This document shows positions 1 through 64,000 of a stretch of 64,000 nt of DNA, one piece after another. The stretch is from Entomospira culicis (GTDB lineage Bacteria; Spirochaetota; Spirochaetia; WRBN01). Made by a program: the position numbers and the translations under genes. The first letter of the stretch is position 1. Each line of letters starts with the position of its first letter. The stretch spans positions 193,433 through 257,432 of the forward strand of contig NZ_CP118181.1 in NCBI RefSeq assembly GCF_028748145.1. Reading direction: 5' to 3'. The notes under the pieces are model-generated. The model worked only from the letters and a program-made list of their open reading frames with translations, was not told where the DNA came from and made no database searches.

Positions 1-1
1 C

Positions 2-220
2 TTCGTGGGGGTTATCAATAACAACCTTAACCACGTCATGCGTCGCCTTACCTCTATCTCGCTTCTATTGATGTGGCCCTCGCTCATGGCAAGCATCTAT
101 GGGATGAATGTTGATCTCCCCTTTCAGAATGTTCCGTACGCTTTCTGGTGGGTTACTCTCTTTACGCTGGTCGTGGAGGTGGGGCTTTTTCGCTTTTTTA
201 GAAAACGGAAATTGTTATAA
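2..220 (+). CDS. corA: CorA-family divalent-cation channel, C-terminal end (partial)
   Basis: The frame enters from the left edge and gives about 72 residues. It carries the CorA signature YGMN (the GMN loop at the pore mouth, which selects hydrated Mg2+) between two hydrophobic stretches that fit TM1 and TM2, and ends in a short basic tail (RKRK), as the family does. The cytoplasmic funnel domain and the true start lie outside the window, so Mg2+ import is inferred from the family; a ZntB-like Zn2+ role cannot be excluded. It converges on the cNMP-binding gene only 12 bp away, and I see no hairpin terminator between them. Confidence 0.85.
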   Translation, partial: FVGVINNNLNHVMRRLTSISLLLMWPSLMASIYGMNVDLPFQNVPYAFWWVTLFTLVVEVGLFRFFRKRKLL

Positions 221-231
221 ATGCCTCGTTT

Positions 232-897
232 CTAGGTTGTTGAATCATCGGTATCACTCACGCTTTTGCGTCTTGCTTGCACAATGCGTTGAAGCTCTTG
301 AATATTTTGAATAATGATGCGATCGGGAAAGACAGAGATACGTCGATTCTCTTGATAGGTTGCGAGGATTTTTTTCGCCTTATCCATCGCAACGCCCGCC
401 CAAGTCGTTAGTTCATATGGGGTAATATTGATCGTAACATTCTCTTTATTGGTGATCTCTAGTTGTTCATAGAGCATCAGTAGCGCATCGAGGACTTGCG
501 TCTCATCATCGTTGAGCAGAAGGATTTGAAGCTGTCGACGTTGACGTTGAATGCGCTGGGCGCTAAGTGTGAGGATTTTGGTGGCGATGGTAACATTGGC
601 ATTAATGAGGAGTTCAAAGTTGGTTTTGGAAATTTTGTATGCTTGCGTCTCTTCAATGGCAATTGCCGTAGCACTGCGAGGATTGTTCGCAAGAATAGCC
701 ATTTCGCCGAAAAAGTCGCCATCGCCAACGGTCGCTACGAATTTTTCTACGCCATTAATAATTTTCACAAGGCGAATTTTCCCTTGCTTAATCATGTAGG
801 CGACATCTTCTGTGTCATGTTCGAAAAAGATAATTTCACCCTGTTTAAACGTAACTAAGAATCGTTCAAGACCCCCGGTTTTGGTTGTTTCACTCAT
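232..897 (-). CDS. Crp/Fnr-like cyclic-nucleotide-binding protein
   Basis: This 221-residue protein has an N-terminal cNMP-binding beta-roll (about residues 10-120) followed by a long helix and a C-terminal region the size of a Crp-type winged helix. The phosphate-binding cassette is well kept (FGEMAILANNPRSATA near residues 63-78: the Glu that contacts ribose and the Arg that contacts the cyclic phosphate are present), so real cAMP/cGMP or cyclic-nucleotide binding is likely. The C-terminal part matches a helix-turn-helix only loosely, so DNA binding is uncertain. It starts 3 bp after the stop of the cNMP/TPR gene upstream, so the two are co-transcribed and probably act together. Confidence 0.8.
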   Translation of the reverse strand: MSETTKTGGLERFLVTFKQGEIIFFEHDTEDVAYMIKQGKIRLVKIINGVEKFVATVGDGDFFGEMAILANNPRSATAIAIEETQAYKISKTNFELLINANVTIATKILTLSAQRIQRQRRQLQILLLNDDETQVLDALLMLYEQLEITNKENVTINITPYELTTWAGVAMDKAKKILATYQENRRISVFPDRIIIQNIQELQRIVQARRKSVSDTDDSTT

Positions 898-900
898 ATT

Positions 901-1905
901 TTAACTCTTCTTTTTGCGTAGATTTTCCAAAGTCTGTTTGACCTTATTGTACATCGGACTCTTTACCGGTAAGGTTTCTAGTAGTTTGACATAGACGCCT
1001 TGGGCAGCATTTTCGTTGTTGGTCTTCTCATAGGCAAGCCCTAAATAGAGTCTTGCGCGATCGATATCATCGTGCTCGCTATGTTCGGCAATGAAGGTGC
1101 TCAATGGTTCAATCGCATCGGCAAATTTGTCCATCTGCATCAACGTTTCACCTAAGAGATAGCGACAAGAGGCAATGAGGGTATCAAACGCCGGATCGCT
1201 CTCCATGCGTACCAGACGGGTAAGGCGTAGAAGCGCTTGGGAGTGCTTCTTTTGATTAAGCAGCACCTGCATCTCTTCATACTCGGTTTGCATGGGCGTT
1301 AGCTGACTACCTTGTTGGTTTGCTGGCTCTGAGACGGTAAGGTAGAGCTTTGTGCTTAGATCATCCTCCCCACCAATCTTTTGACTGGAGTAGTCGGCTT
1401 TTTCTTGTGCGATGTTGATAAATTCTCCATTAGGAAAGCGCGCAATATAGCGTTCATAGCTCTGTTTGGCTTGGGAGTATGCGCGATTTTTGAGGAAGAA
1501 GTTGGCGGTTTTGATGAGAAAGTGTTCAAAGTCAACTTTTTCGTCCTCGGTGGTGGCGTCGCTCATGAGGTGTAAGACTTGTGTGTGAATGCCTGTGAGT
1601 TGATCGATGAATGTTTTGAGGATAGAGGTACGTAATGTCTCATTACTTTGGATGAGCGCAAGAAATTCTTTGTATTCAAAGCTGACAATTTCGCTTGGGA
1701 GCGTGGCCATGGCGGTTTGGCTCTGGGTTTTACCAATGAGGGTTGCCTGTGTGCCAAAGAAGAAGCCCGGTTGAATAATCTCGCTTTTGTTATGGGTGTC
1801 AGAAGAGAGCTCCACACTGCCTCTACGCAGGAGGTAGAAGTGCGAGGTATGGTCGCCTTGAAAGTAGATGACTGATTTTGTCTTAAAATGTAAAATACTT
1901 GGCAT
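901..1905 (-). CDS. Degenerate cNMP-binding domain plus TPR repeats protein
   Basis: The 334-residue protein starts with a cNMP-binding-like beta-roll (about residues 1-110) and continues with helical repeats of TPR type (about 130-330, for example FADAIEPLSTFI and ARLYLGLAYEKTNNE). In the cassette the canonical FGE...PR.A has become FGTQATLIGKTQSQTA: the ribose-binding Glu and the phosphate-binding Arg are both missing, so it probably does not bind a cyclic nucleotide in the usual way. The ATG has a good RBS (AAAGGGG, 7-8 nt upstream). First gene of a two-gene operon with the intact cNMP protein; a scaffold or partner role is my inference. Confidence 0.75.
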   Translation of the reverse strand: MPSILHFKTKSVIYFQGDHTSHFYLLRRGSVELSSDTHNKSEIIQPGFFFGTQATLIGKTQSQTAMATLPSEIVSFEYKEFLALIQSNETLRTSILKTFIDQLTGIHTQVLHLMSDATTEDEKVDFEHFLIKTANFFLKNRAYSQAKQSYERYIARFPNGEFINIAQEKADYSSQKIGGEDDLSTKLYLTVSEPANQQGSQLTPMQTEYEEMQVLLNQKKHSQALLRLTRLVRMESDPAFDTLIASCRYLLGETLMQMDKFADAIEPLSTFIAEHSEHDDIDRARLYLGLAYEKTNNENAAQGVYVKLLETLPVKSPMYNKVKQTLENLRKKKS

Positions 1906-1940
1906 GTTTTGCCCCTTTGGTTTGGCGTAACTAGGAATGT

Positions 1941-2609
1941 TTAGTATACGAAAACTAACGATAGTATACCATAATAGAGGAAAAATGACAAGGCATCACC
2001 ACTTTTCTTGGGGTAAGAGATGGGGCAGAAGTGATGATGATAGTGGCGTAGGGTGAGGGTGCGACTCATCTGTTGGGGGTACTCGAGGAGATCTTGAAGG
2101 AACAAGGGGATGGTGATAAGGGTACGATAGGCGCGAGGTTTTGGGCGATAGCGTAGGGTGATGGCATAGGTTCGGCGGCGCCAAAGCGGTGGAATTTGGA
2201 CAAGATAACTTCTTACTAAGAGAATACTTATAGCAAGATCGGCGCTCCATTTGGGGCGATGTAAGGGCTTGAGGTAGAGCATGATACTGGCGATGATATC
2301 TGCTTCGTTAAGCAGATGGTAAAGCAGGAGAGCGAGGATGATTTGTGTCGTGATTTGACTGCTTTTCAAGAGGAGAGTTGACCAAGAGGCGCTTAATGTT
2401 ATCAGTGAAAAGAGTTGATAACTTAAGGCAATGAGGATAATGAATCGCCCCCGATAAAGCACATGGATAAGTTTTCCCATCCGATAACTCATAAAGAGCG
2501 GGATGGCCAAGAGCCACACCAGAGCAAGGTGCCATGGGGCGGATGCCTGCTGTGTCGTACCTAAAAAGATCGCCCAGAGCGGAATTAAATAGCGCTTGTC
2601 CGCAATCAT
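1941..2609 (-). CDS. bioN: ECF transporter T component (BioN-like)
   Basis: A 222-residue membrane protein with four to five hydrophobic helices, then two short arginine-containing helices (LRYRP near residue 150 and TLRHYHH near 190) where EcfT/CbiQ proteins have their coupling helices that dock on the ATPases. The match is to the short BioN type. It follows the ATPase gene with one base between stop and start, and BioY precedes that, giving the order bioY-bioM-bioN. With BioY in the same operon, high-affinity biotin uptake is the likely function. The classical ARG coupling motifs are only partly kept, so the symbol rests partly on context. Confidence 0.75.
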   Translation of the reverse strand: MIADKRYLIPLWAIFLGTTQQASAPWHLALVWLLAIPLFMSYRMGKLIHVLYRGRFIILIALSYQLFSLITLSASWSTLLLKSSQITTQIILALLLYHLLNEADIIASIMLYLKPLHRPKWSADLAISILLVRSYLVQIPPLWRRRTYAITLRYRPKPRAYRTLITIPLFLQDLLEYPQQMSRTLTLRHYHHHFCPISYPKKSGDALSFFLYYGILSLVFVY

Positions 2610-2610
2610 C

Positions 2611-3348
2611 TTACCACTGCCAAGCTGGAGCGTAGGGATCTTTGAGATCGAAATCTTGCCAAGGAATTTGGTCTCTATTTTTTTCGGTGAGGGGCCTCTC
2701 TAACGCTATCTTTTTTTCAGAAAGAATGAGTAGATAGTTGGCAAGGGAGATCACTTTTTCCACTTCATGGGTGGCAATTATCACACTCTTGCCTGCTTTC
2801 AGAAGAAGTTCGATGCCCGATCGTACTTGTTTGACCGCGGTATAGTCGAGATTGGCAAAGGGTTCATCCAAAAGGATAAGGGCGGAGCGGTGGGTGAAAA
2901 TTCCGGCTAAGAGGAGTAATCGCATCTGCCCTCCGCTTAGGGTGTGCGGTGCTTGATGGCGTATATGCCATAATCCAAAGTGCCTGAGCGCCTCTTCGGT
3001 GATGCGTTTGGCTTCATCATTGCTCTCGCCGGCGAGCATGGGATGGAGATAGAGATCGTCCCAGACGCTCTGCCCTAAAAGTTGACTCTCCACACTTTGC
3101 ATGAGCAAACTTACCGATCGATATTTTGTCTTGCCTTTGGGTTTCGTTTGATGTTCGGTATCTAAGGTGATGGCTCCACTGTCGGGCTTCTCGAGATCGG
3201 CAATTAGGCGTAAGAGTAAACTCTTCCCTGATCCACAAGCGCCTGCGAGGATGGCACAACTACGATGTGGTAGCGTCATCGATAACGCATCGAGAATGCA
3301 CTTTTTCTCATACGACTTGCTTAGGCGATTGAGAGTTAGTAAGGGCAA
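2611..3348 (-). CDS. bioM: ECF transporter ATPase (BioM-like)
   Basis: A 245-residue ABC ATPase with all core motifs: Walker A GACGSGKS (about residues 36-43), signature LSGGQ (about 138), Walker B LILLDEP (about 160) and the switch His in ATHEVE (about 194). It energises the biotin ECF transporter as the only ATPase in the cluster. The start is TTG: the preceding bioY ends TAA immediately before it, and AGGAG at the end of bioY is placed six bases upstream, so reinitiation or coupling is likely. Length is normal for BioM/EcfA. Confidence 0.85.
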   Translation of the reverse strand: MPLLTLNRLSKSYEKKCILDALSMTLPHRSCAILAGACGSGKSLLLRLIADLEKPDSGAITLDTEHQTKPKGKTKYRSVSLLMQSVESQLLGQSVWDDLYLHPMLAGESNDEAKRITEEALRHFGLWHIRHQAPHTLSGGQMRLLLLAGIFTHRSALILLDEPFANLDYTAVKQVRSGIELLLKAGKSVIIATHEVEKVISLANYLLILSEKKIALERPLTEKNRDQIPWQDFDLKDPYAPAWQW

Positions 3349-3936
3349 TTACTGCTCCTGTTGATGAGGGCGAGGTAAAAGCTCATAGGTAATGGCGACA
3401 AGAATACTCTTGATCAGATCAGGCAGGAGGAAGAGAAGAAAGCCCATCCAAAAAATTTCTTGCCAGCTTAGCCACTCCATCGACCCATCGGCAAGTTGAT
3501 GGCCACTACGCCAACGTAACCAAGGTAAGCCAATGAGATAGACACTAAGAAGTGCCGGTATCAAGAGGATAGTGCGTAAGATGATACGGATGGTACTAGA
3601 GAGTGTTACGGGGAATTTGATATGTCCTACCCAGCCGGCAACGATTGCCATAAGGAGATAGCCCAAGATATAGCCACTGGTGGGCATGATGAAGAAGGCA
3701 AGACCATTAGCGCCCGTGGCAAAGACGGGTAAGCCTAAGATGCCCAAGAAGATCCAGAGAGCCACCGAAGCGACTGCGATCTTGACGCCCCACAAGAGAG
3801 CTACCAGCATAATAAAGAACGATTGCGCGGTGATGGGGATACCGAGCATCGGGAGCTTGATGTACGATCCAAAGATAATCAGTGCGCTAAAGAGCGGGAT
3901 GGTGGTAAGCGTAATCAATGGGTGATCTTTCATCAT
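3349..3936 (-). CDS. bioY: Biotin-specific S component BioY
   Basis: 195 residues with six hydrophobic helices. The central stretch has the BioY pattern: a short LxVF...GxxGLAFxxxPTSGYILGY segment (about residues 65-95), which in the family forms the biotin site. It sits first in the bioY-bioM-bioN run and 9 bp after a TPR gene, which may share its transcript. The only weakness is that the C-terminal third is hydrophobic but not very conserved. No biotin synthesis genes are visible here, so the cell may depend on uptake; that is an inference from this window only. Confidence 0.85.
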   Translation of the reverse strand: MMKDHPLITLTTIPLFSALIIFGSYIKLPMLGIPITAQSFFIMLVALLWGVKIAVASVALWIFLGILGLPVFATGANGLAFFIMPTSGYILGYLLMAIVAGWVGHIKFPVTLSSTIRIILRTILLIPALLSVYLIGLPWLRWRSGHQLADGSMEWLSWQEIFWMGFLLFLLPDLIKSILVAITYELLPRPHQQEQ

Positions 3937-3945
3937 GCGCTCTTT

Positions 3946-4734
3946 TTAACGAATAATATTGAGGGAGTGATTGCTATATTTTTGGGCTTCCACGCGTTGG
4001 GCAGAGGTTACGTCTGGCCAAAATTTCGCATCGATTGCTTTACTATAATATACGCTGGCTTCGGAAATCTTGCCGGCTAGGCGTAGGTTGTGCGCGAGGT
4101 GAAAGTAGGCTTTGCCTACCGGATGATAGGGATTGTGGGGTTGCGTCTCGGTTGCTTGCACGTAGATGTGTAGTTGTTTGACAGCCTCATCGTATTCGCC
4201 TAGGGCTTGGTGCGCGCGTGCAAGGTAGAAGTTGGCAATACGACTGGGGTGGGAGTCGTGGCGAGCAAGATTGGCAAAATCCTCTTTGGCGCGTTGGTAT
4301 TGTTGATGCTTGAGATAATATTGTCCACGTTGCCAGCGGGCATAGGTGTTGTTAGGCTCGCGGGTGATGATGGTATTCCAGTCGGCAAGGGCAAGATGTT
4401 CGGCATTGCTCATGGTGTAGAAGAAGGCCCGATGGTAGAGAAAGTCGACATTTTTAGGGAAAATTTGGATTGCTTGGGTGAGTACCGCAATCGCCTTTTG
4501 ATACTCTTTTCGATCAAAATAGAGATAGCTTAGTGCTGAATAAAAGCGTTCATCATAAGGATAGAGCTTGATAGCGTATTCATAATGGTTGCGCGCTTTC
4601 TCCCACTCACCTTCGGCTTGATAGGCAACGCCATACATGTAGATGCGCGAGGCTTCTTTTTGATGATGATTGGCAGGATTGGCAAAGAGAGGCGAGCTAA
4701 GCAACACAAATAAAATAAGATAAGCATACTTCAT
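3946..4734 (-). CDS. Exported TPR-repeat protein
   Basis: The chosen start gives 262 residues beginning MKYAYLILFVLLSSPLFA, a clear signal peptide with cleavage after about residue 18. The mature part is tandem TPR motifs (for example AYQAEGEWEKARNHYEYAI, ALSYLYFDRKEYQKAI, RGQYYLKHQQYQRAKEDF). I chose this start over a longer one because a sigma70-type promoter (TTGACT-17-TATGAT, 4742-4770) ends seven bases upstream, so the longer form could not be translated from it. No good RBS is present, which suggests a leaderless mRNA. It precedes bioY by 9 bp; whether it has any link to biotin uptake is unknown. Confidence 0.75.
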   Translation of the reverse strand: MKYAYLILFVLLSSPLFANPANHHQKEASRIYMYGVAYQAEGEWEKARNHYEYAIKLYPYDERFYSALSYLYFDRKEYQKAIAVLTQAIQIFPKNVDFLYHRAFFYTMSNAEHLALADWNTIITREPNNTYARWQRGQYYLKHQQYQRAKEDFANLARHDSHPSRIANFYLARAHQALGEYDEAVKQLHIYVQATETQPHNPYHPVGKAYFHLAHNLRLAGKISEASVYYSKAIDAKFWPDVTSAQRVEAQKYSNHSLNIIR

Positions 4735-4741
4735 GCTCTCT

Positions 4742-4770
4742 ATCATAGCGAATTTTACAAAAATAGTCAA
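4742..4770 (-). promoter_or_regulatory. Sigma70-type promoter of the TPR gene
   Basis: TTGACT (4765-4770), 17-bp spacer, TATGAT (4742-4747). The start codon at 4734 is seven bases further, so transcription should begin at or within a base of the ATG. Confidence 0.65.
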
Positions 4771-4789
4771 AGTCTTAAGGTTCTCTTGC

Positions 4790-4818
4790 TTGATAAATTT
4801 AGCATAATTGGGTAAACT
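4790..4818 (+). promoter_or_regulatory. Sigma70-type promoter of the secreted protein gene at 4840
   Basis: TTGATA (4790-4795), 17-bp spacer, TAAACT (4813-4818). An RBS AGGAG lies at 4829-4833, six bases before the ATG. The promoter is back to back with that of the TPR gene. Confidence 0.6.
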
Positions 4819-4839
4819 AAGAGGCAATAGGAGTTTATC

Positions 4840-5403
4840 ATGCGTATTTTTTCCATTGCAATGCTATTGTTGTTGCTCTCCAGCGCAGTTATGGCGCAAA
4901 GTGTTTTAAGTGATCTTTTTCAGATTCCTCTAGGCTCCTCCACCGAAGCGTTACAGCGCCACGCACGCACGCACGCCTGGCAAGAGGTGCTTGAGGCAGA
5001 GAACGAACTCTGGAAAAGAGAACCCGCCATTGCCTTTCAAGCTATCCGTGATGCCCAAGGTACAGCCAATGTACGTTTATTGGTCTATCGGGTCAATTGG
5101 TTTAATCAATCGGTTGATATCTACTTCTTTTTTCACCGTAATCGGCTCTTTGCTGTCAACCTTTTCTTTCCTAACGCCGTGAGTGAGGAGCAATTTATTG
5201 CGCTTGTGCAGGAGGTGGGAGGCCCTAAAAAAGATGGGTACTTGGGATACGGTAGACCTATTTTACAGGATAGTGCAAAATTTTTGGTTTATATGTGGTA
5301 CTTAAACACCTCTTTTACCCACACCCTTATTATGACATATGCCGGAGTCGGGGTTCAACCTAGCCTTAGTATTCAGATAATGGATGAGAATCTGGGTATG
5401 TAG
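4840..5403 (+). CDS. Secreted protein of unknown function
   Basis: 187 residues. A signal peptide (MRIFSIAMLLLLLSSAVMA, cut after about residue 19) is followed by a mixed alpha/beta domain with no family that I recognise. The segment IPLGSSTEALQRH near residues 29-41 resembles the G-S/T-x-E helix starts also seen in the small secreted proteins at 15345 and 17224, so they may be distant relatives; that is weak. A good RBS (AGGAG) and its own promoter and terminator show it is a single-gene unit. Probably periplasmic. Confidence 0.7.
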   Translation: MRIFSIAMLLLLLSSAVMAQSVLSDLFQIPLGSSTEALQRHARTHAWQEVLEAENELWKREPAIAFQAIRDAQGTANVRLLVYRVNWFNQSVDIYFFFHRNRLFAVNLFFPNAVSEEQFIALVQEVGGPKKDGYLGYGRPILQDSAKFLVYMWYLNTSFTHTLIMTYAGVGVQPSLSIQIMDENLGM

Positions 5404-5428
5404 GTTGGGCAATAGCATAGAAATAAAC

Positions 5429-5460
5429 AAAGAGATCATCAACGATGATCTCTTTAGTTT
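5429..5460 (+). terminator. Rho-independent terminator after the gene at 4840
   Basis: A perfect 12-bp stem (AAAGAGATCATC / GATGATCTCTTT) with a three-base loop, followed by a T-rich tract. Confidence 0.8.
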
Positions 5461-5563
5461 TTGAAAAGGAGTATTACATAAACACATTGTTAAAATCTCT
5501 AACTATGCACTTAATGAGAGTATATCTTAGGGATGTGAAGGAAGTATGAAGGAGAGTGATTTT

Positions 5564-6217
5564 TTACAAAAATTCTTGTAACTCGCTAAAAACGGGATGT
5601 TCTTTGAGGTTTTCTAAGGTGATCTCTTCATCGTTAAGGAGCGTTTGGAGAAGTTTCTTTGCCTCTTTTGTCTGATTTAGCCGGACTAACGCGACAATTT
5701 CTAAGAGATCGCACTCATTTTGTTCGGCGTCAAAGGCGCGTGAGGCTTGGCACTCGGCAAGGGCAAGGGCATTTTCATTCTTTTCCAGATAAATTCTTGC
5801 GCGTAGAGCAAATGCCTCCATGGAGAAGGAGACATCCTCTTCTAAGTACTCATCCTCTTCATGAAAATCCATCTCTATCGCTAAGACACGAGCCAAGGCA
5901 TAAAGCGCCTGCTCATGGTTGCCGTAAATAGAGTGTAGTGTGCCTAAAGCAAACCAGCTAACGGTATGTTCTGGATCGGCTTCTACGGCTTTCTCGAGAA
6001 GAACTTGCGCTTGGCTTGGATCGTTTTCCATGTCGTAGATGAGGGCGAGGTTGCTATAGCTATCGGCAATGAAATCACCTAAATCGATACACCGCCAGAA
6101 ATCTTTTTTGGCTAGATCTAGGGTGGTTGGCTCTTCTAAGAAATAGACGCCCCGTTCATAGTAGGCTTTAGCATCTTCTGGATGCTCTTTGATGCGCTGA
6201 TCGTAGGGACTCTTCAT
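5564..6217 (-). CDS. TPR-repeat protein, cytoplasmic
   Basis: With the start at 6217 (MKSPYDQRIKEHP) the protein has 217 residues, no signal peptide, and a chain of TPR motifs (KAYYERGVYFLEEP, SYSNLALIYDMENDPSQAQVLLEKAVE, SWFALGTLHSIYGNHEQAL). It is acidic in the second half. A longer form would extend into the end of murQ; I preferred the internal Met because the extra 24 residues are basic, low in TPR character and overlap murQ. It follows murQ by 22 bp and is probably co-transcribed with it. Function unknown; TPR proteins usually hold protein complexes together. Confidence 0.7.
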   Translation of the reverse strand: MKSPYDQRIKEHPEDAKAYYERGVYFLEEPTTLDLAKKDFWRCIDLGDFIADSYSNLALIYDMENDPSQAQVLLEKAVEADPEHTVSWFALGTLHSIYGNHEQALYALARVLAIEMDFHEEDEYLEEDVSFSMEAFALRARIYLEKNENALALAECQASRAFDAEQNECDLLEIVALVRLNQTKEAKKLLQTLLNDEEITLENLKEHPVFSELQEFL

Positions 6218-6239
6218 GCGTGTTAGGGATCCTTTTTTG

Positions 6240-7145
6240 TTAGGGCTGATGTTGTAGCGCCTTGGAGATAAATCCTTGGTGCTCCTCAAGTAAAGCGATA
6301 GCTTGATCGTAGTTAATGTTGGCTAAGATCATGAGAATAGCAACCTTCGAGCTACGTTGGCTAAGCTGGAGTGTGGCTTGGGCTTGCTCACGCGATGCAC
6401 CAGTTGCCTCTTGGACGATGCGAATTTGTCGCTCGATAAGCTTCTCATTGGAGGGTTTCACATCGACCATGAGGTTACCAAAAGCTTTTCCTAGACGAAT
6501 CATCGTACCTGTAGAGATCATATTGACTACGAGCTTTTGCGACGTTCCGCTCTTGAGTCGAGTAGATCCAGTAAGCACTTCAGGGCCCGGTAAAACTTCA
6601 ATAAGAGTATCGATATAGGGGGCTTGTTCCAACTGTTTAGAACAGGCGATAAGCGCAGTTTTTGCGCCCAGCTCATGGGCGTAACGTAGACCACCATGGA
6701 CATAAGGGGTACGTCCACTTGCTGTAATGCCAACAAGAATATCGTTTTTGGTAAAATTATGGCTGGCTAAATCTTTTCCACCCATAGCGCTATCGTCTTC
6801 AGCACCCTCGATGGCGTTGCGTAGCGCATCTTCTCCACCAGCGATGACACCGACAACGAGGGAGGGATCGACACCGAAGGTTGGGGGACATTCTGATGCA
6901 TCGAGTACACCCAGACGACCAGAGGTTCCTGCGCCAAGATAGAAGAGGCGTCCGCCTTTTTGCATGGCGCTAACGGTCGCATCGATGACGGTGGCGATAG
7001 CCGGGAGCGTTTGTGCGACGGCAAGGGCAACTTTTTGGTCTTCTTCGTTGATCAGTTTGAGCATTTCAAGGGTAGAGAGTTGATCAATGTGTTTGGTGTT
7101 GGGGTTGATTTGCTCGGTGGCAATTTTAGAAAGATCGATATGCAT
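6240..7145 (-). CDS. murQ: N-acetylmuramic acid 6-phosphate etherase MurQ
   Basis: 301 residues of the SIS-domain etherase family, which cleaves the lactyl ether of MurNAc-6-P to GlcNAc-6-P and lactate in cell-wall recycling. Visible marks: the N-terminal TEQINPNTKHID, the sugar-binding GAGTSGRLGVLDASECPPTFG (quoted in pieces: GAGTSGRLGVL, ASECPPTFG), AEDD (catalytic Glu region), and GSTRLKSGT at about 220. A longer ATG frame starts inside the upstream tRNA and is rejected; the chosen ATG has GAGG seven bases upstream. It is transcribed with tRNA-Ala from one promoter. Confidence 0.93.
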   Translation of the reverse strand: MHIDLSKIATEQINPNTKHIDQLSTLEMLKLINEEDQKVALAVAQTLPAIATVIDATVSAMQKGGRLFYLGAGTSGRLGVLDASECPPTFGVDPSLVVGVIAGGEDALRNAIEGAEDDSAMGGKDLASHNFTKNDILVGITASGRTPYVHGGLRYAHELGAKTALIACSKQLEQAPYIDTLIEVLPGPEVLTGSTRLKSGTSQKLVVNMISTGTMIRLGKAFGNLMVDVKPSNEKLIERQIRIVQEATGASREQAQATLQLSQRSSKVAILMILANINYDQAIALLEEHQGFISKALQHQP

Positions 7146-7171
7146 AACTGCCTCGCAGTGATATAAAAGTG

Positions 7172-7244
<73 letters not shown>

Positions 7245-7257
7245 ATAAGTCGACTTT

Positions 7258-7286
7258 ATGATAGCCTATTTAGCCAAAGATGTCAA
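7258..7286 (-). promoter_or_regulatory. Promoter of the tRNA-Ala/murQ unit
   Basis: TTGACA (7281-7286), 17-bp spacer, TATCAT (7258-7263) on the minus strand; predicted start about 7 bases before the tRNA. Confidence 0.75.
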
Positions 7287-7331
7287 GGGCGTATACGATT
7301 TTTCTCTCTTCATATAGATAAGAAGAGAGCG

Positions 7332-7811
7332 TTATAAGGTGATGGTGATGGCTTTACCACAAGGTTGCCAGTTTGATTGGAGGGATAGCTGGTGGAAGGT
7401 TGCGGTTTCGTTGCTGATGGTGCGCTCGATGACGAGGAGGCGGTCGACCTCGCTGGATTGTGGGATAAGAATGGCGAGGGTTGCGCTGAGGGTGCGTAGC
7501 CAACGGTCGCTTTTGGTGGGGTGTTGGGGGTTGTCGAGGCAGAGGGTGATGGTATGGATAGCTTGGCTTTGGTGGTCTCCGGTGAGGGTGAGGCGGAGGC
7601 CTTGGGCATTTTGGTGGAAGGCTCGGGTGGTATCGCCATCGCGGATAAAGCGGGCGTTGGCAATAAACGAGGTGATGCGCTGGGTGCGTAGACCACGTAA
7701 GTATTGATGTAGGGTGATGTCGATCGTGCTCTCTTGTTGTTGTGCAAAGGCGGGGATGAGGAGGAGGTGCATGAGCGTGATAAGTAGGCTGATGCGTAAT
7801 ATTTTTTGCAT
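7332..7811 (-). CDS. Secreted protein of unknown function
   Basis: 159 residues beginning MQKILRISLLITLMHLLLIPAFA, a signal peptide cleaved after about residue 23. The mature part looks beta-rich (alternating polar/hydrophobic strands such as LRLTLTGDHQSQAIHTITLCLD). The long upstream extension of this frame is rejected because it lacks an RBS, whereas this ATG has GGAG eight bases upstream. No family recognised. It is divergent from the RavA-like gene, with 141 bp between them. Confidence 0.65.
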   Translation of the reverse strand: MQKILRISLLITLMHLLLIPAFAQQQESTIDITLHQYLRGLRTQRITSFIANARFIRDGDTTRAFHQNAQGLRLTLTGDHQSQAIHTITLCLDNPQHPTKSDRWLRTLSATLAILIPQSSEVDRLLVIERTISNETATFHQLSLQSNWQPCGKAITITL

Positions 7812-7917
7812 AAAGGAACTCCTTGAATCTGATAGATTTGGGATCGCGGGGATCTTTTTTATAATATCGACATTAAATAGGAAAAAGTCCGCCTCTTTTG
7901 TAAAAATGGAGAAAGGT

Positions 7918-7946
7918 TTGACGCAAGTGGCGATTCGTGCTACACT
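7918..7946 (+). promoter_or_regulatory. Promoter of the RavA-like gene
   Basis: TTGACG (7918-7923), 17-bp spacer, TACACT (7941-7946). The ATG at 7953 is at the expected transcription start, so the mRNA may be leaderless. Confidence 0.65.
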
Positions 7947-7952
7947 ATTTGT

Positions 7953-9089
7953 ATGAAAAGAGAGAGTGTGGGCGCGTGGATGGCGTTGGTGCAGGAGCAA
8001 ATAACCCCGATGATTTATGAGCGAAGAGAGCAATTTTTGTTGGCGTTATTGGTGATTTTGTCGGGTAAGCATTTGGGTTTGCGGGGAAGGCGTGGGGTGG
8101 GCAAGAGCTTTTTTACGCAATTGCTCGAACCGCTTACGCCTTTTGCCGGTTATCCGTCGATTACCGAGCTAGCGAGCGATGCCTCTTTTGACAACGCGCT
8201 GGTGGTAGAGGTCTCGGGGTTGACGCAAGAGAATTCGTTGATGCAGATGGTGCACGACCGTTTGCGCACGTGGGCGTTGCCTATTCCTGAGTTTTCGTTG
8301 GTTTCGGTGATAGAGGAGGCGCGTAGTGTACCCATTCCTGCTGAAATTTTGTCGATATTAACGAAGAGCGCTTTAGAATTAGGTATTTCGGCGAGAGACT
8401 GGGCAGATTATATCGATGTGATGACAGTTAGCGCATATTATAATGAAAGAGAAATTGTGGATTGGGCGGATGTCTCAGTGGTGCGTAAGTTGGGCTTTGC
8501 CGTGCCGATGGTGAGTGAGAATGGTCAGTATAGCCTTATCGATAAGGAGTTGACTTTACTGGAGCTAGACTTGGAGAATCAGTATCGCCAACAGCAGAGT
8601 GCGCGTAAATTGCGTCGTTTTAGCCTGATGATTAAGGGGCAAGAGAGTGAGACCTGTCGCTTTTTATACAACGGCGAGGAGAGCCACATGCTCCTCTCTA
8701 GCTACCAACAGTTGCTTATCCATCGCGATAGATATATTAGTCTCTCATTTTATCAGCCTTCGGGTTATGGCTTGGCGGCGCGCCCCTTTAAAGAGAGCTT
8801 CAAACTCTCTGATGACTTTACCCTTGTGGATAGTGAGGGGCGTTATTATGAGCTACTCACCGAGCAAATACCTGCAACGCGTCATCTGTCGCTCTTAACG
8901 CAACAGTATATTGGCGCGCAGTTGGATGCAATTTTACAAAAATTATTAGAGATCGCCAAGAGTCAACATAAAGAGATAAAAAATATCTTTTTGGTGGAAG
9001 AATTGGGATCTACGGGCATCGCGCCAGAGGTGCATGACTATAATATTATGCATCGTATTCGTGCGATTAAGGCAAAAATTTCTGGATAA
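7953..9089 (+). CDS. RavA/MoxR-like AAA+ protein lacking the Walker B core
   Basis: 378 residues. The first 65 look like the start of a RavA-type MoxR ATPase: ERREQFLLALLVILSGKH followed by a P-loop GRRGVGKSFF (about residues 44-53). Next, where Walker B, sensor 1 and the Arg finger should come, only about 55 unrelated residues follow. The text then resumes with a RavA-like lid: PIPAEILSILTKSALELG and VMTVSAYYNEREIVDWADVSVVRK (about 125-180). The C-terminal 190 residues are beta-rich and acidic and match nothing I know. No viaA (VWA partner) is adjacent. No well-placed RBS is present for the first ATG; an alternative ATG is at 7980. Hydrolysis of ATP is doubtful; nucleotide binding is possible. 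Confidence 0.65.
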   Translation: MKRESVGAWMALVQEQITPMIYERREQFLLALLVILSGKHLGLRGRRGVGKSFFTQLLEPLTPFAGYPSITELASDASFDNALVVEVSGLTQENSLMQMVHDRLRTWALPIPEFSLVSVIEEARSVPIPAEILSILTKSALELGISARDWADYIDVMTVSAYYNEREIVDWADVSVVRKLGFAVPMVSENGQYSLIDKELTLLELDLENQYRQQQSARKLRRFSLMIKGQESETCRFLYNGEESHMLLSSYQQLLIHRDRYISLSFYQPSGYGLAARPFKESFKLSDDFTLVDSEGRYYELLTEQIPATRHLSLLTQQYIGAQLDAILQKLLEIAKSQHKEIKNIFLVEELGSTGIAPEVHDYNIMHRIRAIKAKISG

Positions 9090-9231
9090 TAGCGAATTTT
9101 GGTGAAAGTTTAGTAATTTTTATGCAATATGATAAAAAAAGTAGATTTTTATAAATCATTGTAAGGTAAAAAAATAGCTCCTTAGGTGACGTTTATATCA
9201 AAAAAAGATGAAGAAAATGTGTTTTTTTTGG

Positions 9232-9260
9232 TTGACAACGTTAAACAGTCGGTTTAGAAT
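9232..9260 (+). promoter_or_regulatory. Strong promoter of the porin-like gene
   Basis: Perfect -35 TTGACA (9232-9237), 17-bp spacer, TAGAAT (9255-9260). An RBS AAGGAG at 9293-9298 precedes the ATG by six bases. Confidence 0.85.
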
Positions 9261-9290
9261 GTAAGTATTACCAGTGGTAATATCGCTTAC
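9261..9290 (+). promoter_or_regulatory. Palindromic operator or 5' UTR hairpin of the porin-like gene
   Basis: A perfect inverted repeat ATTACC-AGT-GGTAAT (9267-9281) starts at the predicted transcription start, nested in a second pair GTAAG (9261-9265) / CTTAC (9286-9290). It lies between the -10 and the RBS, so it could be a repressor site or an mRNA-stabilising 5' hairpin. Confidence 0.55.
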
Positions 9291-9304
9291 TTAAGGAGTA
9301 AAAA

Positions 9305-10801
9305 ATGAAAAAAGTGTTGTTGCTCTTAGCGGGATTCATGGCTGTTAGCACCATGGTCTTTGCGCAAGAAGAGGAAGGGGAGAACACCGATGCACAGGAG
9401 CAGAGTGAGGCTCAAAGTGAAAGCCGTTTCATCAATGAAATGACCTTTAGCGGTGAGATGCGCTTCTCTACCCAGATGAACATGGATGGCACCTCTTATG
9501 TGCACGTTGATCAATCAGAACTCAACTTTAACTACAAATTCACCAAGTACACCGGTGTGAACATGCAGTTGCAATTGGGTAAGTTTGGTGGCGAATGGAG
9601 CGGTGGTTTCTGGAATGCCGAAGATCCTAACCTTGAAGACAAGGTAACCAGTAGCAACTCCCATGGATACACCGACATTTTGGGTGAGCTTGGGATGGAT
9701 GACCATGTAGGCTTGAAGTTTACCATTGGTCTTATCACCGATAACTCCAACTATCTTGCCGACAAGCACGCATTGGGCTTTGGTTTCATGAGTGGTGATG
9801 ATATCCAAACTGACGTAGTAAAAGATAAGTGGAATATCCGCTGGGATGTGCCTATCTACGCACTATCTGATACCTTCCCGCTCAAGATTTGGATGATCCA
9901 CGATGCGGACTTCAGCCGATCTAACAACGACTTTAGCACCATCTTGAATATCGAGAGCGAAGGCATGACCCTCATGGACGGCGCACTCGCTATCGACTGG
10001 AACATCTACTACGCCTACATCGGCTCTGCACAGTGGGGCATTGACGGTGGGCGCGATACTGGTAACGTTGATGCTGATGGAAACCCTATTCTTGAGGGTG
10101 GTTGGCTTAGAGATCCAGATGGTAATCCAGAGGGTTGGTATGGTGTTGGACGCAAGCTAGAGCAACACACCGTTGGTGGTTCTGGTGGTGTCAGCTACAA
10201 CCTTAACGACGACATGCGCATTGGTTTTGCTTTTGCTGCCGACTTTGGTATGTACACCCATGGTAAAGAATACTTTGGTGAGGGTGTACAGTGGCATGGT
10301 GCCTCTCTCAATGATACTGCTACTGCGCTTGGTGTGGCTTATCTCAATCGTTTTGGATTTACCACCGGTTTGCGCTATACGTGGACAGATATGATTCGTT
10401 TTAACATTGGTTATGGTCAAAAGCTTCAGATGAAGCCTGTTGATAGTGCGAGTGAGGCAACTTTTACCGAGCGCCACGCCCTTGCCATGCGCTTTGACCT
10501 CTTGATGTTCTCTAAATTCTTTGAGGTTTACGGCGGTATGAGCGTTGACCTTCGCAAGAATGAGTCTGTCGAGCAATACTTCGGGCACTCTCTACAGGGT
10601 TACGAGCGCTTTGGTTTTGACATGGGTATGAAGTTTGTCGGTATTAGCAACATGGAGCTTTTGTTGGGTTACTTTGTGGGTAACAAGTACAATGGTGGTA
10701 TCGACGATACCAACCACTGGGACAACCGCTTCCCTCACGCTAATGGTGAGTCTGGTTCTTTCGGAAACCACATGTATATCCGCACCAAGTTTTGGTGGTA
10801 G
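9305..10801 (+). CDS. Large outer-membrane porin-like protein
   Basis: 498 residues. Signal peptide MKKVLLLLAGFMAVSTMVFA, then a short acidic, Glu/Gln-rich linker (about 21-40) and a long region of alternating amphipathic strands rich in Gly, Tyr, Trp and Asn, ending in YIRTKFWW, an aromatic C-terminus as outer-membrane barrels have. Codon use is C-rich in wobble positions compared with neighbours (AAC, TAC, ACC), as expected for a very highly expressed gene. It has a near-consensus promoter, a palindrome at the start site and a strong terminator, so it is a regulated single unit. Exact porin family not recognised; a major porin of this cell is my inference. Confidence 0.75.
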   Translation: MKKVLLLLAGFMAVSTMVFAQEEEGENTDAQEQSEAQSESRFINEMTFSGEMRFSTQMNMDGTSYVHVDQSELNFNYKFTKYTGVNMQLQLGKFGGEWSGGFWNAEDPNLEDKVTSSNSHGYTDILGELGMDDHVGLKFTIGLITDNSNYLADKHALGFGFMSGDDIQTDVVKDKWNIRWDVPIYALSDTFPLKIWMIHDADFSRSNNDFSTILNIESEGMTLMDGALAIDWNIYYAYIGSAQWGIDGGRDTGNVDADGNPILEGGWLRDPDGNPEGWYGVGRKLEQHTVGGSGGVSYNLNDDMRIGFAFAADFGMYTHGKEYFGEGVQWHGASLNDTATALGVAYLNRFGFTTGLRYTWTDMIRFNIGYGQKLQMKPVDSASEATFTERHALAMRFDLLMFSKFFEVYGGMSVDLRKNESVEQYFGHSLQGYERFGFDMGMKFVGISNMELLLGYFVGNKYNGGIDDTNHWDNRFPHANGESGSFGNHMYIRTKFWW

Positions 10802-10825
10802 ATACGACATTATTGTAAAAAAACG

Positions 10826-10856
10826 AGTCAAGGGGAGCGATCTCCTTGACTTTTTT
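10826..10856 (+). terminator. Terminator of the porin-like gene
   Basis: Stem AGTCAAGGGGA / TCTCCTTGACT (one G-U pair, 11 bp) with a four-base loop, then a seven-T run. The 3' arm also supplies the -35 box of the next gene. Confidence 0.9.
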
Positions 10857-10875
10857 GTCGATAATTAGCTATACT
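10846..10875 (+). promoter_or_regulatory. Promoter of the 35-residue membrane protein gene
   Basis: TTGACT (10846-10851, inside the terminator's 3' arm), 18-bp spacer, TATACT (10870-10875). AAGGAG follows at 10891-10896, upstream of the ATG at 10904. Confidence 0.6.
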
Positions 10876-10903
10876 TTTCTCATTCCACACAAGGAGCTTC
10901 ATC

Positions 10904-11011
10904 ATGAAAGCAAAGATTATCACAGGATTACTTTGGGGCGCAACCTTCTTCTTCTTTTTGGGGGTGATTTACGCCACGCTCTTATTTATTCTCACATTGA
11001 TGGAAATTTAG
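10904..11011 (+). CDS. Small single-pass membrane protein (35 residues)
   Basis: A short frame starting MKAKIITGLLWGATFFFF and ending LMEI. Nearly all of it is one long hydrophobic helix (about residues 6-33) with a positively charged N-terminus, the usual form of a small inner-membrane protein. The RBS AAGGAG is at a good distance, and it has its own promoter. The next membrane-protein gene starts 9 bp after its stop, so both are probably on one mRNA. Short length means it might escape automatic calling. No family recognised. Confidence 0.65.
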   Translation: MKAKIITGLLWGATFFFFLGVIYATLLFILTLMEI

Positions 11012-11020
11012 CGCCTCCTC

Positions 11021-11782
11021 ATGACCATTAATGCGCGTAACCGTATTATCTTATTGTTGTTAATAAGCAACATAGTCGCGGTAGCTCTTCTTGCCTACTG
11101 GATTAGCTCCGTACGCGTCTCACTCGATCTGGTTGCCACCACGAATATTATGGGCTCAATGCTCTTAGCCCTAGCCATTTTCCTCTCCATCTATCTGCTC
11201 TTTCCTAAAACCAACGCTCCAGAGTTAATGGTATTATTAAGTTACGCATTGGGATTAGCCTTACAAGGCATGCGTTTACTGCTCTTTTTTCCCCTTCTCT
11301 TATCCGAGCAAAGCTTACAGATATTTGGTTTATCTTTAGCGATTTTTGGCTATTTTTTAGCGCTCTCCTCGCTTCTCTTTATGAGCCTAGTTGAGCTTGG
11401 TGCGATCAAAATCCACATCGATGCGTTTTTGCTCTACTACGCGATGATCCTTTATATTTTTATCTTGCATCAGCCCATCCAAACGCTCGCCTCGCTGGAG
11501 AGCTACCTGCTCCCCGTCATCGATCCTTACGCCTTAACGCTCTTGCGCACCGTGCTATCTGGGTTGACCGGATTTGTTCTTCTCCTGCTTCTCTGGAGCA
11601 AAGACGACGCACAAAAGCCTTACTTCGCCGCTACCATCATCTTATTGATTCTCGGGTTACGTACCACTTGGCTAACGCCTACCCTGATAGGCAGTATGGT
11701 GGGGTTTTTGTTACAAGCGCTAGGGTTGTCGCTACTCTTTATCTTGATACGTAGAAGGTATCTATGGTTTAGATGGACATAA
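11021..11782 (+). CDS. Multi-pass membrane protein of unknown function
   Basis: 253 residues with about seven to eight predicted membrane helices covering most of the chain, short loops, and a basic C-terminus (RRRYLWFRW). No enzyme or transporter signature is seen. It follows the 35-residue membrane protein closely and lacks a good RBS, so translation may depend on the upstream gene. Its 3' end overlaps the oppositely directed cca gene by 14 bp. The arrangement resembles sensor-domain-type 7TM proteins but nothing confirms that. Confidence 0.65.
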   Translation: MTINARNRIILLLLISNIVAVALLAYWISSVRVSLDLVATTNIMGSMLLALAIFLSIYLLFPKTNAPELMVLLSYALGLALQGMRLLLFFPLLLSEQSLQIFGLSLAIFGYFLALSSLLFMSLVELGAIKIHIDAFLLYYAMILYIFILHQPIQTLASLESYLLPVIDPYALTLLRTVLSGLTGFVLLLLLWSKDDAQKPYFAATIILLILGLRTTWLTPTLIGSMVGFLLQALGLSLLFILIRRRYLWFRWT

Positions 11783-13091
11783 AGAATTTTGTTGCGTGTA
11801 GCAAGTTGTTTTTGGTGTTGAATTCAGGATCATCAAGGACAAGTTCTAGTAATTGCTGAAGGAACTCCCCCACGCGAGGACCAGCGGGTACGCCCACCTC
11901 AATCAGTTCCGCCCCATTGATTGCCAATTGCTGTATCGTAATGGGTGGATCTTGCGCGATAATGTTTTTAACCCGTTGATAAAATTCTTCCAATTCATAC
12001 ACCGCGCGTCCACAGGCTTGGTAGAGCGCCTTGTTGAGGAGGACAATCTCTTCGACATGTTCAATTTTTACTTGTGAAAGCCAGCGTCGAATATCAGCAT
12101 CGCTCCAGAGGTCAAGGAGAATAAGCTCTTGATAGCGAATAAGATGGCTCACCTTTTGTTTGAGCGCGTTGCTCACTTTATAGCGCACTAACAGCTCTTC
12201 GGCTAGCTTGGCACTGCGATAAATCACTTGATAGGCTTCACTGGCAGATTCAAGTTCGCCCAAAGCGCTAAGAAGAATCGCGATGCGTAGATGGAGCATG
12301 CTCTGCGGAGTGTAATCAATTGCCCGTAGCAGGGTTTGCCATAATGTTTGTTCGGGTAAAATAAGCTTTTGATGATAGAAGGCAAGCTCATCAAAGAGTC
12401 CATCCCAGATGCCAAGGTTATAGGCAACTTCTAGGGCGTAGCTGGCTTGCGCGCCGGTAAGGAGTTTTTTCATCTCTTTGGTGATACGCTCTTTGCTGAT
12501 TTTGTGTAGTCCGGGTGCATGCTGATGCATGGCGATAGCAGTAGCCTCATCGAGGACGAAACCTTTAAGCTCTGCCAAAAAACGCACTCCGCGCAAAATG
12601 CGTAAGAGATCTTCTTGAAAGCGCTCGGCAGGCACACCAATCGCAGTGATCTCTTTGTTCTGGATAGCGTCGATACCACCGAGGGGGTCATAAAATTCAC
12701 CATCTAAGATATGATAAGCAATGGCATTGATGGTAAAATCGCGTCTCTTAAGATCTTCATCGATAGATTGGACAAATTGCACGCTCTCGGGGTGGCGCGC
12801 ATCTTCATACTTGCCATCGGTGCGGAACGTGGTTATCTCAAAAGGAATGTTGTGGTAGAGGATGGTTACCGTACCATGGGCGATGCCTGTGGGGATAGTG
12901 TGGCGAAAGATCTTACTTACTTCTTTGGGGGATGCGTCGGTGGCAAGGTCGATATCTAGCGACTCTTTTTCCAAAAAGTGATCGCGTACCGCCCCGCCTA
13001 CGACATAACATTGATAGCCATGATCGGCAAGTTTTTGCGCAATGGCGTGTAAGGTCTCCTGAAATTTAGCAAACGGTTGGCTAGGTAACAT
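11769..13091 (-). CDS. cca: tRNA nucleotidyltransferase (CCA-adding) / poly(A) polymerase family
   Basis: 440 residues with the class II nucleotidyltransferase head: VVGGAVRDHFL, the metal-binding pair in DIDLAT, RRDFTINAIAYH and RILRGVRFLAEL, followed by the RNA-binding helical body (about 200-430). It adds or repairs the tRNA CCA end; the tRNA-Ala gene in this window lacks CCA, so the activity is needed here. The start MLPSQPF overlaps the rbgA stop (ATGTTACCTAG) and has GGAGAG upstream, so the two genes are translationally coupled. A longer frame start inside rbgA is rejected. Poly(A) polymerase activity cannot be separated by eye. Confidence 0.9.
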   Translation of the reverse strand: MLPSQPFAKFQETLHAIAQKLADHGYQCYVVGGAVRDHFLEKESLDIDLATDASPKEVSKIFRHTIPTGIAHGTVTILYHNIPFEITTFRTDGKYEDARHPESVQFVQSIDEDLKRRDFTINAIAYHILDGEFYDPLGGIDAIQNKEITAIGVPAERFQEDLLRILRGVRFLAELKGFVLDEATAIAMHQHAPGLHKISKERITKEMKKLLTGAQASYALEVAYNLGIWDGLFDELAFYHQKLILPEQTLWQTLLRAIDYTPQSMLHLRIAILLSALGELESASEAYQVIYRSAKLAEELLVRYKVSNALKQKVSHLIRYQELILLDLWSDADIRRWLSQVKIEHVEEIVLLNKALYQACGRAVYELEEFYQRVKNIIAQDPPITIQQLAINGAELIEVGVPAGPRVGEFLQQLLELVLDDPEFNTKNNLLHATKFFMSI

Positions 13092-13896
13092 ACGGCGGTC
13101 TCTCCAAGCAGAAGCGACCCAGCTTTCCTCCTCGTAAGTCATTAAAGAGTAAGAGCGCGGTTGCCTCTATGTCCTTTTTATTAAGTGTCGTGGTCAAGGC
13201 GATAAGGTAATCATGCGCATTATCGTGCAGAGGAATTTTGTATCGCTCTATTAGACGATCGGCATAATGGCTCTTTAAAAATAGATAGACCGATGCGAAA
13301 GCTTCACTTGGATGGTAAACTTCGTCGCGTACGGCGGCTAAGACGGCTAATCGTGCAGCAGCCTCTTGATCTTCGAGGTTGGGCCATAGGAGTCCGGGGG
13401 TGTCGTAAATGTCGACACTTTGCGCGTGATAGAGGGTAACTTGCTTGGTTACTCCGGGTTGATTGGCGGCCTTGGCACGGTGTTCGCGGGCGAGGGCATT
13501 GATGATGGTACTCTTGCCACAGTTGGGCACGCCGATGATGAGTGCACGGGGATTGCGCAAACGTTGTTGTTCTTTGGATTTAAAAATTTGTTGAATTTCG
13601 CCTTTGATGCGATCCAAATTTGTTCGTGTTTTGGCAGAAATCGCTAAAGATTTATATTTTTTTTTGGTTTTAAAAAACTCTTGCCACTCATGGAGCATAT
13701 TAGGATCGGCGAGTTCGGCTTTATTGAGGAGGATGATGCGAGGCTTTTTACCTAAGATTTCGTCGAGCATTGGGTTACGTGAGCTTATCGGCGCGCGTGC
13801 ATCAACCACTTCTAGCACCACGTCTACAAGGGGAAGGGTGCTTTTAAGCGTGGCTTTGAGTTTATGCATGTGCCCAGGATACCATTGAATGGCCAT
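13081..13896 (-). CDS. rbgA: Ribosome biogenesis GTPase RbgA (YlqF)
   Basis: 271 residues of the circularly permuted GTPase type: the order is G4 (LLNKAEL, about 57-63), G5 (SAKT), G1 (GVPNCGKST, about 121-129), G3 (DTPGLLWP, about 165), preceded by the family start WYPGHMHKL. It acts late in 50S subunit assembly. The C-terminal helical domain is shorter than in Bacillus. Next to cca and rpsU, it fits a translation cluster. G4 is NKAE rather than NKxD; acceptable in the family but worth noting. Confidence 0.93.
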   Translation of the reverse strand: MAIQWYPGHMHKLKATLKSTLPLVDVVLEVVDARAPISSRNPMLDEILGKKPRIILLNKAELADPNMLHEWQEFFKTKKKYKSLAISAKTRTNLDRIKGEIQQIFKSKEQQRLRNPRALIIGVPNCGKSTIINALAREHRAKAANQPGVTKQVTLYHAQSVDIYDTPGLLWPNLEDQEAAARLAVLAAVRDEVYHPSEAFASVYLFLKSHYADRLIERYKIPLHDNAHDYLIALTTTLNKKDIEATALLLFNDLRGGKLGRFCLERPPYVT

Positions 13897-13933
13897 GATA
13901 GATTACCTTGCCTTATGGGAAGTTTTACAAAGA

Positions 13934-13983
13934 AGGGGTTGGTGATAACTCTTGATATTGCAAGAAATAACTCACCAACTCCC
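13934..13983. repeat. Long hairpin between rpsU and rbgA
   Basis: GGGGTTGGTGA and TCACCAACTCCC form a 12-bp stem (one G-U pair on the plus strand) around an inner TCTTG / CAAGA stem. There is no T-run on the minus strand after it, so it is not a standard terminator; it may process or protect the rpsU mRNA. Confidence 0.5.
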
Positions 13984-14009
13984 TGTAGTAGCTTAGCGGT
14001 TTTTACAAA

Positions 14010-14219
14010 CTAATATTTGCTACCAGTAGCCGTTCGTCTGCTCTTTTTAGCTTGCTTACGAATTAGGGCTTTCTTTTTGCGATTATTGATAGTAGAAGGT
14101 TTTTCGTAGAACTCGCGATTTTTCCACTCACGAATAATGCCCTCTTTCTCAACGATACGCTTAAAACGCTTGATAGCCTTTTCTAGTGGCTCATCATCGT
14201 TTACCTTAATTGTGGCGAT
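14010..14219 (-). CDS. rpsU: Ribosomal protein bS21, with an AUC start codon
   Basis: A 69-residue frame with unmistakable bS21 sequence: [29 protein letters not shown] and a basic tail ending in TGSKY. In the only open frame the family's initiator Met falls on ATC (14217-14219); the codons before it are CTT, TGA, TGA, so no ATG, GTG or TTG is available upstream. An excellent Shine-Dalgarno AAAGGGGGTGAT sits nine bases before this ATC, and a perfect-spacing promoter is just upstream. Initiation at AUC is therefore the simplest reading; a sequencing error is the alternative. bS21 helps initiation of translation in the 30S subunit. Confidence 0.88.
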
Positions 14220-14251
14220 AAGTCATCACCCCCTTTGTCTAAAGATCCCTT

Positions 14252-14280
14252 ATTCTATGCCATTTAACGAGCACTGTCAA
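14252..14280 (-). promoter_or_regulatory. rpsU promoter
   Basis: TTGACA (14275-14280), 17-bp spacer, TAGAAT (14252-14257) on the minus strand. Predicted start near 14245, giving a leader of about 26 bases that is mostly the Shine-Dalgarno. Confidence 0.8.
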
Positions 14281-14290
14281 GAGGGGGGTA

Positions 14291-14319
14291 TTGACAGAAA
14301 TGGCTAGTAAATCTATAAT
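14291..14319 (+). promoter_or_regulatory. Perfect sigma70 consensus promoter, upstream of the TetR gene
   Basis: TTGACA (14291-14296), exactly 17 bp, TATAAT (14314-14319). It is back to back with the rpsU promoter (the -35 boxes are 10 bp apart). The TetR start is 260 bp downstream. Confidence 0.75.
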
Positions 14320-14411
14320 ACTCCTACAAGTGAGAGCCGTTTATTATTTATGATAAGATTTTTTAAAAAAAGTGATGCATTTTATTTTGAAAAGGAATTA
14401 TATAAAAAAGG

Positions 14412-14440
14412 TAGACAATTTAACCAAAATATAGTATATT
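14412..14440 (+). promoter_or_regulatory. Second promoter candidate upstream of the TetR gene
   Basis: TAGACA (14412-14417), 17-bp spacer, TATATT (14435-14440). This would leave a leader of about 130 bases before the TetR gene. Confidence 0.45.
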
Positions 14441-14579
14441 GAGGTTGAGTATGAGTTTTAATGCGTAAGTCTTTCTGCGCTTTTGGTGGAGTCGCTACTA
14501 TCAGGGTGCAGGAGAATGGGAGTATCAACTATTTTTTGAGTCATCAAAATGAACTCGATGTTTATTTAAGGAGAAAAAC

Positions 14580-15257
14580 ATGGAAACAGCGAAAAAAAAG
14601 TATCATTATCAGGCCGACTTGAAGCAGGATCTTCTTGAAAAAGGTATCCAGATTATCTGCGAAAAAGGCGTGAGCGCGCTCACTCTAAAGGCTCTTGCCA
14701 ACGCCCTAGGCGTTACCAGCGCTGCGATGTATCACCACTATTCCGACAAAAAAGCCCTCATGGCTGCGATTGTAGCTAGACGATTGGATGAGTTAAACCT
14801 CTTGCTCGAGGAGCAAGTGTTTGAGCCCTTCAAAGACGATGTTATCGGGATGTTCGTTAAATCCGCGATGGTCATGTACGACTTTTGCGAGGAGCACCCA
14901 GAGTTTTTAATCATTGCCAACGGCGACGCCGTGGATAATTGGGCCGCCTATCCTGCATTAATGGATAGTATGCAACGTATTGTCGCTAAGCCTTTGGCGG
15001 CTATCACGCAAGCACAAGGGGCTGGTGTCATTAAAAGTGGCGATCCTAGAGACTTTTTGCTTATGGCCTTCTCGTCGATTTATGGCTACTTAGTTATTAT
15101 CTTTAGCCGTAAAAAGGCACTGCTTGAGTCGTCTGACCCTAAGACCTTGCGTCGTAACTACTTCGAGGTTGCCTGTAGCGCGATCAATATGATCCGCGTA
15201 AATCAAGGTAGCTGGCGCAGTGAGTTTCAGCAAGTGGAGCAAGCTGTCTTGAAGTAA
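14580..15257 (+). CDS. TetR/AcrR-family transcriptional regulator
   Basis: 225 residues. The N-terminal helix-turn-helix is typical: LTLKALANALGVTSAAMYHHYSDKKAL (in pieces LKALANALGVT, AAMYHHYSDKKAL; about residues 34-62). The ligand domain ends with a TetR_C-like pattern (FLLMAFSSIYGYLVI). RBS AAGGAG is six bases upstream. It has an own terminator. No adjacent efflux pump or enzyme is divergently placed, so its target and ligand are unknown; autoregulation through the long leader is possible. It may or may not control the following secreted proteins. Confidence 0.88.
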   Translation: METAKKKYHYQADLKQDLLEKGIQIICEKGVSALTLKALANALGVTSAAMYHHYSDKKALMAAIVARRLDELNLLLEEQVFEPFKDDVIGMFVKSAMVMYDFCEEHPEFLIIANGDAVDNWAAYPALMDSMQRIVAKPLAAITQAQGAGVIKSGDPRDFLLMAFSSIYGYLVIIFSRKKALLESSDPKTLRRNYFEVACSAINMIRVNQGSWRSEFQQVEQAVLK

Positions 15258-15286
15258 TGCTTCATGACGTAGTTTTGTATAGCGAG

Positions 15287-15320
15287 AATCCTTCCCATCC
15301 CTGATCGGAAGGATTTTTTT
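15287..15320 (+). terminator. Terminator of the TetR gene
   Basis: Stem AATCCTTCC / GGAAGGATT with an 11-base loop, followed by a T-run. Confidence 0.85.
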
Positions 15321-15344
15321 ATCCATACGTTGAGGAGACTAATC

Positions 15345-15860
15345 GTGAAAAAAATTATAGGACTGTTGCTCCTTGTTATTATGGGTGGATATCTCTACTT
15401 TAATTATATTTATCCTGACTACATCTTGCTCAAGCCCCCAGCCGTGATGCGCAGCTATTTACCGATAGGTGATATGACCCTTGGCATGTCTCGCGAGGAA
15501 TTTTTGGCGTTAATAAACCGATATAATCAGAGATCAGCGGAGCAAGGGGAGCTTCTATTTGAGCAAATCAAGGAACGTATCGTTGTTGATAATGTTTCTT
15601 TTGATTTTTATCCTGATAACGAAGATGTCTACCGGTTAAACCGTATCGAGGTCTCTTTTTATGAGGCGATGGAAGATTTTAGTACGCTTGTTGCCCCGTT
15701 ATTGAAAAAGTATCGAGCAGTAGACATGCAAGATCTTGCGAAAAAGAGTATTCTTTTTGCATCCATATACGACGATCCCGCTGTCATGTTAGTATTGAGT
15801 GCGGATCGATTAGAAGATGACTGGATCTGGACGTTAAGCTACGCGGATTACACTTATTGA
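15345..15860 (+). CDS. Membrane-anchored or secreted small protein, unknown
   Basis: 171 residues from a GTG start (RBS GAGGAG eight bases upstream; the longer TTG start overlaps this RBS and is rejected). An N-terminal hydrophobic helix (residues 2-18) without a clear cleavage site suggests an inner-membrane anchor. The rest is a small alpha/beta domain with IGDMTLGMSREEFLALINRY, a motif form (G-M-S-x-E-E-F) common to BamE/SmpA-like and related folds, though I cannot assign it. First of four consecutive small exported proteins in the same direction. Confidence 0.6.
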   Translation: MKKIIGLLLLVIMGGYLYFNYIYPDYILLKPPAVMRSYLPIGDMTLGMSREEFLALINRYNQRSAEQGELLFEQIKERIVVDNVSFDFYPDNEDVYRLNRIEVSFYEAMEDFSTLVAPLLKKYRAVDMQDLAKKSILFASIYDDPAVMLVLSADRLEDDWIWTLSYADYTY

Positions 15861-15887
15861 TGCGATGGATTTTTTTAGGAGGATATG

Positions 15888-16484
15888 ATGAAAAAGATAG
15901 GATTTGTATTAGGGTTGATGGTTTGTAGCATGCAGGGATTTGCGTATTATGCTAATGATTATGTGGTGCCTAAAGAGGGCTTTGTGCCAAGAGCCGAGAT
16001 TGTGCAAGCGTTGGCGCATGCCTATCTCAACCATCTCTACTTTAGCGATTATTACCAGCAAAATATGGTAGAGTTAGATGATTTGGTAGTAAAAAGCAAA
16101 GGCGATACGTGGGCTGTCTCCCATCAAGATCGATTGGTGATGCGCTTGCGTAAGGATAATGGCGCGGTGTTATTTATCGCGACATTTGAGACGCATCGGG
16201 TGCGCGCCGATGTGGAGCGTGAGGGGATGGTCTTTAGCGAGAGTTTAGCCTTAGCGATTGCTAAAATTATCTGGCTGGATATCTACGGCAAGGAAGTGTT
16301 AGAGAAAATGCCCTACCGCTTGCTAGGCAAAGAGATTTCGGGGGAATCTGGCAAGATTTGGTTTATTGAGGGAACTCTGCCTGAAGTTAAAAGAGATGGT
16401 ATTATCCTAAGTTCCGGCGGCGTGCCTTATCTTAAAGTGCGTCAGCGTGATGGCGCAATACTGGGAGTGTTTCACGATGAATAG
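15888..16484 (+). CDS. Secreted protein with tandem NTF2-fold immunity-like domains
   Basis: 198 residues; RBS AGGAGG five bases before this ATG (another ATG is one codon upstream). Signal peptide to about residue 20. The C-terminal half resembles the NTF2-fold immunity-protein domain: ALAIAKIIWLDIYGKE, GKIWFIEGTLP, GGVPYLKVRQRDGAIL. The N-terminal half repeats the same plan in a diverged form (EIVQALAHAYLNHLY, GDTWAVSH, LVMRLRKDNGAVLFI), so the protein appears to be an internal duplication. No toxin is seen next to it; the family is also found alone in many genomes, so immunity is only one option. Confidence 0.6.
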   Translation: MKKIGFVLGLMVCSMQGFAYYANDYVVPKEGFVPRAEIVQALAHAYLNHLYFSDYYQQNMVELDDLVVKSKGDTWAVSHQDRLVMRLRKDNGAVLFIATFETHRVRADVEREGMVFSESLALAIAKIIWLDIYGKEVLEKMPYRLLGKEISGESGKIWFIEGTLPEVKRDGIILSSGGVPYLKVRQRDGAILGVFHDE

Positions 16485-16494
16485 CGGAGTAAAG

Positions 16495-17196
16495 ATGAAA
16501 ACATTCGTGAGACTTGTTACTTGGGTGGCTATTTTAGCGCTATTGATAGGTAGTTGCACAACCGATGCAAAGGTAAAGAGGAGCGATATCAATACGATGA
16601 AGCTCTTTATGGATCCGATGCCGTGGTCGTCGACGTTCCCTGATCGGGTCTATTATCGACAAAAAATAAGAGAGCTAGAAGCGATGGCATCGGTGCGGAA
16701 TCTGGATGTTGTCTTTCTGCAATCTCATACGCATGATAGTTATAGGAGCATGCGTAATACTCCCTTTGTGGAGGCTGACACGTATTATGTTCATACGCAT
16801 GGGCAAGCGGAGCATCGCGTAGTTTTTCGCATGGCACGTGTCGTTGTGGGCTTTAGTGCGCAAGAGATCTTGGCAATTGTAGAGCAAGTGCATCCTACTG
16901 GCTTGGCAATAGATACGAGTAGTGCGCCGGCATACTTTAAAAATTTAGCTAAACCGAGGATATTTACGGAAGAGTTACCCTCATTGCATCTTTACGCAAA
17001 CCATGTGGTGGTGCGCGATGCGAACACAGGTGAACCGATCTTATCACCAAATGGTAAGCTTCAGTATAGCAGCGTAAACAACTTAAGACGGGAAAATCAG
17101 AAGGCAGGCATCATGCGCTATCTTGTGGAGAATAATACATTTAATCTTGAAGAAAAACGCCCTATTTTTATTGAATATACTTGGGGTGAGTATTAA
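16495..17196 (+). CDS. Putative lipoprotein, unknown function
   Basis: 233 residues from the ATG at 16495, which has GGAG five bases upstream. Signal sequence MKTFVRLVTWVAILALLIGSC with a lipobox-like LIGSC (Cys about residue 21), so it is probably lipidated. The mature part is rich in His, Tyr and Asp (SHTHDSYR, YYVHTHGQ), which might bind metal, but no family is recognised. It lies 10 bp after the NTF2-like gene, so it belongs to the same unit. Confidence 0.6.
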   Translation: MKTFVRLVTWVAILALLIGSCTTDAKVKRSDINTMKLFMDPMPWSSTFPDRVYYRQKIRELEAMASVRNLDVVFLQSHTHDSYRSMRNTPFVEADTYYVHTHGQAEHRVVFRMARVVVGFSAQEILAIVEQVHPTGLAIDTSSAPAYFKNLAKPRIFTEELPSLHLYANHVVVRDANTGEPILSPNGKLQYSSVNNLRRENQKAGIMRYLVENNTFNLEEKRPIFIEYTWGEY

Positions 17197-17223
17197 CGCT
17201 TTATGATGAAGAGAGGAGTAAAT

Positions 17224-17766
17224 ATGAAAAAATTAGTATGGCTGGTTGCGATTGTTTTGACGGCAACCATGCTCTATGCACAGCAGATTACGTCGATTAA
17301 ACGTATTGATTTGTTAGCAGATGGGGTTCTCTTTAATAAAAAAGAGAAGTTAGTTTTTGGTGTCAAAGAAGATGAGGTTGTCGCTCTTTTGGGTGCGTAT
17401 GAAAAGAAAGGTCGAGGGGATTATCCGTCTACTATATTGGACTTTTTATACTACAAGAAGAGTTCAGGATTGGAGGTTATTTTAGGTAACGATACCTTTT
17501 CTAACATCACTGTTCGGGGGGAAGCAGCGACGTATCCGCTTTATCTGGAGGGGAAGAAACTCTTTATTGGGCAAAAGAGTAGTGCGGCTAAGAAGCTTTT
17601 AGCTGAATACAAAATTCTTAAAGTATGGGAATTTAATAAGAGCTATAACAAGGAAAAACATCAGCGGGTTACCTATGCCATTGGCGATAATTATTTAGAT
17701 GTTGATTATAGTTATGATACGGATCGCATCATAGAAATCACCTATGGTAATTTTTATTTTCATTAA
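17224..17766 (+). CDS. Secreted protein with two internal repeats, unknown
   Basis: 180 residues; ATG chosen for GAGGAG seven bases upstream. Signal peptide MKKLVWLVAIVLTATMLYA. The mature part seems to have two related halves: FGVKEDEVVALLG...LEVILGNDTFSNITV and IGQKSSAAKKLLA...LDVDYSYDTDRIIEITY, each a G-x-K/Q-x-D/S helix start followed by a beta hairpin. The same helix start appears in the protein at 15345. Last of four exported proteins; no function can be given. Confidence 0.6.
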   Translation: MKKLVWLVAIVLTATMLYAQQITSIKRIDLLADGVLFNKKEKLVFGVKEDEVVALLGAYEKKGRGDYPSTILDFLYYKKSSGLEVILGNDTFSNITVRGEAATYPLYLEGKKLFIGQKSSAAKKLLAEYKILKVWEFNKSYNKEKHQRVTYAIGDNYLDVDYSYDTDRIIEITYGNFYFH

Positions 17767-17783
17767 GTGATTCGGTCGACCTT

Positions 17784-18596
17784 TTATTTTCGTTTAATCA
17801 GGGAGACGAGGATAAAGGTAAAGAGATTGAAGAGAATAATCGATGCGCCACTGGGAATCCCTGCGAGGATGGAGAGGATGATGCCGAGGTAGAAGGTGAT
17901 CAGTGCGATGATGGCGGAGATCACAACGAGGCGTAGGTAGCTGTGGGTGAGGCGATGGGCGATGCTCACCGGAAAGATGATAAGGCTTGAGATGAGCAAG
18001 CTACCGGTAAGGCGCATGCCAATGGCGACTGTGATGCCGGTGAGGATGGCGAGGATGATTTTATAGAAACGGGTGTTGATGCCACGCGTCTTGGCATATT
18101 CGGGGTCGTGGGTGATGATGAAGAGGCGATGGTGTAAGAAGATCATCAAAAAGATCACCAACGAGCCGAGGATCAAACTGACAATAACATCGAGCTTGGT
18201 AAGCGTGAGCAACGAGCCAAAGAGATAGCCAGCCACGTCTACGGAAAAGCCCTTGCTTTTGGTGGCTATCACAATACCAAAGGCCAGCGCGCTGTTGGAG
18301 ATAATGCCGATAAGGGCATCGGAGTAGATACGTTTATTCTCGCTGATGAGGACAACGATGACCGAGGCGATCACCATCATCGGGATGGCAAAGAGCAAGG
18401 GTGCCCATGCCATCGCCACGGCTAGGGAGAGCGCGCCAAAGCCGATATGGGCTAAGCCGTCGCCAATGAGGGCAAGGCGCTTGTAGACCAAGACCGTGCC
18501 CAACAGCGCGGTTGCCAAGGAGATAACAAAGCCGACTAGCATCGCTCTTTGGACAAATTCTAGGCTAAGCAGAGAGAGGAGCGTCGATAGCGTCAC
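17784..18596 (-). CDS. znuB: Zinc/manganese ABC transporter permease
   Basis: 270 residues of the ABC-3 family permease, with eight to nine membrane helices. Family marks: GTVLVYKRLALIGDGLAHIGFGA near residues 33-53 (the cytoplasmic coupling region; GDGLAH...G) and GMRLTGSLLISSLIIFP near 200. It overlaps the ATPase gene by 4 bp (ATGA), so translation is coupled. With ZnuA carrying a His-rich loop, Zn2+ import is most likely; Mn2+ remains possible. Confidence 0.88.
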   Translation of the reverse strand: MTLSTLLSLLSLEFVQRAMLVGFVISLATALLGTVLVYKRLALIGDGLAHIGFGALSLAVAMAWAPLLFAIPMMVIASVIVVLISENKRIYSDALIGIISNSALAFGIVIATKSKGFSVDVAGYLFGSLLTLTKLDVIVSLILGSLVIFLMIFLHHRLFIITHDPEYAKTRGINTRFYKIILAILTGITVAIGMRLTGSLLISSLIIFPVSIAHRLTHSYLRLVVISAIIALITFYLGIILSILAGIPSGASIILFNLFTFILVSLIKRK

Positions 18597-19294
18597 GGTT
18601 TGTCTCCTTGGTTGAGGTGCCAGAAGTGTTTAGAGCCCCAAAATTGGATGGTTTTGTCGATCATCACGACGTTTTTTGCGTATTTTTTCACCGCGTCTTG
18701 ATCGTGGGAGACCATGAGGATTGAGAGACCTTGCTCGTTGAGATTGGCTAGTAGCTGGTAGAGATCGGCGGTAGCCTGTTGGTCGAGACCTGCATTGGGT
18801 TCGTCGAGGATGAGAAGCTTTGGCTTGGAGATGAGTGATCGAGCAAGGAGAATACGTCGCTTTTGCCCACCCGATAGCTGACTCATCGAGCGATGCTGGA
18901 GGTGCAATAAATCAAGATCAATTAAGAGCTTGCGCGCATACTCTTTTATCTCTTTGCTGTAGAAAAAGGCGTGCTGTTTGTGTTGACTACCCGAGAGCAC
19001 CACCTCCCAGACGCTGGCGGGCATGCTGGGTAGGTGATAGCTCTCTTGGGGGAGGTAGCTAATGGCGTAGCGATCGATGTAGTAGTGCACCGAGCCTTGA
19101 GTGGGGCAGAGAAGCCCCACGATGATCTTGACGAGTGAACTCTTTCCTGCGCCGTTGTTGCCCAGCAGGCAGAGGTAGTCGCCTTGATGGAGGCAGAGAT
19201 TGATGTCGTGGAGGGCTTGGATACTCGCGCTATAGGCGAGACCGACGTTTTTTAGTTCGATAATGGCATTGGGGCAGGTATTGGGATCGCTCAT
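18593..19294 (-). CDS. znuC: Zinc/manganese ABC transporter ATPase
   Basis: 233 residues; Walker A GNNGAGKSS (about 40-48), Q-loop YLPQES, signature LSGGQKRR (about 143), Walker B LLILDEPNAGLD (about 162) and switch His in VSHDQD (about 200). It is the ATP-hydrolysing subunit of the metal importer. It starts 15 bp after the end of the binding-protein gene and overlaps the permease gene by 4 bp. Confidence 0.9.
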   Translation of the reverse strand: MSDPNTCPNAIIELKNVGLAYSASIQALHDINLCLHQGDYLCLLGNNGAGKSSLVKIIVGLLCPTQGSVHYYIDRYAISYLPQESYHLPSMPASVWEVVLSGSQHKQHAFFYSKEIKEYARKLLIDLDLLHLQHRSMSQLSGGQKRRILLARSLISKPKLLILDEPNAGLDQQATADLYQLLANLNEQGLSILMVSHDQDAVKKYAKNVVMIDKTIQFWGSKHFWHLNQGDKP

Positions 19295-19309
19295 GGGGTG
19301 GTCTACTTT

Positions 19310-20272
19310 TTAGTTACTAGGCAAGACAGGTTGATTGTGGAGTGCTAAGAGGAGGTAGTCGTTGTTCTCTTTAAGAAGGTCGAGGTAGCTGACTTCAGCG
19401 TCGAGATCTTCTTTATTGAGGGTGTGTCCGGTGTGCCAAGGTAAAATGAGAAGGTTGTAATCTTCGGCGAGGGTGGTGGCGATTTTGGTGGTGAGCATGG
19501 GATCGACAAAGATATAGATGAGCCCTTGCTCTTGTATCGCTTGGCGAATGGTGGCAAGGTGGGCGATGGTGGGTTCGTTCTCAATGCTGTCGCTGGCATA
19601 GACGCTGAAATAGGGGAGGTTGTAGGCGGTTAAGAAGGCTTGGTGAGAGAATCCCCCGCCAAAGAGAAGCGGATGTTTGGGGCTGGTTGCCACGATCTCT
19701 TGTGCGTCGGTGATGATGGCTTGAAGCTCTTCGCGGTAGATTTGGGCGTTGGTTTCGTAATAGGTACGATTGTCGGGGTCTTGGGCGATGATGCTCTGGG
19801 TTACCGCGTCGAAGAGGGGGAGCAAGAAGTTGGGATTCATCCAAAAGTGGGGATCGTTATCGTGGTGATGGTGATGTTCGTGGTCATGATCATGATGATC
19901 GTGGCCTTCTCCGCCATTGAGCTCATGGAGATGAAGGGCATCGGCGAGGTTGACGCTCTGCTTTTCGATATTAAGGCTTTCGATTAGCTTAGGCATCCAA
20001 GGCTCCATGGTGCTACTGGTCCAGAGAAAGAGTGCGCTCTTTTGTGCTTTGAGCATATCATTTGCCGATGGCTCGTAGGTGTGGGTATCCACCCCTGCTG
20101 GTACAAAGAGCTCCACGTGCATCTTATCCCCCGCGATCGCTTTGGCGAAGTCGTAGGTAAGAAAGAGTGTGGTGTGGATAGTTGGTAGGTTCGACTCCTC
20201 CTGATTACCCTTACCGGTGCAGGCGCTTACGAGCGCTACTATCAAGAGAGATAGCGATAGAAAACGTTTCAT
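19310..20272 (-). CDS. znuA: Zinc-binding lipoprotein ZnuA
   Basis: 320 residues, cluster A-1 metal-binding protein. Lipobox LVSAC at residues 14-18 gives a lipoprotein. Metal-site residues are visible: His in GVDTHTYEPSA (about 60), His in DPHFWMNP (about 143), the third His in GFSHQAF (about 208) and Asp in IFVDPML (about 280). A flexible loop with alternating His/Asp (about 120-140, containing HDHHDHDHEHHHHHD) is a mark of zinc-type rather than manganese-type members. Promoter just upstream; no perfect Zur box is recognised. Confidence 0.92.
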   Translation of the reverse strand: MKRFLSLSLLIVALVSACTGKGNQEESNLPTIHTTLFLTYDFAKAIAGDKMHVELFVPAGVDTHTYEPSANDMLKAQKSALFLWTSSTMEPWMPKLIESLNIEKQSVNLADALHLHELNGGEGHDHHDHDHEHHHHHDNDPHFWMNPNFLLPLFDAVTQSIIAQDPDNRTYYETNAQIYREELQAIITDAQEIVATSPKHPLLFGGGFSHQAFLTAYNLPYFSVYASDSIENEPTIAHLATIRQAIQEQGLIYIFVDPMLTTKIATTLAEDYNLLILPWHTGHTLNKEDLDAEVSYLDLLKENNDYLLLALHNQPVLPSN

Positions 20273-20325
20273 AGAAATACTCCTAAAATATCGGTTGAGA
20301 CTTATTTTCTCTAAAATGTAACCAT

Positions 20326-20355
20326 ACTATAACGCAGATAGCAAAATTGTGTCAA
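20326..20355 (-). promoter_or_regulatory. Promoter of znuACB
   Basis: TTGACA (20350-20355), 18-bp spacer, TATAGT (20326-20331) on the minus strand, about 50 bp upstream of the znuA start. A metal-regulator operator probably overlaps the region to 20273, but none is clear by eye. Confidence 0.65.
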
Positions 20356-20389
20356 GGGTGACACACTGGGGATTTTGATGGCAGTGGGG

Positions 20390-20420
20390 TTGATTTTCGC
20401 TCTTTGAGAGACGATACACT
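20390..20420 (+). promoter_or_regulatory. Promoter candidate of the LysM/M23-like gene
   Basis: TTGATT (20390-20395), 19-bp spacer, TACACT (20415-20420), seven bases before the ATG at 20428. The spacer is longer than usual. Confidence 0.4.
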
Positions 20421-20427
20421 AAAGAGT

Positions 20428-21462
20428 ATGGCACTACCGGTCGATTCGTTTTTGCGTCCTAAGCGCAAGAGCCCCGTAAAAGAGAAGAGATGGCGCACTC
20501 TGCCCAAGACACAGCATGCGAATATCGCAACGATTTTTCGTGCGAGTTATTTTCATGGTGCGGTATTGCTTAGCTCCTTAGCCATCATTGGGGTGGGATT
20601 GATCCTCTTTGTGCAAGCCCAACGCTATGTGGCTCCGCCTGCGCTCTTTTTAATGGAGGCATCATTAGAGCTACCGCTTTTAGATTTTGAGTTGCGCGAG
20701 CGTATGGGCAGTCAGCAGTCGGTGGTGCTGGTTAATCCTATCCATCAAGGTCTCTACTATACGGCGGTGCTTGGCGAGGGCATCGGGATCTCTTCGCTTG
20801 CCCAGCGCTATGCGCTCTCTATTGGTACGCTTTTGAGTTTTAATGGCTTACAAACGTTGGAAGAGTCGGCGCATTTTGAGGTGGTAAAGCTTCCTTTTAT
20901 GGATGGCTTGATGGTCGACTTGGGGCGCGAACGCACTCTTCGGTGGGTAGCCAAGCACTACAAAGTCGACGAAGATCTCTTGCGATCGGCAAATTATATC
21001 AACAGCGAGCGCGAGTCTGTGGAGGGATCGATCTTCATTCCGCATCGACAGATGAGTGCCACAAAACTCAAACGGATGATCGGCAATACCTTTATCTACC
21101 CCGTCTTTGGCAGCTTAAAAGAGGTCTATGGACACAATATGGATCAACTTACCGGCTTAGATCGCTACGCTTCTGGTGTTTTATTTCAGACGAAACCCGA
21201 GAGTCCTGTCTATTTTATTGGTGATGGCATCATCATCGAGTCGGGCTATCACCATAAACTTGGCTACTATATTGTGGCTAAGCATCAGGAGTATATCGGA
21301 TTTTATGGTAACTTAGCCAGCCCATCCACGCACCGCTTGGACAGTAGTATCAAGCAAGGAGATTTGGTCGGACAAGTAGCTAGCGACGGTCGGCATGGGC
21401 AGTTCTACTTTTCGCTTTTACGTGGCGGAAATGCGATTGATCCGCTTCCCTTGTTGCACTAA
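20428..21462 (+). CDS. Membrane-anchored LysM/M23-like protein without peptidase residues
   Basis: 344 residues from the ATG (a TTG eight codons upstream is possible). A basic cytoplasmic tail, one membrane helix (about residues 45-65), two LysM-like stretches (ISSLAQRYALSIGTLLSFNGL near 125-145; LRWVAKHYKVDEDLLRSANYI near 173-193) and a C-terminal M23/LytM-shaped domain. The Zn ligands are gone: the usual HxxxD is replaced around GHNMDQLTGLDRY, and the usual HxH of GPHLHFEVR.NG is HGQFYFSLLRGGNAIDP. It should be a binding or activator protein (compare EnvC/NlpD, which activate amidases), not an enzyme. Its last 61 bp are repeated downstream. Confidence 0.75.
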   Translation: MALPVDSFLRPKRKSPVKEKRWRTLPKTQHANIATIFRASYFHGAVLLSSLAIIGVGLILFVQAQRYVAPPALFLMEASLELPLLDFELRERMGSQQSVVLVNPIHQGLYYTAVLGEGIGISSLAQRYALSIGTLLSFNGLQTLEESAHFEVVKLPFMDGLMVDLGRERTLRWVAKHYKVDEDLLRSANYINSERESVEGSIFIPHRQMSATKLKRMIGNTFIYPVFGSLKEVYGHNMDQLTGLDRYASGVLFQTKPESPVYFIGDGIIIESGYHHKLGYYIVAKHQEYIGFYGNLASPSTHRLDSSIKQGDLVGQVASDGRHGQFYFSLLRGGNAIDPLPLLH

Positions 21463-21578
21463 ATCTTTGTTGGTATACGATGAAAGATATATGGTTTTTC
21501 ATGGTTGATTCACCGACTCTACTTTTCACTTTTACGTGGCAAAAATGCGATTGATCCTCTTCCTTTATTGCATTAAAT
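21404..21578. repeat. 61-bp direct repeat of the gene end
   Basis: Copy 1 at 21404-21464 covers the last codons and stop of the LysM/M23 gene; copy 2 at 21518-21578 is a diverged duplicate (54 of 61 bases identical by my count). Most differences are G to A or C to T, as in a decaying, AT-drifting copy. The reading frame of copy 2 still encodes a similar tail and stop. It places the -10 of pyrH (TATAAT, 21583-21588) five bases after copy 2. Confidence 0.8.
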
Positions 21579-21621
21579 AGCGTATAATAGAGAGAAATGG
21601 ATTTGAAAGGAGTTCAATAGT

Positions 21622-22308
21622 ATGTCGATGAAAACGTTGTCGCTGGGTGGGTCATTGGTCGCACCCGATGCGGTAGATGTGGAATTTTTGCAACAATTTC
21701 ACGCCTTAGTTACCCAGTATTTAGAGGAAGATAGTGCGCGAAAATTGATTATTGTGGTGGGAGGTGGAGCTCCGGCACGGCTGTATCAAGGGGCGGCACG
21801 GAGCTTAGTTAAAGATATCGATAACGACGCACTCGATTGGATTGGTATTCAGGCGACCAAGCTCAATGCCCAGTTGGTTAAGACGCTCTTTGGCGATCTC
21901 TGCCTTGAGCCCGTGGTAGAGAATCCCGAGGTTGACACCTTCGCTAAGGGACGTATCCTCGTGGGTGCAGGCTGGAAACCTGGTTTCTCTAGCGACTACG
22001 ACGCTGCGGTTTTGGCGCATCGTTTCGGGTCGGAGCGCTTAGTAAATCTTTCGAATATCAGCTATGTTTATTCAGACGACCCCCAAAAAAATCCCAACGC
22101 CCAACCGCTCAAAACCATGAGCTGGCAAGATCTCCAAGCCTTGGTGGGCGAGAGTTGGTTACCAGGTTCGAATTTACCCTTCGATCCGATTGCCGCGAAA
22201 TTTTCGAAGGAACATAAGCTAACCGTAGTGGTAGCCAATGGCAAGAATCTCGAAAATCTCAAGGCAATCTTAAATGAGCAACCCTTTGAGGGAACGACAA
22301 TTAAATAA
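21622..22308 (+). CDS. pyrH: UMP kinase of the amino-acid-kinase family
   Basis: 228 residues. Marks of the archaeal-like UMP kinase subgroup: LGGSLVAPD (P-loop-like G-G-S), VVGGGAPAR, ALDWIGIQATKLNAQLV, VGAGWKPGFSSDYDAAVLA and NLSNISYVYSDDP. It makes UDP from UMP. Shorter than the E. coli type and closer in motif form to the archaeal enzyme. RBS AAGGAG nine bases upstream, -10 TATAAT in the 40 bp before. A glutamate/carbamate kinase assignment is less likely because the DWIGIQAT motif is specific. Confidence 0.85.
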   Translation: MSMKTLSLGGSLVAPDAVDVEFLQQFHALVTQYLEEDSARKLIIVVGGGAPARLYQGAARSLVKDIDNDALDWIGIQATKLNAQLVKTLFGDLCLEPVVENPEVDTFAKGRILVGAGWKPGFSSDYDAAVLAHRFGSERLVNLSNISYVYSDDPQKNPNAQPLKTMSWQDLQALVGESWLPGSNLPFDPIAAKFSKEHKLTVVVANGKNLENLKAILNEQPFEGTTIK

Positions 22309-22330
22309 AACGTAGGGATAAGAGGAGGGC

Positions 22331-23332
22331 TTAGCCCTCCCCCAATTGCCCACATGCGCCTGCAATAGTAGAGGCTCGGCGATAACGACGGGTAGCTGGT
22401 ACACCAAAATCCTCTAGCCAGTCGCTAAATTGATCGATCTCTTCCTGTGTGGGGCTACGATAGGGCAGACCTGCGACGGGATTCCACGGAATGATATTGG
22501 CGATATACTCTAACCCCTCGCCAAATTGAGCAACTTTTCTGGCATCTTCTTTGCTCATATTGTAGTCAGGCAAAAGCGCCATTTCGAGGGTAATGCGTCG
22601 CCCACCCTTTTGTTGATAGTAGAGCAATGCCGATTTGAGTTCTGGCAGTGGGTTCTTCTTGGCGCTGGGCATAATGATGGGGCGTTTTTCATCGTTGGCG
22701 GTTACCAAACTAAAGGCCAAACCAATTTGCGGGTTAGCATCGGCAATGGCACGAATCCCCGAGGTAATGCCACAGGTGCTAATGGTAAAACGGCGTGGAC
22801 TCATGTGCAGGCTCTCTTTATCGCCTAAGAGACGGATAGTCTTGAGGACAGCAAGGAGGTTCGCCGTCGGCTCGCCCATGCCCATAAAGACGACATTATC
22901 AAGCGTGCCGTAGTTGTTTTGGAGAAAGAGAAATTGCTCGATGATCTCGCCTACTTCGAGGTTACGGGTGAGACCCAACGTGCCGGTTTTGCAAAAGGTA
23001 CACCCCATCGCACAGCCCACTTGCGAGGAGAGACAGGCGGTTTTGCGATCGTTTTTATCGACCAAAAGCACCGTCTCCACCCGTCGTTGATCGTGCAGTT
23101 CGATTACGAGTTTGACCTGTTTATCCTCGGTGAGTGTCTTCACAATTTTGCTAGAAAAAAGATTGGGTTGCGAAAAGTTCTCGCGCAAGGCAGCGGGCCA
23201 TACATGGATATCATTGACATGGGTCGCCTTATGGTGATAAAGCGCCTGCCAAAGTTGCTTGGCGCGGAATTTGGGTTGATCGGCGAGCGTCTTTTGGTGG
23301 AGTTCCTCAAGGGTATAAGAGGTGAGCATCAT
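22331..23332 (-). CDS. rlmN: 23S rRNA/tRNA m2A methyltransferase RlmN
   Basis: 333 residues. Radical-SAM CxxxCxxC is CAMGCTFC (about residues 112-119), preceded by SSQVG, and the family segments MGMGEPTANL and STCGI are present; the second catalytic Cys is likely the one in GACGQLGEG near the C-terminus. It methylates C2 of A2503 and A37 of some tRNAs. Start chosen just after the adk stop (TAGC then ATG ATG), with GGAG in the end of adk. Overlapping longer start inside adk rejected. Confidence 0.93.
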   Translation of the reverse strand: MMLTSYTLEELHQKTLADQPKFRAKQLWQALYHHKATHVNDIHVWPAALRENFSQPNLFSSKIVKTLTEDKQVKLVIELHDQRRVETVLLVDKNDRKTACLSSQVGCAMGCTFCKTGTLGLTRNLEVGEIIEQFLFLQNNYGTLDNVVFMGMGEPTANLLAVLKTIRLLGDKESLHMSPRRFTISTCGITSGIRAIADANPQIGLAFSLVTANDEKRPIIMPSAKKNPLPELKSALLYYQQKGGRRITLEMALLPDYNMSKEDARKVAQFGEGLEYIANIIPWNPVAGLPYRSPTQEEIDQFSDWLEDFGVPATRRYRRASTIAGACGQLGEG

Positions 23333-23333
23333 G

Positions 23334-23984
23334 CTAACGATTATCTCCTGTGTGGGCAAGGAGCGTTAAGAGATCGTCAAACACCTTGTCCATATCTTGG
23401 GAGCTATCCAAATCGGTAAGGAGCTGTTTATTTTTATAGTACTCAATGAGGGGCTGTGTTTCGGAGGCATAGACGGTAAGGCGATGTTTAATGGCCTCGG
23501 GTTGGTCGTCTTTGCGCACGATGAGTGCATGTCCACAGTGGTCGCAAATGCCCTCTTTTTGGGGAGGAAAGTCGTTTTTATGGAAGCTTGCGTTACAGTG
23601 AGGGCAGACAAGTCGTCCGCTGAGTCTGGCGATGATGACCGTTTGTGGCACAACAAAATTGATCGCTTGGTCGATGGTAGAGATCGTAGCTAGAGCGTCG
23701 GCTTGTGCAAGCGTACGCGGAAAGCCATCTAAAATATAGCCATGGTGCGCATCTTCTCTGCCTAAGCGATCGGCGACTAAGGCGATGGTAAGGGCATCGG
23801 GTACGAGTGCGCCACTACTAAGAATCGACTTTACCTCATTGCCAAGAGGCGTTTCATTTTTAATATTCTCTCGAAAAATGTCGCCCGTAGAGATGTGGGG
23901 AATGCCCATATGAACGGCTAATCGTTGCGCCATTGTGCCTTTTCCCGCACCGGGGGAGCCTAAAAAAATCAACTTATGCTTCAT
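23334..23984 (-). CDS. adk: Adenylate kinase, zinc-LID type
   Basis: 216 residues. P-loop GSPGAGKGT (about 8-16), DGFPRT (about 84-89), and a LID domain of the long type with a four-Cys zinc site: CPHC and CDHC (about 129-132 and 149-152). It keeps AMP, ADP and ATP in balance. The ATG overlaps the stop of the small zinc-ribbon gene (ATGA). A longer frame start inside that gene is rejected. Confidence 0.95.
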   Translation of the reverse strand: MKHKLIFLGSPGAGKGTMAQRLAVHMGIPHISTGDIFRENIKNETPLGNEVKSILSSGALVPDALTIALVADRLGREDAHHGYILDGFPRTLAQADALATISTIDQAINFVVPQTVIIARLSGRLVCPHCNASFHKNDFPPQKEGICDHCGHALIVRKDDQPEAIKHRLTVYASETQPLIEYYKNKQLLTDLDSSQDMDKVFDDLLTLLAHTGDNR

Positions 23985-24247
23985 TGTTTCTCCTGTGGTT
24001 GATGCGTAATTTGCACTACGCACTTGTATGAACCAAATTGTTTAAAAATATAGCGAATTTTACACTCACTACTACAGTAGTGGCGTCGAGAGAGCGTGAG
24101 GACAAAGGGACGATGGCAGTTGATACATAAGCGATACTTCTGCTCGCAGGTAGCACTGCAAAAGACGACAAGATCGTCCTTCTTCTTTAGATAAGAGCCA
24201 CATGTTAGACAACGTTTGTAATATTTGTTTAGAATCCATTCACTCAC
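23981..24247 (-). CDS. Small zinc-ribbon/zinc-finger protein
   Basis: 88 residues with a GTG start, or 100 with a TTG start at 24283. Eight Cys in paired motifs: CLTCG, FCSATC, LCINC, YCSSEC. This looks like two treble-clef or zinc-ribbon units, as in Zn-finger DUFs near ribosome and rRNA genes. The TTG start would lie on the -35 box of a promoter (TTGATA-17-TACACT), so GTG is preferred, seven bases after the -10. The stop overlaps the adk ATG by 4 bp, so the pair is coupled. No functional call. Confidence 0.6.
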   Translation of the reverse strand: MSEWILNKYYKRCLTCGSYLKKKDDLVVFCSATCEQKYRLCINCHRPFVLTLSRRHYCSSECKIRYIFKQFGSYKCVVQITHQPQEKQ

Positions 24248-24254
24248 ATATTCT

Positions 24255-24283
24255 AGTGTACATGAAAAAAATGCTTTTATCAA
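24255..24283 (-). promoter_or_regulatory. Promoter of the zinc-ribbon/adk/rlmN unit
   Basis: TTGATA (24278-24283), 17-bp spacer, TACACT (24255-24260). The GTG start at 24247 begins eight bases after the -10. Confidence 0.6.
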
Positions 24284-24312
24284 GAGATTTTCGGCATAAA
24301 AGATCGATATTA

Positions 24313-25410
24313 TTAGGATGCATGGAAAATTTCATACTCCTCGATGCTAGAGAGCCCAATATCTTGCCAATTGAGGTGTTCTGCCACGTGCATAATCAAT
24401 TTAACGGCGATTTCGGGCATGAGGGCAAGGCTACAAGATTCTCGTTCGTGGGTTTCAAAGAGATTCTCAGGATGTTCCCCAAATTCATAGAAATTTTTTC
24501 GCGTCATGGTCGCGCCTCTTCCGCCTAAATCAAATGCGATGGGCGTAATAATCTCGCTAATGCCACGCGTACCAGTAAAGGTGAGTTGAACCATCTTATT
24601 ACTATTAATGCTGGTGGTGCTTTGGGTGTAGTGCATATTTTTACTGCGCCACTCGATGCCACCTTGGAGGGTATCAATTGCCGAGATCACCTGTTCGATG
24701 CTAGCTAGACGGGAAGGATCGTCGTTATGGGTTTTGGTGTTGATTTTGGCATAGCGGATGGGAAAGTACGACAAAAATCCTTTGCCAGGCAGGTCTAGGC
24801 GTGCTTGGTGGGCAAGCAACTGGAGCACAAATTGGCTATCGCGATGGTGCACTGGCAGGTGAAGAAGCTCTTTTTCTGGCGAGATAGTAATACGCAGTAG
24901 CCCCATGCGTGAGCGCGTGCCCATGCCCATGCCATAGGCAATGGAGGGCGAGGGATAGCCACGGGTAAGCAGTGCATGACAAAGTTGTCCCGCATCGCCT
25001 CTTGCGCCAATCAGGGAGATAAGATGCATTTCGGTGCTTAAGAGTTGCTCAATCACTTGGCGCTTGAGCGAACTTGTCTCCATCTCTGCGTGTTGGTAGA
25101 TGTGCGTGTAGAGCGTAACGGCTTGACTAAGCACCGAGCCACGTCCGGGTACGAGAAGATAAAGATCGTCTACGAGTGTCTGGAGGTAGAGAAGCTCTAA
25201 CTCGTAAGGAACGTAAAGCTCAAAGATATCTTGTTGTTCGTCTTTGGTTTGGATACGCGTTTGCCAAAATTTTTTAGGGGGAATGGTGGCACTGCGCGCA
25301 CTCTGGGTAAGCACATAGGGGCTTTTGAGCTTGGTGAGGGTGGCGATTGCCTCTTCTTGAAGTGCGTGGTTGAGAGTGAGGGTGATTTTAATGAGTTGAT
25401 GTGGGTGCAT
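24313..25410 (-). CDS. Tandem PII-like signal protein next to DUF1538
   Basis: 365 residues. Two segments look like PII-type ferredoxin folds: about 1-115 (ends in LLVPGRGSVLSQAV, reminiscent of the P-G-x-G turn) and about 135-235 (GMGMGTRSRMGLLRITISPEKELLHLPV, then LDLPGKGFLSYFPI, where KG..., EKE and PGKG match the PII-like pattern). The remaining 130 residues (IEWRSKNM, GTRGISEIITPIAFD) are not recognised. Its ATG overlaps the TAA of the DUF1538 gene (TAATG), so both are coupled and likely work together. PII relation is inferred from pattern, not proven. Confidence 0.5.
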   Translation of the reverse strand: MHPHQLIKITLTLNHALQEEAIATLTKLKSPYVLTQSARSATIPPKKFWQTRIQTKDEQQDIFELYVPYELELLYLQTLVDDLYLLVPGRGSVLSQAVTLYTHIYQHAEMETSSLKRQVIEQLLSTEMHLISLIGARGDAGQLCHALLTRGYPSPSIAYGMGMGTRSRMGLLRITISPEKELLHLPVHHRDSQFVLQLLAHQARLDLPGKGFLSYFPIRYAKINTKTHNDDPSRLASIEQVISAIDTLQGGIEWRSKNMHYTQSTTSINSNKMVQLTFTGTRGISEIITPIAFDLGGRGATMTRKNFYEFGEHPENLFETHERESCSLALMPEIAVKLIMHVAEHLNWQDIGLSSIEEYEIFHAS

Positions 25411-27263
25411 TATTGCGATCCTCCCGCTTGTTTGAGTCGGCGTTGTTGAATCTTCTCGCCAAGACTGATGGTTAGTAAGATAAGAATGGGGATAGTAGCA
25501 CCGAGGGTTAAAAAGCCAAATTGTTCGCTACTTTGAAAGTATTGATTTAAGCCCAATCCTACGGCGATAACCAGAGGCACCGTAATTGGCCCAGTGGCGA
25601 CACCGGCGGCATCCCACGCAATTGCCATGTATGTACTTTCGCTGAATATGGTTAAGAGAAGAGCAATGGTATAGAGAGGCAAAAGAATCAAGATAAAGGG
25701 GATATCAAACATCATCCGCAACACGCCAATTGCCAGACCAATGCCCACCCCTAGCGCGACTTGCTTGATGAGCTGTGCTTTAGGAAAACTACCGGCAGTC
25801 AGTTCAGAGAGGGTGTTGGCAAGCGCATGCAGGGTAGGTTCGGCAACCACAGCGCCAAAGCCAAGAAGAACAAAAAAGGCAAAAAAGAGTGCCATTTTAC
25901 CCCAAGGCAGGGCAATTTCCTCCTCAAAGATGGGGTGATCAGCGCGTAGATGATAGGTCTTTTGTTCGGCATCGTAGAGCGCTTCTTCAAAGGGAATGTA
26001 ATTTATCTTATCATCTATAACCAACGGGAAGAAGGCAACACGTTCGCCATCTGCCTTTGGGAAGTATGCTAGTTGATCGATTTGGAAATTTTCGATAGTT
26101 TTAGGCGGAGCTTCGGTAGGCTTAATAATACTAGAGACGTTCGCCCCTACGCCTTGCCCAAGGGGCGTGAGACCGGTTTGGATGCCGTAGTTAAGGAAGA
26201 ACATGCCCACAATGCTAAAGAGAACGCCCAGTACTTTTTCATCGATGAGGTTGGGCTTTTTGCGGATAAAGAGCATGATAATTACGACCAACGCTAAGAC
26301 TAAAGGCCCTACCGCCGTGATGGCCGCGCCTAATTGGCTGAGGAAGAGCTGTAGATGTTCGGAGAGTTGGCTTAGCCAAGACGTATCGATGTGCTCTAGG
26401 GTGTTAGCGGTAAAGATACTGGCTTTTGGGTCTTGTAAAAATATTTCTAATGTCTCTTGTGGATGGGGCATACGGTTGCGTAAGAGCAGGCTCAAGGTTA
26501 AAAGTGCATTGATAGGGCCTAAGTTGGCAAGGGTAACAATGCCTAAGCCGTTGCTGTCGGAGTTGCTACCGGTGGTGCGATTGATTCCTAACCCAAAGGC
26601 GATGATAAGCGGAACGGTAACTGCGCCCGTAGCGATACCGCCTGCATCCCACGCTAAGGCGACCATTGGGCGTGAGCGAGGGTCGAGGTAGGCGATAATG
26701 GAGAGGGTGAGGGCAAGTAAGAGGAGGGTAATGATAAAGGCTTTAAGCGAGAGATTCTTCAGTGTCATAAGGCTACCGGCAAGCATGGCAAAGCCTACGC
26801 CAAAGCCTAGCGCAAGGATAAAGAGAAAATTATTTTCATTAAAGAGATAGTAAAGTAGCGGTGCTTGATGCATGGGGATAAAGTTTGCCACACTTTGGAG
26901 CACCACCATAGCAGGCTCGGCAAGGGTTGCTAGCGCACCGAGGGCGAAGGCTAAGCCTAGCGTGATGGTGAGGGGCGTTTTATTGGGAAGTTCGGCACCA
27001 GCCATCTCGGCGAGGGGCATGACGCTAAGAAAAAGACCCTCTAAAAAGAACGCAAGCCCTAAGACGACTGCGACTAAGCCTATAAAAATGACAAGAGGAT
27101 TATTGAGGGAGTTGCCAAGGATAAATACTTGAAATATAATAAGATATAGCGAAATAAAGCTAATAGCTTTAAGCTGTGCAGATACCTTTTTTTGGGCGTA
27201 TCCACCTAGGAGCGTCATCGCTTGCGTGGGGGTGATGGTGATTTTTTGATATTTTGCGTTCAT
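25410..27263 (-). CDS. DUF1538 integral membrane protein (duplicated domain)
   Basis: 617 residues, about 14 membrane helices, made of two homologous halves. Each has the DUF1538 pattern: first PLAEMAGAELP and ALATLAEPAMVVLQ, later WDAGGIATGAVTVPLIIAFGLGI; second FGAVVAEPTLHALA and WDAAGVATGPITVPLVIAVGLGL. Such inverted or tandem repeats suggest a transporter or channel, but the substrate of the family is not known to me. Promoter TTGATT-17-TATTAT ends 9 bases before the ATG; no RBS is visible. The coupled PII-like protein suggests gating by a nucleotide or 2-oxoglutarate-type signal. Confidence 0.75.
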   Translation of the reverse strand: MNAKYQKITITPTQAMTLLGGYAQKKVSAQLKAISFISLYLIIFQVFILGNSLNNPLVIFIGLVAVVLGLAFFLEGLFLSVMPLAEMAGAELPNKTPLTITLGLAFALGALATLAEPAMVVLQSVANFIPMHQAPLLYYLFNENNFLFILALGFGVGFAMLAGSLMTLKNLSLKAFIITLLLLALTLSIIAYLDPRSRPMVALAWDAGGIATGAVTVPLIIAFGLGINRTTGSNSDSNGLGIVTLANLGPINALLTLSLLLRNRMPHPQETLEIFLQDPKASIFTANTLEHIDTSWLSQLSEHLQLFLSQLGAAITAVGPLVLALVVIIMLFIRKKPNLIDEKVLGVLFSIVGMFFLNYGIQTGLTPLGQGVGANVSSIIKPTEAPPKTIENFQIDQLAYFPKADGERVAFFPLVIDDKINYIPFEEALYDAEQKTYHLRADHPIFEEEIALPWGKMALFFAFFVLLGFGAVVAEPTLHALANTLSELTAGSFPKAQLIKQVALGVGIGLAIGVLRMMFDIPFILILLPLYTIALLLTIFSESTYMAIAWDAAGVATGPITVPLVIAVGLGLNQYFQSSEQFGFLTLGATIPILILLTISLGEKIQQRRLKQAGGSQ

Positions 27264-27272
27264 ACGTTACAT

Positions 27273-27301
27273 ATAATAACACGATTTGCAAAAAAAATCA
27301 A
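27273..27301 (-). promoter_or_regulatory. Promoter of the DUF1538 gene
   Basis: TTGATT (27296-27301), 17-bp spacer, TATTAT (27273-27278); nine bases from the -10 to the ATG. Confidence 0.55.
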
Positions 27302-28281
27302 TGCAATTTTTCTTGATTGATATAAGGAAAAGTTGCCTGTAGGGCGCGAGCAAAGTCGGTACGCCAGAGGCTCCATTGATGTCCTGCACTTGGGGTTACA
27401 AAGATTTTGGCGTGGGGGACGTGTTCTGTAAAGAAGTCGTGGAGAAAGCGCGTGCCAGAATCGGTGATGGGGTCGGCGTCGCCATAGAAGAGGAGAATAT
27501 CGAGCTCTGCAAGCCGATCAGGTCGGCGCTCATGGAGGTAGGGATAGGTTTTGGGGATGAAGAGCAGGGCATTGAAGGGTTGTGCCTCCCCGGCAAAGGC
27601 AAAGGCGCGATATTGAATGACGTTTCTAAGAACGATGCGCTCTCGCCAATTACCGGGGGTAGCATCGGGGTGGGTCTCGGGATTTAAGGGCGAAGGCAGA
27701 AAGAGCGCTGGGGAGAAGAGCCATAGGTGGGCAAAGGTATCGCTATGATGGAATGCATAATTGAGGGCGCCAAAGCCACCCATACTAATGCCTGCGATGA
27801 CACGTTTTTGCGGGTCGGTAGAGATGGCGTAGTAGAGGGCGATGTGAGGTAGGAGATCGTGAAAGAAGGCGCTCTCAATCGAGCCAAAGGCTTCGGAGTC
27901 TACCCACCAGCTCTGACGAAAACCATTGGGAAAGACCACAATTACGGGATCAATCAGGTTTTTTTCAATTAAGTCATTAATAAGTGACGCGAATTTCTTA
28001 GTCTCAAAGCTCTTGTCGGTATTGAACATGCCGTGGAGCATAAAGATGACGGGATACTTCTCCTCTGGATGCTCGCTCACCACCTTAGGTAAATAAATGC
28101 TATAACGCCACTCATTTTTGAGCGTGGGCGAGAAGAAGGCGCGATGATGAATCTGTTGCGCCATAAGTTTAGGAGTAAATATCATAAAAATCACCAAGAA
28201 CAAGGAAACATTAAGACCCAGCCATGCGGATCTTTGCAGAAACGTATCAGAACGATTATCGCCTAAAATAAGAGAGACCAT
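27298..28281 (-). CDS. Esterase-like alpha/beta hydrolase (esterase D family)
   Basis: 327 residues, with a membrane helix or signal anchor near residues 20-42. The nucleophile elbow is GISMGGFG (about 153), the acid is likely the Asp in FYGDADPI (about 258), and the His is SAGHQWSLWR (about 303), completing a Ser-Asp-His triad of the putative-esterase family (S-formylglutathione hydrolase, antigen 85, enterochelin-esterase type). An oxyanion region MLHGMF follows the usual form. The substrate is unknown. The start lies eight bases after a -10 box, suggesting a leaderless mRNA. Confidence 0.85.
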   Translation of the reverse strand: MVSLILGDNRSDTFLQRSAWLGLNVSLFLVIFMIFTPKLMAQQIHHRAFFSPTLKNEWRYSIYLPKVVSEHPEEKYPVIFMLHGMFNTDKSFETKKFASLINDLIEKNLIDPVIVVFPNGFRQSWWVDSEAFGSIESAFFHDLLPHIALYYAISTDPQKRVIAGISMGGFGALNYAFHHSDTFAHLWLFSPALFLPSPLNPETHPDATPGNWRERIVLRNVIQYRAFAFAGEAQPFNALLFIPKTYPYLHERRPDRLAELDILLFYGDADPITDSGTRFLHDFFTEHVPHAKIFVTPSAGHQWSLWRTDFARALQATFPYINQEKLH

Positions 28282-28289
28282 ATCACTCT

Positions 28290-28318
28290 AGTTTACATGA
28301 TATCCATAAAAAAAGCAA
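28290..28318 (-). promoter_or_regulatory. Promoter of the esterase gene
   Basis: TTGCTT (28313-28318), 17-bp spacer, TAAACT (28290-28295). Eight bases to the ATG. Confidence 0.5.
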
Positions 28319-28336
28319 GAGTTTGGCAATTTTTAG

Positions 28337-28365
28337 TTGACAAAAATAGGGAATCTTGCCATAAT
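28337..28365 (+). promoter_or_regulatory. Promoter of the SurA/PpiD-like gene
   Basis: Perfect -35 TTGACA (28337-28342), 17-bp spacer, CATAAT (28360-28365). This shows that start codons further upstream in the frame cannot be used. Confidence 0.8.
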
Positions 28366-28423
28366 AGAGAAGATTGTAGCGATGCAAGCATTCATAAATA
28401 TTGTCCAAAAAGAGATAGGAACC

Positions 28424-30031
28424 ATGTCGAAGAGTAAGAGTCCCAAAACATTAGAAAAAGCCCCTTCCGCACAGGAACATGTTATCCCCATGCCTAAAAA
28501 GAGTGGTAGAAGTACGGTCATTGGCTGGATGCTACTGGTGATGATTGTTGCCTCTTTTGTGGTTGCCCCACTTTTTGCCGTGCTTGCTAGTGGTGGCGTT
28601 AATCAAGCGAAATTTGGTCAATACGGCTCGCGTACGGTTGCCTTTACGCAGGGTAGTAGAATGGCGCGTATCTTTGAGGAAGATCGACAACGTATTGCTT
28701 CTCAGATAAACGATCAAAATGCATATATGATTATTCCCATGCTTCTTGAGCGATCGTTTGAACAGGCAATGATGCAGGAGGCTTGGCTTGATGAGGCGCA
28801 GCGTGCCGGTGTCTTGGTGAGTACCGAAGAGGTGGCGCGTGTTTTACGGGATATGGGCGTAACGAACACGATGCTCGCCAATATGAGTGTTGTTGATCGC
28901 AGTTCTCAGTTTGATAGTCAGCGTCAAGCTTTGAGTGTCCGTCAATTTCAGTCTGGCGCAATGGACGGTATCGCACGTGATCCAGCTTTTAGTCAGCTTA
29001 TGTTAAACCCGATGCAAAAAGAGCGTCAAGTTTCTATTGCTTATTTACCATATAGTTCCCTTTCTGATGAATTTCTCGCCGATTATGCTACTGCACATCA
29101 GGATCTTTTCCAAAAATGGTATTTGCGTCGCTATGTGCACACGGGTGATTTAGCTAGCGCGCAAGAGGTTCATCAGAAGTTACTTTCCGGTGAGGTGAGT
29201 GTCGAGCTCTTAGCCTCGGCGCAGGCAAGCACGCCGTTTAGTCGCGATGTCTATGCCGCGCAAGGTGGTTTGATGGGTGCGCAATATTTTTATCAACTCC
29301 AACAACAGACGGGAATGGATCGCTCTGAGCTTTTGCCTCTGCTTTCGGCTTTACGCGAGGGGGATGTTACCGAGCCTCTGCCCTTTATCCAAGGATTTAC
29401 CGATGAGGAGAGTTATCTCTTTTATCAGCTTGAAGGTGTTCCCCAAGCCATTGATATGAGCGATGAGTTAGACAAAAATGCGCTTCTCACCTATCTCATT
29501 GAGCGGGATCGCGATACGTTGTCGCAACATTTTGGTGCACTTTTACAGCCACTTCAAGGATCGCAAGAAGATTTTACCTCTTTTATGACGGGTCTCAATG
29601 CTACGGTGGGCGATAGCGATTACTTTTCTATGGTCTATGGCTTGAATATGCAGGGGAGCTACTCGCCCTATCAGGGGCTAATTACTTCCTTTGAGCAGGC
29701 GTTCCCTTCCTTGGAGAATTCTACAATTCAATCGCTGATGCGTAGTCGTGAATTTTTCCAGCAAGCGTTTAATGCTCCGCTCAATGCATCCCCTACACTA
29801 ATCCTCTTAGGCAATGGGGTGGCTTACTTTACTCCTATTGCCGAACGCACCTATCAGGCGCTCAATATGCAAGAAGATCTCTATTATATGGAGGCATTTG
29901 TGCGCATGCAGAGTGAACTTGGGATGCAAGAGTATTTTAAAAATTCTTCTCGCTACCGTGATGGTGCTTTTGAGCGCGCTTTAGCCCGCTTTATGAAGCA
30001 GACGGGAGTGATTGCCCCTAATCGTTCTTAA
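28424..30031 (+). CDS. SurA/PpiD-like membrane-anchored chaperone
   Basis: 535 residues. A basic N-terminus, one membrane helix (about residues 33-58), then SurA_N-like helices (LLERSFEQAMMQEAWLDEAQRAGVLVSTEEVARVL) and a middle region resembling a parvulin (PpiC) domain with weak or absent catalytic residues (DLASAQEVHQKLLSGEVSVELLA; TEPLPFIQGF). The long helical C-terminus is unusual. It probably helps fold exported proteins, but isomerase activity is doubtful. RBS AGATAGGA is close to the ATG, and the promoter is just upstream. Six bp before the next gene. Confidence 0.7.
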   Translation: MSKSKSPKTLEKAPSAQEHVIPMPKKSGRSTVIGWMLLVMIVASFVVAPLFAVLASGGVNQAKFGQYGSRTVAFTQGSRMARIFEEDRQRIASQINDQNAYMIIPMLLERSFEQAMMQEAWLDEAQRAGVLVSTEEVARVLRDMGVTNTMLANMSVVDRSSQFDSQRQALSVRQFQSGAMDGIARDPAFSQLMLNPMQKERQVSIAYLPYSSLSDEFLADYATAHQDLFQKWYLRRYVHTGDLASAQEVHQKLLSGEVSVELLASAQASTPFSRDVYAAQGGLMGAQYFYQLQQQTGMDRSELLPLLSALREGDVTEPLPFIQGFTDEESYLFYQLEGVPQAIDMSDELDKNALLTYLIERDRDTLSQHFGALLQPLQGSQEDFTSFMTGLNATVGDSDYFSMVYGLNMQGSYSPYQGLITSFEQAFPSLENSTIQSLMRSREFFQQAFNAPLNASPTLILLGNGVAYFTPIAERTYQALNMQEDLYYMEAFVRMQSELGMQEYFKNSSRYRDGAFERALARFMKQTGVIAPNRS

Positions 30032-30036
30032 CCCCA

Positions 30037-31554
30037 ATGCAACTAGAGATGATTCGCGCTCTCGATGGCGATACCCTTCGCTATCAAGGGCGTTATCTCT
30101 ACTCTTCACGCTATCCACAACGCCAAGCGCTCTCGCGCTTCCCCTCTATTTTATCGCCTAACACATTGTATGTAGTGGTTAGCCCGTTGCTTCACTATGG
30201 ATTATTTGAATTTGTTTCGCAAGTCCCTGATAACTCGGCTATCATCTGCTTAGAGTTGGATGCAACCTTAGCCCAGTTTCACCGTTCCTATCGATTAAAA
30301 GAAACACTAAATTTTCGCTACTTGGAGACGATGGATTCTTATCTGGTGGAGCATTGGCTGAAGGATTGGGAATTCTTGGCACTCAAGACGCTTGTGGTGA
30401 TCTATGCCTCGGCGGGACACCAACACTTACTTGCTAATTATACGCAGTTTATGGATAGTATCAAGGTTTTGGTAGAGCAACAGCATAAGAATGCGCAAAT
30501 GTTACAACGGGTGCATCGGCGATGGTTGCGTAATTGCATTAAACAGCTTGCTTCTGCGCCAGTAACGTATACGACGTTACCTCGAATGGAGCGCCCGATT
30601 GTGGTAGTGGGTGCGGGGTTGACGTTGGAGTACGCTCGCGATTGGTTGGCAGAGCGTGCTGGATCGTACTATGTGATTGCTGTGGACACTGCCTTGCCGG
30701 CGCTGATGGCGTATGGGATTACGCCCGATTTGATGATTTGCTTAGAGGCGAGTGTGATCAATTTGCTCGATTTTATTGGGGTGTACTACCCTGATGTACC
30801 GATGCTCTGCGATCTTAGCGCTCATCCACAAACAAAAAGATTGCATGCGGGGGAGACTTTTTTTACGCTTAGTGACTTTAGCCACGCCTCATTTTATCAG
30901 CGTATTCGTGAGGTGTTTGGTCTACCTAGTTTGATTGCGGGGGGATCGGTGGGCATTACCGCGATTACCCTCGCTCTCCAGATGAGCGATCAACCGATTA
31001 TCCTTTGTGGTATCGACTTTGCTTTTACGTTGGGTAAGAGTCATGCGCGTGGAAGCTATACGCACGCCATGCAGTTGGCTGGTTATCATCGTCTTGTGGG
31101 GATACCCCTGTTGCAGGCAACGCTTGAGCGCCCGTTAGTCAAGGTGCAAGGAGTGCAAGATCATCTACTGGATAGTGATGTGGTGATGCAAAGTTACGCG
31201 CAGATGTTGATCCACAGCACGACAAAGCGGATCTTTACGTTGAATTCGCCTTATGCGATGGCGATGGGATTACCGTTATGGAATGATGAGATTAGCCCGA
31301 TGTTTGCGGAGTCAAAGCCAAAGATAACATGGTCTAGTACCGCGGTGCATCGTGCGGTGCATCGGGCATGGTGCAAGCGAGAGATGACTTTTTTGGAGCA
31401 ATTTATTAACGGGGATCTCTCCTGTTGGCAAGAGCTCTCTTATCTTTTTGTGGGAGAGGAGTATAGTCGCGAGATTGCCCAATCTTCCCAAGCCAAAAGG
31501 CGTGCGATAGAGGTGCTTGGTTGGTGGCAAGCGAGCATGGCATCATCAAAATAA
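30037..31554 (+). CDS. DUF115/MptE-like protein (motility-associated family)
   Basis: 505 residues. The core has VVVGAGLTLEYARDWLAE (Rossmann-like G-A-G) then YYVIAVDTALPALMAYGITPDLMICLEA and IILCGIDFAF, the pattern of the DUF115 / 6-hydroxymethylpterin diphosphokinase MptE-like family, also called motility-associated factor (Maf) glycosyltransferases in bacteria with flagella. In spirochaetes such proteins occur with flagellar genes. It may modify flagellin or another surface protein; its true substrate is not shown by the sequence. It starts 6 bp after the chaperone gene. Confidence 0.7.
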   Translation: MQLEMIRALDGDTLRYQGRYLYSSRYPQRQALSRFPSILSPNTLYVVVSPLLHYGLFEFVSQVPDNSAIICLELDATLAQFHRSYRLKETLNFRYLETMDSYLVEHWLKDWEFLALKTLVVIYASAGHQHLLANYTQFMDSIKVLVEQQHKNAQMLQRVHRRWLRNCIKQLASAPVTYTTLPRMERPIVVVGAGLTLEYARDWLAERAGSYYVIAVDTALPALMAYGITPDLMICLEASVINLLDFIGVYYPDVPMLCDLSAHPQTKRLHAGETFFTLSDFSHASFYQRIREVFGLPSLIAGGSVGITAITLALQMSDQPIILCGIDFAFTLGKSHARGSYTHAMQLAGYHRLVGIPLLQATLERPLVKVQGVQDHLLDSDVVMQSYAQMLIHSTTKRIFTLNSPYAMAMGLPLWNDEISPMFAESKPKITWSSTAVHRAVHRAWCKREMTFLEQFINGDLSCWQELSYLFVGEEYSREIAQSSQAKRRAIEVLGWWQASMASSK

Positions 31555-31590
31555 AACCTTCCTAAGCAGGTATTTAGTAGGAGTATCATC

Positions 31591-33720
31591 ATGAGCGAGG
31601 ATTCAAGCCCTAAGCCGTTACCAGAAGATCTTGTAACCAAAGTGTTGGGAGAGGGTGGTGTATTGAGTCGGCGGGTGGCTGATTATGAGGTACGTGAAGG
31701 GCAGATTGCGCTGAGTCAAGCGGTGGTGGATGCCTTTAATCATGATACGCTTTTAATCGCCGAAGCAGGCACGGGTACGGGTAAGAGTTTTGCCTATTTA
31801 ATTCCTGCGATGGCGTGGGCGGTGCGTAACGAAGAGAAGATTGTTATCTCTACGGCTACTATCAATTTACAAGAACAATTGATGCGTAAGGATGTCCCGA
31901 TGGTACAGTCGTTGCTTAAAAGTGAGATTCGGGTAGAGCTAGCCAAGGGTCGTCAAAATTATCTCTGTTGGAAGCGATATGAAGAGACCTTGGCGGAAGA
32001 TGCGCACTTTCTGGCCAGTATGAATTACGGGATGGATGAGCTTGCCCAGTGGGTACAGCGTAGTGAAAGTGGCGATCGTGGTGAGCTAGAGATGGTGGTG
32101 GAAGAGGCGCTTTGGCAGAAGATTAATTGCGAGAGTGAGAGCTGTTTGGGCAAGAGTTGTGTTGATTATGACCGTTGTTTTCTCAACATTGCGCGCAAAA
32201 AACTCGAGGCAGCGCATATCATTGTCGCCAATCATCACTTGGTCTTTGCCGATTTAGAGCTACGTCAACTCACCAGCGAGGTGGTACGCCTTTTACCCGC
32301 ATATTCAAGACTTATCTTTGACGAGGCGCATAATATTTTACACTCGGCTACGAGCTTCTTTTCGAGTCATCTTACACACTATAGCATCAATCGCCTCTTG
32401 AGCCGTTGGCATCGACGCAAGGGACACGAGGGCTATGGCTTATTGCCCCAGATAGAGCGGTTTTTACAGGGGGATAGCAACGTGAAACATGCGATTAATC
32501 AGGCGTATCACTCTTTGGAACAGACGCGCGAATCTGCCCAGCGCTTGATGAGTCAGTCGGCGTTGCATATTAGTGAATCTTTTCGGTTATCGTCGGTGGT
32601 GGTGCCGGCGCATTTAGAGGCTGGGGTGTTGGTGCCATTGGGCGATCTGGCGAAAGAGTTAAAGCGATTGCAGGCACAGATCAAGAAGCTGGTGGATGCG
32701 GTGAAGGAGCGTAGTGAGGCGAATTTACCTTTGGTGTTAGAGGCGCGTCAAGGATTACAGCGCATGCGTGAGATGGCCGATGTGGCGAAGAGCTTTCTGC
32801 ATTATCTGGAGGATGAGGGGTCGGTGTACTGGGGCGAGCGTCGTCGCACGGTTGCGCATGAGGAGTATGTGCGCTTTGAGGTAACGCCATTGGATTTGGG
32901 CATTCAGATGCGTAGTTTGGTGTACGAGGCGCATGCTACGGTGATTATGGTCTCGGCGACATTGAGTATGAATGGTGATTTTGCCTATTTTAAGCGCAAT
33001 TTGGGACTCAATGGCTATGATGGGCGCGAGGTGCATTTTCGCACCTATCTTTCACCATTTCGCTATGGAGAGTTGGCCTTTTTGGGGCTTCCCACCGATG
33101 GGCCTGCACCAGAGCGCCCCTCGTTTGATACTTATGTGGTAGAATTTTTGAGCCGTATCTTTATTGGATCGCAGGGCAGAGGATTGGCGCTCTTTACCAG
33201 TTATCGGGCGATGCACCATGCCTTTGAGATCCTCAAGGAGCGCCTTGAACCATTGGGCATTCTGGTATTGGCGCAAGGAGAGATGGCACGTAGCCATCTG
33301 GTGCGTCGCTTTGAGGAGCATGGATCGGCAGTGTTGCTTGCCACCGACAGCTTTTGGGAGGGCGTCGATATCAATAATCGGATGCTAAAGGTGGTGGCGC
33401 TCTGCCGACTGCCCTTTGCTCCGCCCAACTCACCTATTGCCCAAGCCAAGAGCGAGGCGATGGAGAAGGCGGGTTTGTCGCCTTTTATGCAGTTGCAGAT
33501 TCCCGAAGCAGCGATAAAGCTCAAGCAGGGCTTTGGTCGATTGATCCGTAAAGACAAAGATTTTGGCTTGATCTATATTTTGGATAATCGTATTAAAAGC
33601 AAGGCGTACGGCAAGCTTTTGTTGCAATCCCTGCCACCGGCCAAAACGGTGAGCGGGAAGAGCCAGTGGCTTATCGACGAGGGCATCGCCTTTTTATCTA
33701 CCCATCAGGAGAAGGAGTAA
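31591..33720 (+). CDS. dinG: DinG-family iron-sulfur helicase
   Basis: 709 residues. Walker A EAGTGTGKSFAYL (about 57-69), DEAH box IFDEAHNI (about 246), four Cys expected for the [4Fe-4S] cluster: one in NYLCWKRYE and three in CESESCLGKSCVDYDRC (about 177-193), VIMVSATL, and the C-terminal motif VI GFGRLIRKDKDFG. This is an XPD-like 5'-3' helicase for unusual DNA structures. Four bp before the next gene. The N-terminal start ATG at 31591 has AGTAGGAG upstream. Confidence 0.88.
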   Translation: MSEDSSPKPLPEDLVTKVLGEGGVLSRRVADYEVREGQIALSQAVVDAFNHDTLLIAEAGTGTGKSFAYLIPAMAWAVRNEEKIVISTATINLQEQLMRKDVPMVQSLLKSEIRVELAKGRQNYLCWKRYEETLAEDAHFLASMNYGMDELAQWVQRSESGDRGELEMVVEEALWQKINCESESCLGKSCVDYDRCFLNIARKKLEAAHIIVANHHLVFADLELRQLTSEVVRLLPAYSRLIFDEAHNILHSATSFFSSHLTHYSINRLLSRWHRRKGHEGYGLLPQIERFLQGDSNVKHAINQAYHSLEQTRESAQRLMSQSALHISESFRLSSVVVPAHLEAGVLVPLGDLAKELKRLQAQIKKLVDAVKERSEANLPLVLEARQGLQRMREMADVAKSFLHYLEDEGSVYWGERRRTVAHEEYVRFEVTPLDLGIQMRSLVYEAHATVIMVSATLSMNGDFAYFKRNLGLNGYDGREVHFRTYLSPFRYGELAFLGLPTDGPAPERPSFDTYVVEFLSRIFIGSQGRGLALFTSYRAMHHAFEILKERLEPLGILVLAQGEMARSHLVRRFEEHGSAVLLATDSFWEGVDINNRMLKVVALCRLPFAPPNSPIAQAKSEAMEKAGLSPFMQLQIPEAAIKLKQGFGRLIRKDKDFGLIYILDNRIKSKAYGKLLLQSLPPAKTVSGKSQWLIDEGIAFLSTHQEKE

Positions 33721-33723
33721 CGA

Positions 33724-34488
33724 ATGGAAGAGAGTCATGAGAAAAGAGTAAAGGGCGCGCCAATGGCGTGGCTTAGGTATGGTATGGTTTGGCTGGCAAA
33801 TGTCGCCTTGATTTATGGGCTTAGCTCGCTGGTCATCTCAAGCTGGGATGCATTTATGCCGAGGTGGCTGGGCTTCTTTACGGTGCTGGTAATGGGTACG
33901 GCCGTGGTTCTTGGCTTACTAGAGCTGGCTTTGTTCCAGTTGCTGGGCTTTAACCCACATCCTTATCCCACCTATGCCCTCTCAAGTACACAACGGGTGA
34001 TCAACGTAAAACATTATTATATCTGGAGCTATGCGTTGGTAATATTAACCCTTATCCTTTTTCTGCTACCCCTACCTCTGGCTAGGTGGAATAGTGATGG
34101 CTTGGAGATTTTGTTTGGCTATCTCTTTTTGACGAGCTTATTAGGGACGTGGGGTTATACTCCTAAGAAATTTTTACTCATAGAGTATTTAGCGCAAAAA
34201 CATGGTGATATTTTTACCAAAAAATTTAAAAAATTGATGATGATTTATGGTATACTATTATTTTCTCCTATAATAATTGGCTGGGCGTTGGTTTGGGTTT
34301 GGTGGATAAATCCGATATTGGTGGCTACGGGGTGGGTGGCATTGGTTACACTCTTCATGCCAATCTTGTCGGTGTATAATACCACGCGTCGACAGGCACA
34401 GTGGTTTATGGAGCCTAATCACGAGCTTTTTTTAGCATGGCAAGAGCAACGTCTTGCCGAAGTGTTAGCGAGTAAGGGGAAGAAGTAA
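33724..34488 (+). CDS. Multi-pass membrane protein, unknown
   Basis: 254 residues with about six membrane helices: YGMVWLANVALIYGL, FFTVLVMGTAVVLGLLELAL, YALVILTLILFLLPLPL, LEILFGYLFLTSLLG, a longer stretch near 175-230. A proline- and aromatic-rich loop (FNPHPYPTYALS) and WGYTPKKFLL between helices. Starts four bp after dinG, so co-transcribed. Resembles short RDD-type membrane proteins only loosely; no assignment. Confidence 0.6.
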   Translation: MEESHEKRVKGAPMAWLRYGMVWLANVALIYGLSSLVISSWDAFMPRWLGFFTVLVMGTAVVLGLLELALFQLLGFNPHPYPTYALSSTQRVINVKHYYIWSYALVILTLILFLLPLPLARWNSDGLEILFGYLFLTSLLGTWGYTPKKFLLIEYLAQKHGDIFTKKFKKLMMIYGILLFSPIIIGWALVWVWWINPILVATGWVALVTLFMPILSVYNTTRRQAQWFMEPNHELFLAWQEQRLAEVLASKGKK

Positions 34489-34569
34489 CGGCATTATTAT
34501 GACCAATGTTAGAAAGAATACTCTTTTTAGAGGAGGGGTCAGACGGAGCAATAAGGAGTCTCTCTTAAG

Positions 34570-35703
34570 CTAAAAGAGAGATTCGTCCTCGTTATCGGTC
34601 TTATCGCTAGACTTTTTCTTCTTCTCTTTGACTGGTTCTTCGGCAGGTGCGCTCTCTTCGGTATCGCCGTGGATGATGGCTTGAATTTGCGCGGTAATCT
34701 TCTCCCAGACTTCAGGGTTACTCTCGAGAAAGAGCTTGGCGTTGTCACGTCCTTGCCCGATCTTCTCTTCGCCATAGCTAAACCAGCTACCTGATTTTTG
34801 GATGAGGTTGTGCTTCACCGCAACATCTAGGAGGCTTGCCGAGGCGGAAATACCCTTGCCGTAGACCAGTTCAAGCTCCACCTTTTTGAAGGGAGGGGAG
34901 ACTTTATTTTTGACAATTTTCACATTGACTTTGTTGCCAAGAATCTCGTCGGCACTCTTCATGATAGTTTCGCCTTTACGCACCTCGATGCGCAAGGAGG
35001 CATAAAATTTGAGGGCGTTTCCTCCGGTGGTGGTCTCGGGGCTACCGTACATTACGCCGATTTTCATACGGATTTGGTTGATAAAGATGATGCAGGTGCC
35101 ACTCTTGGCGATGACGGAGGTGAGTTTGCGGAGCGCTTGGCTCATGAGACGGGCTTGGAGACCGACGTGATTGTCGCCCATTTCGCCGTTGATTTCGGCT
35201 TCGGGAACGAGGGCAGCGACGGAGTCGACAACAATAATATCGACAGCGCCAGAGCGTGCCAGCTGTTCGGCGATTTCTAGGGCTTGTTCCCCTGAATCGG
35301 GCTGGGAGACCCAGAGGTCGTCGACATTAACGCCTAGGGCTTTGGCGTAAGCGGGGTCGAGGGCATGTTCGGCATCGACAAAAGCAGCGATTCCGCCTTT
35401 TTTTTGGGCTTCGCAGACCGCATGGAGGGCGAGGGTGGTTTTACCCGAACTCTCAGGGCCATAAATCTCGATGACGCGCCCCCTAGGGTAGCCACCTACG
35501 CCAATCGCCTCGTCGAGGACAACCGACCCCGAGGGGATGACTTGGATGTCTAGCTTGGGATTTTCTCCCATACGGATAAGCGAGCCCTTACCAAATTGGC
35601 GTTCGATCTGGACGCGGGTGGCTTCGAAGGCCTCATTTTTACCGGTGGTGTCGTGATGTTTTTCGATGGAAGATGCCAATTTTTCGTCAGATTTTTTTGC
35701 CAT
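34570..35703 (-). CDS. recA: Recombinase RecA
   Basis: 377 residues. Walker [10 protein letters not shown] (about residues 74-82), L1/L2 loops and surroundings ([25 protein letters not shown]), and the usual acidic C-terminal tail. It catalyses strand exchange and LexA-type coprotease activity if a repressor is present. Start chosen at MAKKSDEKL because its promoter (35744-35772) occupies the upstream extension of the frame. A hairpin TCTCTCTT / AAGAGAGA overlaps the stop codon but lacks a T-run. Confidence 0.97.
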
Positions 35704-35743
35704 GATGGGTTGTGCCTGTCCTTTTCGTGCTGATCTCTTAACA

Positions 35744-35772
35744 AGTATAACACATCGCGCGCCTCTTTGCAA
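35744..35772 (-). promoter_or_regulatory. recA promoter
   Basis: TTGCAA (35767-35772), 17-bp spacer, TATACT (35744-35749). Divergent from the promoter at 35790. No clear SOS box is visible. Confidence 0.65.
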
Positions 35773-35789
35773 GGGTGGTTGGCTGTGGC

Positions 35790-35818
35790 TTGCTTTTTGG
35801 GGATAAGTGTGGTATAGT
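35790..35818 (+). promoter_or_regulatory. Promoter of the M50-like membrane protein
   Basis: TTGCTT (35790-35795), 17-bp spacer, TATAGT (35813-35818), leader about 19 bases with GGAAGGG before the ATG. Confidence 0.6.
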
Positions 35819-35843
35819 GGGGGGAGAAAGTAGGAAGGGTGCG

Positions 35844-36467
35844 ATGGAATTAGTAATCATACTTGGCGTGGCGTTGGGCAGTTATGCGTTGCATGATACG
35901 GCGCAATTATATGTGGCATCGTGGTTAAAGCGACGGGTCAACGGCAAGCGGGTGGGCTTTCCTGCCGATATCACCAGCTACTTTAATCTTCAACGCATTG
36001 GCTTGACGATCTTTTGGGGATTGGGTTGGAGCAGTGAATTCCACTTTTTATATCGCGATGCCTCGCAGTTTCGTTGGGGGCGTTTAGGTGTGATGCTCTT
36101 GCATCTTTTTAGCCCGATTTTTTACTTGGTGATGGCGCTTTTTTGGTTCTATATTGGCTACTATCTATCGATATTACCAGACTTTATTCGCACGTTCTTT
36201 ATTGGTAATCTAAGCTATTTTAATCTTAGCATGGTCATCTTAATGCTCATCCCCATCCCACCCTTGAGCATGGGGCGACTGCTCTTTAGCTACTACACCA
36301 AAGTGGGGATGGAACTCAAATTACGCCAACTAGAATTTTATGGAAATTTACTCCTTGTCGGCATCATTCTCGCCTCTCAACTATTCCATATCGAGATCAT
36401 CCCCTTCGATACCCTCCGCCAAGAGACCCTTATCCTCCTCCAAAAGATAGGATTGTTGAAAATTTAA
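35844..36467 (+). CDS. M50 (site-2 protease)-like membrane protein without active site
   Basis: 207 residues with four to five membrane helices in the layout of the short M50/FtsJ-neighbour S2P group. The HExxH motif of the family (ALHEFAHAYVA) appears here as [11 protein letters not shown], so the second metal His and the Glu are lost, and the second metal-site motif (NLLPIPPLDGGRIL) is [15 protein letters not shown], losing the Asp. It should therefore not be a metalloprotease. ATG has RBS GGAAGGG; the longer upstream start is rejected because it overlaps the promoter. Divergent from recA. Confidence 0.72.
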
Positions 36468-36478
36468 GCGCAAGAGGA

Positions 36479-36507
36479 TTGACAAGAATGCTAAAATTTG
36501 TCATAGT
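36479..36507 (+). promoter_or_regulatory. Promoter of the rpmH operon
   Basis: Perfect -35 TTGACA (36479-36484), 17-bp spacer, CATAGT (36502-36507), about 55 bp of leader before rpmH. Confidence 0.7.
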
Positions 36508-36567
36508 ATTAGGCAGTAATGTAAGTATCACTTAGCGTGAGCCTAGTTGTGAGGAGAATGAGAGATT

Positions 36568-36732
36568 ATGAGTAAGGGAAAACGAACCTACCAACCATCA
36601 AAGCGTAAACGAGTGCGCAAATTCGGCTTTAGAGCTCGCATGGCAGACTTTGGTGGACGCGCAGTATTAGCCCGTCGCCGTGCCAAAGGTCGCCATAGCT
36701 TAACGGTTTCGGATGAAAAAAAATCTTACTAA
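36568..36732 (+). CDS. rpmH: Ribosomal protein bL34, with C-terminal extension
   Basis: 54 residues. The L34 core is clear: [21 protein letters not shown] and [14 protein letters not shown]-terminal MSKG precedes the usual KRTYQ, and the C-terminus runs on past the normal end ([10 protein letters not shown]), 20 bp into the start of rnpA in another frame. RBS GAGGAG is 12 bases upstream of the ATG. Too short for common ORF cutoffs. First of the rpmH-rnpA-yidD-yidC-khpB block. Confidence 0.93.
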
Positions 36733-37105
36733 AAGAGTAAGACTCAATAAGCAGACATTTAAGCTCACTCTTCAGCAGGGTAAACGCCTAAGATATGCTC
36801 AGATGACCATCTTCTATCGAGAAAATCAGCTGAGCATCGCGCGTTATGGTGTGGGTGTGGGCAGAAAGTATGGCAATGCAGTACAGAGAAATAGAGCCAA
36901 GCGATTGCTACGAGAGGCGTTAAACAAGGTGTATCTACATATCTTATCTTCCTACGACATTGTTGTCCTAGTTTATGATAAAGAATTATCCCTCTCCTCT
37001 TGTGCCAATCAGCTTAGCCATATGTTTGAACGACTAGGAATCATAAACAGAGATCATGATGAAGCTCTTACCTACAATACAGATTATTCTTCGCCCGTTG
37101 AGTAG
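36713..37105 (+). CDS. rnpA: Ribonuclease P protein component
   Basis: 130 residues. The RNase P protein RNR motif region is seen as [18 protein letters not shown] (about residues 53-70) after VGVGRK; the N-terminal [20 protein letters not shown] is typical. It binds the RnpB RNA and helps tRNA 5' maturation. The ATG overlaps the 3' end of rpmH by 20 bp. The 3' end overlaps the start of yidD by 50 bp. Also supports processing of the tRNA-Ala made elsewhere in the window. Confidence 0.93.
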
Positions 37106-37319
37106 TATCATTAATACCCTAATGATAGCACTGGTGCATTGTTACCAAAAGTGCATTTCCCCACTTAAACGGCCAAGCTGTCGTTACTATCCCACTTGCT
37201 CAAGCTATACGCTTCAGGCACTTAAAAAGCATGGTCCTTGGCGTGGTAGCTTCCTTGGCATTAAACGTATTTTACGCTGTCATCCTTGGCATGAGGGTGG
37301 TATTGATCATGTTCCCTAA
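37056..37319 (+). CDS. yidD: Membrane protein insertion efficiency factor YidD
   Basis: 87 residues with the full family signature: [29 protein letters not shown] and then [15 protein letters not shown] (in pieces [19 protein letters not shown]). Peripheral inner-membrane protein that helps YidC. ATG at 37056 (or 37059) is 50 bp inside rnpA; the Met at 37122 would give a protein that seems too short before the SPL core, so the first start is preferred though RBS evidence is weak. Confidence 0.88.
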
Positions 37320-37376
37320 CTTACAGAAAATGATATTTTGCATAGATTTTAAAGAAAAAGGATTGATAAATTTAGC

Positions 37377-39224
37377 ATGGATAAGCGACTTATTTTAACG
37401 ATTGCACTGGTCAGTATTGTCTTTCTCACCGGAAATTTTGTCATGAGCAAACTCTATCCCCCTGTAGAAGTTCCCACCCACACAGAGGCTTCGGGCGTGG
37501 CGGATGCCTTACCCGCTACCTCCACTACTGCCCTTAGCTTATTTGTTCCTGTAGCAGGAGAAGAGGGAGAAGTAACTCCAATCAAGGAGAGCACTTATAT
37601 TCATAGTGATGGGCTTTATGAGATAACCTTCTCCACGCAGGGCGCAACCATGCAATCCTTAAAGTTGCGCGAGTTTCACGATCCGCGTACCAAAGAGCCT
37701 ATCGAATTGGTGCTACCTTTTAACAGCGAACCTGCGGGGGCATTTACGCTCTACTTTCCTGAGGATAATAGCTTAAAACCATTAACAGCGAACTTCACCT
37801 TGATAGAACAGCGCGCTGATGCGCTGATTTTTGCTTATGATTTTCGCTACACGTTAGCGCAAGCTGGCGAGAGTCAATCCATTCGTCTGCTTAAGGAATT
37901 TCACTTTAACGAGGAGTATCTCTTTAAAGTAAACGTTGCATTTGTTGCGCTGGATGATCTTCCCCTACCTCAGGCGTTACTCACAGGTGGGTATACGTTG
38001 GAGAGCCTACCTCAATTGGGTCCTGATTTTGAGCGTTTAGATGGACGTGATACCTTTCGTCATTCAATTTATTTAAACGCCGACAAAAAACGGGTGATGG
38101 CTAAGATGCGTGCAGGCGTGGCTACGGCTAATGATGGCGCACTTTGGGCGGGGGTGAGCGAAAAGTACTTTTTACTCTTGGGAATTCCTCAAAATGCACC
38201 CTTACGCATGCACTGGAGTACGCGTTCTCTGGACGAAGAGACACAGAAGAGCGGATTACAATTTAATGTTACGCGTGGGGCAACCACTGGTCGTATGCTT
38301 GAGGTGCGTGATGAACTCTTCTACTATATGGGGCCAAAGCAAGAGGCGCAGTTGTTGCGATATAATATCGCCAAGGATAATGCGTGGGGCGTGAGCGATC
38401 TCTACCTCAATCGGGCAATGGACGCGCATGTCTTCTTGGGGGTAATTATTACACCATTAAAGTGGATACTCTTCTTTATTTATGGCTTTGTGGGCAACTG
38501 GGGTTGGGCGATTGTCATTTTGACAGTTTTGGTCAAGCTTTTACTCCTTAAACCCTCGATCTCCAGTGCGGTGAGCATGTCCTCGATGACCAAGGTTCAA
38601 CCTAAGCTCAAGGCACTCCAAGAGAAGTACAAGGATAATAAAGAGGAATTAGCGCGAAAACAGATGGAGCTTTATCAAAAAGAAGGGGTTAATCCAGCGG
38701 GTGGGTGCTTACCGATGTTGATTCAATTACCGATTCTTTTGGCGCTCTTTTCGCTCTTTAACCAGTACTTTGAGCTTCGTGGTGCACCGTGGATTCTTTG
38801 GGTGCAAGATCTCTCTTCTCCGGATAAATTCCTTACGTTTAGCCGTCCTTTGCCCCTATTGGGCTGGAATTATCTCAACCTCTTACCCATCTTTTATATT
38901 GTAACCCAGATGCTCACGACTTTTCTCTCGATGAATGATACCACGGCCAATAACCAACAAATGCGCACCATGATGTGGCTACTACCACTTATCTTCTTCT
39001 TTATGCTCTACAACATGCCCTCGGGACTCTTCCTTTACTGGACAGTTTCGAATATTTTAGGGCTCTTCCAGCAGCTTTTAATTAACCACTGGAAAAAAGA
39101 TGGGACATTAGAGAAGATGCACGCGAAAAAAGAGGCAAAAAAGCGAGGGAAAAATCAACAGCGCGCCCAATTGATGGCCGCCTATCAACAACGACTAAAT
39201 CAATCTAAAGGAAAGAAGAAATGA
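37377..39224 (+). CDS. yidC: Membrane protein insertase YidC
   Basis: 615 residues. N-terminal anchor (about 6-25), a beta-rich periplasmic domain (about 60-340), then the conserved insertase core with helices near 350-600: FIYGFVGNWGWAIVILTVLVKL, SSAVSMSSMTKVQPKLKALQEKYK, PAGGCLPMLIQLPILLALFSLFNQ and the final QMRTMMWLLPLIFFFMLYNMPSGLFLYWT. Five-helix Oxa1/YidC type with a Gram-negative periplasmic domain. Poor RBS (AAGGA at 14 bases). The stop overlaps the khpB start (ATGA). Confidence 0.97.
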   Translation: MDKRLILTIALVSIVFLTGNFVMSKLYPPVEVPTHTEASGVADALPATSTTALSLFVPVAGEEGEVTPIKESTYIHSDGLYEITFSTQGATMQSLKLREFHDPRTKEPIELVLPFNSEPAGAFTLYFPEDNSLKPLTANFTLIEQRADALIFAYDFRYTLAQAGESQSIRLLKEFHFNEEYLFKVNVAFVALDDLPLPQALLTGGYTLESLPQLGPDFERLDGRDTFRHSIYLNADKKRVMAKMRAGVATANDGALWAGVSEKYFLLLGIPQNAPLRMHWSTRSLDEETQKSGLQFNVTRGATTGRMLEVRDELFYYMGPKQEAQLLRYNIAKDNAWGVSDLYLNRAMDAHVFLGVIITPLKWILFFIYGFVGNWGWAIVILTVLVKLLLLKPSISSAVSMSSMTKVQPKLKALQEKYKDNKEELARKQMELYQKEGVNPAGGCLPMLIQLPILLALFSLFNQYFELRGAPWILWVQDLSSPDKFLTFSRPLPLLGWNYLNLLPIFYIVTQMLTTFLSMNDTTANNQQMRTMMWLLPLIFFFMLYNMPSGLFLYWTVSNILGLFQQLLINHWKKDGTLEKMHAKKEAKKRGKNQQRAQLMAAYQQRLNQSKGKKK

Positions 39225-39916
39225 TAAGAGAATTTGAAGGCAAAAATGAACGTGAAGCAATTGAAAAAGCCGTACAAGAGCTTGGCTTAGAGAGTGCCGA
39301 CTTTGATGTTGAGATCCTCTCCAGCGAGGCAAAGAAGGGATTTCTCTTCAAGCGATCGAGTGTGCGGATTCGGGTGCATGTTGCCGATGAGAAGGTTAAA
39401 GAGAGTACGCCTGCGGTGAAGAGTCATACGCCTGCTACCAGTGAGCATGCGCAGGTACGTGAGGAGAAGGCAAAGGATTTTCTCTTGACAATGATTAAAC
39501 ATATGGGTTATACCGCCACGATTAATGTGGTTTATGATCAACAGGGGCGGTTGCACTTGGATATTGTCTCGTCGGAGGCTGCGGTGTTGATTGGGCGTAA
39601 GGGTAAAAATTTGGATGCGCTTCAGCTCTTGGTGAGTGTCTATCTTAATACGATCTTCTCGGATGAGACGGAGGAGCGCGTGATTGTAGATGCAGAAAAT
39701 TATCGTGAGCGTCGTGAGGATGCGATTCAAGGCATGGCGATGAAGCATGCAAATTTAGCGGTGAAACAACGTAAGAGTCGCTTGCTAGAGCCGATGAATC
39801 CGTTTGAACGTCGCATTGTGCACACGACGCTTAGTGATCGTGATGATGTGATTACCCAGAGTGAAGGCGAAGGTCTCTATAAGCAAGTGCGCATCATCTA
39901 TAAAGGATCGCACTAG
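39221..39916 (+). CDS. khpB: RNA-binding protein KhpB (Jag)
   Basis: 231 residues in three parts: Jag_N-like (residues 1-53), KH (about 95-155; GxxG loop GRKGKNLDALQLL) and R3H (about 170-231; MNPFERRIVHTTLSDRDDV). Binds RNA, with KhpA in other bacteria, in cell division and growth; the usual neighbour of yidC. The linker between Jag_N and KH is short and charged. Four-base overlap with yidC. Confidence 0.92.
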   Translation: MIREFEGKNEREAIEKAVQELGLESADFDVEILSSEAKKGFLFKRSSVRIRVHVADEKVKESTPAVKSHTPATSEHAQVREEKAKDFLLTMIKHMGYTATINVVYDQQGRLHLDIVSSEAAVLIGRKGKNLDALQLLVSVYLNTIFSDETEERVIVDAENYRERREDAIQGMAMKHANLAVKQRKSRLLEPMNPFERRIVHTTLSDRDDVITQSEGEGLYKQVRIIYKGSH

Positions 39917-39925
39917 GATGCTGAC

Positions 39926-41893
39926 ATGGAGTATTGGGTAGAGGTTGCTTTTAAGCTTCCGATGAAGCAACTCTTTACTTATACGGCTTCGCAGTTGCTA
40001 GCGATTGGGGCGCGGGTTGTCGCGCCCTTTGGTTCTCGCGATTTGGTGGGCTTTGTGGTCGCTTCGGGCGAGGGGATTCCACGAATTGATTATACACTCA
40101 AGCCAATTAAACGTCTTTTGGATAAGGGGAATGTTCTTTTTGAGCCTTCTTATCTTGAATTTGCTACGTATTTAGCTAGATACAATTTCTGCTCCTTAGG
40201 TGAGGCGCTCTTTGCGATGACGCCTAGCGGACGTAAAGAGATTGAACCTCACATTATCACCTTGAGCGTCGCGCAACCGATTGCTCCAGAGGCTTTAACC
40301 GATAGTCAAAAGCGTGCTATTATGCAGATGCAAGCCAAGGTTGGCTGGTACTATCTCTTTGGACATACGGGATCGGGCAAGACGGCGGTCTTTATGCTGA
40401 TGATTGCCGATGCCTTGAGGCGTGGTAAGCAGGCGATTTATCTTTTACCGGAGATTGCTCTGGTTGCTTCGGTGTTGGGGCTATTGGAGCGACAATTTGG
40501 CAAGGAGCGCGTGGCGGTGTTGCACTCTGGGTTGAGCCCAAGTAAGCGCTTGCATCAATGGCAACGTATCTTGAAGGGTGAGGTCGATATTGTCTTGGGG
40601 GTGCGTAGCGCGATTTTTGCTCCGCTTAAAAATTTAGGGTTGATTATCTTAGACGAGGAGCATGATCCCTCGTATAAATCGCAGGCGACACCACGTTTTC
40701 ATGCGCGTCAAGTGGCGATGTATCTGGCGCGCAAGGGCAGTGATGTTACACTGATTATGGGATCGGCAACGCCTTCCCTAGAGGCCTATCATGCGATGCT
40801 GGGCGGAGTGATTGAGCGGGTTGATTTGGTGGGATTTGCCGGAGGTGGCAGGCAATCCGTGATTGAGTTGATCGATATGAAGCTGGAGGAGAGTCAAAGC
40901 GTTTTCTCCAAACGGGCGGTGGATGAGATCTGGCAAAGTAAAAAATTGGGTCGCCAGAGTCTTATCTTTATTAATCGACGTGGGTATGGGCGTTATTATC
41001 TCTGCCCCAATTGTCGTTATGAGGCTTTTTGTCCGCACTGTAGCGTCTCGCTGACGTATTATCGAGATAAAGATAGGATGCTTTGCCACTATTGTGGTTA
41101 CACTCAGGCGAAGATTGAGAGTTGTCCGGCGTGTGGGAGCCTGCGTGGAGGGTATAAGTCGTTTGGTGTGGAGGTGGTGGAGCAGGAGGCGAAGCGCATT
41201 TTTGGTGGGCTGAAGATTTTGCGTCTGGATAGCGATAGTGTGCGTCAAGATAAGAGCCAACTGGAGGTGGTTGCCGCCTTTGAGCGTGGCGAAGCCGATT
41301 TATTGATCGGTACACAGATGCTTGCCAAGGGTTTTAATTTTCCTCTCTTGCGTGCGGTGGTGATTGTCTCAGCAGATGTGGGGTTGAACCTCCCTGATTT
41401 TCGGGCAACGGAGCGCCTCTTTACTTTTTTACAGCAAGTGGCGGGGCGCGCGGGGCGTTATGAGGAGTTGGGATTGGTCTTGGCGCAGAGCTATGTGGTG
41501 GAGCAGTCGGCATTACAGTATACATTGAACAACGACACCGAAGGCTTTTTACGCAAAGAGTTAGAAGCAAGACGGGAGACGGGATTTCCGCCTTTTAGTC
41601 GGATGTTGCGGTTGGTTTTTCGTGGGGCAAATGAAGATGCGGTGATCGCCTTAGCCGAGAGTAGCTATCAATATTGGAGTGATATCTTGACAAATTACGG
41701 GCTTGCCGTGGAGATGCTTGGCCCCAGCGAGGCGGTGTTGCGTCGGATTGCGGGGAAGTATCGCTGGCAGATTATCTTTATGGTAAATGACTATCCGCAA
41801 TTTATGCAGATCTTTAGCCATCACTTTGACTCCATGCCCAAACGTAGCGGGGTATATTGTGAGATAGAGAACGATCCACTTACATTGTTGTAG
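39926..41893 (+). CDS. priA: Primosomal replication restart helicase PriA
   Basis: 655 residues, shorter than the 732 of E. coli. Walker A GHTGSGKTAVF (about 148-158), DEEHD (about 241), VTLIMGSATPSL, the zinc cluster of eight Cys between about 360 and 420 (CPNC, CPHC, CHYC, CPAC), and ADVGLNLPDF / QVAGRAGR near 510. N-terminal beta domain VEVAFKLPMKQLFTY is the 3' DNA-binding part. It restarts stalled forks with DnaB loading. ATG nine bases after khpB stop. Confidence 0.94.
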   Translation: MEYWVEVAFKLPMKQLFTYTASQLLAIGARVVAPFGSRDLVGFVVASGEGIPRIDYTLKPIKRLLDKGNVLFEPSYLEFATYLARYNFCSLGEALFAMTPSGRKEIEPHIITLSVAQPIAPEALTDSQKRAIMQMQAKVGWYYLFGHTGSGKTAVFMLMIADALRRGKQAIYLLPEIALVASVLGLLERQFGKERVAVLHSGLSPSKRLHQWQRILKGEVDIVLGVRSAIFAPLKNLGLIILDEEHDPSYKSQATPRFHARQVAMYLARKGSDVTLIMGSATPSLEAYHAMLGGVIERVDLVGFAGGGRQSVIELIDMKLEESQSVFSKRAVDEIWQSKKLGRQSLIFINRRGYGRYYLCPNCRYEAFCPHCSVSLTYYRDKDRMLCHYCGYTQAKIESCPACGSLRGGYKSFGVEVVEQEAKRIFGGLKILRLDSDSVRQDKSQLEVVAAFERGEADLLIGTQMLAKGFNFPLLRAVVIVSADVGLNLPDFRATERLFTFLQQVAGRAGRYEELGLVLAQSYVVEQSALQYTLNNDTEGFLRKELEARRETGFPPFSRMLRLVFRGANEDAVIALAESSYQYWSDILTNYGLAVEMLGPSEAVLRRIAGKYRWQIIFMVNDYPQFMQIFSHHFDSMPKRSGVYCEIENDPLTLL

Positions 41894-41910
41894 GCGATAG
41901 GCTTGTTGCT

Positions 41911-42522
41911 TTACTCTTTGATAAATTCTTGCATGTAGGGCGTACGCATAAAGATGGCAAAGTAGCTAGCAAAAGAGAGTACCGAGGCTAAAGCGGTGAG
42001 CATGAAGACGATATTGAGGAGTTGGAGGGTGGCTTGATTGTGGGTGAGGTGTTGAAGTTGTGGGTAGTTGAGAGCAAGGAAGTAGAGCATGCCTAGCAGG
42101 CTCATGATGAAGTAAAAGATGGCTTTGGTCTTGCCTGCCGAGGAGGCGCCCATAGCTACGCCATGTTTAGCGGTAACGGCGCGAATAAAGGTAATGGAGA
42201 GTTCACGCCAGAAGATCAGGAGTAAGGGCCAGAAGCTCACCCAACCTACTTGCGTAAAGAGGGCAAAGTAGGTTACTCTACTTAAGACATCGGCAAAGGG
42301 ATCGAGCAATTTTCCCATATCAGAAGTGAGATTGTATTTACGGGCAATAAAGCCATCCACAACATCAGAAATTTCGCAATAGAGCCATGCGCCAAAGAGT
42401 ACCCAAGCGAGTGTCGTACGTAACGGGGTATATGCTTCTAACTGGTGTGTATAGAGAAAAAGCAGATAAAAAATCGGCGTAATAAAGAGTCGAGAGACTG
42501 TTAGCTTGTTGGGTAATGTCAT
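41911..42522 (-). CDS. pgsA: CDP-diacylglycerol–glycerol-3-phosphate 3-phosphatidyltransferase
   Basis: 203 residues with five to six helices and the CDP-alcohol phosphotransferase motif DVVDGFIARKYNLTSDMGKLLD (split as DVVDGFIAR, GKLLDPFAD; about 61-85: D-x2-DG-x2-AR...G-x3-D-x3-D). It makes phosphatidylglycerol phosphate. The start MTLPNKLTVSRLFITPI is the typical N-terminus of the family. The start is nine bases after a promoter -10, with no good RBS. Convergent with priA (17 bp apart). Confidence 0.9.
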   Translation of the reverse strand: MTLPNKLTVSRLFITPIFYLLFLYTHQLEAYTPLRTTLAWVLFGAWLYCEISDVVDGFIARKYNLTSDMGKLLDPFADVLSRVTYFALFTQVGWVSFWPLLLIFWRELSITFIRAVTAKHGVAMGASSAGKTKAIFYFIMSLLGMLYFLALNYPQLQHLTHNQATLQLLNIVFMLTALASVLSFASYFAIFMRTPYMQEFIKE

Positions 42523-42531
42523 AATATCTCT

Positions 42532-42561
42532 AGTTTACCAAAAAAATCGTCAAATTGTCAA
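42532..42561 (-). promoter_or_regulatory. pgsA promoter
   Basis: TTGACA (42556-42561), 18-bp spacer, TAAACT (42532-42537) on the minus strand; nine bases to the ATG. Confidence 0.6.
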
Positions 42562-42602
42562 GCCAAAAAGCCTCTATCCGTGGGATTTTCTCGATAAGAG
42601 GA

Positions 42603-42631
42603 TTGACTAAATGGCAATAATATGGTATCAA
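42603..42631 (+). promoter_or_regulatory. Promoter of yajC-secDF-hisS
   Basis: TTGACT (42603-42608), 17-bp spacer, TATCAA (42626-42631). Leader about 50 bp with AAGGAG before yajC. Confidence 0.5.
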
Positions 42632-42688
42632 GATAGGAATAATAGTAGAGATGATGTCAATTTTTAGGAAAAGACAAAGGAGCGAAGA

Positions 42689-43024
42689 ATGAACGGATGG
42701 ATGCTACAGGCAGCACCGGCAGGTGGACAGGCAATGGGGACGATGATTATGTTTGGTGGAATGTTTTTGATCATCTACTTTATGATGATGCGTCCGGCAG
42801 CCAAGCAACAAAAAGAGCTTAAAAAGATGCGTTCTAGCCTGAAAAAGGGCGACAAAGTGATTACCGCTGGTGGCATGCGTGCAAAAGTTGATACCGTTAA
42901 GGAGATCGATGGTCATCAGATCGTTGTTTTGCAGATCGACGATAACGTGAAAGTGGAATTTTTGGCTTCTTCGATTGCCAGTGTGGTGCGTTCCAACGAG
43001 AACGCTGTGGAAAAGAGTAAGTAA
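42689..43024 (+). CDS. yajC: Preprotein translocase subunit YajC
   Basis: 111 residues: one membrane helix (about 16-36), then MMMRPAAKQQKELKKMRSSLKKGDKVITAGGMRAKVDTV, the canonical YajC text (in pieces RPAAKQQKE, LKKGDKVITAGG). Partner of SecDF and YidC in the Sec holotranslocon. Followed 46 bp later by secDF. RBS AAGGAGCGAAGA precedes the ATG. Confidence 0.95.
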   Translation: MNGWMLQAAPAGGQAMGTMIMFGGMFLIIYFMMMRPAAKQQKELKKMRSSLKKGDKVITAGGMRAKVDTVKEIDGHQIVVLQIDDNVKVEFLASSIASVVRSNENAVEKSK

Positions 43025-43070
43025 GCAGGTTAAAGTAAAAAGTACGGTGTAAGGAAGGGTAAAGAAGTAT

Positions 43071-45788
43071 ATGGGCAAAATAGTTAGACTCATTATTGTA
43101 ACCTCGATGATCGCATTGTCGGTGGTGTTTTTGTATCCTACGTATCAGTGGTTCTTCTCTGGTATGAGTGAGGAGCTCAAGGTGGCTGCGGTGCAACCCA
43201 AAGAGGTGATCGGTCAGCAGGCTAGAGTGCAGGCACAGTGGGATGTACAAGCCTTAGAGGCGTTGGTTGTGCAAAGTAGAGAGAATCCAAGCCAGATGGT
43301 AACCTTACCTGAGGAGCTTGGCTACTTTTACGACTACGCTAAGCAGACATATCGATTGGCGAAGGTCGCTTTTCCTGCTAATCCTAGCGTACCAGATCTC
43401 TTACGCTTTACCCAGTCTCGCGATGAGTTGATCGACTTTTCTCGTAATTATCACGGGCAGAAGGTGCTCGATGTAAAGCGCATTAAAGAGCGTGCGTTTA
43501 ATCTTGGTCTCGATTTAGCTGGTGGCTTGGGGGCGACACTACGTGCTGATTTTACTCCGCTGGTGGAGAAGTTAGAGCGCGAACCTAATGTGCAAGAGAT
43601 CAACGATGCGATGGTGAGCGCCGTAGATGCGGTGCGTAATCGTGCCGATCGCTTTGGTGCGACCGAACCCAATATTCGTCGTCAAGGTAGCGATCAGATC
43701 CTAATCGAGCTTCCGGGGGAGCAAGATCCCGATGCGATCAATCGCCTAGTTGCCCAACAGGGAAGCTTATCCTTTCATTTGGTTAATATTGAACAGACCA
43801 ACCTTATGGCTTATTACTTTAGTCAAAATCCCACGGCTATCGAACTAATCGATACGCGTACGGGTCGTTTTACCGATACTAACATCTTGAGCGCCGATTA
43901 TCTTATCTTCCCTTACTCGGTGCGCGATAAATTTGGCGAAGAAGAATTTCGTGGATATTACGTGCTCGATGCCGAAGTGAGCATGGCAGGCTCGCACATT
44001 AAGGGCGTGAGCATCGGTAGTTCTGACTTTGGTGAGCCGACGGTAAACTTCTCCTTAGACAATGAGGGGGCGGTTATCTTCGCTCGTCTTACTTCAGAGA
44101 ATGTGGGCAGACAATTAGCCGTGGTGATGGAAGGTAGCATTAAGAGCGTTGCCAATATCGCAGGGCCAATTCCGGGGGGAAACGTGCAGGTAACTGGCTT
44201 TACCCCGATTGAAGCGCAACAACTTTCGATTGTCCTTAAGAGCAGTGGCTTACCCGTTGACTTGAGCATTATCAACATCCAAAGTGTAGGGCCTACGCTT
44301 GGGGCGGAAACCATCGAAGCTGGTGTACGTGCGCTTCTTTTTGGCTTTTTGTTGGTGGTGATTTTTGCCGTGGCCTACTATAAGGGATCGGGTGTGCAAG
44401 CCTCGATTACCTTATTACTCAACTTGCTCTTTACCTTGGCGCTACTCTCTTCGATTGGCTTTACTTTGACGCTGACCAGCATGGCGGGTATCATTTTGAA
44501 CGTGGGTATGGCGATTGATGCGAATGTGTTGATCTTTGAGCGTATTAAAGAGGAGCTACGTGCTGGGCATAGCCGAAAGGTTGCCATCGAGCGCGGATTT
44601 GCACGTGCCTTTAGTGCAATTTTTGACTCTAATATTACCACGTTTATTGTGGCGCTCTTCCTCTCGCAGATGGGATCGGGGCCAGTGAAGGGCTTTGCGG
44701 TGACGCTTGCGATTGGTATCATTACCAACCTCTTTACCGCGGTGTATATCTCTCGACTTCTTTTTGATATGGGTAGCGACTGGTTTCGCGCGCAAAATAT
44801 CTCGATTGGTTACGGTGCTAGCGTGCGCCCTGTCGATAAGAGCCACGCAAAAGAGGAGCGTAAGTTACCCTTCTTGCGTCTGGCGAAGATGGTTACCCCG
44901 ATTGGTCTGTTGGTTTTAGCCGGACTTTGGGTGGGAACATTTACGCAAAAAGGCTTCAATGTGGGTGTTGACTTTAGCGCCGGATTGAGCATGAATGTCT
45001 TTATCGATGGCGAGGGTAGCTTAGTTGCCGTGCAAGATGCCTTAAGTTCGGTGGATAATGTCAAGGTGGTGGATGTCGATACGCGTGGCTACTTCCGCAT
45101 TAGTGTGCCCGAGAGTAGCGAGGAAAATTTTGCTGGAGTTACCGAGCAGAAGATTATGGAGCTTTTACGTGGACAATTTGGTGAGGCGAATCTTTTAAGT
45201 AGTGAGTTTGTGGGTTCTTCCTTCTCTGAGGATACGATTAGTGGGGCGCTTAAGGCGATTTTGGGATCGGTTGTCCTTATCTTATTCTACTTGTGGTTGA
45301 GGTTTAAGCGCTTAGGCTTCTCGTTGGCAACGCTTCTGGGTACGGTGCATGATGTGGTCTTTATTTTAGGTTTTATTGGCGCACTTCAGTTGGAGGTTAG
45401 CTCGGCGACGGTGGCGGCAGTTCTGGCGATTTTGGCCTATTCGCTTAACGACTCGATTGTTATCTTCGACCGTATCCGTGAAAATGGACAGAATTTACGC
45501 TTTGGATCTCGCATTGAGGATATCATTAACGGATCGTTAAGCCAAACGCTTTCCCGTACCATCCTTACCACGAGTAGTACAATGCTCGCTATTTTGCCGT
45601 TGATTATTTTTGCTACGGGGTCGGTACAGCTCTTTGCTATCAAAATGATGGTGGGTATTACGGTGGGAACCTACTCTTCTATCTTTATTGCAAGTTTGGT
45701 CTACTACTTTTTCATTAAAAGGCGCGATGGTGAACACTTTGCGGTAGAGAAGAAGCGTGTGGTGGCAAAAGGGTCGAGCCAAGCATGA
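43071..45788 (+). CDS. secDF: SecDF fusion protein translocase subunit
   Basis: 905 residues: SecD and SecF joined in one chain. SecD part (1-580) with a first helix (about 6-25), periplasmic P1 domain (RAFNLGLDLAGGLGATL, AVRNRADRFGATEP), and TM block near 405-580 (GMAIDANVLIFERIKEELR). SecF part (about 605-895) with GFNVGVDFSAGLS, LNDSIVIFDRIREN and SRTILTTSSTMLAI. Proton-driven RND-family helper of Sec export. The fusion replaces the usual separate secD and secF. Its stop overlaps the hisS start (ATGA). Confidence 0.95.
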   Translation: MGKIVRLIIVTSMIALSVVFLYPTYQWFFSGMSEELKVAAVQPKEVIGQQARVQAQWDVQALEALVVQSRENPSQMVTLPEELGYFYDYAKQTYRLAKVAFPANPSVPDLLRFTQSRDELIDFSRNYHGQKVLDVKRIKERAFNLGLDLAGGLGATLRADFTPLVEKLEREPNVQEINDAMVSAVDAVRNRADRFGATEPNIRRQGSDQILIELPGEQDPDAINRLVAQQGSLSFHLVNIEQTNLMAYYFSQNPTAIELIDTRTGRFTDTNILSADYLIFPYSVRDKFGEEEFRGYYVLDAEVSMAGSHIKGVSIGSSDFGEPTVNFSLDNEGAVIFARLTSENVGRQLAVVMEGSIKSVANIAGPIPGGNVQVTGFTPIEAQQLSIVLKSSGLPVDLSIINIQSVGPTLGAETIEAGVRALLFGFLLVVIFAVAYYKGSGVQASITLLLNLLFTLALLSSIGFTLTLTSMAGIILNVGMAIDANVLIFERIKEELRAGHSRKVAIERGFARAFSAIFDSNITTFIVALFLSQMGSGPVKGFAVTLAIGIITNLFTAVYISRLLFDMGSDWFRAQNISIGYGASVRPVDKSHAKEERKLPFLRLAKMVTPIGLLVLAGLWVGTFTQKGFNVGVDFSAGLSMNVFIDGEGSLVAVQDALSSVDNVKVVDVDTRGYFRISVPESSEENFAGVTEQKIMELLRGQFGEANLLSSEFVGSSFSEDTISGALKAILGSVVLILFYLWLRFKRLGFSLATLLGTVHDVVFILGFIGALQLEVSSATVAAVLAILAYSLNDSIVIFDRIRENGQNLRFGSRIEDIINGSLSQTLSRTILTTSSTMLAILPLIIFATGSVQLFAIKMMVGITVGTYSSIFIASLVYYFFIKRRDGEHFAVEKKRVVAKGSSQA

Positions 45789-47059
45789 TAGAACCACGCA
45801 TTGTTAAGGGATTTCGCGATGCTCTTCCGCAAGAGGAGCATCTGCGTCGCCAGATTATGGAGAAGCTTGCCGATGCCTTTGCGTTGCAGGGCTATGAGGC
45901 GATTGATACGCCAACGTTGGAGTACACCGAGACCTTATTAGGCAAGAGTGGCGGGGAGACAGAGAAGCAAATTTTTCGTTTTAAAGATGCCGGTGAGCGC
46001 GATGTTGCCATGCGCTTCGATCTCACTGTGCCTCTGGCGCGCTATGTAACGATGCATCGTGATGAGTTGGCGCTACCCTTTAAGCGCTATCATATTGCAA
46101 AGGTCTGGCGGGGCGAGAAGCCTCAACGCGGGCGCTTTCGTGAATTTTATCAATGTGATTTTGACATTGTGGGTAGCGATGATGCGATGGCCGATCTTGA
46201 TATCCTTATGACGGCGCAAACTGCGCTGGTTTTACTCGGCGTGCCTGCCTTTGTCATCGAGGTGAACCATCGCGGGATTCTACTGGGTTACTTGGAGCAG
46301 TTGGGAATTGCTCAGCACAATACCGAAATTTTGCGATCCCTAGATAAGGTGGATAAGCTAGGCTGGCAGGTGGTGGAGACGGAGCTTCTTCCATTGATAA
46401 GTGCTGAAATGATTGCGAAGCTCAAGGATTTTATCACACCAGCAAGCGATGCTTGGGCGACGATTGCTAAGCTACGTAACTTGATGGGTGATCATGCGTC
46501 GTTGTTAGTGTTGGAAAATCTTTTTAGACAATTTAAAGCGCTAGATGTTGCACATTTTTTCACCGTTAATCCTAAAATTACGCGTGGGTTAGACTACTAT
46601 ACAGGCATGGTGTTTGAGACGTTTCTGTTAGATGATCGGGCGTTAGGGTCGATCTGTTCTGGTGGTCGCTATGATAACCTAATGGCACTCTATAGTAAAA
46701 ATCCTATGAGTGGCGTGGGTGGGAGCATCGGTTTAGATCGCCTCTTGTCGGCAGAGAATATTTTATCGCAGCTTAATATTAGCGAGCGTTTACGCATGAT
46801 GATTTATGCCCCCGTTGACTTAGCCAAGGTGGGGGCATTAATGCGCATGTTACGCGATTTAGGTGTGGTGGTAGAGATCTATCCAGGGCAGAAAAAGGTC
46901 GATCAACAGACTAAGTATGCGCTACGCAAAGGGGCAAGGTTGGGCATCTTTGTGGAGGGCGAGGGTTATACTTTACGTAAATTTGTCGAACGAGAGAGCC
47001 TCAAGGATCTCTCCTTAGAGGCGCTGATTGCTCACCTTAAGGAGCACTATCTTGCCTAA
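45785..47059 (+). CDS. hisS: Histidyl-tRNA synthetase
   Basis: 424 residues. Class II synthetase: motif 1 region (EAIDTPTLEYTE), motif 2 KPQRGRFREFYQCDFDIVG (about 117-135), histidine-A motif ARGLDYYTGMVFE-like (RGLDYYTGMVFE, about 263-274), and motif 3 GGSIGLDRLL. The C-terminal anticodon-binding domain (about 330-424) is present. Overlaps secDF by 4 bp and rlmE by 8 bp, so translation of the three genes is coupled. Confidence 0.96.
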   Translation: MIEPRIVKGFRDALPQEEHLRRQIMEKLADAFALQGYEAIDTPTLEYTETLLGKSGGETEKQIFRFKDAGERDVAMRFDLTVPLARYVTMHRDELALPFKRYHIAKVWRGEKPQRGRFREFYQCDFDIVGSDDAMADLDILMTAQTALVLLGVPAFVIEVNHRGILLGYLEQLGIAQHNTEILRSLDKVDKLGWQVVETELLPLISAEMIAKLKDFITPASDAWATIAKLRNLMGDHASLLVLENLFRQFKALDVAHFFTVNPKITRGLDYYTGMVFETFLLDDRALGSICSGGRYDNLMALYSKNPMSGVGGSIGLDRLLSAENILSQLNISERLRMMIYAPVDLAKVGALMRMLRDLGVVVEIYPGQKKVDQQTKYALRKGARLGIFVEGEGYTLRKFVERESLKDLSLEALIAHLKEHYLA

Positions 47060-47660
47060 AGCGGGGGGAAATCGTCGTAGTAGTAACGACTTTTGGGCGG
47101 AAAAGGCCAAGGTGGAAGGGTATCCTGCGCGTTCGGTGTATAAGTTGGAAGAGATTTTGGCAAAGAGCGGAGGCATCAAGAGCGATAGTTTAGTCCTCGA
47201 TCTTGGGGCAGCACCTGGAAGCTGGTCGTTTTATTTGGTGCGTAAGCATCAGGCGCGCGTGGTTGCCTGCGATTTGAAACCATTGGATAGTAAAGTCTTG
47301 GCGAATAAGCAAATCGATTTTATTAAGGGCGACTTTTTACGTGAAGATGTCTCGGCAAAAATCGCTAGCTACGGGGCTTATGATGCAGTGGTTTGCGATG
47401 CTGCTCCTGCTACCACGGGCGATCGCTTGGTGGATAGTGCGCGCAGTTATCGGCTGGTGGAGCAGGCGTTGGGTTTGGCACTGGCGCATTTGGTGGAGGG
47501 CGGACTCTTTATTGCGAAAATTTTCGCTGGTGGTGATGAGCAGGAGCTGATCGAGCAGGCGAAACTTCATTTTGTCGATGTAAAAACCATGCGTCCGAAA
47601 GCGGTGCGCAAGGAGTCATTTGAGCTTTACCTTGTGGCAAGCAAATTTAATAAGAGTTAG
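47052..47660 (+). CDS. rlmE: 23S rRNA 2'-O-methyltransferase RlmE (FtsJ/RrmJ)
   Basis: 202 residues from TTG at 47052: AAGGAG is seven bases upstream and hisS ends in the TAA at 47057. The longer start inside hisS is rejected. Motifs: Lys in RSVYKLEEI, SAM-binding VLDLGAAPGSWSF (about 46-58), catalytic Asp in VCDAAPATTG (about 113), Lys in FIAKIFAGGD (about 150) and Glu in ESFELYLVA, giving the K-D-K-E tetrad. It methylates U2552 of 23S rRNA. Ends 3 bp before the glycosyltransferase gene on the other strand. Confidence 0.93.
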   Translation: MPKAGGNRRSSNDFWAEKAKVEGYPARSVYKLEEILAKSGGIKSDSLVLDLGAAPGSWSFYLVRKHQARVVACDLKPLDSKVLANKQIDFIKGDFLREDVSAKIASYGAYDAVVCDAAPATTGDRLVDSARSYRLVEQALGLALAHLVEGGLFIAKIFAGGDEQELIEQAKLHFVDVKTMRPKAVRKESFELYLVASKFNKS

Positions 47661-47663
47661 AAT

Positions 47664-48779
47664 TTAGTCGCGCATGGGAGTGCCGACGATAGCTTTATGC
47701 TCGGATAATCGTTGTTCAATATAGCGATGCATTTGCTCTTTAAAGCGTTCCTTTGAGAATTTTTGGGCATGGGCATAGAGGGTTTTTGGGTTGAAGCGTT
47801 GTGGGTTTGCCTCGAGTTGTTCGATAGCGCCTTGGAGCGAATCTACGGTCTGCTCTTGAAAGAGAATGCCACTGACTTCGGGAATCACCGTCTCGAGCGC
47901 GCCACCTTTGGCGTAGGCGATGACCGGCGTGCCGTGCGCCATAGCCTCGAGGGGAACGATACCAAAATCCTCTTCCCCGGGAAAGAGGAGTGCTTTGGCT
48001 TGCGCGAGGAGCTCTTGACGTTTTTGGCTGGAGACAAAGCCGAGCGCTTGGATATTAGCAGGCAGATTCTTGATTGCATCGCCTGCACCCGCGATAACTA
48101 ATGGAAGACCACTTTTACGAAAGGCGTCGATGGCGAGATCGGCGCGTTTATAGGCGGTTACTTGTCCTAAAAAGAGATAAAAATTCCCTTTTTGTGTAGA
48201 GAGGATTTCGGCATCGGGCAGATCGACTGGGGGATAGATGACGGTGCTTTCGCGTTGGTAGGTACGCATGATGCGTCGGGCGACGTTGTGCGAGTTGGTA
48301 ATAAAGTGATCAACCCGATAGGCGCTAAGCAGATCCCACGTTCGTAGGGCGGGGGCAAAGTGGCGAAAGAAGAGCTGGGTGAGCTTTCCGCTACTCTTTA
48401 GATAGTAGTGGTAGTAATCCCAAAGATAGCGCATGGGGGTGTGGCAGTAGCAGACGTGGGGGATATGGCTGGGGGCGAGGATGCCTTTGGCTGGGCCGCT
48501 CTCACTGCTGATGATGAGATCGTAGTTGCTTAGATCAAGCGCTTCGAGGGCGCGGGGCATGAGAGGCAAATAGCGTTGATACCAAGATGTAGCGCGTGGA
48601 AGACGTTGGATAGCCGTAGTGTAAACGCGGTGGCGCTTGATGGTTGCGCTAATCTTTTTGGGATCGTAGACATGGGTATAAATGTCGGCTTGGGGGAAGA
48701 GTTCACAAAGCGCCTCTAGCACCTTTTCGCCACCACGCATGCCCACCAGCCAGTAGTGAATTAGAGCAACTTTCATCAT
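47664..48779 (-). CDS. GT4-family glycosyltransferase
   Basis: 371 residues, GT-B fold. N-terminal Rossmann domain starts KVALIHYWLVGMRGGEKVLEAL (donor-side glycine turn MRGGEK), and the donor site EEDFGIVPLEAMAHGTPVIAYAKGG (Glu-x7-Glu: EDFGIVPLE, about 275-283) is typical of GT4. Also YNFFLGQ-like: FYLFLGQVTAYKRADLA. Probably adds a sugar to a surface polysaccharide or glycolipid. Its ATG overlaps the stop of the second glycosyltransferase gene (ATGATG). Confidence 0.88.
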   Translation of the reverse strand: MMKVALIHYWLVGMRGGEKVLEALCELFPQADIYTHVYDPKKISATIKRHRVYTTAIQRLPRATSWYQRYLPLMPRALEALDLSNYDLIISSESGPAKGILAPSHIPHVCYCHTPMRYLWDYYHYYLKSSGKLTQLFFRHFAPALRTWDLLSAYRVDHFITNSHNVARRIMRTYQRESTVIYPPVDLPDAEILSTQKGNFYLFLGQVTAYKRADLAIDAFRKSGLPLVIAGAGDAIKNLPANIQALGFVSSQKRQELLAQAKALLFPGEEDFGIVPLEAMAHGTPVIAYAKGGALETVIPEVSGILFQEQTVDSLQGAIEQLEANPQRFNPKTLYAHAQKFSKERFKEQMHRYIEQRLSEHKAIVGTPMRD

Positions 48780-49825
48780 TGTGGGGCGATCTCCTTGAGA
48801 TGTTGATAAATTTGATTGGCACTTACTTCCCAGCTAAATTTTTGACTTTGTAATAGACCCCGCTCTTTGAGGCTATTGCGGAGTTCCTTATCTTGTTGAA
48901 TTTGGATCAACGCATCAATCCAGAGCTCTTCGTTGTTGATGGGAAGAAAGAGGGCGGCGTCTTTGAGTACCTCGTGGAGTACAGGGATATCCGAAACCAG
49001 ACAAGGCGTGCCAAAGCTCATCGCCTCGACGGGGGGCAGTCCAAAGCCTTCATAGATGGAGGGAAAGAGGAGGGCAGTGGCGTTACTGTAAAGGCGCGCG
49101 AGGGTATCATCGCCGGCTTGTCCCACAAATTCGACATCGCTAGGAATCGTCCCAAAATTCTCTTTTTTGAAGGTTTTACCAAAGCCTCCCACTATTTTGA
49201 GGCGAGGGCGATTCTCCTCTGGAAGCTTACGATAGGTTTCGATAATAAAGGGAATATTTTTACGCGGATCGAAGGAGCCCACCACGAGAAAATATGGTTT
49301 GCCCACATACTGCGAGAGATTACGCGGAAAACGGGTGATGCCATTGTAGACGACGTGGATCTTCTCTTGAACGTGGGGGTAAAAGGAGAGGATCTCTTGA
49401 CGGGAGAAGTCGCTAACGGTGGTGATTTTGGCAACATTTTTGCTCAATCGCTTAATGAGAAAGCGGTAGTAAAGACGAAATTTCCAGTTAAATGCTTGCG
49501 GATTAGTGAGAAATGCAACGTCGTGGAGGACGAGGAGTTGCTGTTTTACAAAGAGCGGGCCAGTATTACCCGGAGAGAAGAGGATGGCGTTGGGCTGGCG
49601 TTTGAGGTATCTAAAGAGATCGATCTGTTCCCAGAGATGCCCTTGGAAGTGTCCAATGACTTTAGCACCCAGCTCATCTGCCCAAGCATCTTGCTGAATG
49701 TTGTGGGGGCAGAGAAATTCGATGCTATGATCGAGGCGCTTGAGGTAGCGAGAGATCTCGAAAGCAAAGCGTTGAACACCGGTGGCGCGTGTGCACAAAA
49801 AGCGTGCGTTGACGATAATCTTCAT
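48776..49825 (-). CDS. GT4-family glycosyltransferase
   Basis: 349 residues of GT4 type: N-terminal TGVQRFAFEISRYLKRL, PYFLVVGSFDPRKNI at about 190, and EGFGLPPVEAMSFGTPCLVS (Glu-x7-Glu around residue 267). The family is near mannosyl/glucosyl transferases. Coupled with the second enzyme downstream, so both probably act in one glycan pathway. Its ATG lies six bases after a -10-like CACAAT with TTGACT 16 bp further upstream; AAGG directly before ATG is too close to serve as RBS. Confidence 0.88.
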   Translation of the reverse strand: MKIIVNARFLCTRATGVQRFAFEISRYLKRLDHSIEFLCPHNIQQDAWADELGAKVIGHFQGHLWEQIDLFRYLKRQPNAILFSPGNTGPLFVKQQLLVLHDVAFLTNPQAFNWKFRLYYRFLIKRLSKNVAKITTVSDFSRQEILSFYPHVQEKIHVVYNGITRFPRNLSQYVGKPYFLVVGSFDPRKNIPFIIETYRKLPEENRPRLKIVGGFGKTFKKENFGTIPSDVEFVGQAGDDTLARLYSNATALLFPSIYEGFGLPPVEAMSFGTPCLVSDIPVLHEVLKDAALFLPINNEELWIDALIQIQQDKELRNSLKERGLLQSQKFSWEVSANQIYQHLKEIAPQ

Positions 49826-49831
49826 ACCTTT

Positions 49832-49859
49832 ATTGTGCCGATTATTGCGTAAAAGTCAA
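49832..49859 (-). promoter_or_regulatory. Promoter of the glycosyltransferase pair
   Basis: TTGACT (49854-49859), 16-bp spacer, CACAAT (49832-49837); six bases to the ATG at 49825. It is divergent from the PHP gene. Confidence 0.45.
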
Positions 49860-49869
49860 GGGATATTGC

Positions 49870-49898
49870 TAGTAAAAAATTAGATAAGGATGTATAAT
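49870..49898 (+). promoter_or_regulatory. Promoter of the PHP phosphatase gene
   Basis: Perfect -10 TATAAT (49893-49898); weak -35 TAGTAA (49870-49875) with 17-bp spacing. Six bases to the ATG at 49905. Confidence 0.4.
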
Positions 49899-49904
49899 AA
49901 GGGT

Positions 49905-50663
49905 ATGTTAGAGAATTTTCATACGCATTTACCCTATTGTGGACACGCCAGTGGCACCGCGTTGGAGTATATTAAACAGGCAGAAGCATTGCAATTTCGC
50001 GCATTGGGCTTTAGTGACCACAGTCCGGTGCCTAGCCACATGTATGGTGTGCAAGGCTTTAAGATGAAGGAGAGCGAACTTTCGCTCTATCGTGATGAGG
50101 TGCTTAGCGCCAAAAAAGAGGCAACCATTCCGATCTATTTGGGAATGGAGGTGGATATCATCAGCCAAGAGAAAGCCTACCTTGAGGAGGTGCTTATCCC
50201 GCAACTTAAACCCGATTACCTATTGGGATCGATCCATTATATCCGTTTGGGCGATGGATCGTATGCCGATTTGGGATCGATCGAGAGCGCGAAGCACTTC
50301 GATCTTTATATTGAACAGCTTCGTTGGGCGATTACGCAACCGCACTTTCTCTTTATTGGGCATGCCGATCGGGTGATTATGAATGATTATGTGCAAAAAA
50401 ATGATGCTTCCTTGCGCGATGTCTGGCAGGCGATTGCTAAGTTGGCAAAGGCGCACAATAAACCGATGGAGTTTAATACTTCTGCGCCGTTGCATCGCAG
50501 TGAGGTTTTTTGGCAAGAGATGCTTAGGGAGCAGGTTTCGGTGTTGGTCTCTAGTGATGCGCATGCGCCCAGTCGTCTGGGGTATGGTTTGGTGGAGGGC
50601 TATGCTTGGCTAGAGAAACATGGCGCGCAGATTGTCTATGGGAGCGAGCTTTTATCCAAATAA
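49905..50663 (+). CDS. PHP-family phosphatase, histidinol-phosphatase-like
   Basis: 252 residues. PHP metal motifs: NFHTHLPYCGHA (HxH near residue 4-6), LGFSDHSPVP (about 36), GMEVDI (about 80), GSIHYI and IGHADRVIM, with final SSDAHAPSRLG (His and Asp ligands). The family includes HisJ/HisK histidinol-phosphate phosphatase, but no other his genes are here, so the true substrate may differ. The first ATG (five codons upstream) has no space for an RBS; this ATG is six bases after a TATAAT, so a leaderless mRNA is likely. Confidence 0.75.
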   Translation: MLENFHTHLPYCGHASGTALEYIKQAEALQFRALGFSDHSPVPSHMYGVQGFKMKESELSLYRDEVLSAKKEATIPIYLGMEVDIISQEKAYLEEVLIPQLKPDYLLGSIHYIRLGDGSYADLGSIESAKHFDLYIEQLRWAITQPHFLFIGHADRVIMNDYVQKNDASLRDVWQAIAKLAKAHNKPMEFNTSAPLHRSEVFWQEMLREQVSVLVSSDAHAPSRLGYGLVEGYAWLEKHGAQIVYGSELLSK

Positions 50664-50685
50664 CTTCATAAAAAGGGAGAGTAGC

Positions 50686-51516
50686 ATGAGACAACTAATC
50701 TATGGTATCTTGCTGATGAGTCTGTTGGGTTGTACCTCAAAAGAGACGATTTTTGCCGAGGACGAGGTGGTAGCGTACCTCTCGCCTTACTTTACCTTTA
50801 CTACGCATAGCTGGCAGGCATTTGTAGAGGAATCTGCGTTGCATGAGCCACAACAGCGTCGCATGATTGCCGACGGAGAACGCTTTTTAGCCTTGGCACA
50901 CGTCATGTTTCGTAGCGATGAGTCGTTGCTATGGCTGGTGGATAAGCAACACTTTCTCCCTGCCGATTACGCCCCAAACGATTTAATCAAACTTGATAGT
51001 TTAGTCTGGCCACGGGTCAACCGTGCGGGGCATGAGTTGCGTCGAGAGAGCGTTAATGCACTGGAGGCGATGCATCAACAGGCAGTGCGCGAGGGTACTC
51101 CGCTCTTGGTCTCCAGTACTTATCGCAGTTATTCTCGACAACAGGATGTTTATGCTGGCTGGGTACGTCAACTGGGGCAGGTAGAGGCCGATAGACTCTC
51201 GGCAAAGGCAGGCACGAGTCAGCATCAACTGGGTACGGTCGTCGACTTTGGCTCGATTAACGCGAGCTTTACCGGTACCAAGATGCAACAGTGGCTGGAA
51301 AAACATGCTCACACTTATGGCTTTAGCCTCTCCTATCCTAACGGGTACGAAGCAGAGACGGGCTACGATTATGAGAGTTGGCACTATCGCTATTTAGGGC
51401 GAGAGGCACTGATGATGCAACGCGAATTTTTTGATGATTTGCAATTTCAACTGCTGACCTTCTGGCATTATCGCCATGCAGAATTACAAACGTTTTGGTT
51501 AGGCAAGCAAGAGTAA
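50686..51516 (+). CDS. VanY-type D-alanyl-D-alanine carboxypeptidase lipoprotein
   Basis: 276 residues. Lipobox LLMSLLGC at 9-16 in the signal sequence gives a lipoprotein. The M15 metal motif is TSQHQLGTVVDFG (SxHxxGxxxD) and the second His is in YESWHYRYLG, with the usual STYRSYSRQ earlier. It trims the D-Ala from cell-wall stem peptides. It starts 23 bp after the PHP gene with RBS GGGAGAG; the longer in-frame start inside the PHP gene is rejected. Followed by a bidirectional terminator. Confidence 0.88.
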   Translation: MRQLIYGILLMSLLGCTSKETIFAEDEVVAYLSPYFTFTTHSWQAFVEESALHEPQQRRMIADGERFLALAHVMFRSDESLLWLVDKQHFLPADYAPNDLIKLDSLVWPRVNRAGHELRRESVNALEAMHQQAVREGTPLLVSSTYRSYSRQQDVYAGWVRQLGQVEADRLSAKAGTSQHQLGTVVDFGSINASFTGTKMQQWLEKHAHTYGFSLSYPNGYEAETGYDYESWHYRYLGREALMMQREFFDDLQFQLLTFWHYRHAELQTFWLGKQE

Positions 51517-51532
51517 ATGTTCGATAGGATAG

Positions 51533-51566
51533 AAAAAAAGTGGGAGATATCTCCCACTTCTCTTTT
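51533..51566. terminator. Bidirectional terminator
   Basis: Perfect 22-bp palindrome AAGTGGGAGAT / ATCTCCCACTT preceded by seven A and followed by a T-rich tract, so it serves both the VanY-like gene and the barrel-protein gene on the minus strand. Confidence 0.85.
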
Positions 51567-51585
51567 GCATAAAATATCGAAAAAA

Positions 51586-52503
51586 TTAGGCAAACATAAT
51601 ACCCATACCCAACTTAACATGGTGGATAAAGCGGAATTCGGTGGAGTAGGAGACATCGAAGTAGTAGTTTTTGTAGCTAGCGCGGAAGTGAAGGTCGGCG
51701 AGGGGCTGGATAGCGCGCATCATCACCGTGCCATCGCGCATAACTAGGGGGAAGGGAATACGTGTTGCGGTGATAGGTCCTTGACTCATCGCCGAAGCCC
51801 AGCCAAAGTCAAAAAGCATTTCGGCATTTTCTAAATCTTCAGAAAAGGTGTAATCACTACGTACTTTGGAGGGATAGGCAAAGTAGTTCATGGCGATGAG
51901 AAATCCCAGACCCATACCTGCCTGAATGTTCCATGTCTCCTTGTTGTAGCGATAGTAGACGCGTAACTTGGGATCAAGATACTGACCTTTCATGGTGTTG
52001 ATGGTGCTCATTCCGGGGTAAATCATGGGTATAAACATTTTAGCCATTCCTAGCATGCCAGCACTATCACCCATAGCCCCAATGGTGCCATCAAACACAT
52101 AGCCTGGGATATTGGCGGGGTCGTCGCCTAGGGTAACGCGCGCACTACCACCGTCGTTATGAATACCCATGCCAACTTCTAATCCAACACTATGTGCGGT
52201 TCCCGTAAATTGATAGCCAACTCCTGCGAAAAAAGAGGCACCTAGGGGCAGACCACGCATAGTGCCTACTGCGGAGAGAAATCCCTCTTTCATGGCTAAA
52301 TCGTTAGAGATTTGGCTAGGTAGACCATTTACACCAATGTTCATGCCGATACCAACATGGGCTTGCCAAGGCGATGGTTGACGATTAACGGTTGTGGTCT
52401 CTTCAACGGAATCGCTCTCTTGATTCTCTTCTTGAGCAAAAAGGGGCGAAAAGGTTAGCAACGCGCAGGTGCTAATGAAAAAGAATTTGATATATTTATT
52501 CAT
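51586..52503 (-). CDS. Outer-membrane beta-barrel-like protein
   Basis: 305 residues. Signal peptide MNKYIKFFFISTCALLTFSPLFA, a Glu-rich linker (EENQESDSVEETTT), then alternating strands (FFAGVGYQFTGTAHSVGLEVGMGI, LRVYYRYNKETWNIQAGMGLGFL) ending in VKLGMGIMFA, with Phe near the end as barrels have. Only one family clue: size and pattern of small OMPs of spirochaetes. Starts directly after its neighbour's stop, so two genes are co-transcribed. Confidence 0.65.
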   Translation of the reverse strand: MNKYIKFFFISTCALLTFSPLFAQEENQESDSVEETTTVNRQPSPWQAHVGIGMNIGVNGLPSQISNDLAMKEGFLSAVGTMRGLPLGASFFAGVGYQFTGTAHSVGLEVGMGIHNDGGSARVTLGDDPANIPGYVFDGTIGAMGDSAGMLGMAKMFIPMIYPGMSTINTMKGQYLDPKLRVYYRYNKETWNIQAGMGLGFLIAMNYFAYPSKVRSDYTFSEDLENAEMLFDFGWASAMSQGPITATRIPFPLVMRDGTVMMRAIQPLADLHFRASYKNYYFDVSYSTEFRFIHHVKLGMGIMFA

Positions 52504-53349
52504 TTAACTGTTACTCCTTGCGACGGGGTATAAGGTGAGGCCAATATCAAAACTGACAACATTCACCCGCATATTGGTGGCGTAGTTGATACCGACAAAG
52601 ACAGGACCATAACCAATTCTTGCACCAATAGATGCCAAAAATTCCGACGTTCCTCGTAGAGATAGGATATGTACGCCAGCTTCATGTGAATCGGTAGAGC
52701 CACTGACCAAGAGAGATTCTCCTAAACCAACAGAATGGGTAGCATCAACCGTAGGGTTACCCTGTGCGTCGTAAGCTTGGCGCTTCCACTTTAGGGAGAG
52801 CGGAGTGTAAAAGAGCACGCCCAAGGAGAGTTGACTATAAAAAGCGCTTTCGCCATGCTCCATACGGACACCAAAGGAGAGTTGGTTAATTAGGCTATGG
52901 AGCTGTATATCCTCAACAGAACCAGGCCCACCTAATTGTCCCACGGGAATGGGATTTTCCGGGTGAATCATATCGGGATCGTAGGCAATACGATAGCGTT
53001 CGTGGCTATAGCGTAGCGAGTAGCTTAATATGGGTGAGAGGGTGATGGCATCGCTTTGGTAGAGAGATTTAAGTATGAGATTGCCTTCTAGCCCAAGGTT
53101 AAAGAGGGGTTGCTTTGCCCAAATTTCATTCTCTACATCATTAAGAAAGCGCCCCACGGGGGTAAGCACCGAGTGAAAATCACTGCCAAAACCACCAAGA
53201 CCAATTTGCTTTCCTGCCAAAATATGCGAGTAGAGAAAGTTTAATTCACCACGTATGGCACTACCGGAGGTTTGCTCTTCTTGCGCATAGCCAGCTAGCG
53301 TGCTTGCAAGCGAGAAGAAGAGAGTCATATACAATTTTTTAAACCGCAT
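52504..53349 (-). CDS. Outer-membrane beta-barrel-like protein
   Basis: 281 residues from MRFKKLYMTLFFSLASTLAGYA (signal peptide). Barrel-like strands (FLYSHILAGKQIGLGGFGS, ISYSLRYSHERYRIAYD, FGVRMEHGESAFYSQLSLGVLFYTPLSL, VGINYATNMRVNVVSFDIGLTLYPV). No clear family; likely a small OMP like its neighbour. The start ATG is preceded by AGGAG 11 bases upstream; the longer TTG start is rejected because it overlaps this. The 283-bp divergent region to the next OMP gene is AT-rich and holds a repeat. Confidence 0.65.
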   Translation of the reverse strand: MRFKKLYMTLFFSLASTLAGYAQEEQTSGSAIRGELNFLYSHILAGKQIGLGGFGSDFHSVLTPVGRFLNDVENEIWAKQPLFNLGLEGNLILKSLYQSDAITLSPILSYSLRYSHERYRIAYDPDMIHPENPIPVGQLGGPGSVEDIQLHSLINQLSFGVRMEHGESAFYSQLSLGVLFYTPLSLKWKRQAYDAQGNPTVDATHSVGLGESLLVSGSTDSHEAGVHILSLRGTSEFLASIGARIGYGPVFVGINYATNMRVNVVSFDIGLTLYPVARSNS

Positions 53350-53474
53350 AGTATGTTTACTCCTAAATAAGTTAGTGTGTAGATGCAACGTATTCTAGGT
53401 AACCATAGCTGGGTTTAACTTGAAGATAACATATTTTGTTTCTTTTTGCAAGTACATTTAGAGAGAATTTAAGA

Positions 53475-53539
53475 ATTTTGTATCTATTGATAAGAACATT
53501 TTTGCAAATTTAGTGATTTTGTATCTTTACATAAGAACA
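53475..53539. repeat. 24-bp direct repeat in the divergent OMP region
   Basis: Copies at 53475-53498 and 53516-53539 start ATTTTGTATCT and end ATAAGAACA, matching at 21 of 24 positions. They are 41 bp apart, about four helical turns. Copy 2 overlaps the -35 of the promoter at 53526. A further GTATCTTT at 53570 may be a third half-site. Likely tandem regulator sites. Confidence 0.5.
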
Positions 53540-53554
53540 AATATGTGCTATATT
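53526..53554 (+). promoter_or_regulatory. Promoter candidate of the OMP gene at 53633
   Basis: TTTACA (53526-53531), 17-bp spacer, TATATT (53549-53554). Overlaps repeat copy 2. TAGGAG precedes the ATG at 53633 in the leader. Confidence 0.5.
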
Positions 53555-53632
53555 GAGGGAGTAGATGACGTATCTTTGTAGAATATGAGGCTAACCTAGC
53601 TGGGGCAGATTTTTAGTATATAGGAGAATGAG

Positions 53633-54424
53633 ATGATAAAAAGACAGCTTATGGCTGGATTACTTCTGCTATTGATAACACCCGCCTCGCTTTTTGCGGT
53701 AAATGTGCATGTGGGTATTCGTGGCGAGGGTGCTATCACCCGTGGCTATGGTAATATCGGACTTTATACCTTTAATGGGGTATTCGCTGGAGTAACGCCC
53801 GAAGTCGTTGCAGTACGTAGCACGAACCAGATGGTGCAATTTTCTGGGGCATTGGGCGTATTTACCCAAGTTGATATTACTGATTGGTATAGTTTGGTGC
53901 CAGAGGTCATGTTTGCCTTTAATCGCGGATTAACTTACGCAGGTAATTATATGAAGTCCTCCATCGTAGATGGTCCAGATCATCCCGAGCTTACGGGAGA
54001 GATGCGCTATAGTTGGATGGCCTTTAACTTTAATTTGATCAACCAGTTTACCGTGGTTCGCCCTACGGAGATGGTCTCGGTACACTTGCTAGGAGGTCTC
54101 TCTACTTCTGTGATTCTAGGAAGAGTTAAGGAGCAATTTAATCCTGACTTTGCTGGTGTGGCTGATGCTACACAGGGTAATATTAATATGCCTTACAACG
54201 AAGCAAACACGCGTTTCTTTACCCCCGACAAGCGTTTTGATGTGGGTATCATGGCTGGCTTTGGTGCGCAGGTAGACTTTGGCAATGCTGGGCGCTTGTC
54301 GGTAGATTTCCGTAGTACGTGGTACTTCTTGCCTCAAATTAAGACCTACCTAAGTCCTGATAATGGTGTGCGTATGAGCCTGCCTTTCAGCTTGACCTTG
54401 GGGTATTCCGTAAAGGTGATGTAG
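53633..54424 (+). CDS. Outer-membrane beta-barrel-like protein
   Basis: 263 residues. Signal peptide MIKRQLMAGLLLLLITPASLFA, then strands with G-x-G pattern (VHVGIRGEGAITRGYGNIGLYTF, FDVGIMAGFGAQVDFGNAGRLSVDF) and a final LTLGYSVKVM, a common form in small OmpA-like or opacity-type barrels. Probably a paralogous class to the two divergent genes, though sequence identity is weak by eye. Own RBS AGGAG (seven bases) and terminator. Confidence 0.68.
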   Translation: MIKRQLMAGLLLLLITPASLFAVNVHVGIRGEGAITRGYGNIGLYTFNGVFAGVTPEVVAVRSTNQMVQFSGALGVFTQVDITDWYSLVPEVMFAFNRGLTYAGNYMKSSIVDGPDHPELTGEMRYSWMAFNFNLINQFTVVRPTEMVSVHLLGGLSTSVILGRVKEQFNPDFAGVADATQGNINMPYNEANTRFFTPDKRFDVGIMAGFGAQVDFGNAGRLSVDFRSTWYFLPQIKTYLSPDNGVRMSLPFSLTLGYSVKVM

Positions 54425-54450
54425 TTTTTGTTTTACAGTAAAATCTTGTC

Positions 54451-54477
54451 GAGAGGCGTTCAACGCCTCTCTTTTTT
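54451..54477 (+). terminator. Terminator of the OMP gene at 53633
   Basis: Stem GAGAGGCG / CGCCTCTC with a five-base loop, followed by six T. Confidence 0.9.
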
Positions 54478-54552
54478 GCGTTATAACACGAAAAAGTTTG
54501 TTTTAAATAAAATTTTTTTGCATTTTATAAGCAAAATTGTTAAAAAAAGACT

Positions 54553-54581
54553 CGATATTTTTTTGCTTTTTTGCTATAATA
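54553..54581 (+). promoter_or_regulatory. nifU promoter candidate
   Basis: TCGATA (54553-54558), 17-bp spacer, perfect -10 TATAAT (54576-54581). The leader (about 80 bases) holds an imperfect inverted repeat near 54602-54640 (CGAAT...ATTCG). Confidence 0.5.
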
Positions 54582-54669
54582 TAAGTAGGGAGTTCAATAA
54601 TAACGAATTTCTCTGATTCTTTATTTAAGAAAGATTCGAATTGATATATTACAGCAAAGGAGGCCCAAT

Positions 54670-55635
54670 ATGGCCAAAAGTGATTTAATCGGTGGCGCGT
54701 TGTGGGATGAGTACAGCTCTAAGGTTGCCTCTCGCATGAACGACCCTAAGCATCGTGGTGAGATTAGCCAAGCCGAAGCAACCCTCATGGGCGGTAAGTT
54801 GGTGGTTGCCGACTTCGGTGCCGAGGCGTGTGGTGATGCCGTGCGTCTATTTTGGGTGGTAGATGAGAATGAAAAGATTGTCGCCGCCAAGTTTAAGAGT
54901 TTTGGATGCGGTACCGCAATTGCCGCTAGCGATATGATGGTAGAGCTCTGCATTGGTAAGACGGTAAAAGAGGCTCTCACGATCGATAATTTGATTGTGG
55001 AGAAGCATTTGCGTGACGATGAGAATAAGCCTGCCGTGCCTCCACAAAAGATGCATTGTAGCGTTATGGCGCACGATGCGATTAAAGAGGCGGCAGCCAA
55101 CTTTTATGGTGTCGATCGCAGTGTCTATGAGGATTCGCAAATCGTCTGTGAGTGCGCGCGCGTACGTATCGGCGACATCAAGGACGCGATCCGTATTAAC
55201 AATCTCTCCACTTTAGAAGAGGTTACCCAGTACACCAAGGCGGGTGGATTCTGCAAGAGTTGTCTACGTCCCGGTGGACATGAAGCCAAAGAGATGTACA
55301 TTGAGGACATTCTACGCGATACCCTCGCCGAGATGGCCAAAGAGGGCAAGCAACAGCCCAAAGAGGCTTCGGAGCTTACCTTTGAGCAGATGTCGATTTT
55401 CCAGAAGGGAAAACATTTGCAAGAGTTCTTCACCGAGGTTATCTCACCGATGCTCGCTATGGATGGTGGGGCTGCCGAATTGGGCGACTTCTACGAAGAG
55501 AACAATCGTCTCATCGTACACATCAACTATAAAGGTGCTTGTGTAGGCTGTGCTAGTTCTGCTACTGGTACGCTCATGGCAATCCAAAATCTCCTCAAAC
55601 AAGAGGTTAGCAACCGCATCGACGTGCGTCTTTAA
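54670..55635 (+). CDS. nifU: NifU iron-sulfur scaffold, full-length
   Basis: 321 residues in three parts. IscU-like (about 1-130) with the cluster ligands EACGDAV, FGCGTA and MHCSV; BFD-like [2Fe-2S] domain (about 155-200) with CEC near IVCECARV and CKSC in FCKSCLRP; NifU C-terminal (about 235-321) with CVGC in GACVGCASS. This triple-domain form is typical of nif and of some anaerobes and spirochaetes that use NIF-type assembly. No nifS is adjacent. RBS AAGGAGG is good. Makes and transfers Fe-S clusters, which DinG, RlmN and others in this window require. Confidence 0.93.
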   Translation: MAKSDLIGGALWDEYSSKVASRMNDPKHRGEISQAEATLMGGKLVVADFGAEACGDAVRLFWVVDENEKIVAAKFKSFGCGTAIAASDMMVELCIGKTVKEALTIDNLIVEKHLRDDENKPAVPPQKMHCSVMAHDAIKEAAANFYGVDRSVYEDSQIVCECARVRIGDIKDAIRINNLSTLEEVTQYTKAGGFCKSCLRPGGHEAKEMYIEDILRDTLAEMAKEGKQQPKEASELTFEQMSIFQKGKHLQEFFTEVISPMLAMDGGAAELGDFYEENNRLIVHINYKGACVGCASSATGTLMAIQNLLKQEVSNRIDVRL

Positions 55636-55646
55636 CGAAAAAATCG

Positions 55647-55676
55647 AGGTGGATAGCAATTATCCACCTTTTTTTT
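55647..55676 (+). terminator. nifU terminator
   Basis: Stem AGGTGGATA / TATCCACCT with a five-base loop, followed by a run of T. Confidence 0.9.
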
Positions 55677-55686
55677 ATGAAAAGGC

Positions 55687-55715
55687 TTGATTTTTATAGC
55701 ATAAAAAGCTAATCT
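55687..55715 (+). promoter_or_regulatory. Promoter of fliG1
   Basis: TTGATT (55687-55692), 17-bp spacer, TAATCT (55710-55715); five bases to the ATG at 55721. Confidence 0.45.
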
Positions 55716-55720
55716 AATAG

Positions 55721-56851
55721 ATGTCTATGCGATTGAATAAAAAAGGGTTAGATGCCTATCAAAAAGTGGTCTCCTCAAGCACGCCAAGCAGGCAAGCCTC
55801 TGCTTCGGTGATGCCTAAGCCAGATATAAAGAGTGATATGGAGCGTCCGTTACGCGCTGATGTAAAAAAAGAAGAGTCTCCGGCTTCCCCACCTGTGAGT
55901 CGTGGGGTACGGCGATCGGCAGAGCTTTTAATGATGATGGGAACCGAGGCCGCGAATGAGGCGCTCTCGCACATGAGTGTGGAGGAGATTCGCCAAGTGA
56001 TGGCGGAAGTTTCGCGTATTAAAGCAGAAAAGGCTCATGCGAGGGCTAATCAAGCTGAACAGGTGGACGGCATGGATACGGCGAAGGGTTTCCTTAAAAC
56101 AGCCTTTGGTGAAGATGCTAGTGCGCGTATCTTGCGTACGGCGGTGCCTGATTTGGTGGAGAAGCCCTTTAGCTTCTTGTCCGATATCCCTGAAGAGCAG
56201 GTGGTGGCTTTACTAAAAGATGAGTCGATTGAGATTTTGGCGATTATTCTACCACGTATTAAACCGCTCACGGCAAAGCGCGTGTTGGAGTCGGTTGCGC
56301 CCTTTGAGCAGACGGATCTTATTAAGCGTATTGTCAAGGTTAAGCGCGTGGATACCGAGGTGATTACGCGCATTGAAGAGGTGTTGCAAGAGCGCTTACG
56401 CCTTATGGGCAAGCCAGTGGAGCAAGAAGAGTTTGACGGACAAGAGGCTTTGGTACAAATCTTGCGTTATATGTCTGCGGATAAAGAGCGCGATATTTTG
56501 GATAAACTTGCCGGAGAGGAGCCAACGACGGCACGTGCAATTGAGCAGCAACTCTTTACCATCGATGCATTAACGTGGATGCAACCGAAGGATTTACAAG
56601 CACGTTTACAAGCGCTTCGTAATGATGAGTTAGCGATTCTGATTAAGGCAAAGAGCCAGCCTATTCGCGATCTTATTCTTGCTTCGTTGAGCAAGCGTCG
56701 TATGGATGCCGTTCTTCAGGAGGAGGCATTGATGGGCTTAATTGCTAAGCGTGAGGTTGATCGGGTAACGCGCGAATTTTTAGATCAATTGCGTGATGAG
56801 GAGCGCGAAGGTAAGCTTGTCTTAATACGTCCGGGGGAGTCGTTCCTTTAG
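55721..56851 (+). CDS. fliG1: FliG-like flagellar motor switch protein (FliG1 type)
   Basis: 376 residues. Pro/Ser-rich N-terminal 60 residues replace the normal FliG N-domain, then FliG-like: RSAELLMMMGTEAANEALSHMSVEEIRQVM (about 65-95), the middle domain with ESIEILAIILPRIKPLTAKRVLESV (compare EHPQ...I...L), and C-terminal helices. In the C-domain the charged torque helix is not well seen. Spirochaetes carry two FliGs; this divergent form fits FliG1, which has a special role in one motor. No RBS; start five bases after the -10, an alternative ATG at 55727. Confidence 0.75.
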   Translation: MSMRLNKKGLDAYQKVVSSSTPSRQASASVMPKPDIKSDMERPLRADVKKEESPASPPVSRGVRRSAELLMMMGTEAANEALSHMSVEEIRQVMAEVSRIKAEKAHARANQAEQVDGMDTAKGFLKTAFGEDASARILRTAVPDLVEKPFSFLSDIPEEQVVALLKDESIEILAIILPRIKPLTAKRVLESVAPFEQTDLIKRIVKVKRVDTEVITRIEEVLQERLRLMGKPVEQEEFDGQEALVQILRYMSADKERDILDKLAGEEPTTARAIEQQLFTIDALTWMQPKDLQARLQALRNDELAILIKAKSQPIRDLILASLSKRRMDAVLQEEALMGLIAKREVDRVTREFLDQLRDEEREGKLVLIRPGESFL

Positions 56852-56868
56852 TGATGGGAGAGGCAAAT

Positions 56869-57600
56869 ATGAGGGAGAGTCGACATAATATGCAAGAGCA
56901 AAATCACGATATTGTTCATCACTTAGATCTCATAGAGAGGCAATTTTTCTCTAAACAGCGGGGCTTTATGCGCGATTTTGGTCTATTGGTCTTTCCTTTT
57001 TTTACTTTTTTTGATGCCCTTTTAGATCGGATGGAGTTGGATATGAAGGCTTCTTATCAAAAGCTTTATCCTTGGCAACGTTGGTGGTATCGTCCTAAAA
57101 GCGCGGTGATTGAGCAGTCGATAGAGAATTTTTATCAATCGATTAAGCAACAGTGGATTGGGGTTCAGCGTGATGCTAGCGAGGCTTTTGTGGAACGTTA
57201 TGATCAATTACTGAAGACATTGCGTGAGCTTGAAGCGCACTTGCCAAGCGAGTGCGAGGGGATTTATGAGCAATTACTGATCAATCTCTCTAGTGCGAGT
57301 GCGATTTTTTTTGTGATTAAAAGTGAACGTTGGCACGACGATGCGCTTGATCATATGGGAATGATTTTGGGTGAACACGCCTTTGCTGTGCTTCCTCTGC
57401 GCGAGCATTGGCAGGAACGCCTTATCAGGATTCATGGTGGGCAATATTTGCAAGATATGGAGCTTCTTTTACAGGAAGAGCGCATTCGCTTTCATCAGGC
57501 GTTGCATGGTGCATTGTTAGGCATCTATCAGCCGGTGCACGATGAAATGTATCATAGTTGGCAGGAATTTAGTAAGAAAATAAGAGCTACTTCGTGTTGA
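56869..57600 (+). CDS. Protein of unknown function coupled to fliG1
   Basis: 243 residues from the ATG with GGAGAGG five bases upstream; ATG 56854 is also possible and overlaps the fliG1 end. Mostly helical, with many His, Gln and aromatic residues, one hydrophobic segment (FGLLVFPFFTFFDALL, about 40-55), and no signature that I recognise. In the middle LSSASAIFFVIKSERWHDDALDHMG. The tight coupling with fliG1 suggests a motility or membrane role; unproven. Confidence 0.55.
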   Translation: MRESRHNMQEQNHDIVHHLDLIERQFFSKQRGFMRDFGLLVFPFFTFFDALLDRMELDMKASYQKLYPWQRWWYRPKSAVIEQSIENFYQSIKQQWIGVQRDASEAFVERYDQLLKTLRELEAHLPSECEGIYEQLLINLSSASAIFFVIKSERWHDDALDHMGMILGEHAFAVLPLREHWQERLIRIHGGQYLQDMELLLQEERIRFHQALHGALLGIYQPVHDEMYHSWQEFSKKIRATSC

Positions 57601-57649
57601 GTAGCTATATAGATAAAGTTATAGAATACAAGGAGTTTAGAAGACGATT

Positions 57650-59308
57650 ATGAAGTCTATCACCGCCTTGCAGAAAGCTCGATATGCTTATCTGCCCAAA
57701 CTGCCCAGTGCCCTTATGCAAGATGTCAAGAATGTTGTTGCGGTTAAGGGTTCTGCAACTGAAAGTTTCGCCGATCAGCAAGCGATTAAGCAACTTTTTC
57801 CACACACCTACGGCCAACCGATTGTCTCTTTTGAGAGTGGTGCCTCTTCGGCAACCTTCAATCCTATCAAGGTGGGTGTTATCCTCTCGGGTGGACAGGC
57901 ACCAGGTGGTCATAACGTTATTGCTGGCTTGTATGATGGCTTAAAAAAGGCTAATCCACAGAGTCAACTCTTTGGCTTTTTGGGTGGTCCATCGGGCTTG
58001 CTTGAGGCGAAGTACCTTGAAGTTACCGACAGCTTGATGGATGAGTATCGCAATACCGGTGGCTTTGATATGATTCAATCTGGGCGCACCAAGTTGGAGA
58101 GTAGTGAGCAGTTTGATTTGGTCTTGGAGAATGCACAGAAGCTCTCTTTGGATGCTCTTGTCGTGATTGGTGGTGATGACAGCAATACCAATGGCGCTGT
58201 CTTGGCGGAGTACTTTAAGGCAAAGAATAGTTCCATTCAAGTGATTGGTTGCCCTAAAACCATCGATGGTGATCTCAAGAATCAGTTTATCGAGACGAGC
58301 TTTGGCTTTGACACCGCTGCCAAAACCTACTCGGAGTTGATTGGTAATATTGCACGCGATGCGATGTCGGCGCGTAAGTATTGGCACTTTATCAAATTGA
58401 TGGGTCGATCGGCAAGCCACATTGCGCTTGAGTGCGCCCTTCAGACGCGTCCTAATGTAACGTTGATTAGCGAAGAGGTTGAGGCTAAACAGATGACCTT
58501 AGCTGACGTTGTGCAAGAGATTGCTCATAGTGTGATGAAACGTGCTGAAAAGGGCTGGAATTTTGGTATCGTGCTGATTCCAGAAGGATTGGTTGAATTT
58601 ATCCCTGAAATTAAGGCGCTCATCGCCAAGCTAAATGATATGATGAGCGAAAAAGCTGACGAATTTGGTGCAATCGAGCTAGAAAAGCAACCGGAGTGGG
58701 TGCATGCGCAACTCGATGCCAAGAGTGCCGAGGTCTATGCTTCGCTCCCGCGCGATATTCAATTTCAACTTATTTTAGATCGCGATCCACATGGTAATGT
58801 GCAGGTTTCTCTCATCGAAACCGAGAAGCTTCTCTCCAAAATGGTGGCAAGTTACCTAGAGAAGGCTAAGGCTGAAGGTAAGTATAAGGGTAAGTTCGCA
58901 CCGTTAGGACACTTCTTTGGTTATGAAGGACGATGCGCTTTTCCTAGTAATTTTGATGCAGACTACTGCTACAGCTTGGGTTACACCTCCTTCTTGTTGA
59001 TTGCTAATGGCATGACTGGTTATATCAGCAGTTTACGCGAGTTGCAACGCCCTGCTAGTGAGTGGGTTGCTGGTGGTATCCCGCTCACGATGATGATGAA
59101 TATGGAGCGTCGCCACGGCGAGATGAAGCCAGTTATCCGTAAGGCGCTGGTGGAGCTCAATGGCAAACCATTCCAGTACTTTGCGCATGTGCGTGAAAAG
59201 TGGGCGGTGGAGAACGACTTTGCCTATCCTGGGGCGATTCAATATTATGGTCCAACCGAGGTCTGTGATCAAACGTCGATTACGTTAGGTCTGGAGAAGA
59301 GCAAGTAG
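57650..59308 (+). CDS. pfp: PPi-dependent 6-phosphofructokinase, long form
   Basis: 552 residues. PFK motifs [15 protein letters not shown] (about 77-91), [19 protein letters not shown] (about 170; GGDD, where the second Asp marks the PPi-dependent type rather than GGDGS of ATP-PFK), [12 protein letters not shown] (about 203; the Lys favours PPi), and [14 protein letters not shown]. The family of about 550 residues is that of spirochaete and plant PFP. Reversible fructose-6-phosphate phosphorylation with PPi. RBS AAGGAG is 13 bases upstream, rather far. Own bidirectional terminator. Confidence 0.93.
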
Positions 59309-59323
59309 GATCGCAAAGAAGAA

Positions 59324-59347
59324 AAGGGACGAAGCCGTCCCTTTTTT
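59324..59347. terminator. Bidirectional terminator between pfp and the chemotaxis operon end
   Basis: Stem AAGGGACG / CGTCCCTT, four-base loop, A-run on the left and T-run on the right. Confidence 0.88.
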
Positions 59348-59377
59348 ATATTATATTCACGATAAGTTCAAGCATGA

Positions 59378-59926
59378 TTATTCTGGCTTTTTACGCGGAA
59401 TATAATGTAGTTCGACAATGCCATCAACGCTTCGTTGTTCGATAAGGGAGAGTTTGATCTCCGCTTCTTCGCGTTGGGCAAAGAGCAGAATGCCCTCACC
59501 CAAGAGGGTAGGGATGATCGAGATGATATACTTATCGATGAGATTTTTTGACATAAAGGTATGAATCAATCGCGCTCCGCCAACCAACCAAATATCTTGT
59601 TGAGAAGTTTTACGAATTTCATGAAGGATTTGACTAGGACTGTTTCGTATGAAGTGCACATCAGGTTGTGCTGGATATGCTTTAGAGGTAAAGACATAGC
59701 TGGGTTTATCTGGATAAGGCCAGGCATCGGGCGAGAGATGCTCGATGATTTCACGATACGTAGTGGCTCCCATGAGGAGTGTACCTATGGTATCGTAAAA
59801 TTGCGCATATCCATTGTCGATATCTTCACGCGCACTTTCTCCAAGCAACCAGTCCATCGCGTGATTTTTTTTAGCGAGATATCCATCTAAACTCATTGCT
59901 ACGTAAAGAATGACTTTTCCTGACAC
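59378..59926 (-). CDS. Dihydrofolate-reductase-like (RibD C-terminal) protein
   Basis: 182 residues from GTG; AGGA nine bases upstream. Family pattern: VILYVAMSLDGYLAKKN, MDWLLGE, LLMGATTYREI, SYVFTSKAY and IWLVGGARLIHTF (a G-G-x-x-L binding loop) then PTLLGEGILLF. Belongs to the DHFR/RibD-C-like reductase group with unknown substrate (often called YyaP/YwjB type). Not the main DHFR because the folate-site Trp/Asp pattern is missing. Starts 8 bp after era; last gene of the operon. Confidence 0.85.
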   Translation of the reverse strand: MSGKVILYVAMSLDGYLAKKNHAMDWLLGESAREDIDNGYAQFYDTIGTLLMGATTYREIIEHLSPDAWPYPDKPSYVFTSKAYPAQPDVHFIRNSPSQILHEIRKTSQQDIWLVGGARLIHTFMSKNLIDKYIISIIPTLLGEGILLFAQREEAEIKLSLIEQRSVDGIVELHYIPRKKPE

Positions 59927-59934
59927 GAAAATTC

Positions 59935-60831
59935 CTAAGGGGTTAAGATTTGACTAAGGCGATGTTCATTGCTACGCCAATCTTTATCAACCTTTATTTG
60001 GATATCAAGATCGATTTTATAAGGAAAAACCGTCGATAACTCTTTGAGAGAAGCAATACGAATTTTACGTAGATTTGACGCACCCTTACCAATGAGGATC
60101 GGCTTTTGGCTTTCACGTTCTACTACCAGCGCCACCCGTACCCAGAGCCGCGCGCCTTTCATCTGGAGATCCTCTATTTTAACATAGAGCGCATGAGGAA
60201 TTTCTTCTTTGAGGGAAAGAATCGCATGTTTACGCAAAATTTCAGCGATGCGCAAGGAGGGTTCTTGATCCGTGTAAATATCTTCAGGATAGAGCATAGG
60301 CCCTACGGGAAGAAGTGAAGTTAAGTGATGTAGTAGGGGATGGATGCCCATGTTTTCTTTTGCAGATATTTTGAATATCTCTTTGTTAGGAAAGAGTTTG
60401 TTAAAAAACAGCATATAGTCTACGGTAAAGTTTTTGGCTTTATCGGTTTTGTTTAGCGCAATAACCACGGGTTGCGAAACGCTTTTGAGAAGTGTGGCGA
60501 TTGCCATCTCCTCCTCGGCAATTTTACGGGTAACGTCCACGAGATAGAGAATTACATCGGCCTCTTCCATGCCCAGTTTGGCTTGATTGAGTAAGTGGCG
60601 ATTAAAGCGTTTTTCGCTACTGTGAATACCGGGGGTGTCGGTGAAGATAAGTTGCGCATCGGTGGTGTTAAGGATGCCTCGCACCCGTTGTCTGGTACTT
60701 TGCGGTAGCGCAGCAACGATAGCGAGGTTATGACCCACCACACGATTAATAAAGGTACTCTTACCGGTACTAGGACGACCAATAAGAGCAATGAATCCTA
60801 CGTGTTTTGCTTGGGGGGTGAAACTATCCAA
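59935..60831 (-). CDS. era: GTPase Era
   Basis: 298 residues. G1 GRPSTGKST (about 17-25), G2 region STRQR, G3 DTPGI (about 61), G4 ALNKTD (about 123), G5 SAKEN (about 155), then a C-terminal KH domain (about 205-290; GKGASNLRKI). Era binds 16S rRNA in 30S assembly. Two unusual points: G1 has STG in place of NVG, and it lies in a chemotaxis operon directly after cheY (no gap). Confidence 0.94.
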   Translation of the reverse strand: MDSFTPQAKHVGFIALIGRPSTGKSTFINRVVGHNLAIVAALPQSTRQRVRGILNTTDAQLIFTDTPGIHSSEKRFNRHLLNQAKLGMEEADVILYLVDVTRKIAEEEMAIATLLKSVSQPVVIALNKTDKAKNFTVDYMLFFNKLFPNKEIFKISAKENMGIHPLLHHLTSLLPVGPMLYPEDIYTDQEPSLRIAEILRKHAILSLKEEIPHALYVKIEDLQMKGARLWVRVALVVERESQKPILIGKGASNLRKIRIASLKELSTVFPYKIDLDIQIKVDKDWRSNEHRLSQILTP

Positions 60832-61275
60832 TTAGCCTTCAACCTTAACAACACTGACCACGCGCTCTAAAACTTTTTTACGATCTAGTGGCTTAACGAT
60901 ATAGTTTTTCGCACCCAAAAGGAGCGATTTTTTGACTAAATCTTGGCGACCCAAGGCAGAAATCATGACGATTTTCGCATTGGGATCAAATTCCATGATC
61001 TTCTCAAGGGCAGTAACTCCGTCCATTTTTGGCATGGTAATGTCCATAGTAACGAGATCAATTTTAGATTGTAGCTCTTGGTATTTCTTTACCGCCTCTT
61101 CCCCATCACCAGCGGTAGTAATAACCTCAAACCCTTCACTGGTAAGGATTTGTCCAATCTGCTTGGCTATAAAGATGGAGTCATCCACCACCATAACTCG
61201 AAACGGAGTCCCATCGGCACGTACACCCTCGGGCGCTTTGGTAGCAATTCCTGGAATATCTGATGCACCTTTCAT
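60832..61275 (-). CDS. cheY: Chemotaxis response regulator CheY
   Basis: 147 residues with a 25-residue N-terminal extension (MKGASDIPGIATKAPEGVRA), then a single receiver domain: VDDS (acid pocket), phosphorylation site Asp in VTMDITMPKMDG (about 78), Ser in MISALG, Lys in IVKPLDRKK. It signals from CheA to the FliM/FliG motor switch. It ends next to era and starts overlapping cheX. Confidence 0.95.
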   Translation of the reverse strand: MKGASDIPGIATKAPEGVRADGTPFRVMVVDDSIFIAKQIGQILTSEGFEVITTAGDGEEAVKKYQELQSKIDLVTMDITMPKMDGVTALEKIMEFDPNAKIVMISALGRQDLVKKSLLLGAKNYIVKPLDRKKVLERVVSVVKVEG

Positions 61276-61739
61276 TATCTTCTCTCCTTTATCGCAACAT
61301 TAATTTCAATCTTACCCATTGTGGTCATCATCGGTACGACAATTGCCTCGACACCGACGTCATGAATTTTGAGGTTGTCGCCAATGATGACCGCAGGTGG
61401 GGTCAAATCGAAGCGAAACCCTAACTCATGAAGACGCGTAACGGCATGCCCAGTAACCATATTCGCAAGCTCGCTCAATGTCGATTTCGAGAGATCATCA
61501 AGCTCGGTAATCTCCTCAAAATTCATCGCCGAGACCACTTTTAGGGAGGTGTCCTTGTCCATATCAATGAGGATACGCCCCTCAACTGCGCCTGCAAGAC
61601 CAACAATTGTCGCTACGCCCATAATGGATTGAGTGTTATTTTTAAGATAGATAGATCCTCGCTTCACATCGCAGTTGAGAACCTCTCTAATGACAGAAAA
61701 TGCTGATTCAACAAAAGGGTTTATGTAATCTACCCGCAT
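61275..61739 (-). CDS. cheX: CheY-P phosphatase CheX
   Basis: 154 residues. CheC/CheX signature S-x3-E-x2-N: STLSELANMVTG at about residues 84-95, followed by Pro of TPPAVI at the expected distance. The N-terminal MRVDYINPFVESAFSVI is the usual start. It removes phosphate from CheY; spirochaetes use CheX instead of CheZ. The start has AGAGG upstream and a 1-bp overlap with cheY. Confidence 0.93.
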   Translation of the reverse strand: MRVDYINPFVESAFSVIREVLNCDVKRGSIYLKNNTQSIMGVATIVGLAGAVEGRILIDMDKDTSLKVVSAMNFEEITELDDLSKSTLSELANMVTGHAVTRLHELGFRFDLTPPAVIIGDNLKIHDVGVEAIVVPMMTTMGKIEINVAIKERR

Positions 61740-61769
61740 ACTAAGCCTCTTCTTTATATAAAATTTTCA

Positions 61770-63332
61770 TTACTCTATTTTTTTGTAAATAGATAAATAT
61801 TGACTGTCCACAGGCTTCCACTTCTGGTCATGCAACTCTTCGTGGTCGCCTAGAACCATAACTGTTCCTATTTCCGCGCCGTTATTGGCAACCTCCAAGA
61901 AATTCTGTATTTCATCTTCTGTTAGATAAGAGAGGATGTCGCGGGCTACAATAAGATTGATGCCTGGAAAGTTTTGCACATTGACGACGTCGGCATATTC
62001 AAAGATGATGAAATTTTTGTACTCATTTTTAAATTGAAGTCCTTGCGTGCTTTCCGTCATGAGCATATCGAAATTTTCAGGAAGCTCGTGGCTTTCGAAG
62101 GTAAGGTGAGGGGCTTGGGATGCGAGAATAAGATCAATGTCCTGGGCATAAACCTTAGGTGTATTACTCACTCCGTTCACTAATACTGTGCCTAATACAG
62201 AATAAGATTCATGTCCAGTAGCACAACCTGGATTCCAAATGTGATAAATGCCTTTTTCTTGCGGACTAAGATGATCATTAAGTTCGTCCATCATCTCTTT
62301 AGACCACAATTGCCCTGTCTTTGCCGAGAAGAAACCCTTAAGGAAACGCAACGCATCGTCCTCTTCATTTAGTTCCAGAGATTTGCCCTTATCTAGGTAT
62401 TCATTGGCGCGCTGTGCGATCCAGTTTTCATTGATATGGGTAACGCGGAAAGAGATAAGATCTGCGAGGTCGGCAACTAATTGCTCCCATCCTCTCTCAT
62501 CTCCCTTAAAGGTAACCCTTCGAGTATGATGTTTCCCATCCGAGAGGAGATCCTCAATATCAGGCTGAATGAGAATGTCGGCGTTGGGCTCAGGCATATT
62601 ATTAAGCATATCTAAGAGTGCTTGCGTTTGTGCATCTGGTTCAACCTGTACGCTAGCAGGTATCTCTTGCTCCACCGCAACAAAGGGTTCGATAACCTCT
62701 GGGGTTTTCACGAAAGATTGACTTGTTGGTTGTGAGGTTGGCGTAGCTGGAGTGGATGGAGTCGGGGTACTTGCCGTAGGCTCAGGTTGTGCAGGAGCTG
62801 GGACAGCGGCGACCTCTTCTTCATGCGCTTCCTCTTTAGCAAGTTCATCATCCATAAGATCCTTGGCAATGCCGAAAATTTGATGGATGTTGAGCAATAC
62901 GTAGAGGCGATCCTCACGATCGATGATGCCTTCAATGTACTGGATATTGATTTCGGCGAACATGGGGTGAGCTGGCTGGATATCCCGACGATCGATTCCG
63001 ACGACTTTTTCAATAGAGTCTACAACGAGCCCTAGGGTGGTGTTTTTTACGCGACAGATGAGAATGCCTTCGACTTTTTCATCCTTATGGACTGGCAGAC
63101 CAAAGAATTGGCGTAAATCGACAATCGGAATAATCTCTCCGCGCAGGTTGTAGACACCGCGTACAAAGTGAGGGGTATTAGGGACGTAGGTAAATCTCCC
63201 TCCTCTTGAAATTTCACGTACGCTCATGATATCGACACCATAATCTTTTCCAGCAAGTGTAAAGGTAACGGCTTTGTAATCCACCATTGCCATGGTGCTT
63301 TTATGCATATGTTCTTGGTCTGTTTCTACCAT
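61770..63332 (-). CDS. CheW–CheR-like fusion protein
   Basis: 520 residues. CheW domain (about 10-155): LAGKDYGVDIMSVREI, PHFVRGVYNLRGEIIPIVDLRQ and IEKVVGI. Then a Pro/Thr/Ser/Glu linker (about 165-270) and a CheR-like methyltransferase fold (about 275-520). In the SAM motif the usual GCSTGEEPYS is GCATGHESYS (Glu to His), and the N-terminal helical part is reduced, so methyltransferase activity may be altered. T. pallidum has a similar CheW/CheR hybrid. ATG overlaps the cheA stop by 7 bp. Confidence 0.85.
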   Translation of the reverse strand: MVETDQEHMHKSTMAMVDYKAVTFTLAGKDYGVDIMSVREISRGGRFTYVPNTPHFVRGVYNLRGEIIPIVDLRQFFGLPVHKDEKVEGILICRVKNTTLGLVVDSIEKVVGIDRRDIQPAHPMFAEINIQYIEGIIDREDRLYVLLNIHQIFGIAKDLMDDELAKEEAHEEEVAAVPAPAQPEPTASTPTPSTPATPTSQPTSQSFVKTPEVIEPFVAVEQEIPASVQVEPDAQTQALLDMLNNMPEPNADILIQPDIEDLLSDGKHHTRRVTFKGDERGWEQLVADLADLISFRVTHINENWIAQRANEYLDKGKSLELNEEDDALRFLKGFFSAKTGQLWSKEMMDELNDHLSPQEKGIYHIWNPGCATGHESYSVLGTVLVNGVSNTPKVYAQDIDLILASQAPHLTFESHELPENFDMLMTESTQGLQFKNEYKNFIIFEYADVVNVQNFPGINLIVARDILSYLTEDEIQNFLEVANNGAEIGTVMVLGDHEELHDQKWKPVDSQYLSIYKKIE

Positions 63333-64000
63333 TTCTCATTCTCCTCTAGAACGATATCGGGGTTGTTGCTGACTTCGCGCTCTTTGATCTCTTGGTTGAG
63401 ACCCAAAGCTAAAAGTTGCCCTACATCGACAATAAGGCTTACGGAACCGTCGCCTAAGATGGTTGCCCCTGCAACCCCTGGGGTACTAGTATATTGATCG
63501 CGTAGGGGTTTAATCACGACATCTTCCTCACCAATAAGTGCATCGACCATAAGACCGATCTTCTTCTCTTCGGTACCCACCACAACGATAAAGTTGTAGT
63601 CGGCACTCTTTTCTTCGCTGGGGAGCTGGAAGAGTTTACTTAGGCGCAAGATGGAGACAACATCTTCGCGAACATTAAAGACCTCATAGCCATCGAGATG
63701 CATAATAACCTCTGGCTTGATACGGAAGCTCTCCAAAACGGAGGTGATGGGGATAACATAAATGCTGTCAGCAACACGCACCATAAGACCTTGAATAATC
63801 GCCAAGGTGAGCGGGAGTTTAATGGTGAAGGTAGACCCTTTACCGTATTCGCTCCAGATGGTGATCTCACCGTTGAGTTTTTCGATAGATTTTCTCACCA
63901 CATCGAGCCCGACACCACGTCCTGAGATATCGGTAATTTGCTTGGCGGTGGAGAAGCCAGGTTCCATAATAAGGTGAAAGGCTTCTTGATCAGAAATCAC
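63326..64000 (-). CDS. cheA: Chemotaxis histidine kinase CheA, C-terminal half (partial)
   Basis: The frame runs off the right edge and gives 224 residues. It has the end of the ATPase (the F box PGFSTAKQITDISGRGVGLDVV and G2 box EYGKGSTFTIKLPLTLAI) and the CheW-like regulatory domain (YVIPITSVLESFRI; FNVREDVVSILRLSKLFQ). Missing here: P1, P2, dimerisation and part of P4. First gene of cheA-cheW/R-cheX-cheY-era-(RibD-like) on the minus strand; any promoter is outside the window. Confidence 0.95.
   Translation of the reverse strand: MISDQEAFHLIMEPGFSTAKQITDISGRGVGLDVVRKSIEKLNGEITIWSEYGKGSTFTIKLPLTLAIIQGLMVRVADSIYVIPITSVLESFRIKPEVIMHLDGYEVFNVREDVVSILRLSKLFQLPSEEKSADYNFIVVVGTEEKKIGLMVDALIGEEDVVIKPLRDQYTSTPGVAGATILGDGSVSLIVDVGQLLALGLNQEIKEREVSNNPDIVLEENEKW

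Follow-up and report, generated by a model that had tools for sequence, protein, structure and literature searches.

Two overlapping genes encode a DUF1538 membrane protein and a PII-like protein

The window, a 64,000-nucleotide stretch of the Entomospira culicis genome, carries on its minus strand a pair of overlapping genes. The upstream gene encodes a membrane protein of the DUF1538 family and the downstream gene a member of the PII family, and the two are coupled through a stop/start overlap (sequence around it: ...GGGAGGATCGCAATAATGCAC...). The features of the pair are as follows:

25410..27263, minus strand: two-half DUF1538 membrane protein of 617 aa, resembling a UmpA-UmpB fusion (PF07556, NCBIfam and structure model)
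24313..25410, minus strand: three-domain PII-like protein of 365 aa (AlphaFold model, Foldseek, family profile against PDB)
25408..25412, minus strand: TAATG stop/start overlap of the DUF1538 and PII-like genes (sequence)
25420..25424, minus strand: GGAGG ribosome-binding site of the PII-like gene, within the end of the DUF1538 gene (sequence)

An earlier, sequence-only reading of this DNA had reported the same open reading frames, coordinates and TAATG coupling, all of which were correct when the sequence was re-checked. The end it gave for the unit, 27301, overlaps the esterase gene upstream (27298-28281) by 4 bases.

The downstream protein is predicted to contain three PII domains

An AlphaFold model of the 365-aa protein, based on 54 aligned sequences (pLDDT 88.1, pTM 0.88), displays three babbab units, and the expected PII (ferredoxin-like) fold was thus borne out, by prediction, for the protein modelled alone. 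The domains and the segment that joins the last two are:

25105..25404, minus strand: PII-like domain D1, residues 3-102, with PGRG B-loop (babbab in model; hhalign)
24745..25029, minus strand: PII-like domain D2, residues 128-222, with GxGxxxR T-loop base, PEKE and PGKG B-loop (babbab in model; conservation)
24643..24705, minus strand: D2-D3 linker, residues 236-256, with the family-specific motif ASIEQxIxAIDxLxGGxxWR (conservation)
24322..24600, minus strand: PII-like domain D3, residues 271-363, GxGAT kept and PGxG B-loop lost (babbab in model; hhalign)

The predicted elements are E3-14 H15-27 E32-43 E56-67 H69-82 E91-102 for D1, E128-136 H140-149 E156-163 E179-188 H189-202 E212-222 for D2 and E271-280 H284-294 E300-309 E320-330 H332-345 E353-363 for D3. 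The three domains are homologous to one another, as seen when they were compared by hhalign (D1-D2, 98.5%; D1-D3, 92.9%; D2-D3, 96.0%). Two PII-like segments had been recognised previously; the third, D3, lacks the PGxG loop that had served as the marker. With its three homologous PII domains, one chain has as many domains as a PII trimer has subunits and, since the high pTM indicates that the domain arrangement is predicted as fixed, D1-D3 may be arranged as a pseudotrimer.

As a single sequence, the 365-aa protein has no match in Pfam (including PF00543) or NCBIfam and no significant match in PDB, and as a query of the genome contigs it returned nothing. Neither Pfam nor NCBIfam therefore identifies it as PII, and its relationship to PII was revealed by family profiles only. 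PF00543 matches 17 of 54 relatives in the long family at E<=0.01 (best 3e-7), and the long-family profile matches PII chains in PDB (best MJ0059, E 4e-5), while the profile of a family of shorter P-II proteins, described below, matches a P-II chain at 2.7e-8. In profile-profile comparison, D1, D2 and D3 each match the second domain (S2) of this short family at 98% (D3, 98.1%), and S2 in turn matches canonical PII at 94.5%. Foldseek searches with single domains retrieved PII, CPII, SbtB and PotN chains with a probability of 1.00 and TM scores by target of up to 0.75. Sulfur oxygenase reductase (twice) and aspartate kinase ranked above PII by Foldseek E-value and were not counted (probability <0.9, TM <=0.20, rmsd ~20 A). 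DUF2179, CutA and other ferredoxin-like families were dropped as candidates, PF00543 being far stronger in the two-domain relatives.

The lack of any match for the window protein by itself could suggest that the PII resemblance reflects chance or a convergent ferredoxin-like architecture. We disfavour this explanation as scarcely credible, because each domain profile reaches true P-II proteins, themselves above the Pfam cut-off, that are encoded beside split DUF1538 genes. These one-domain partners are matched at E 1e-10 to 1e-19 (each domain at 3e-10 or better), with the Chelativorans protein reached at 1.5e-12 by D1, 9e-20 by D2 and 3.5e-13 by D3.

Conservation is unevenly spread over the chain. 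D2 is the most conserved domain, and the best-conserved parts are its T-loop base and strand (GxGxxxRDxLGLLRITIPPEKE), its B-loop (PGxG) and the linker (ASIEQIIAAIDxLKGGTxWR), in which A236, Q240, A244, D246, W254 and R255 are invariant in 54 relatives. The linker is among the most conserved stretches despite a pLDDT of only 68-81. The lower model confidence of the linker and of the D2 T-loop base and strand would fit parts that settle on a partner. B-loops are present in D1 (PGRGS) and D2 (PGKGF) and missing from D3. The canonical GDGK Lys is absent from all three domains, making ATP binding of the usual type doubtful.

DUF1538 and its PII-like partner are nearly always linked

A family-profile scan of 84,980 species genomes yielded 80 loci from about ten phyla, including Spirochaetota, Cloacimonadota, Bacteroidota, Riflebacteria, Desulfobacterota, Elusimicrobia, Lentisphaerae/PVC, Calditrichaeota, Fibrobacteres, Bdellovibrionales and others. 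In all 78 assessable loci, DUF1538 is the gene immediately upstream and on the same strand, with a gap of -53 to +116 bp; the contig starts at or inside the partner gene in the other two. Such recurrence far exceeds chance. Among 296 genomes of the host phylum, 83 carry DUF1538, 84 the partner and 80 both, a co-occurrence for which Fisher's test gives p = 3e-63, a nominal value because the genomes are related. Across 66 loci, pairwise distances of DUF1538 and partner correlate with r = 0.94, and none of 2000 permutations exceeded 0.22, indicating that the two proteins travel together. Co-occurrence in other genomes had been named beforehand, along with the ferredoxin-like fold, as a point on which the proposal could fall, and the proposal withstood both checks. 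With 78 of 78 loci adjacent and both genes in 80 genomes, the pairing is nearly obligatory. The two genes most likely form one functional unit, comprising a DUF1538 secondary transporter and a dedicated cytoplasmic PII-family regulator.

The genes next to the pair are varied. They include organic-ion carriers (SDF, CitMHS) and K+ systems, and none is constant besides DUF1538. In three loci (L118, L124 and L132), a K+ channel with a cyclic-nucleotide domain lies directly downstream. Ion_trans_2 was found in 6 of 87 immediate neighbours versus none in the 25 most frequent families among 83 distant control genes, a list that could hide one case, and K+ channel or Trk genes are thus weak candidates for a general neighbour. 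These downstream channels, the several targets of classical PII proteins and the two genomes of the host-phylum survey that keep a two-domain relative without DUF1538 would all agree with a PII-like protein whose target lies elsewhere, such as a K+ channel or metabolism, with the operon reporting joint regulation only. Given that the neighbours vary while DUF1538 is nearly always present, we consider this very unlikely.

Partners with one, two or three PII domains form a graded series

The partners encoded beside DUF1538 in related genomes are of two kinds, namely proteins of about 350-420 aa that accompany a long DUF1538 protein and proteins of 215-233 aa that accompany a short one (about 490-530 aa). 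The short partners contain two P-II domains above the Pfam cut-off (E down to 1e-13), whereas the long ones match P-II below the cut-off, some in their second part and some in their third. Annotated records add a split state, in which two separate DUF1538 genes accompany a one-domain P-II protein that scores above the Pfam cut-off (112 aa in Chelativorans, 122 aa in Methylocystis), and a fused state, in which a fused DUF1538 is followed by a two-domain P-II protein (222 aa; Paraclostridium and Peptoclostridium). The pair in the window represents the third state, in which a fused DUF1538 protein, usually with a predicted periplasmic insert in its second half, is combined with a three-domain partner. 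A strict rule by which a long DUF1538 implies a three-domain partner fails at L118, L124 and L132, where a DUF1538 protein of about 495-545 aa is found with a three-domain partner. DUF1538 length and domain number are therefore not strictly tied.

In RefSeq, the genes annotated as P-II nitrogen regulators beside DUF1538 in these four genera share gene order and homologous domains with the window. They differ in having one or two PII domains above the Pfam cut-off, where the window family has three below it.

The membrane protein is a relative of the antiporter UmpAB

PF07556 matches both halves of the 617-aa protein in two stretches (E 1.7e-89, 299.1 bits against a gathering cut-off of 22.6), and the model (pLDDT 87.3, pTM 0.86) contains 14 predicted membrane helices, seven per half, in agreement with the two-half, 14-helix protein that had been proposed from the sequence. 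Seven helices per half imply that the halves would be inverted relative to each other. Helices 3, 6, 10 and 13 are predicted to be broken at AEP (E116, E475) and WDxxG...TVP (D206, D551) motifs, and these four acidic residues are invariant across 49 DUF1538 relatives:

26910..26921, minus strand: AEPA motif of half 1 (E116) at the helix 3 break (E116 and P117 invariant in 49 relatives; predicted break between residues 114 and 118)
26610..26651, minus strand: WDAGGIATGAVTVP motif of half 1 (D206) at the helix 6 break (W205 and D206 invariant in 49 relatives; predicted break 211-216)
25833..25844, minus strand: AEPT motif of half 2 (E475) at the helix 10 break (A474, E475 and P476 invariant in 49 relatives; predicted break 473-476)
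25575..25616, minus strand: WDAAGVATGPITVP motif of half 2 (D551) at the helix 13 break (W550 and D551 invariant in 49 relatives; predicted break 555-561)
25905..26126, minus strand: soluble, strand-containing insert of half 2, residues 380-453, predicted to be extracytoplasmic (alignment and strands in model)

WDAxGxATGxxTVP is present in both halves as previously noted, while the AEPA motif that had been assigned to each half holds for half 1 only and reads AEPT (A474-E475-P476-T477) in half 2. In the alignment, the half-2 insert is missing from short DUF1538 proteins; the predicted 14-helix N-in/C-in topology and the acidic composition of the insert would place it on the extracytoplasmic side. 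Searching by fold with the model gave no relative among solved structures (best E 4.5e-3, TM <0.2).

The N half is nearest to UmpA (NCBIfam NF041627; 9.5e-40, residues 27-259, 136.4 bits against an equivalog cut-off of 490) and the C half to UmpB (NF041628; 2.8e-30, residues 444-599, 105.6 bits against 500). Judged by these scores, the protein is a relative of UmpAB and not an equivalog. UmpAB of Halomonas zhaodongensis is a DUF1538 protein measured in E. coli KNabc as a Na+(Li+,K+)/H+ antiporter that is active at pH 6.5-9.5 and forms a heterodimer by co-immunoprecipitation (PMC5484666). It is the only studied DUF1538 member pair that we found in the literature, and we found it studied in a single paper. 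The window protein shares with UmpAB the Pfam family, two homologous seven-helix units and the order UmpA-like then UmpB-like. It differs in being fused, UmpA and UmpB being separate chains with no PII partner described, and in its predicted extracytoplasmic half-2 insert and its scores below the equivalog models.

The statement that the substrate is not known was too strong, given a measured antiporter in the family (PMC5484666); the window protein lies so far beneath the UmpA and UmpB cut-offs, however, that its own substrate may differ. By analogy with UmpAB, the protein is most likely a monovalent cation/proton antiporter. It is also conceivable that the PII-like protein controls a transporter of another substrate, such as an organic ion or a divalent metal, in which case Na+/H+ antiport would be a side activity of UmpAB or confined to its branch. 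Similarity to UmpA and UmpB below the equivalog thresholds, a fold search that provided no relative from which a substrate site could be transferred, and neighbours that include organic-ion carriers alongside K+ systems would all be consistent with this. On the other hand, E116, D206, E475 and D551 are invariant at predicted helix breaks in both halves, which suits cation/proton exchange, and PF07556 is among the top 20 Pfam families that predict bacterial growth pH (PMC13255231). On balance, we regard a different substrate as rather unlikely.

A model for control of the transporter by a single-chain PII protein

The cloned fragment that carried UmpAB contained no PII gene (PMC5484666). The PII part is therefore unnecessary for transport and should have another role, and nearly every fused DUF1538 system examined nevertheless keeps a PII protein. 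One such role would be that of an integral subunit or assembly factor, permanently bound and without signalling, as might be expected from the near-obligatory linkage and gene overlap in fused systems, the loss of the canonical nucleotide-binding Lys and the loss of the B-loop in D3. Two observations argue against it, namely that UmpAB functions in E. coli without a PII protein and that the glycine-rich loops of D1 and D2, which are the effector-binding places of PII proteins, belong to the best-conserved positions. We therefore think a purely structural role unlikely.

We instead lean towards a single-chain PII pseudotrimer that docks on a cation/proton antiporter and gates it in an effector-dependent manner, and hold this to be somewhat probable. 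The regulator would unite three PII domains in a single chain, where other PII proteins assemble a homotrimer, and this pseudotrimer would bind the cytoplasmic face of the DUF1538 transporter, reducing or gating its activity. Whether it binds would depend on a small effector, with an adenine nucleotide or a cyclic dinucleotide as the probable ligand, seated in one or more interdomain clefts, mainly those near D2 and the conserved linker that joins D2 to D3. The idea of a self-contained regulated transport system, put forward in the sequence-only reading, is supported in part, by fold, adjacency and co-occurrence. Its argument that a tandem PII pair would match the two transporter halves was dropped, because model and profile comparison gave three domains; the two-domain form occurs in a sister group.

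In the genome, we found no AmtB and no P-II protein above the Pfam cut-off, and a diadenylate cyclase is encoded. Together with the missing GDGK Lys, this makes classical nitrogen reporting, that is, control of the 2-oxoglutarate/ammonium type, unlikely. The first effector candidates are probably adenine nucleotides or c-di-AMP.

PII proteins control AmtB, SbtA, NrtABCD and UrtABCDE by binding, and according to a review the transporters so far known to be under such control can all trimerise (PMC10710835). DUF1538 proteins are not known to trimerise, an observation that counts against the model.

Comparison with known PII-controlled transporters

The cyanobacterial bicarbonate transporter SbtA and its PII-like inhibitor SbtB resemble the proposed system in that a dedicated PII-like protein serves a Na+-linked secondary transporter (PMC8352866), but SbtB acts on a trimeric transporter (PMC10710835). 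SbtB is also among the PII-fold matches of the window protein's domains in Foldseek. To our knowledge, SbtA is not a DUF1538 protein. In the GlnK-AmtB system, a PII protein controls a membrane transporter and the two genes are paired, a likeness to the window in both gene arrangement and proposed control. In contrast, AmtB is a trimer that transports ammonium, and the window genome contains neither AmtB nor a P-II protein above the Pfam cut-off, nor is GDGK conserved.

The UmpAB study makes no mention of PII (PMC5484666). No description of the DUF1538/PII pairing was found in the open-access journal literature, and the same scope produced nothing relevant on tandem PII proteins or PII pseudotrimers. 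RefSeq annotation already shows the two genes side by side, so the pairing is visible, yet undescribed as far as we searched. Our results point to an undescribed way of switching salt/pH transporters on and off. More tentatively, they may reflect an asymmetric pseudotrimer, with D2 and the linker as sensor and docking site and D3 lacking a B-loop, that gates a cation/proton antiporter of unsolved fold. This would be the first case in which a PII protein controls the exchange of sodium or potassium for protons, and it would extend through about ten phyla as a graded set of chains with one, two or three PII domains, a possibility we entertain without leaning to it.

Through the pairing, the function of DUF1538, of which one member pair has been studied, becomes directly testable. 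If our reading is true, the chain, with its three domains in one, would offer a naturally asymmetric PII protein in which the roles of the three sites could be separated by single mutations, which is impossible in a homotrimer. Few signal proteins are as widespread as those of the PII family, whose known membrane targets serve mainly the uptake of nitrogen and carbon; a PII partner devoted to a cation/proton antiporter would link salt and pH balance to metabolic state.

Genes flanking the pair in the window and PII-type proteins of the host

The DUF1538-PII pair is flanked in the window by the following genes:

27298-28281, - strand, putative esterase (PF00756, 3e-21)
23981-24283, - strand, Cys-rich ORF of 100 aa with several CxxC-type pairs

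The putative esterase gene precedes the DUF1538 gene by 34 bp, in the same orientation, and may open the operon; elsewhere it was not seen as a regular companion of the pair. The Cys-rich ORF, for which a Pfam search returned no match, sits between the PII-like gene and adk and overlaps the adk start region.

In the 1.77-Mb host genome, which encodes a diadenylate cyclase, the DUF1538 partner is the sole clear PII-type protein that we found. Neither an ammonium transporter nor a P-II protein above the Pfam cut-off was found when the whole genome was searched.

Arrangements in other genomes

Several spirochaetes (genomes G258, G188, G008 and G318) carry two DUF1538 systems each; at locus L052 of G008, one two-domain P-II gene is flanked by two short DUF1538 genes. 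Two genomes of one genus (G145 and G327) have kept a P-II relative with two domains, and no DUF1538 protein was detectable in either.

At three spirochaete loci, all with a short DUF1538, a K+ channel gene with a cyclic-nucleotide-binding domain and a TIGYGD filter lies directly 3' of the pair (locus-internal coordinates):

L118, 4750-6396, same strand as the pair
L124, 8024-9667, same strand as the pair
L132, 8009-9643, same strand as the pair

In two genomes of one genus, the pair is adjoined by genes resembling Na+-NQR/Rnf subunits, assigned by eye from the sequence:

L046, 662-5010, Na+-NQR/Rnf-like genes
L042, 5606-7802, Na+-NQR/Rnf-like genes

As read from sequence, these neighbours would be consistent with a sodium cycle.
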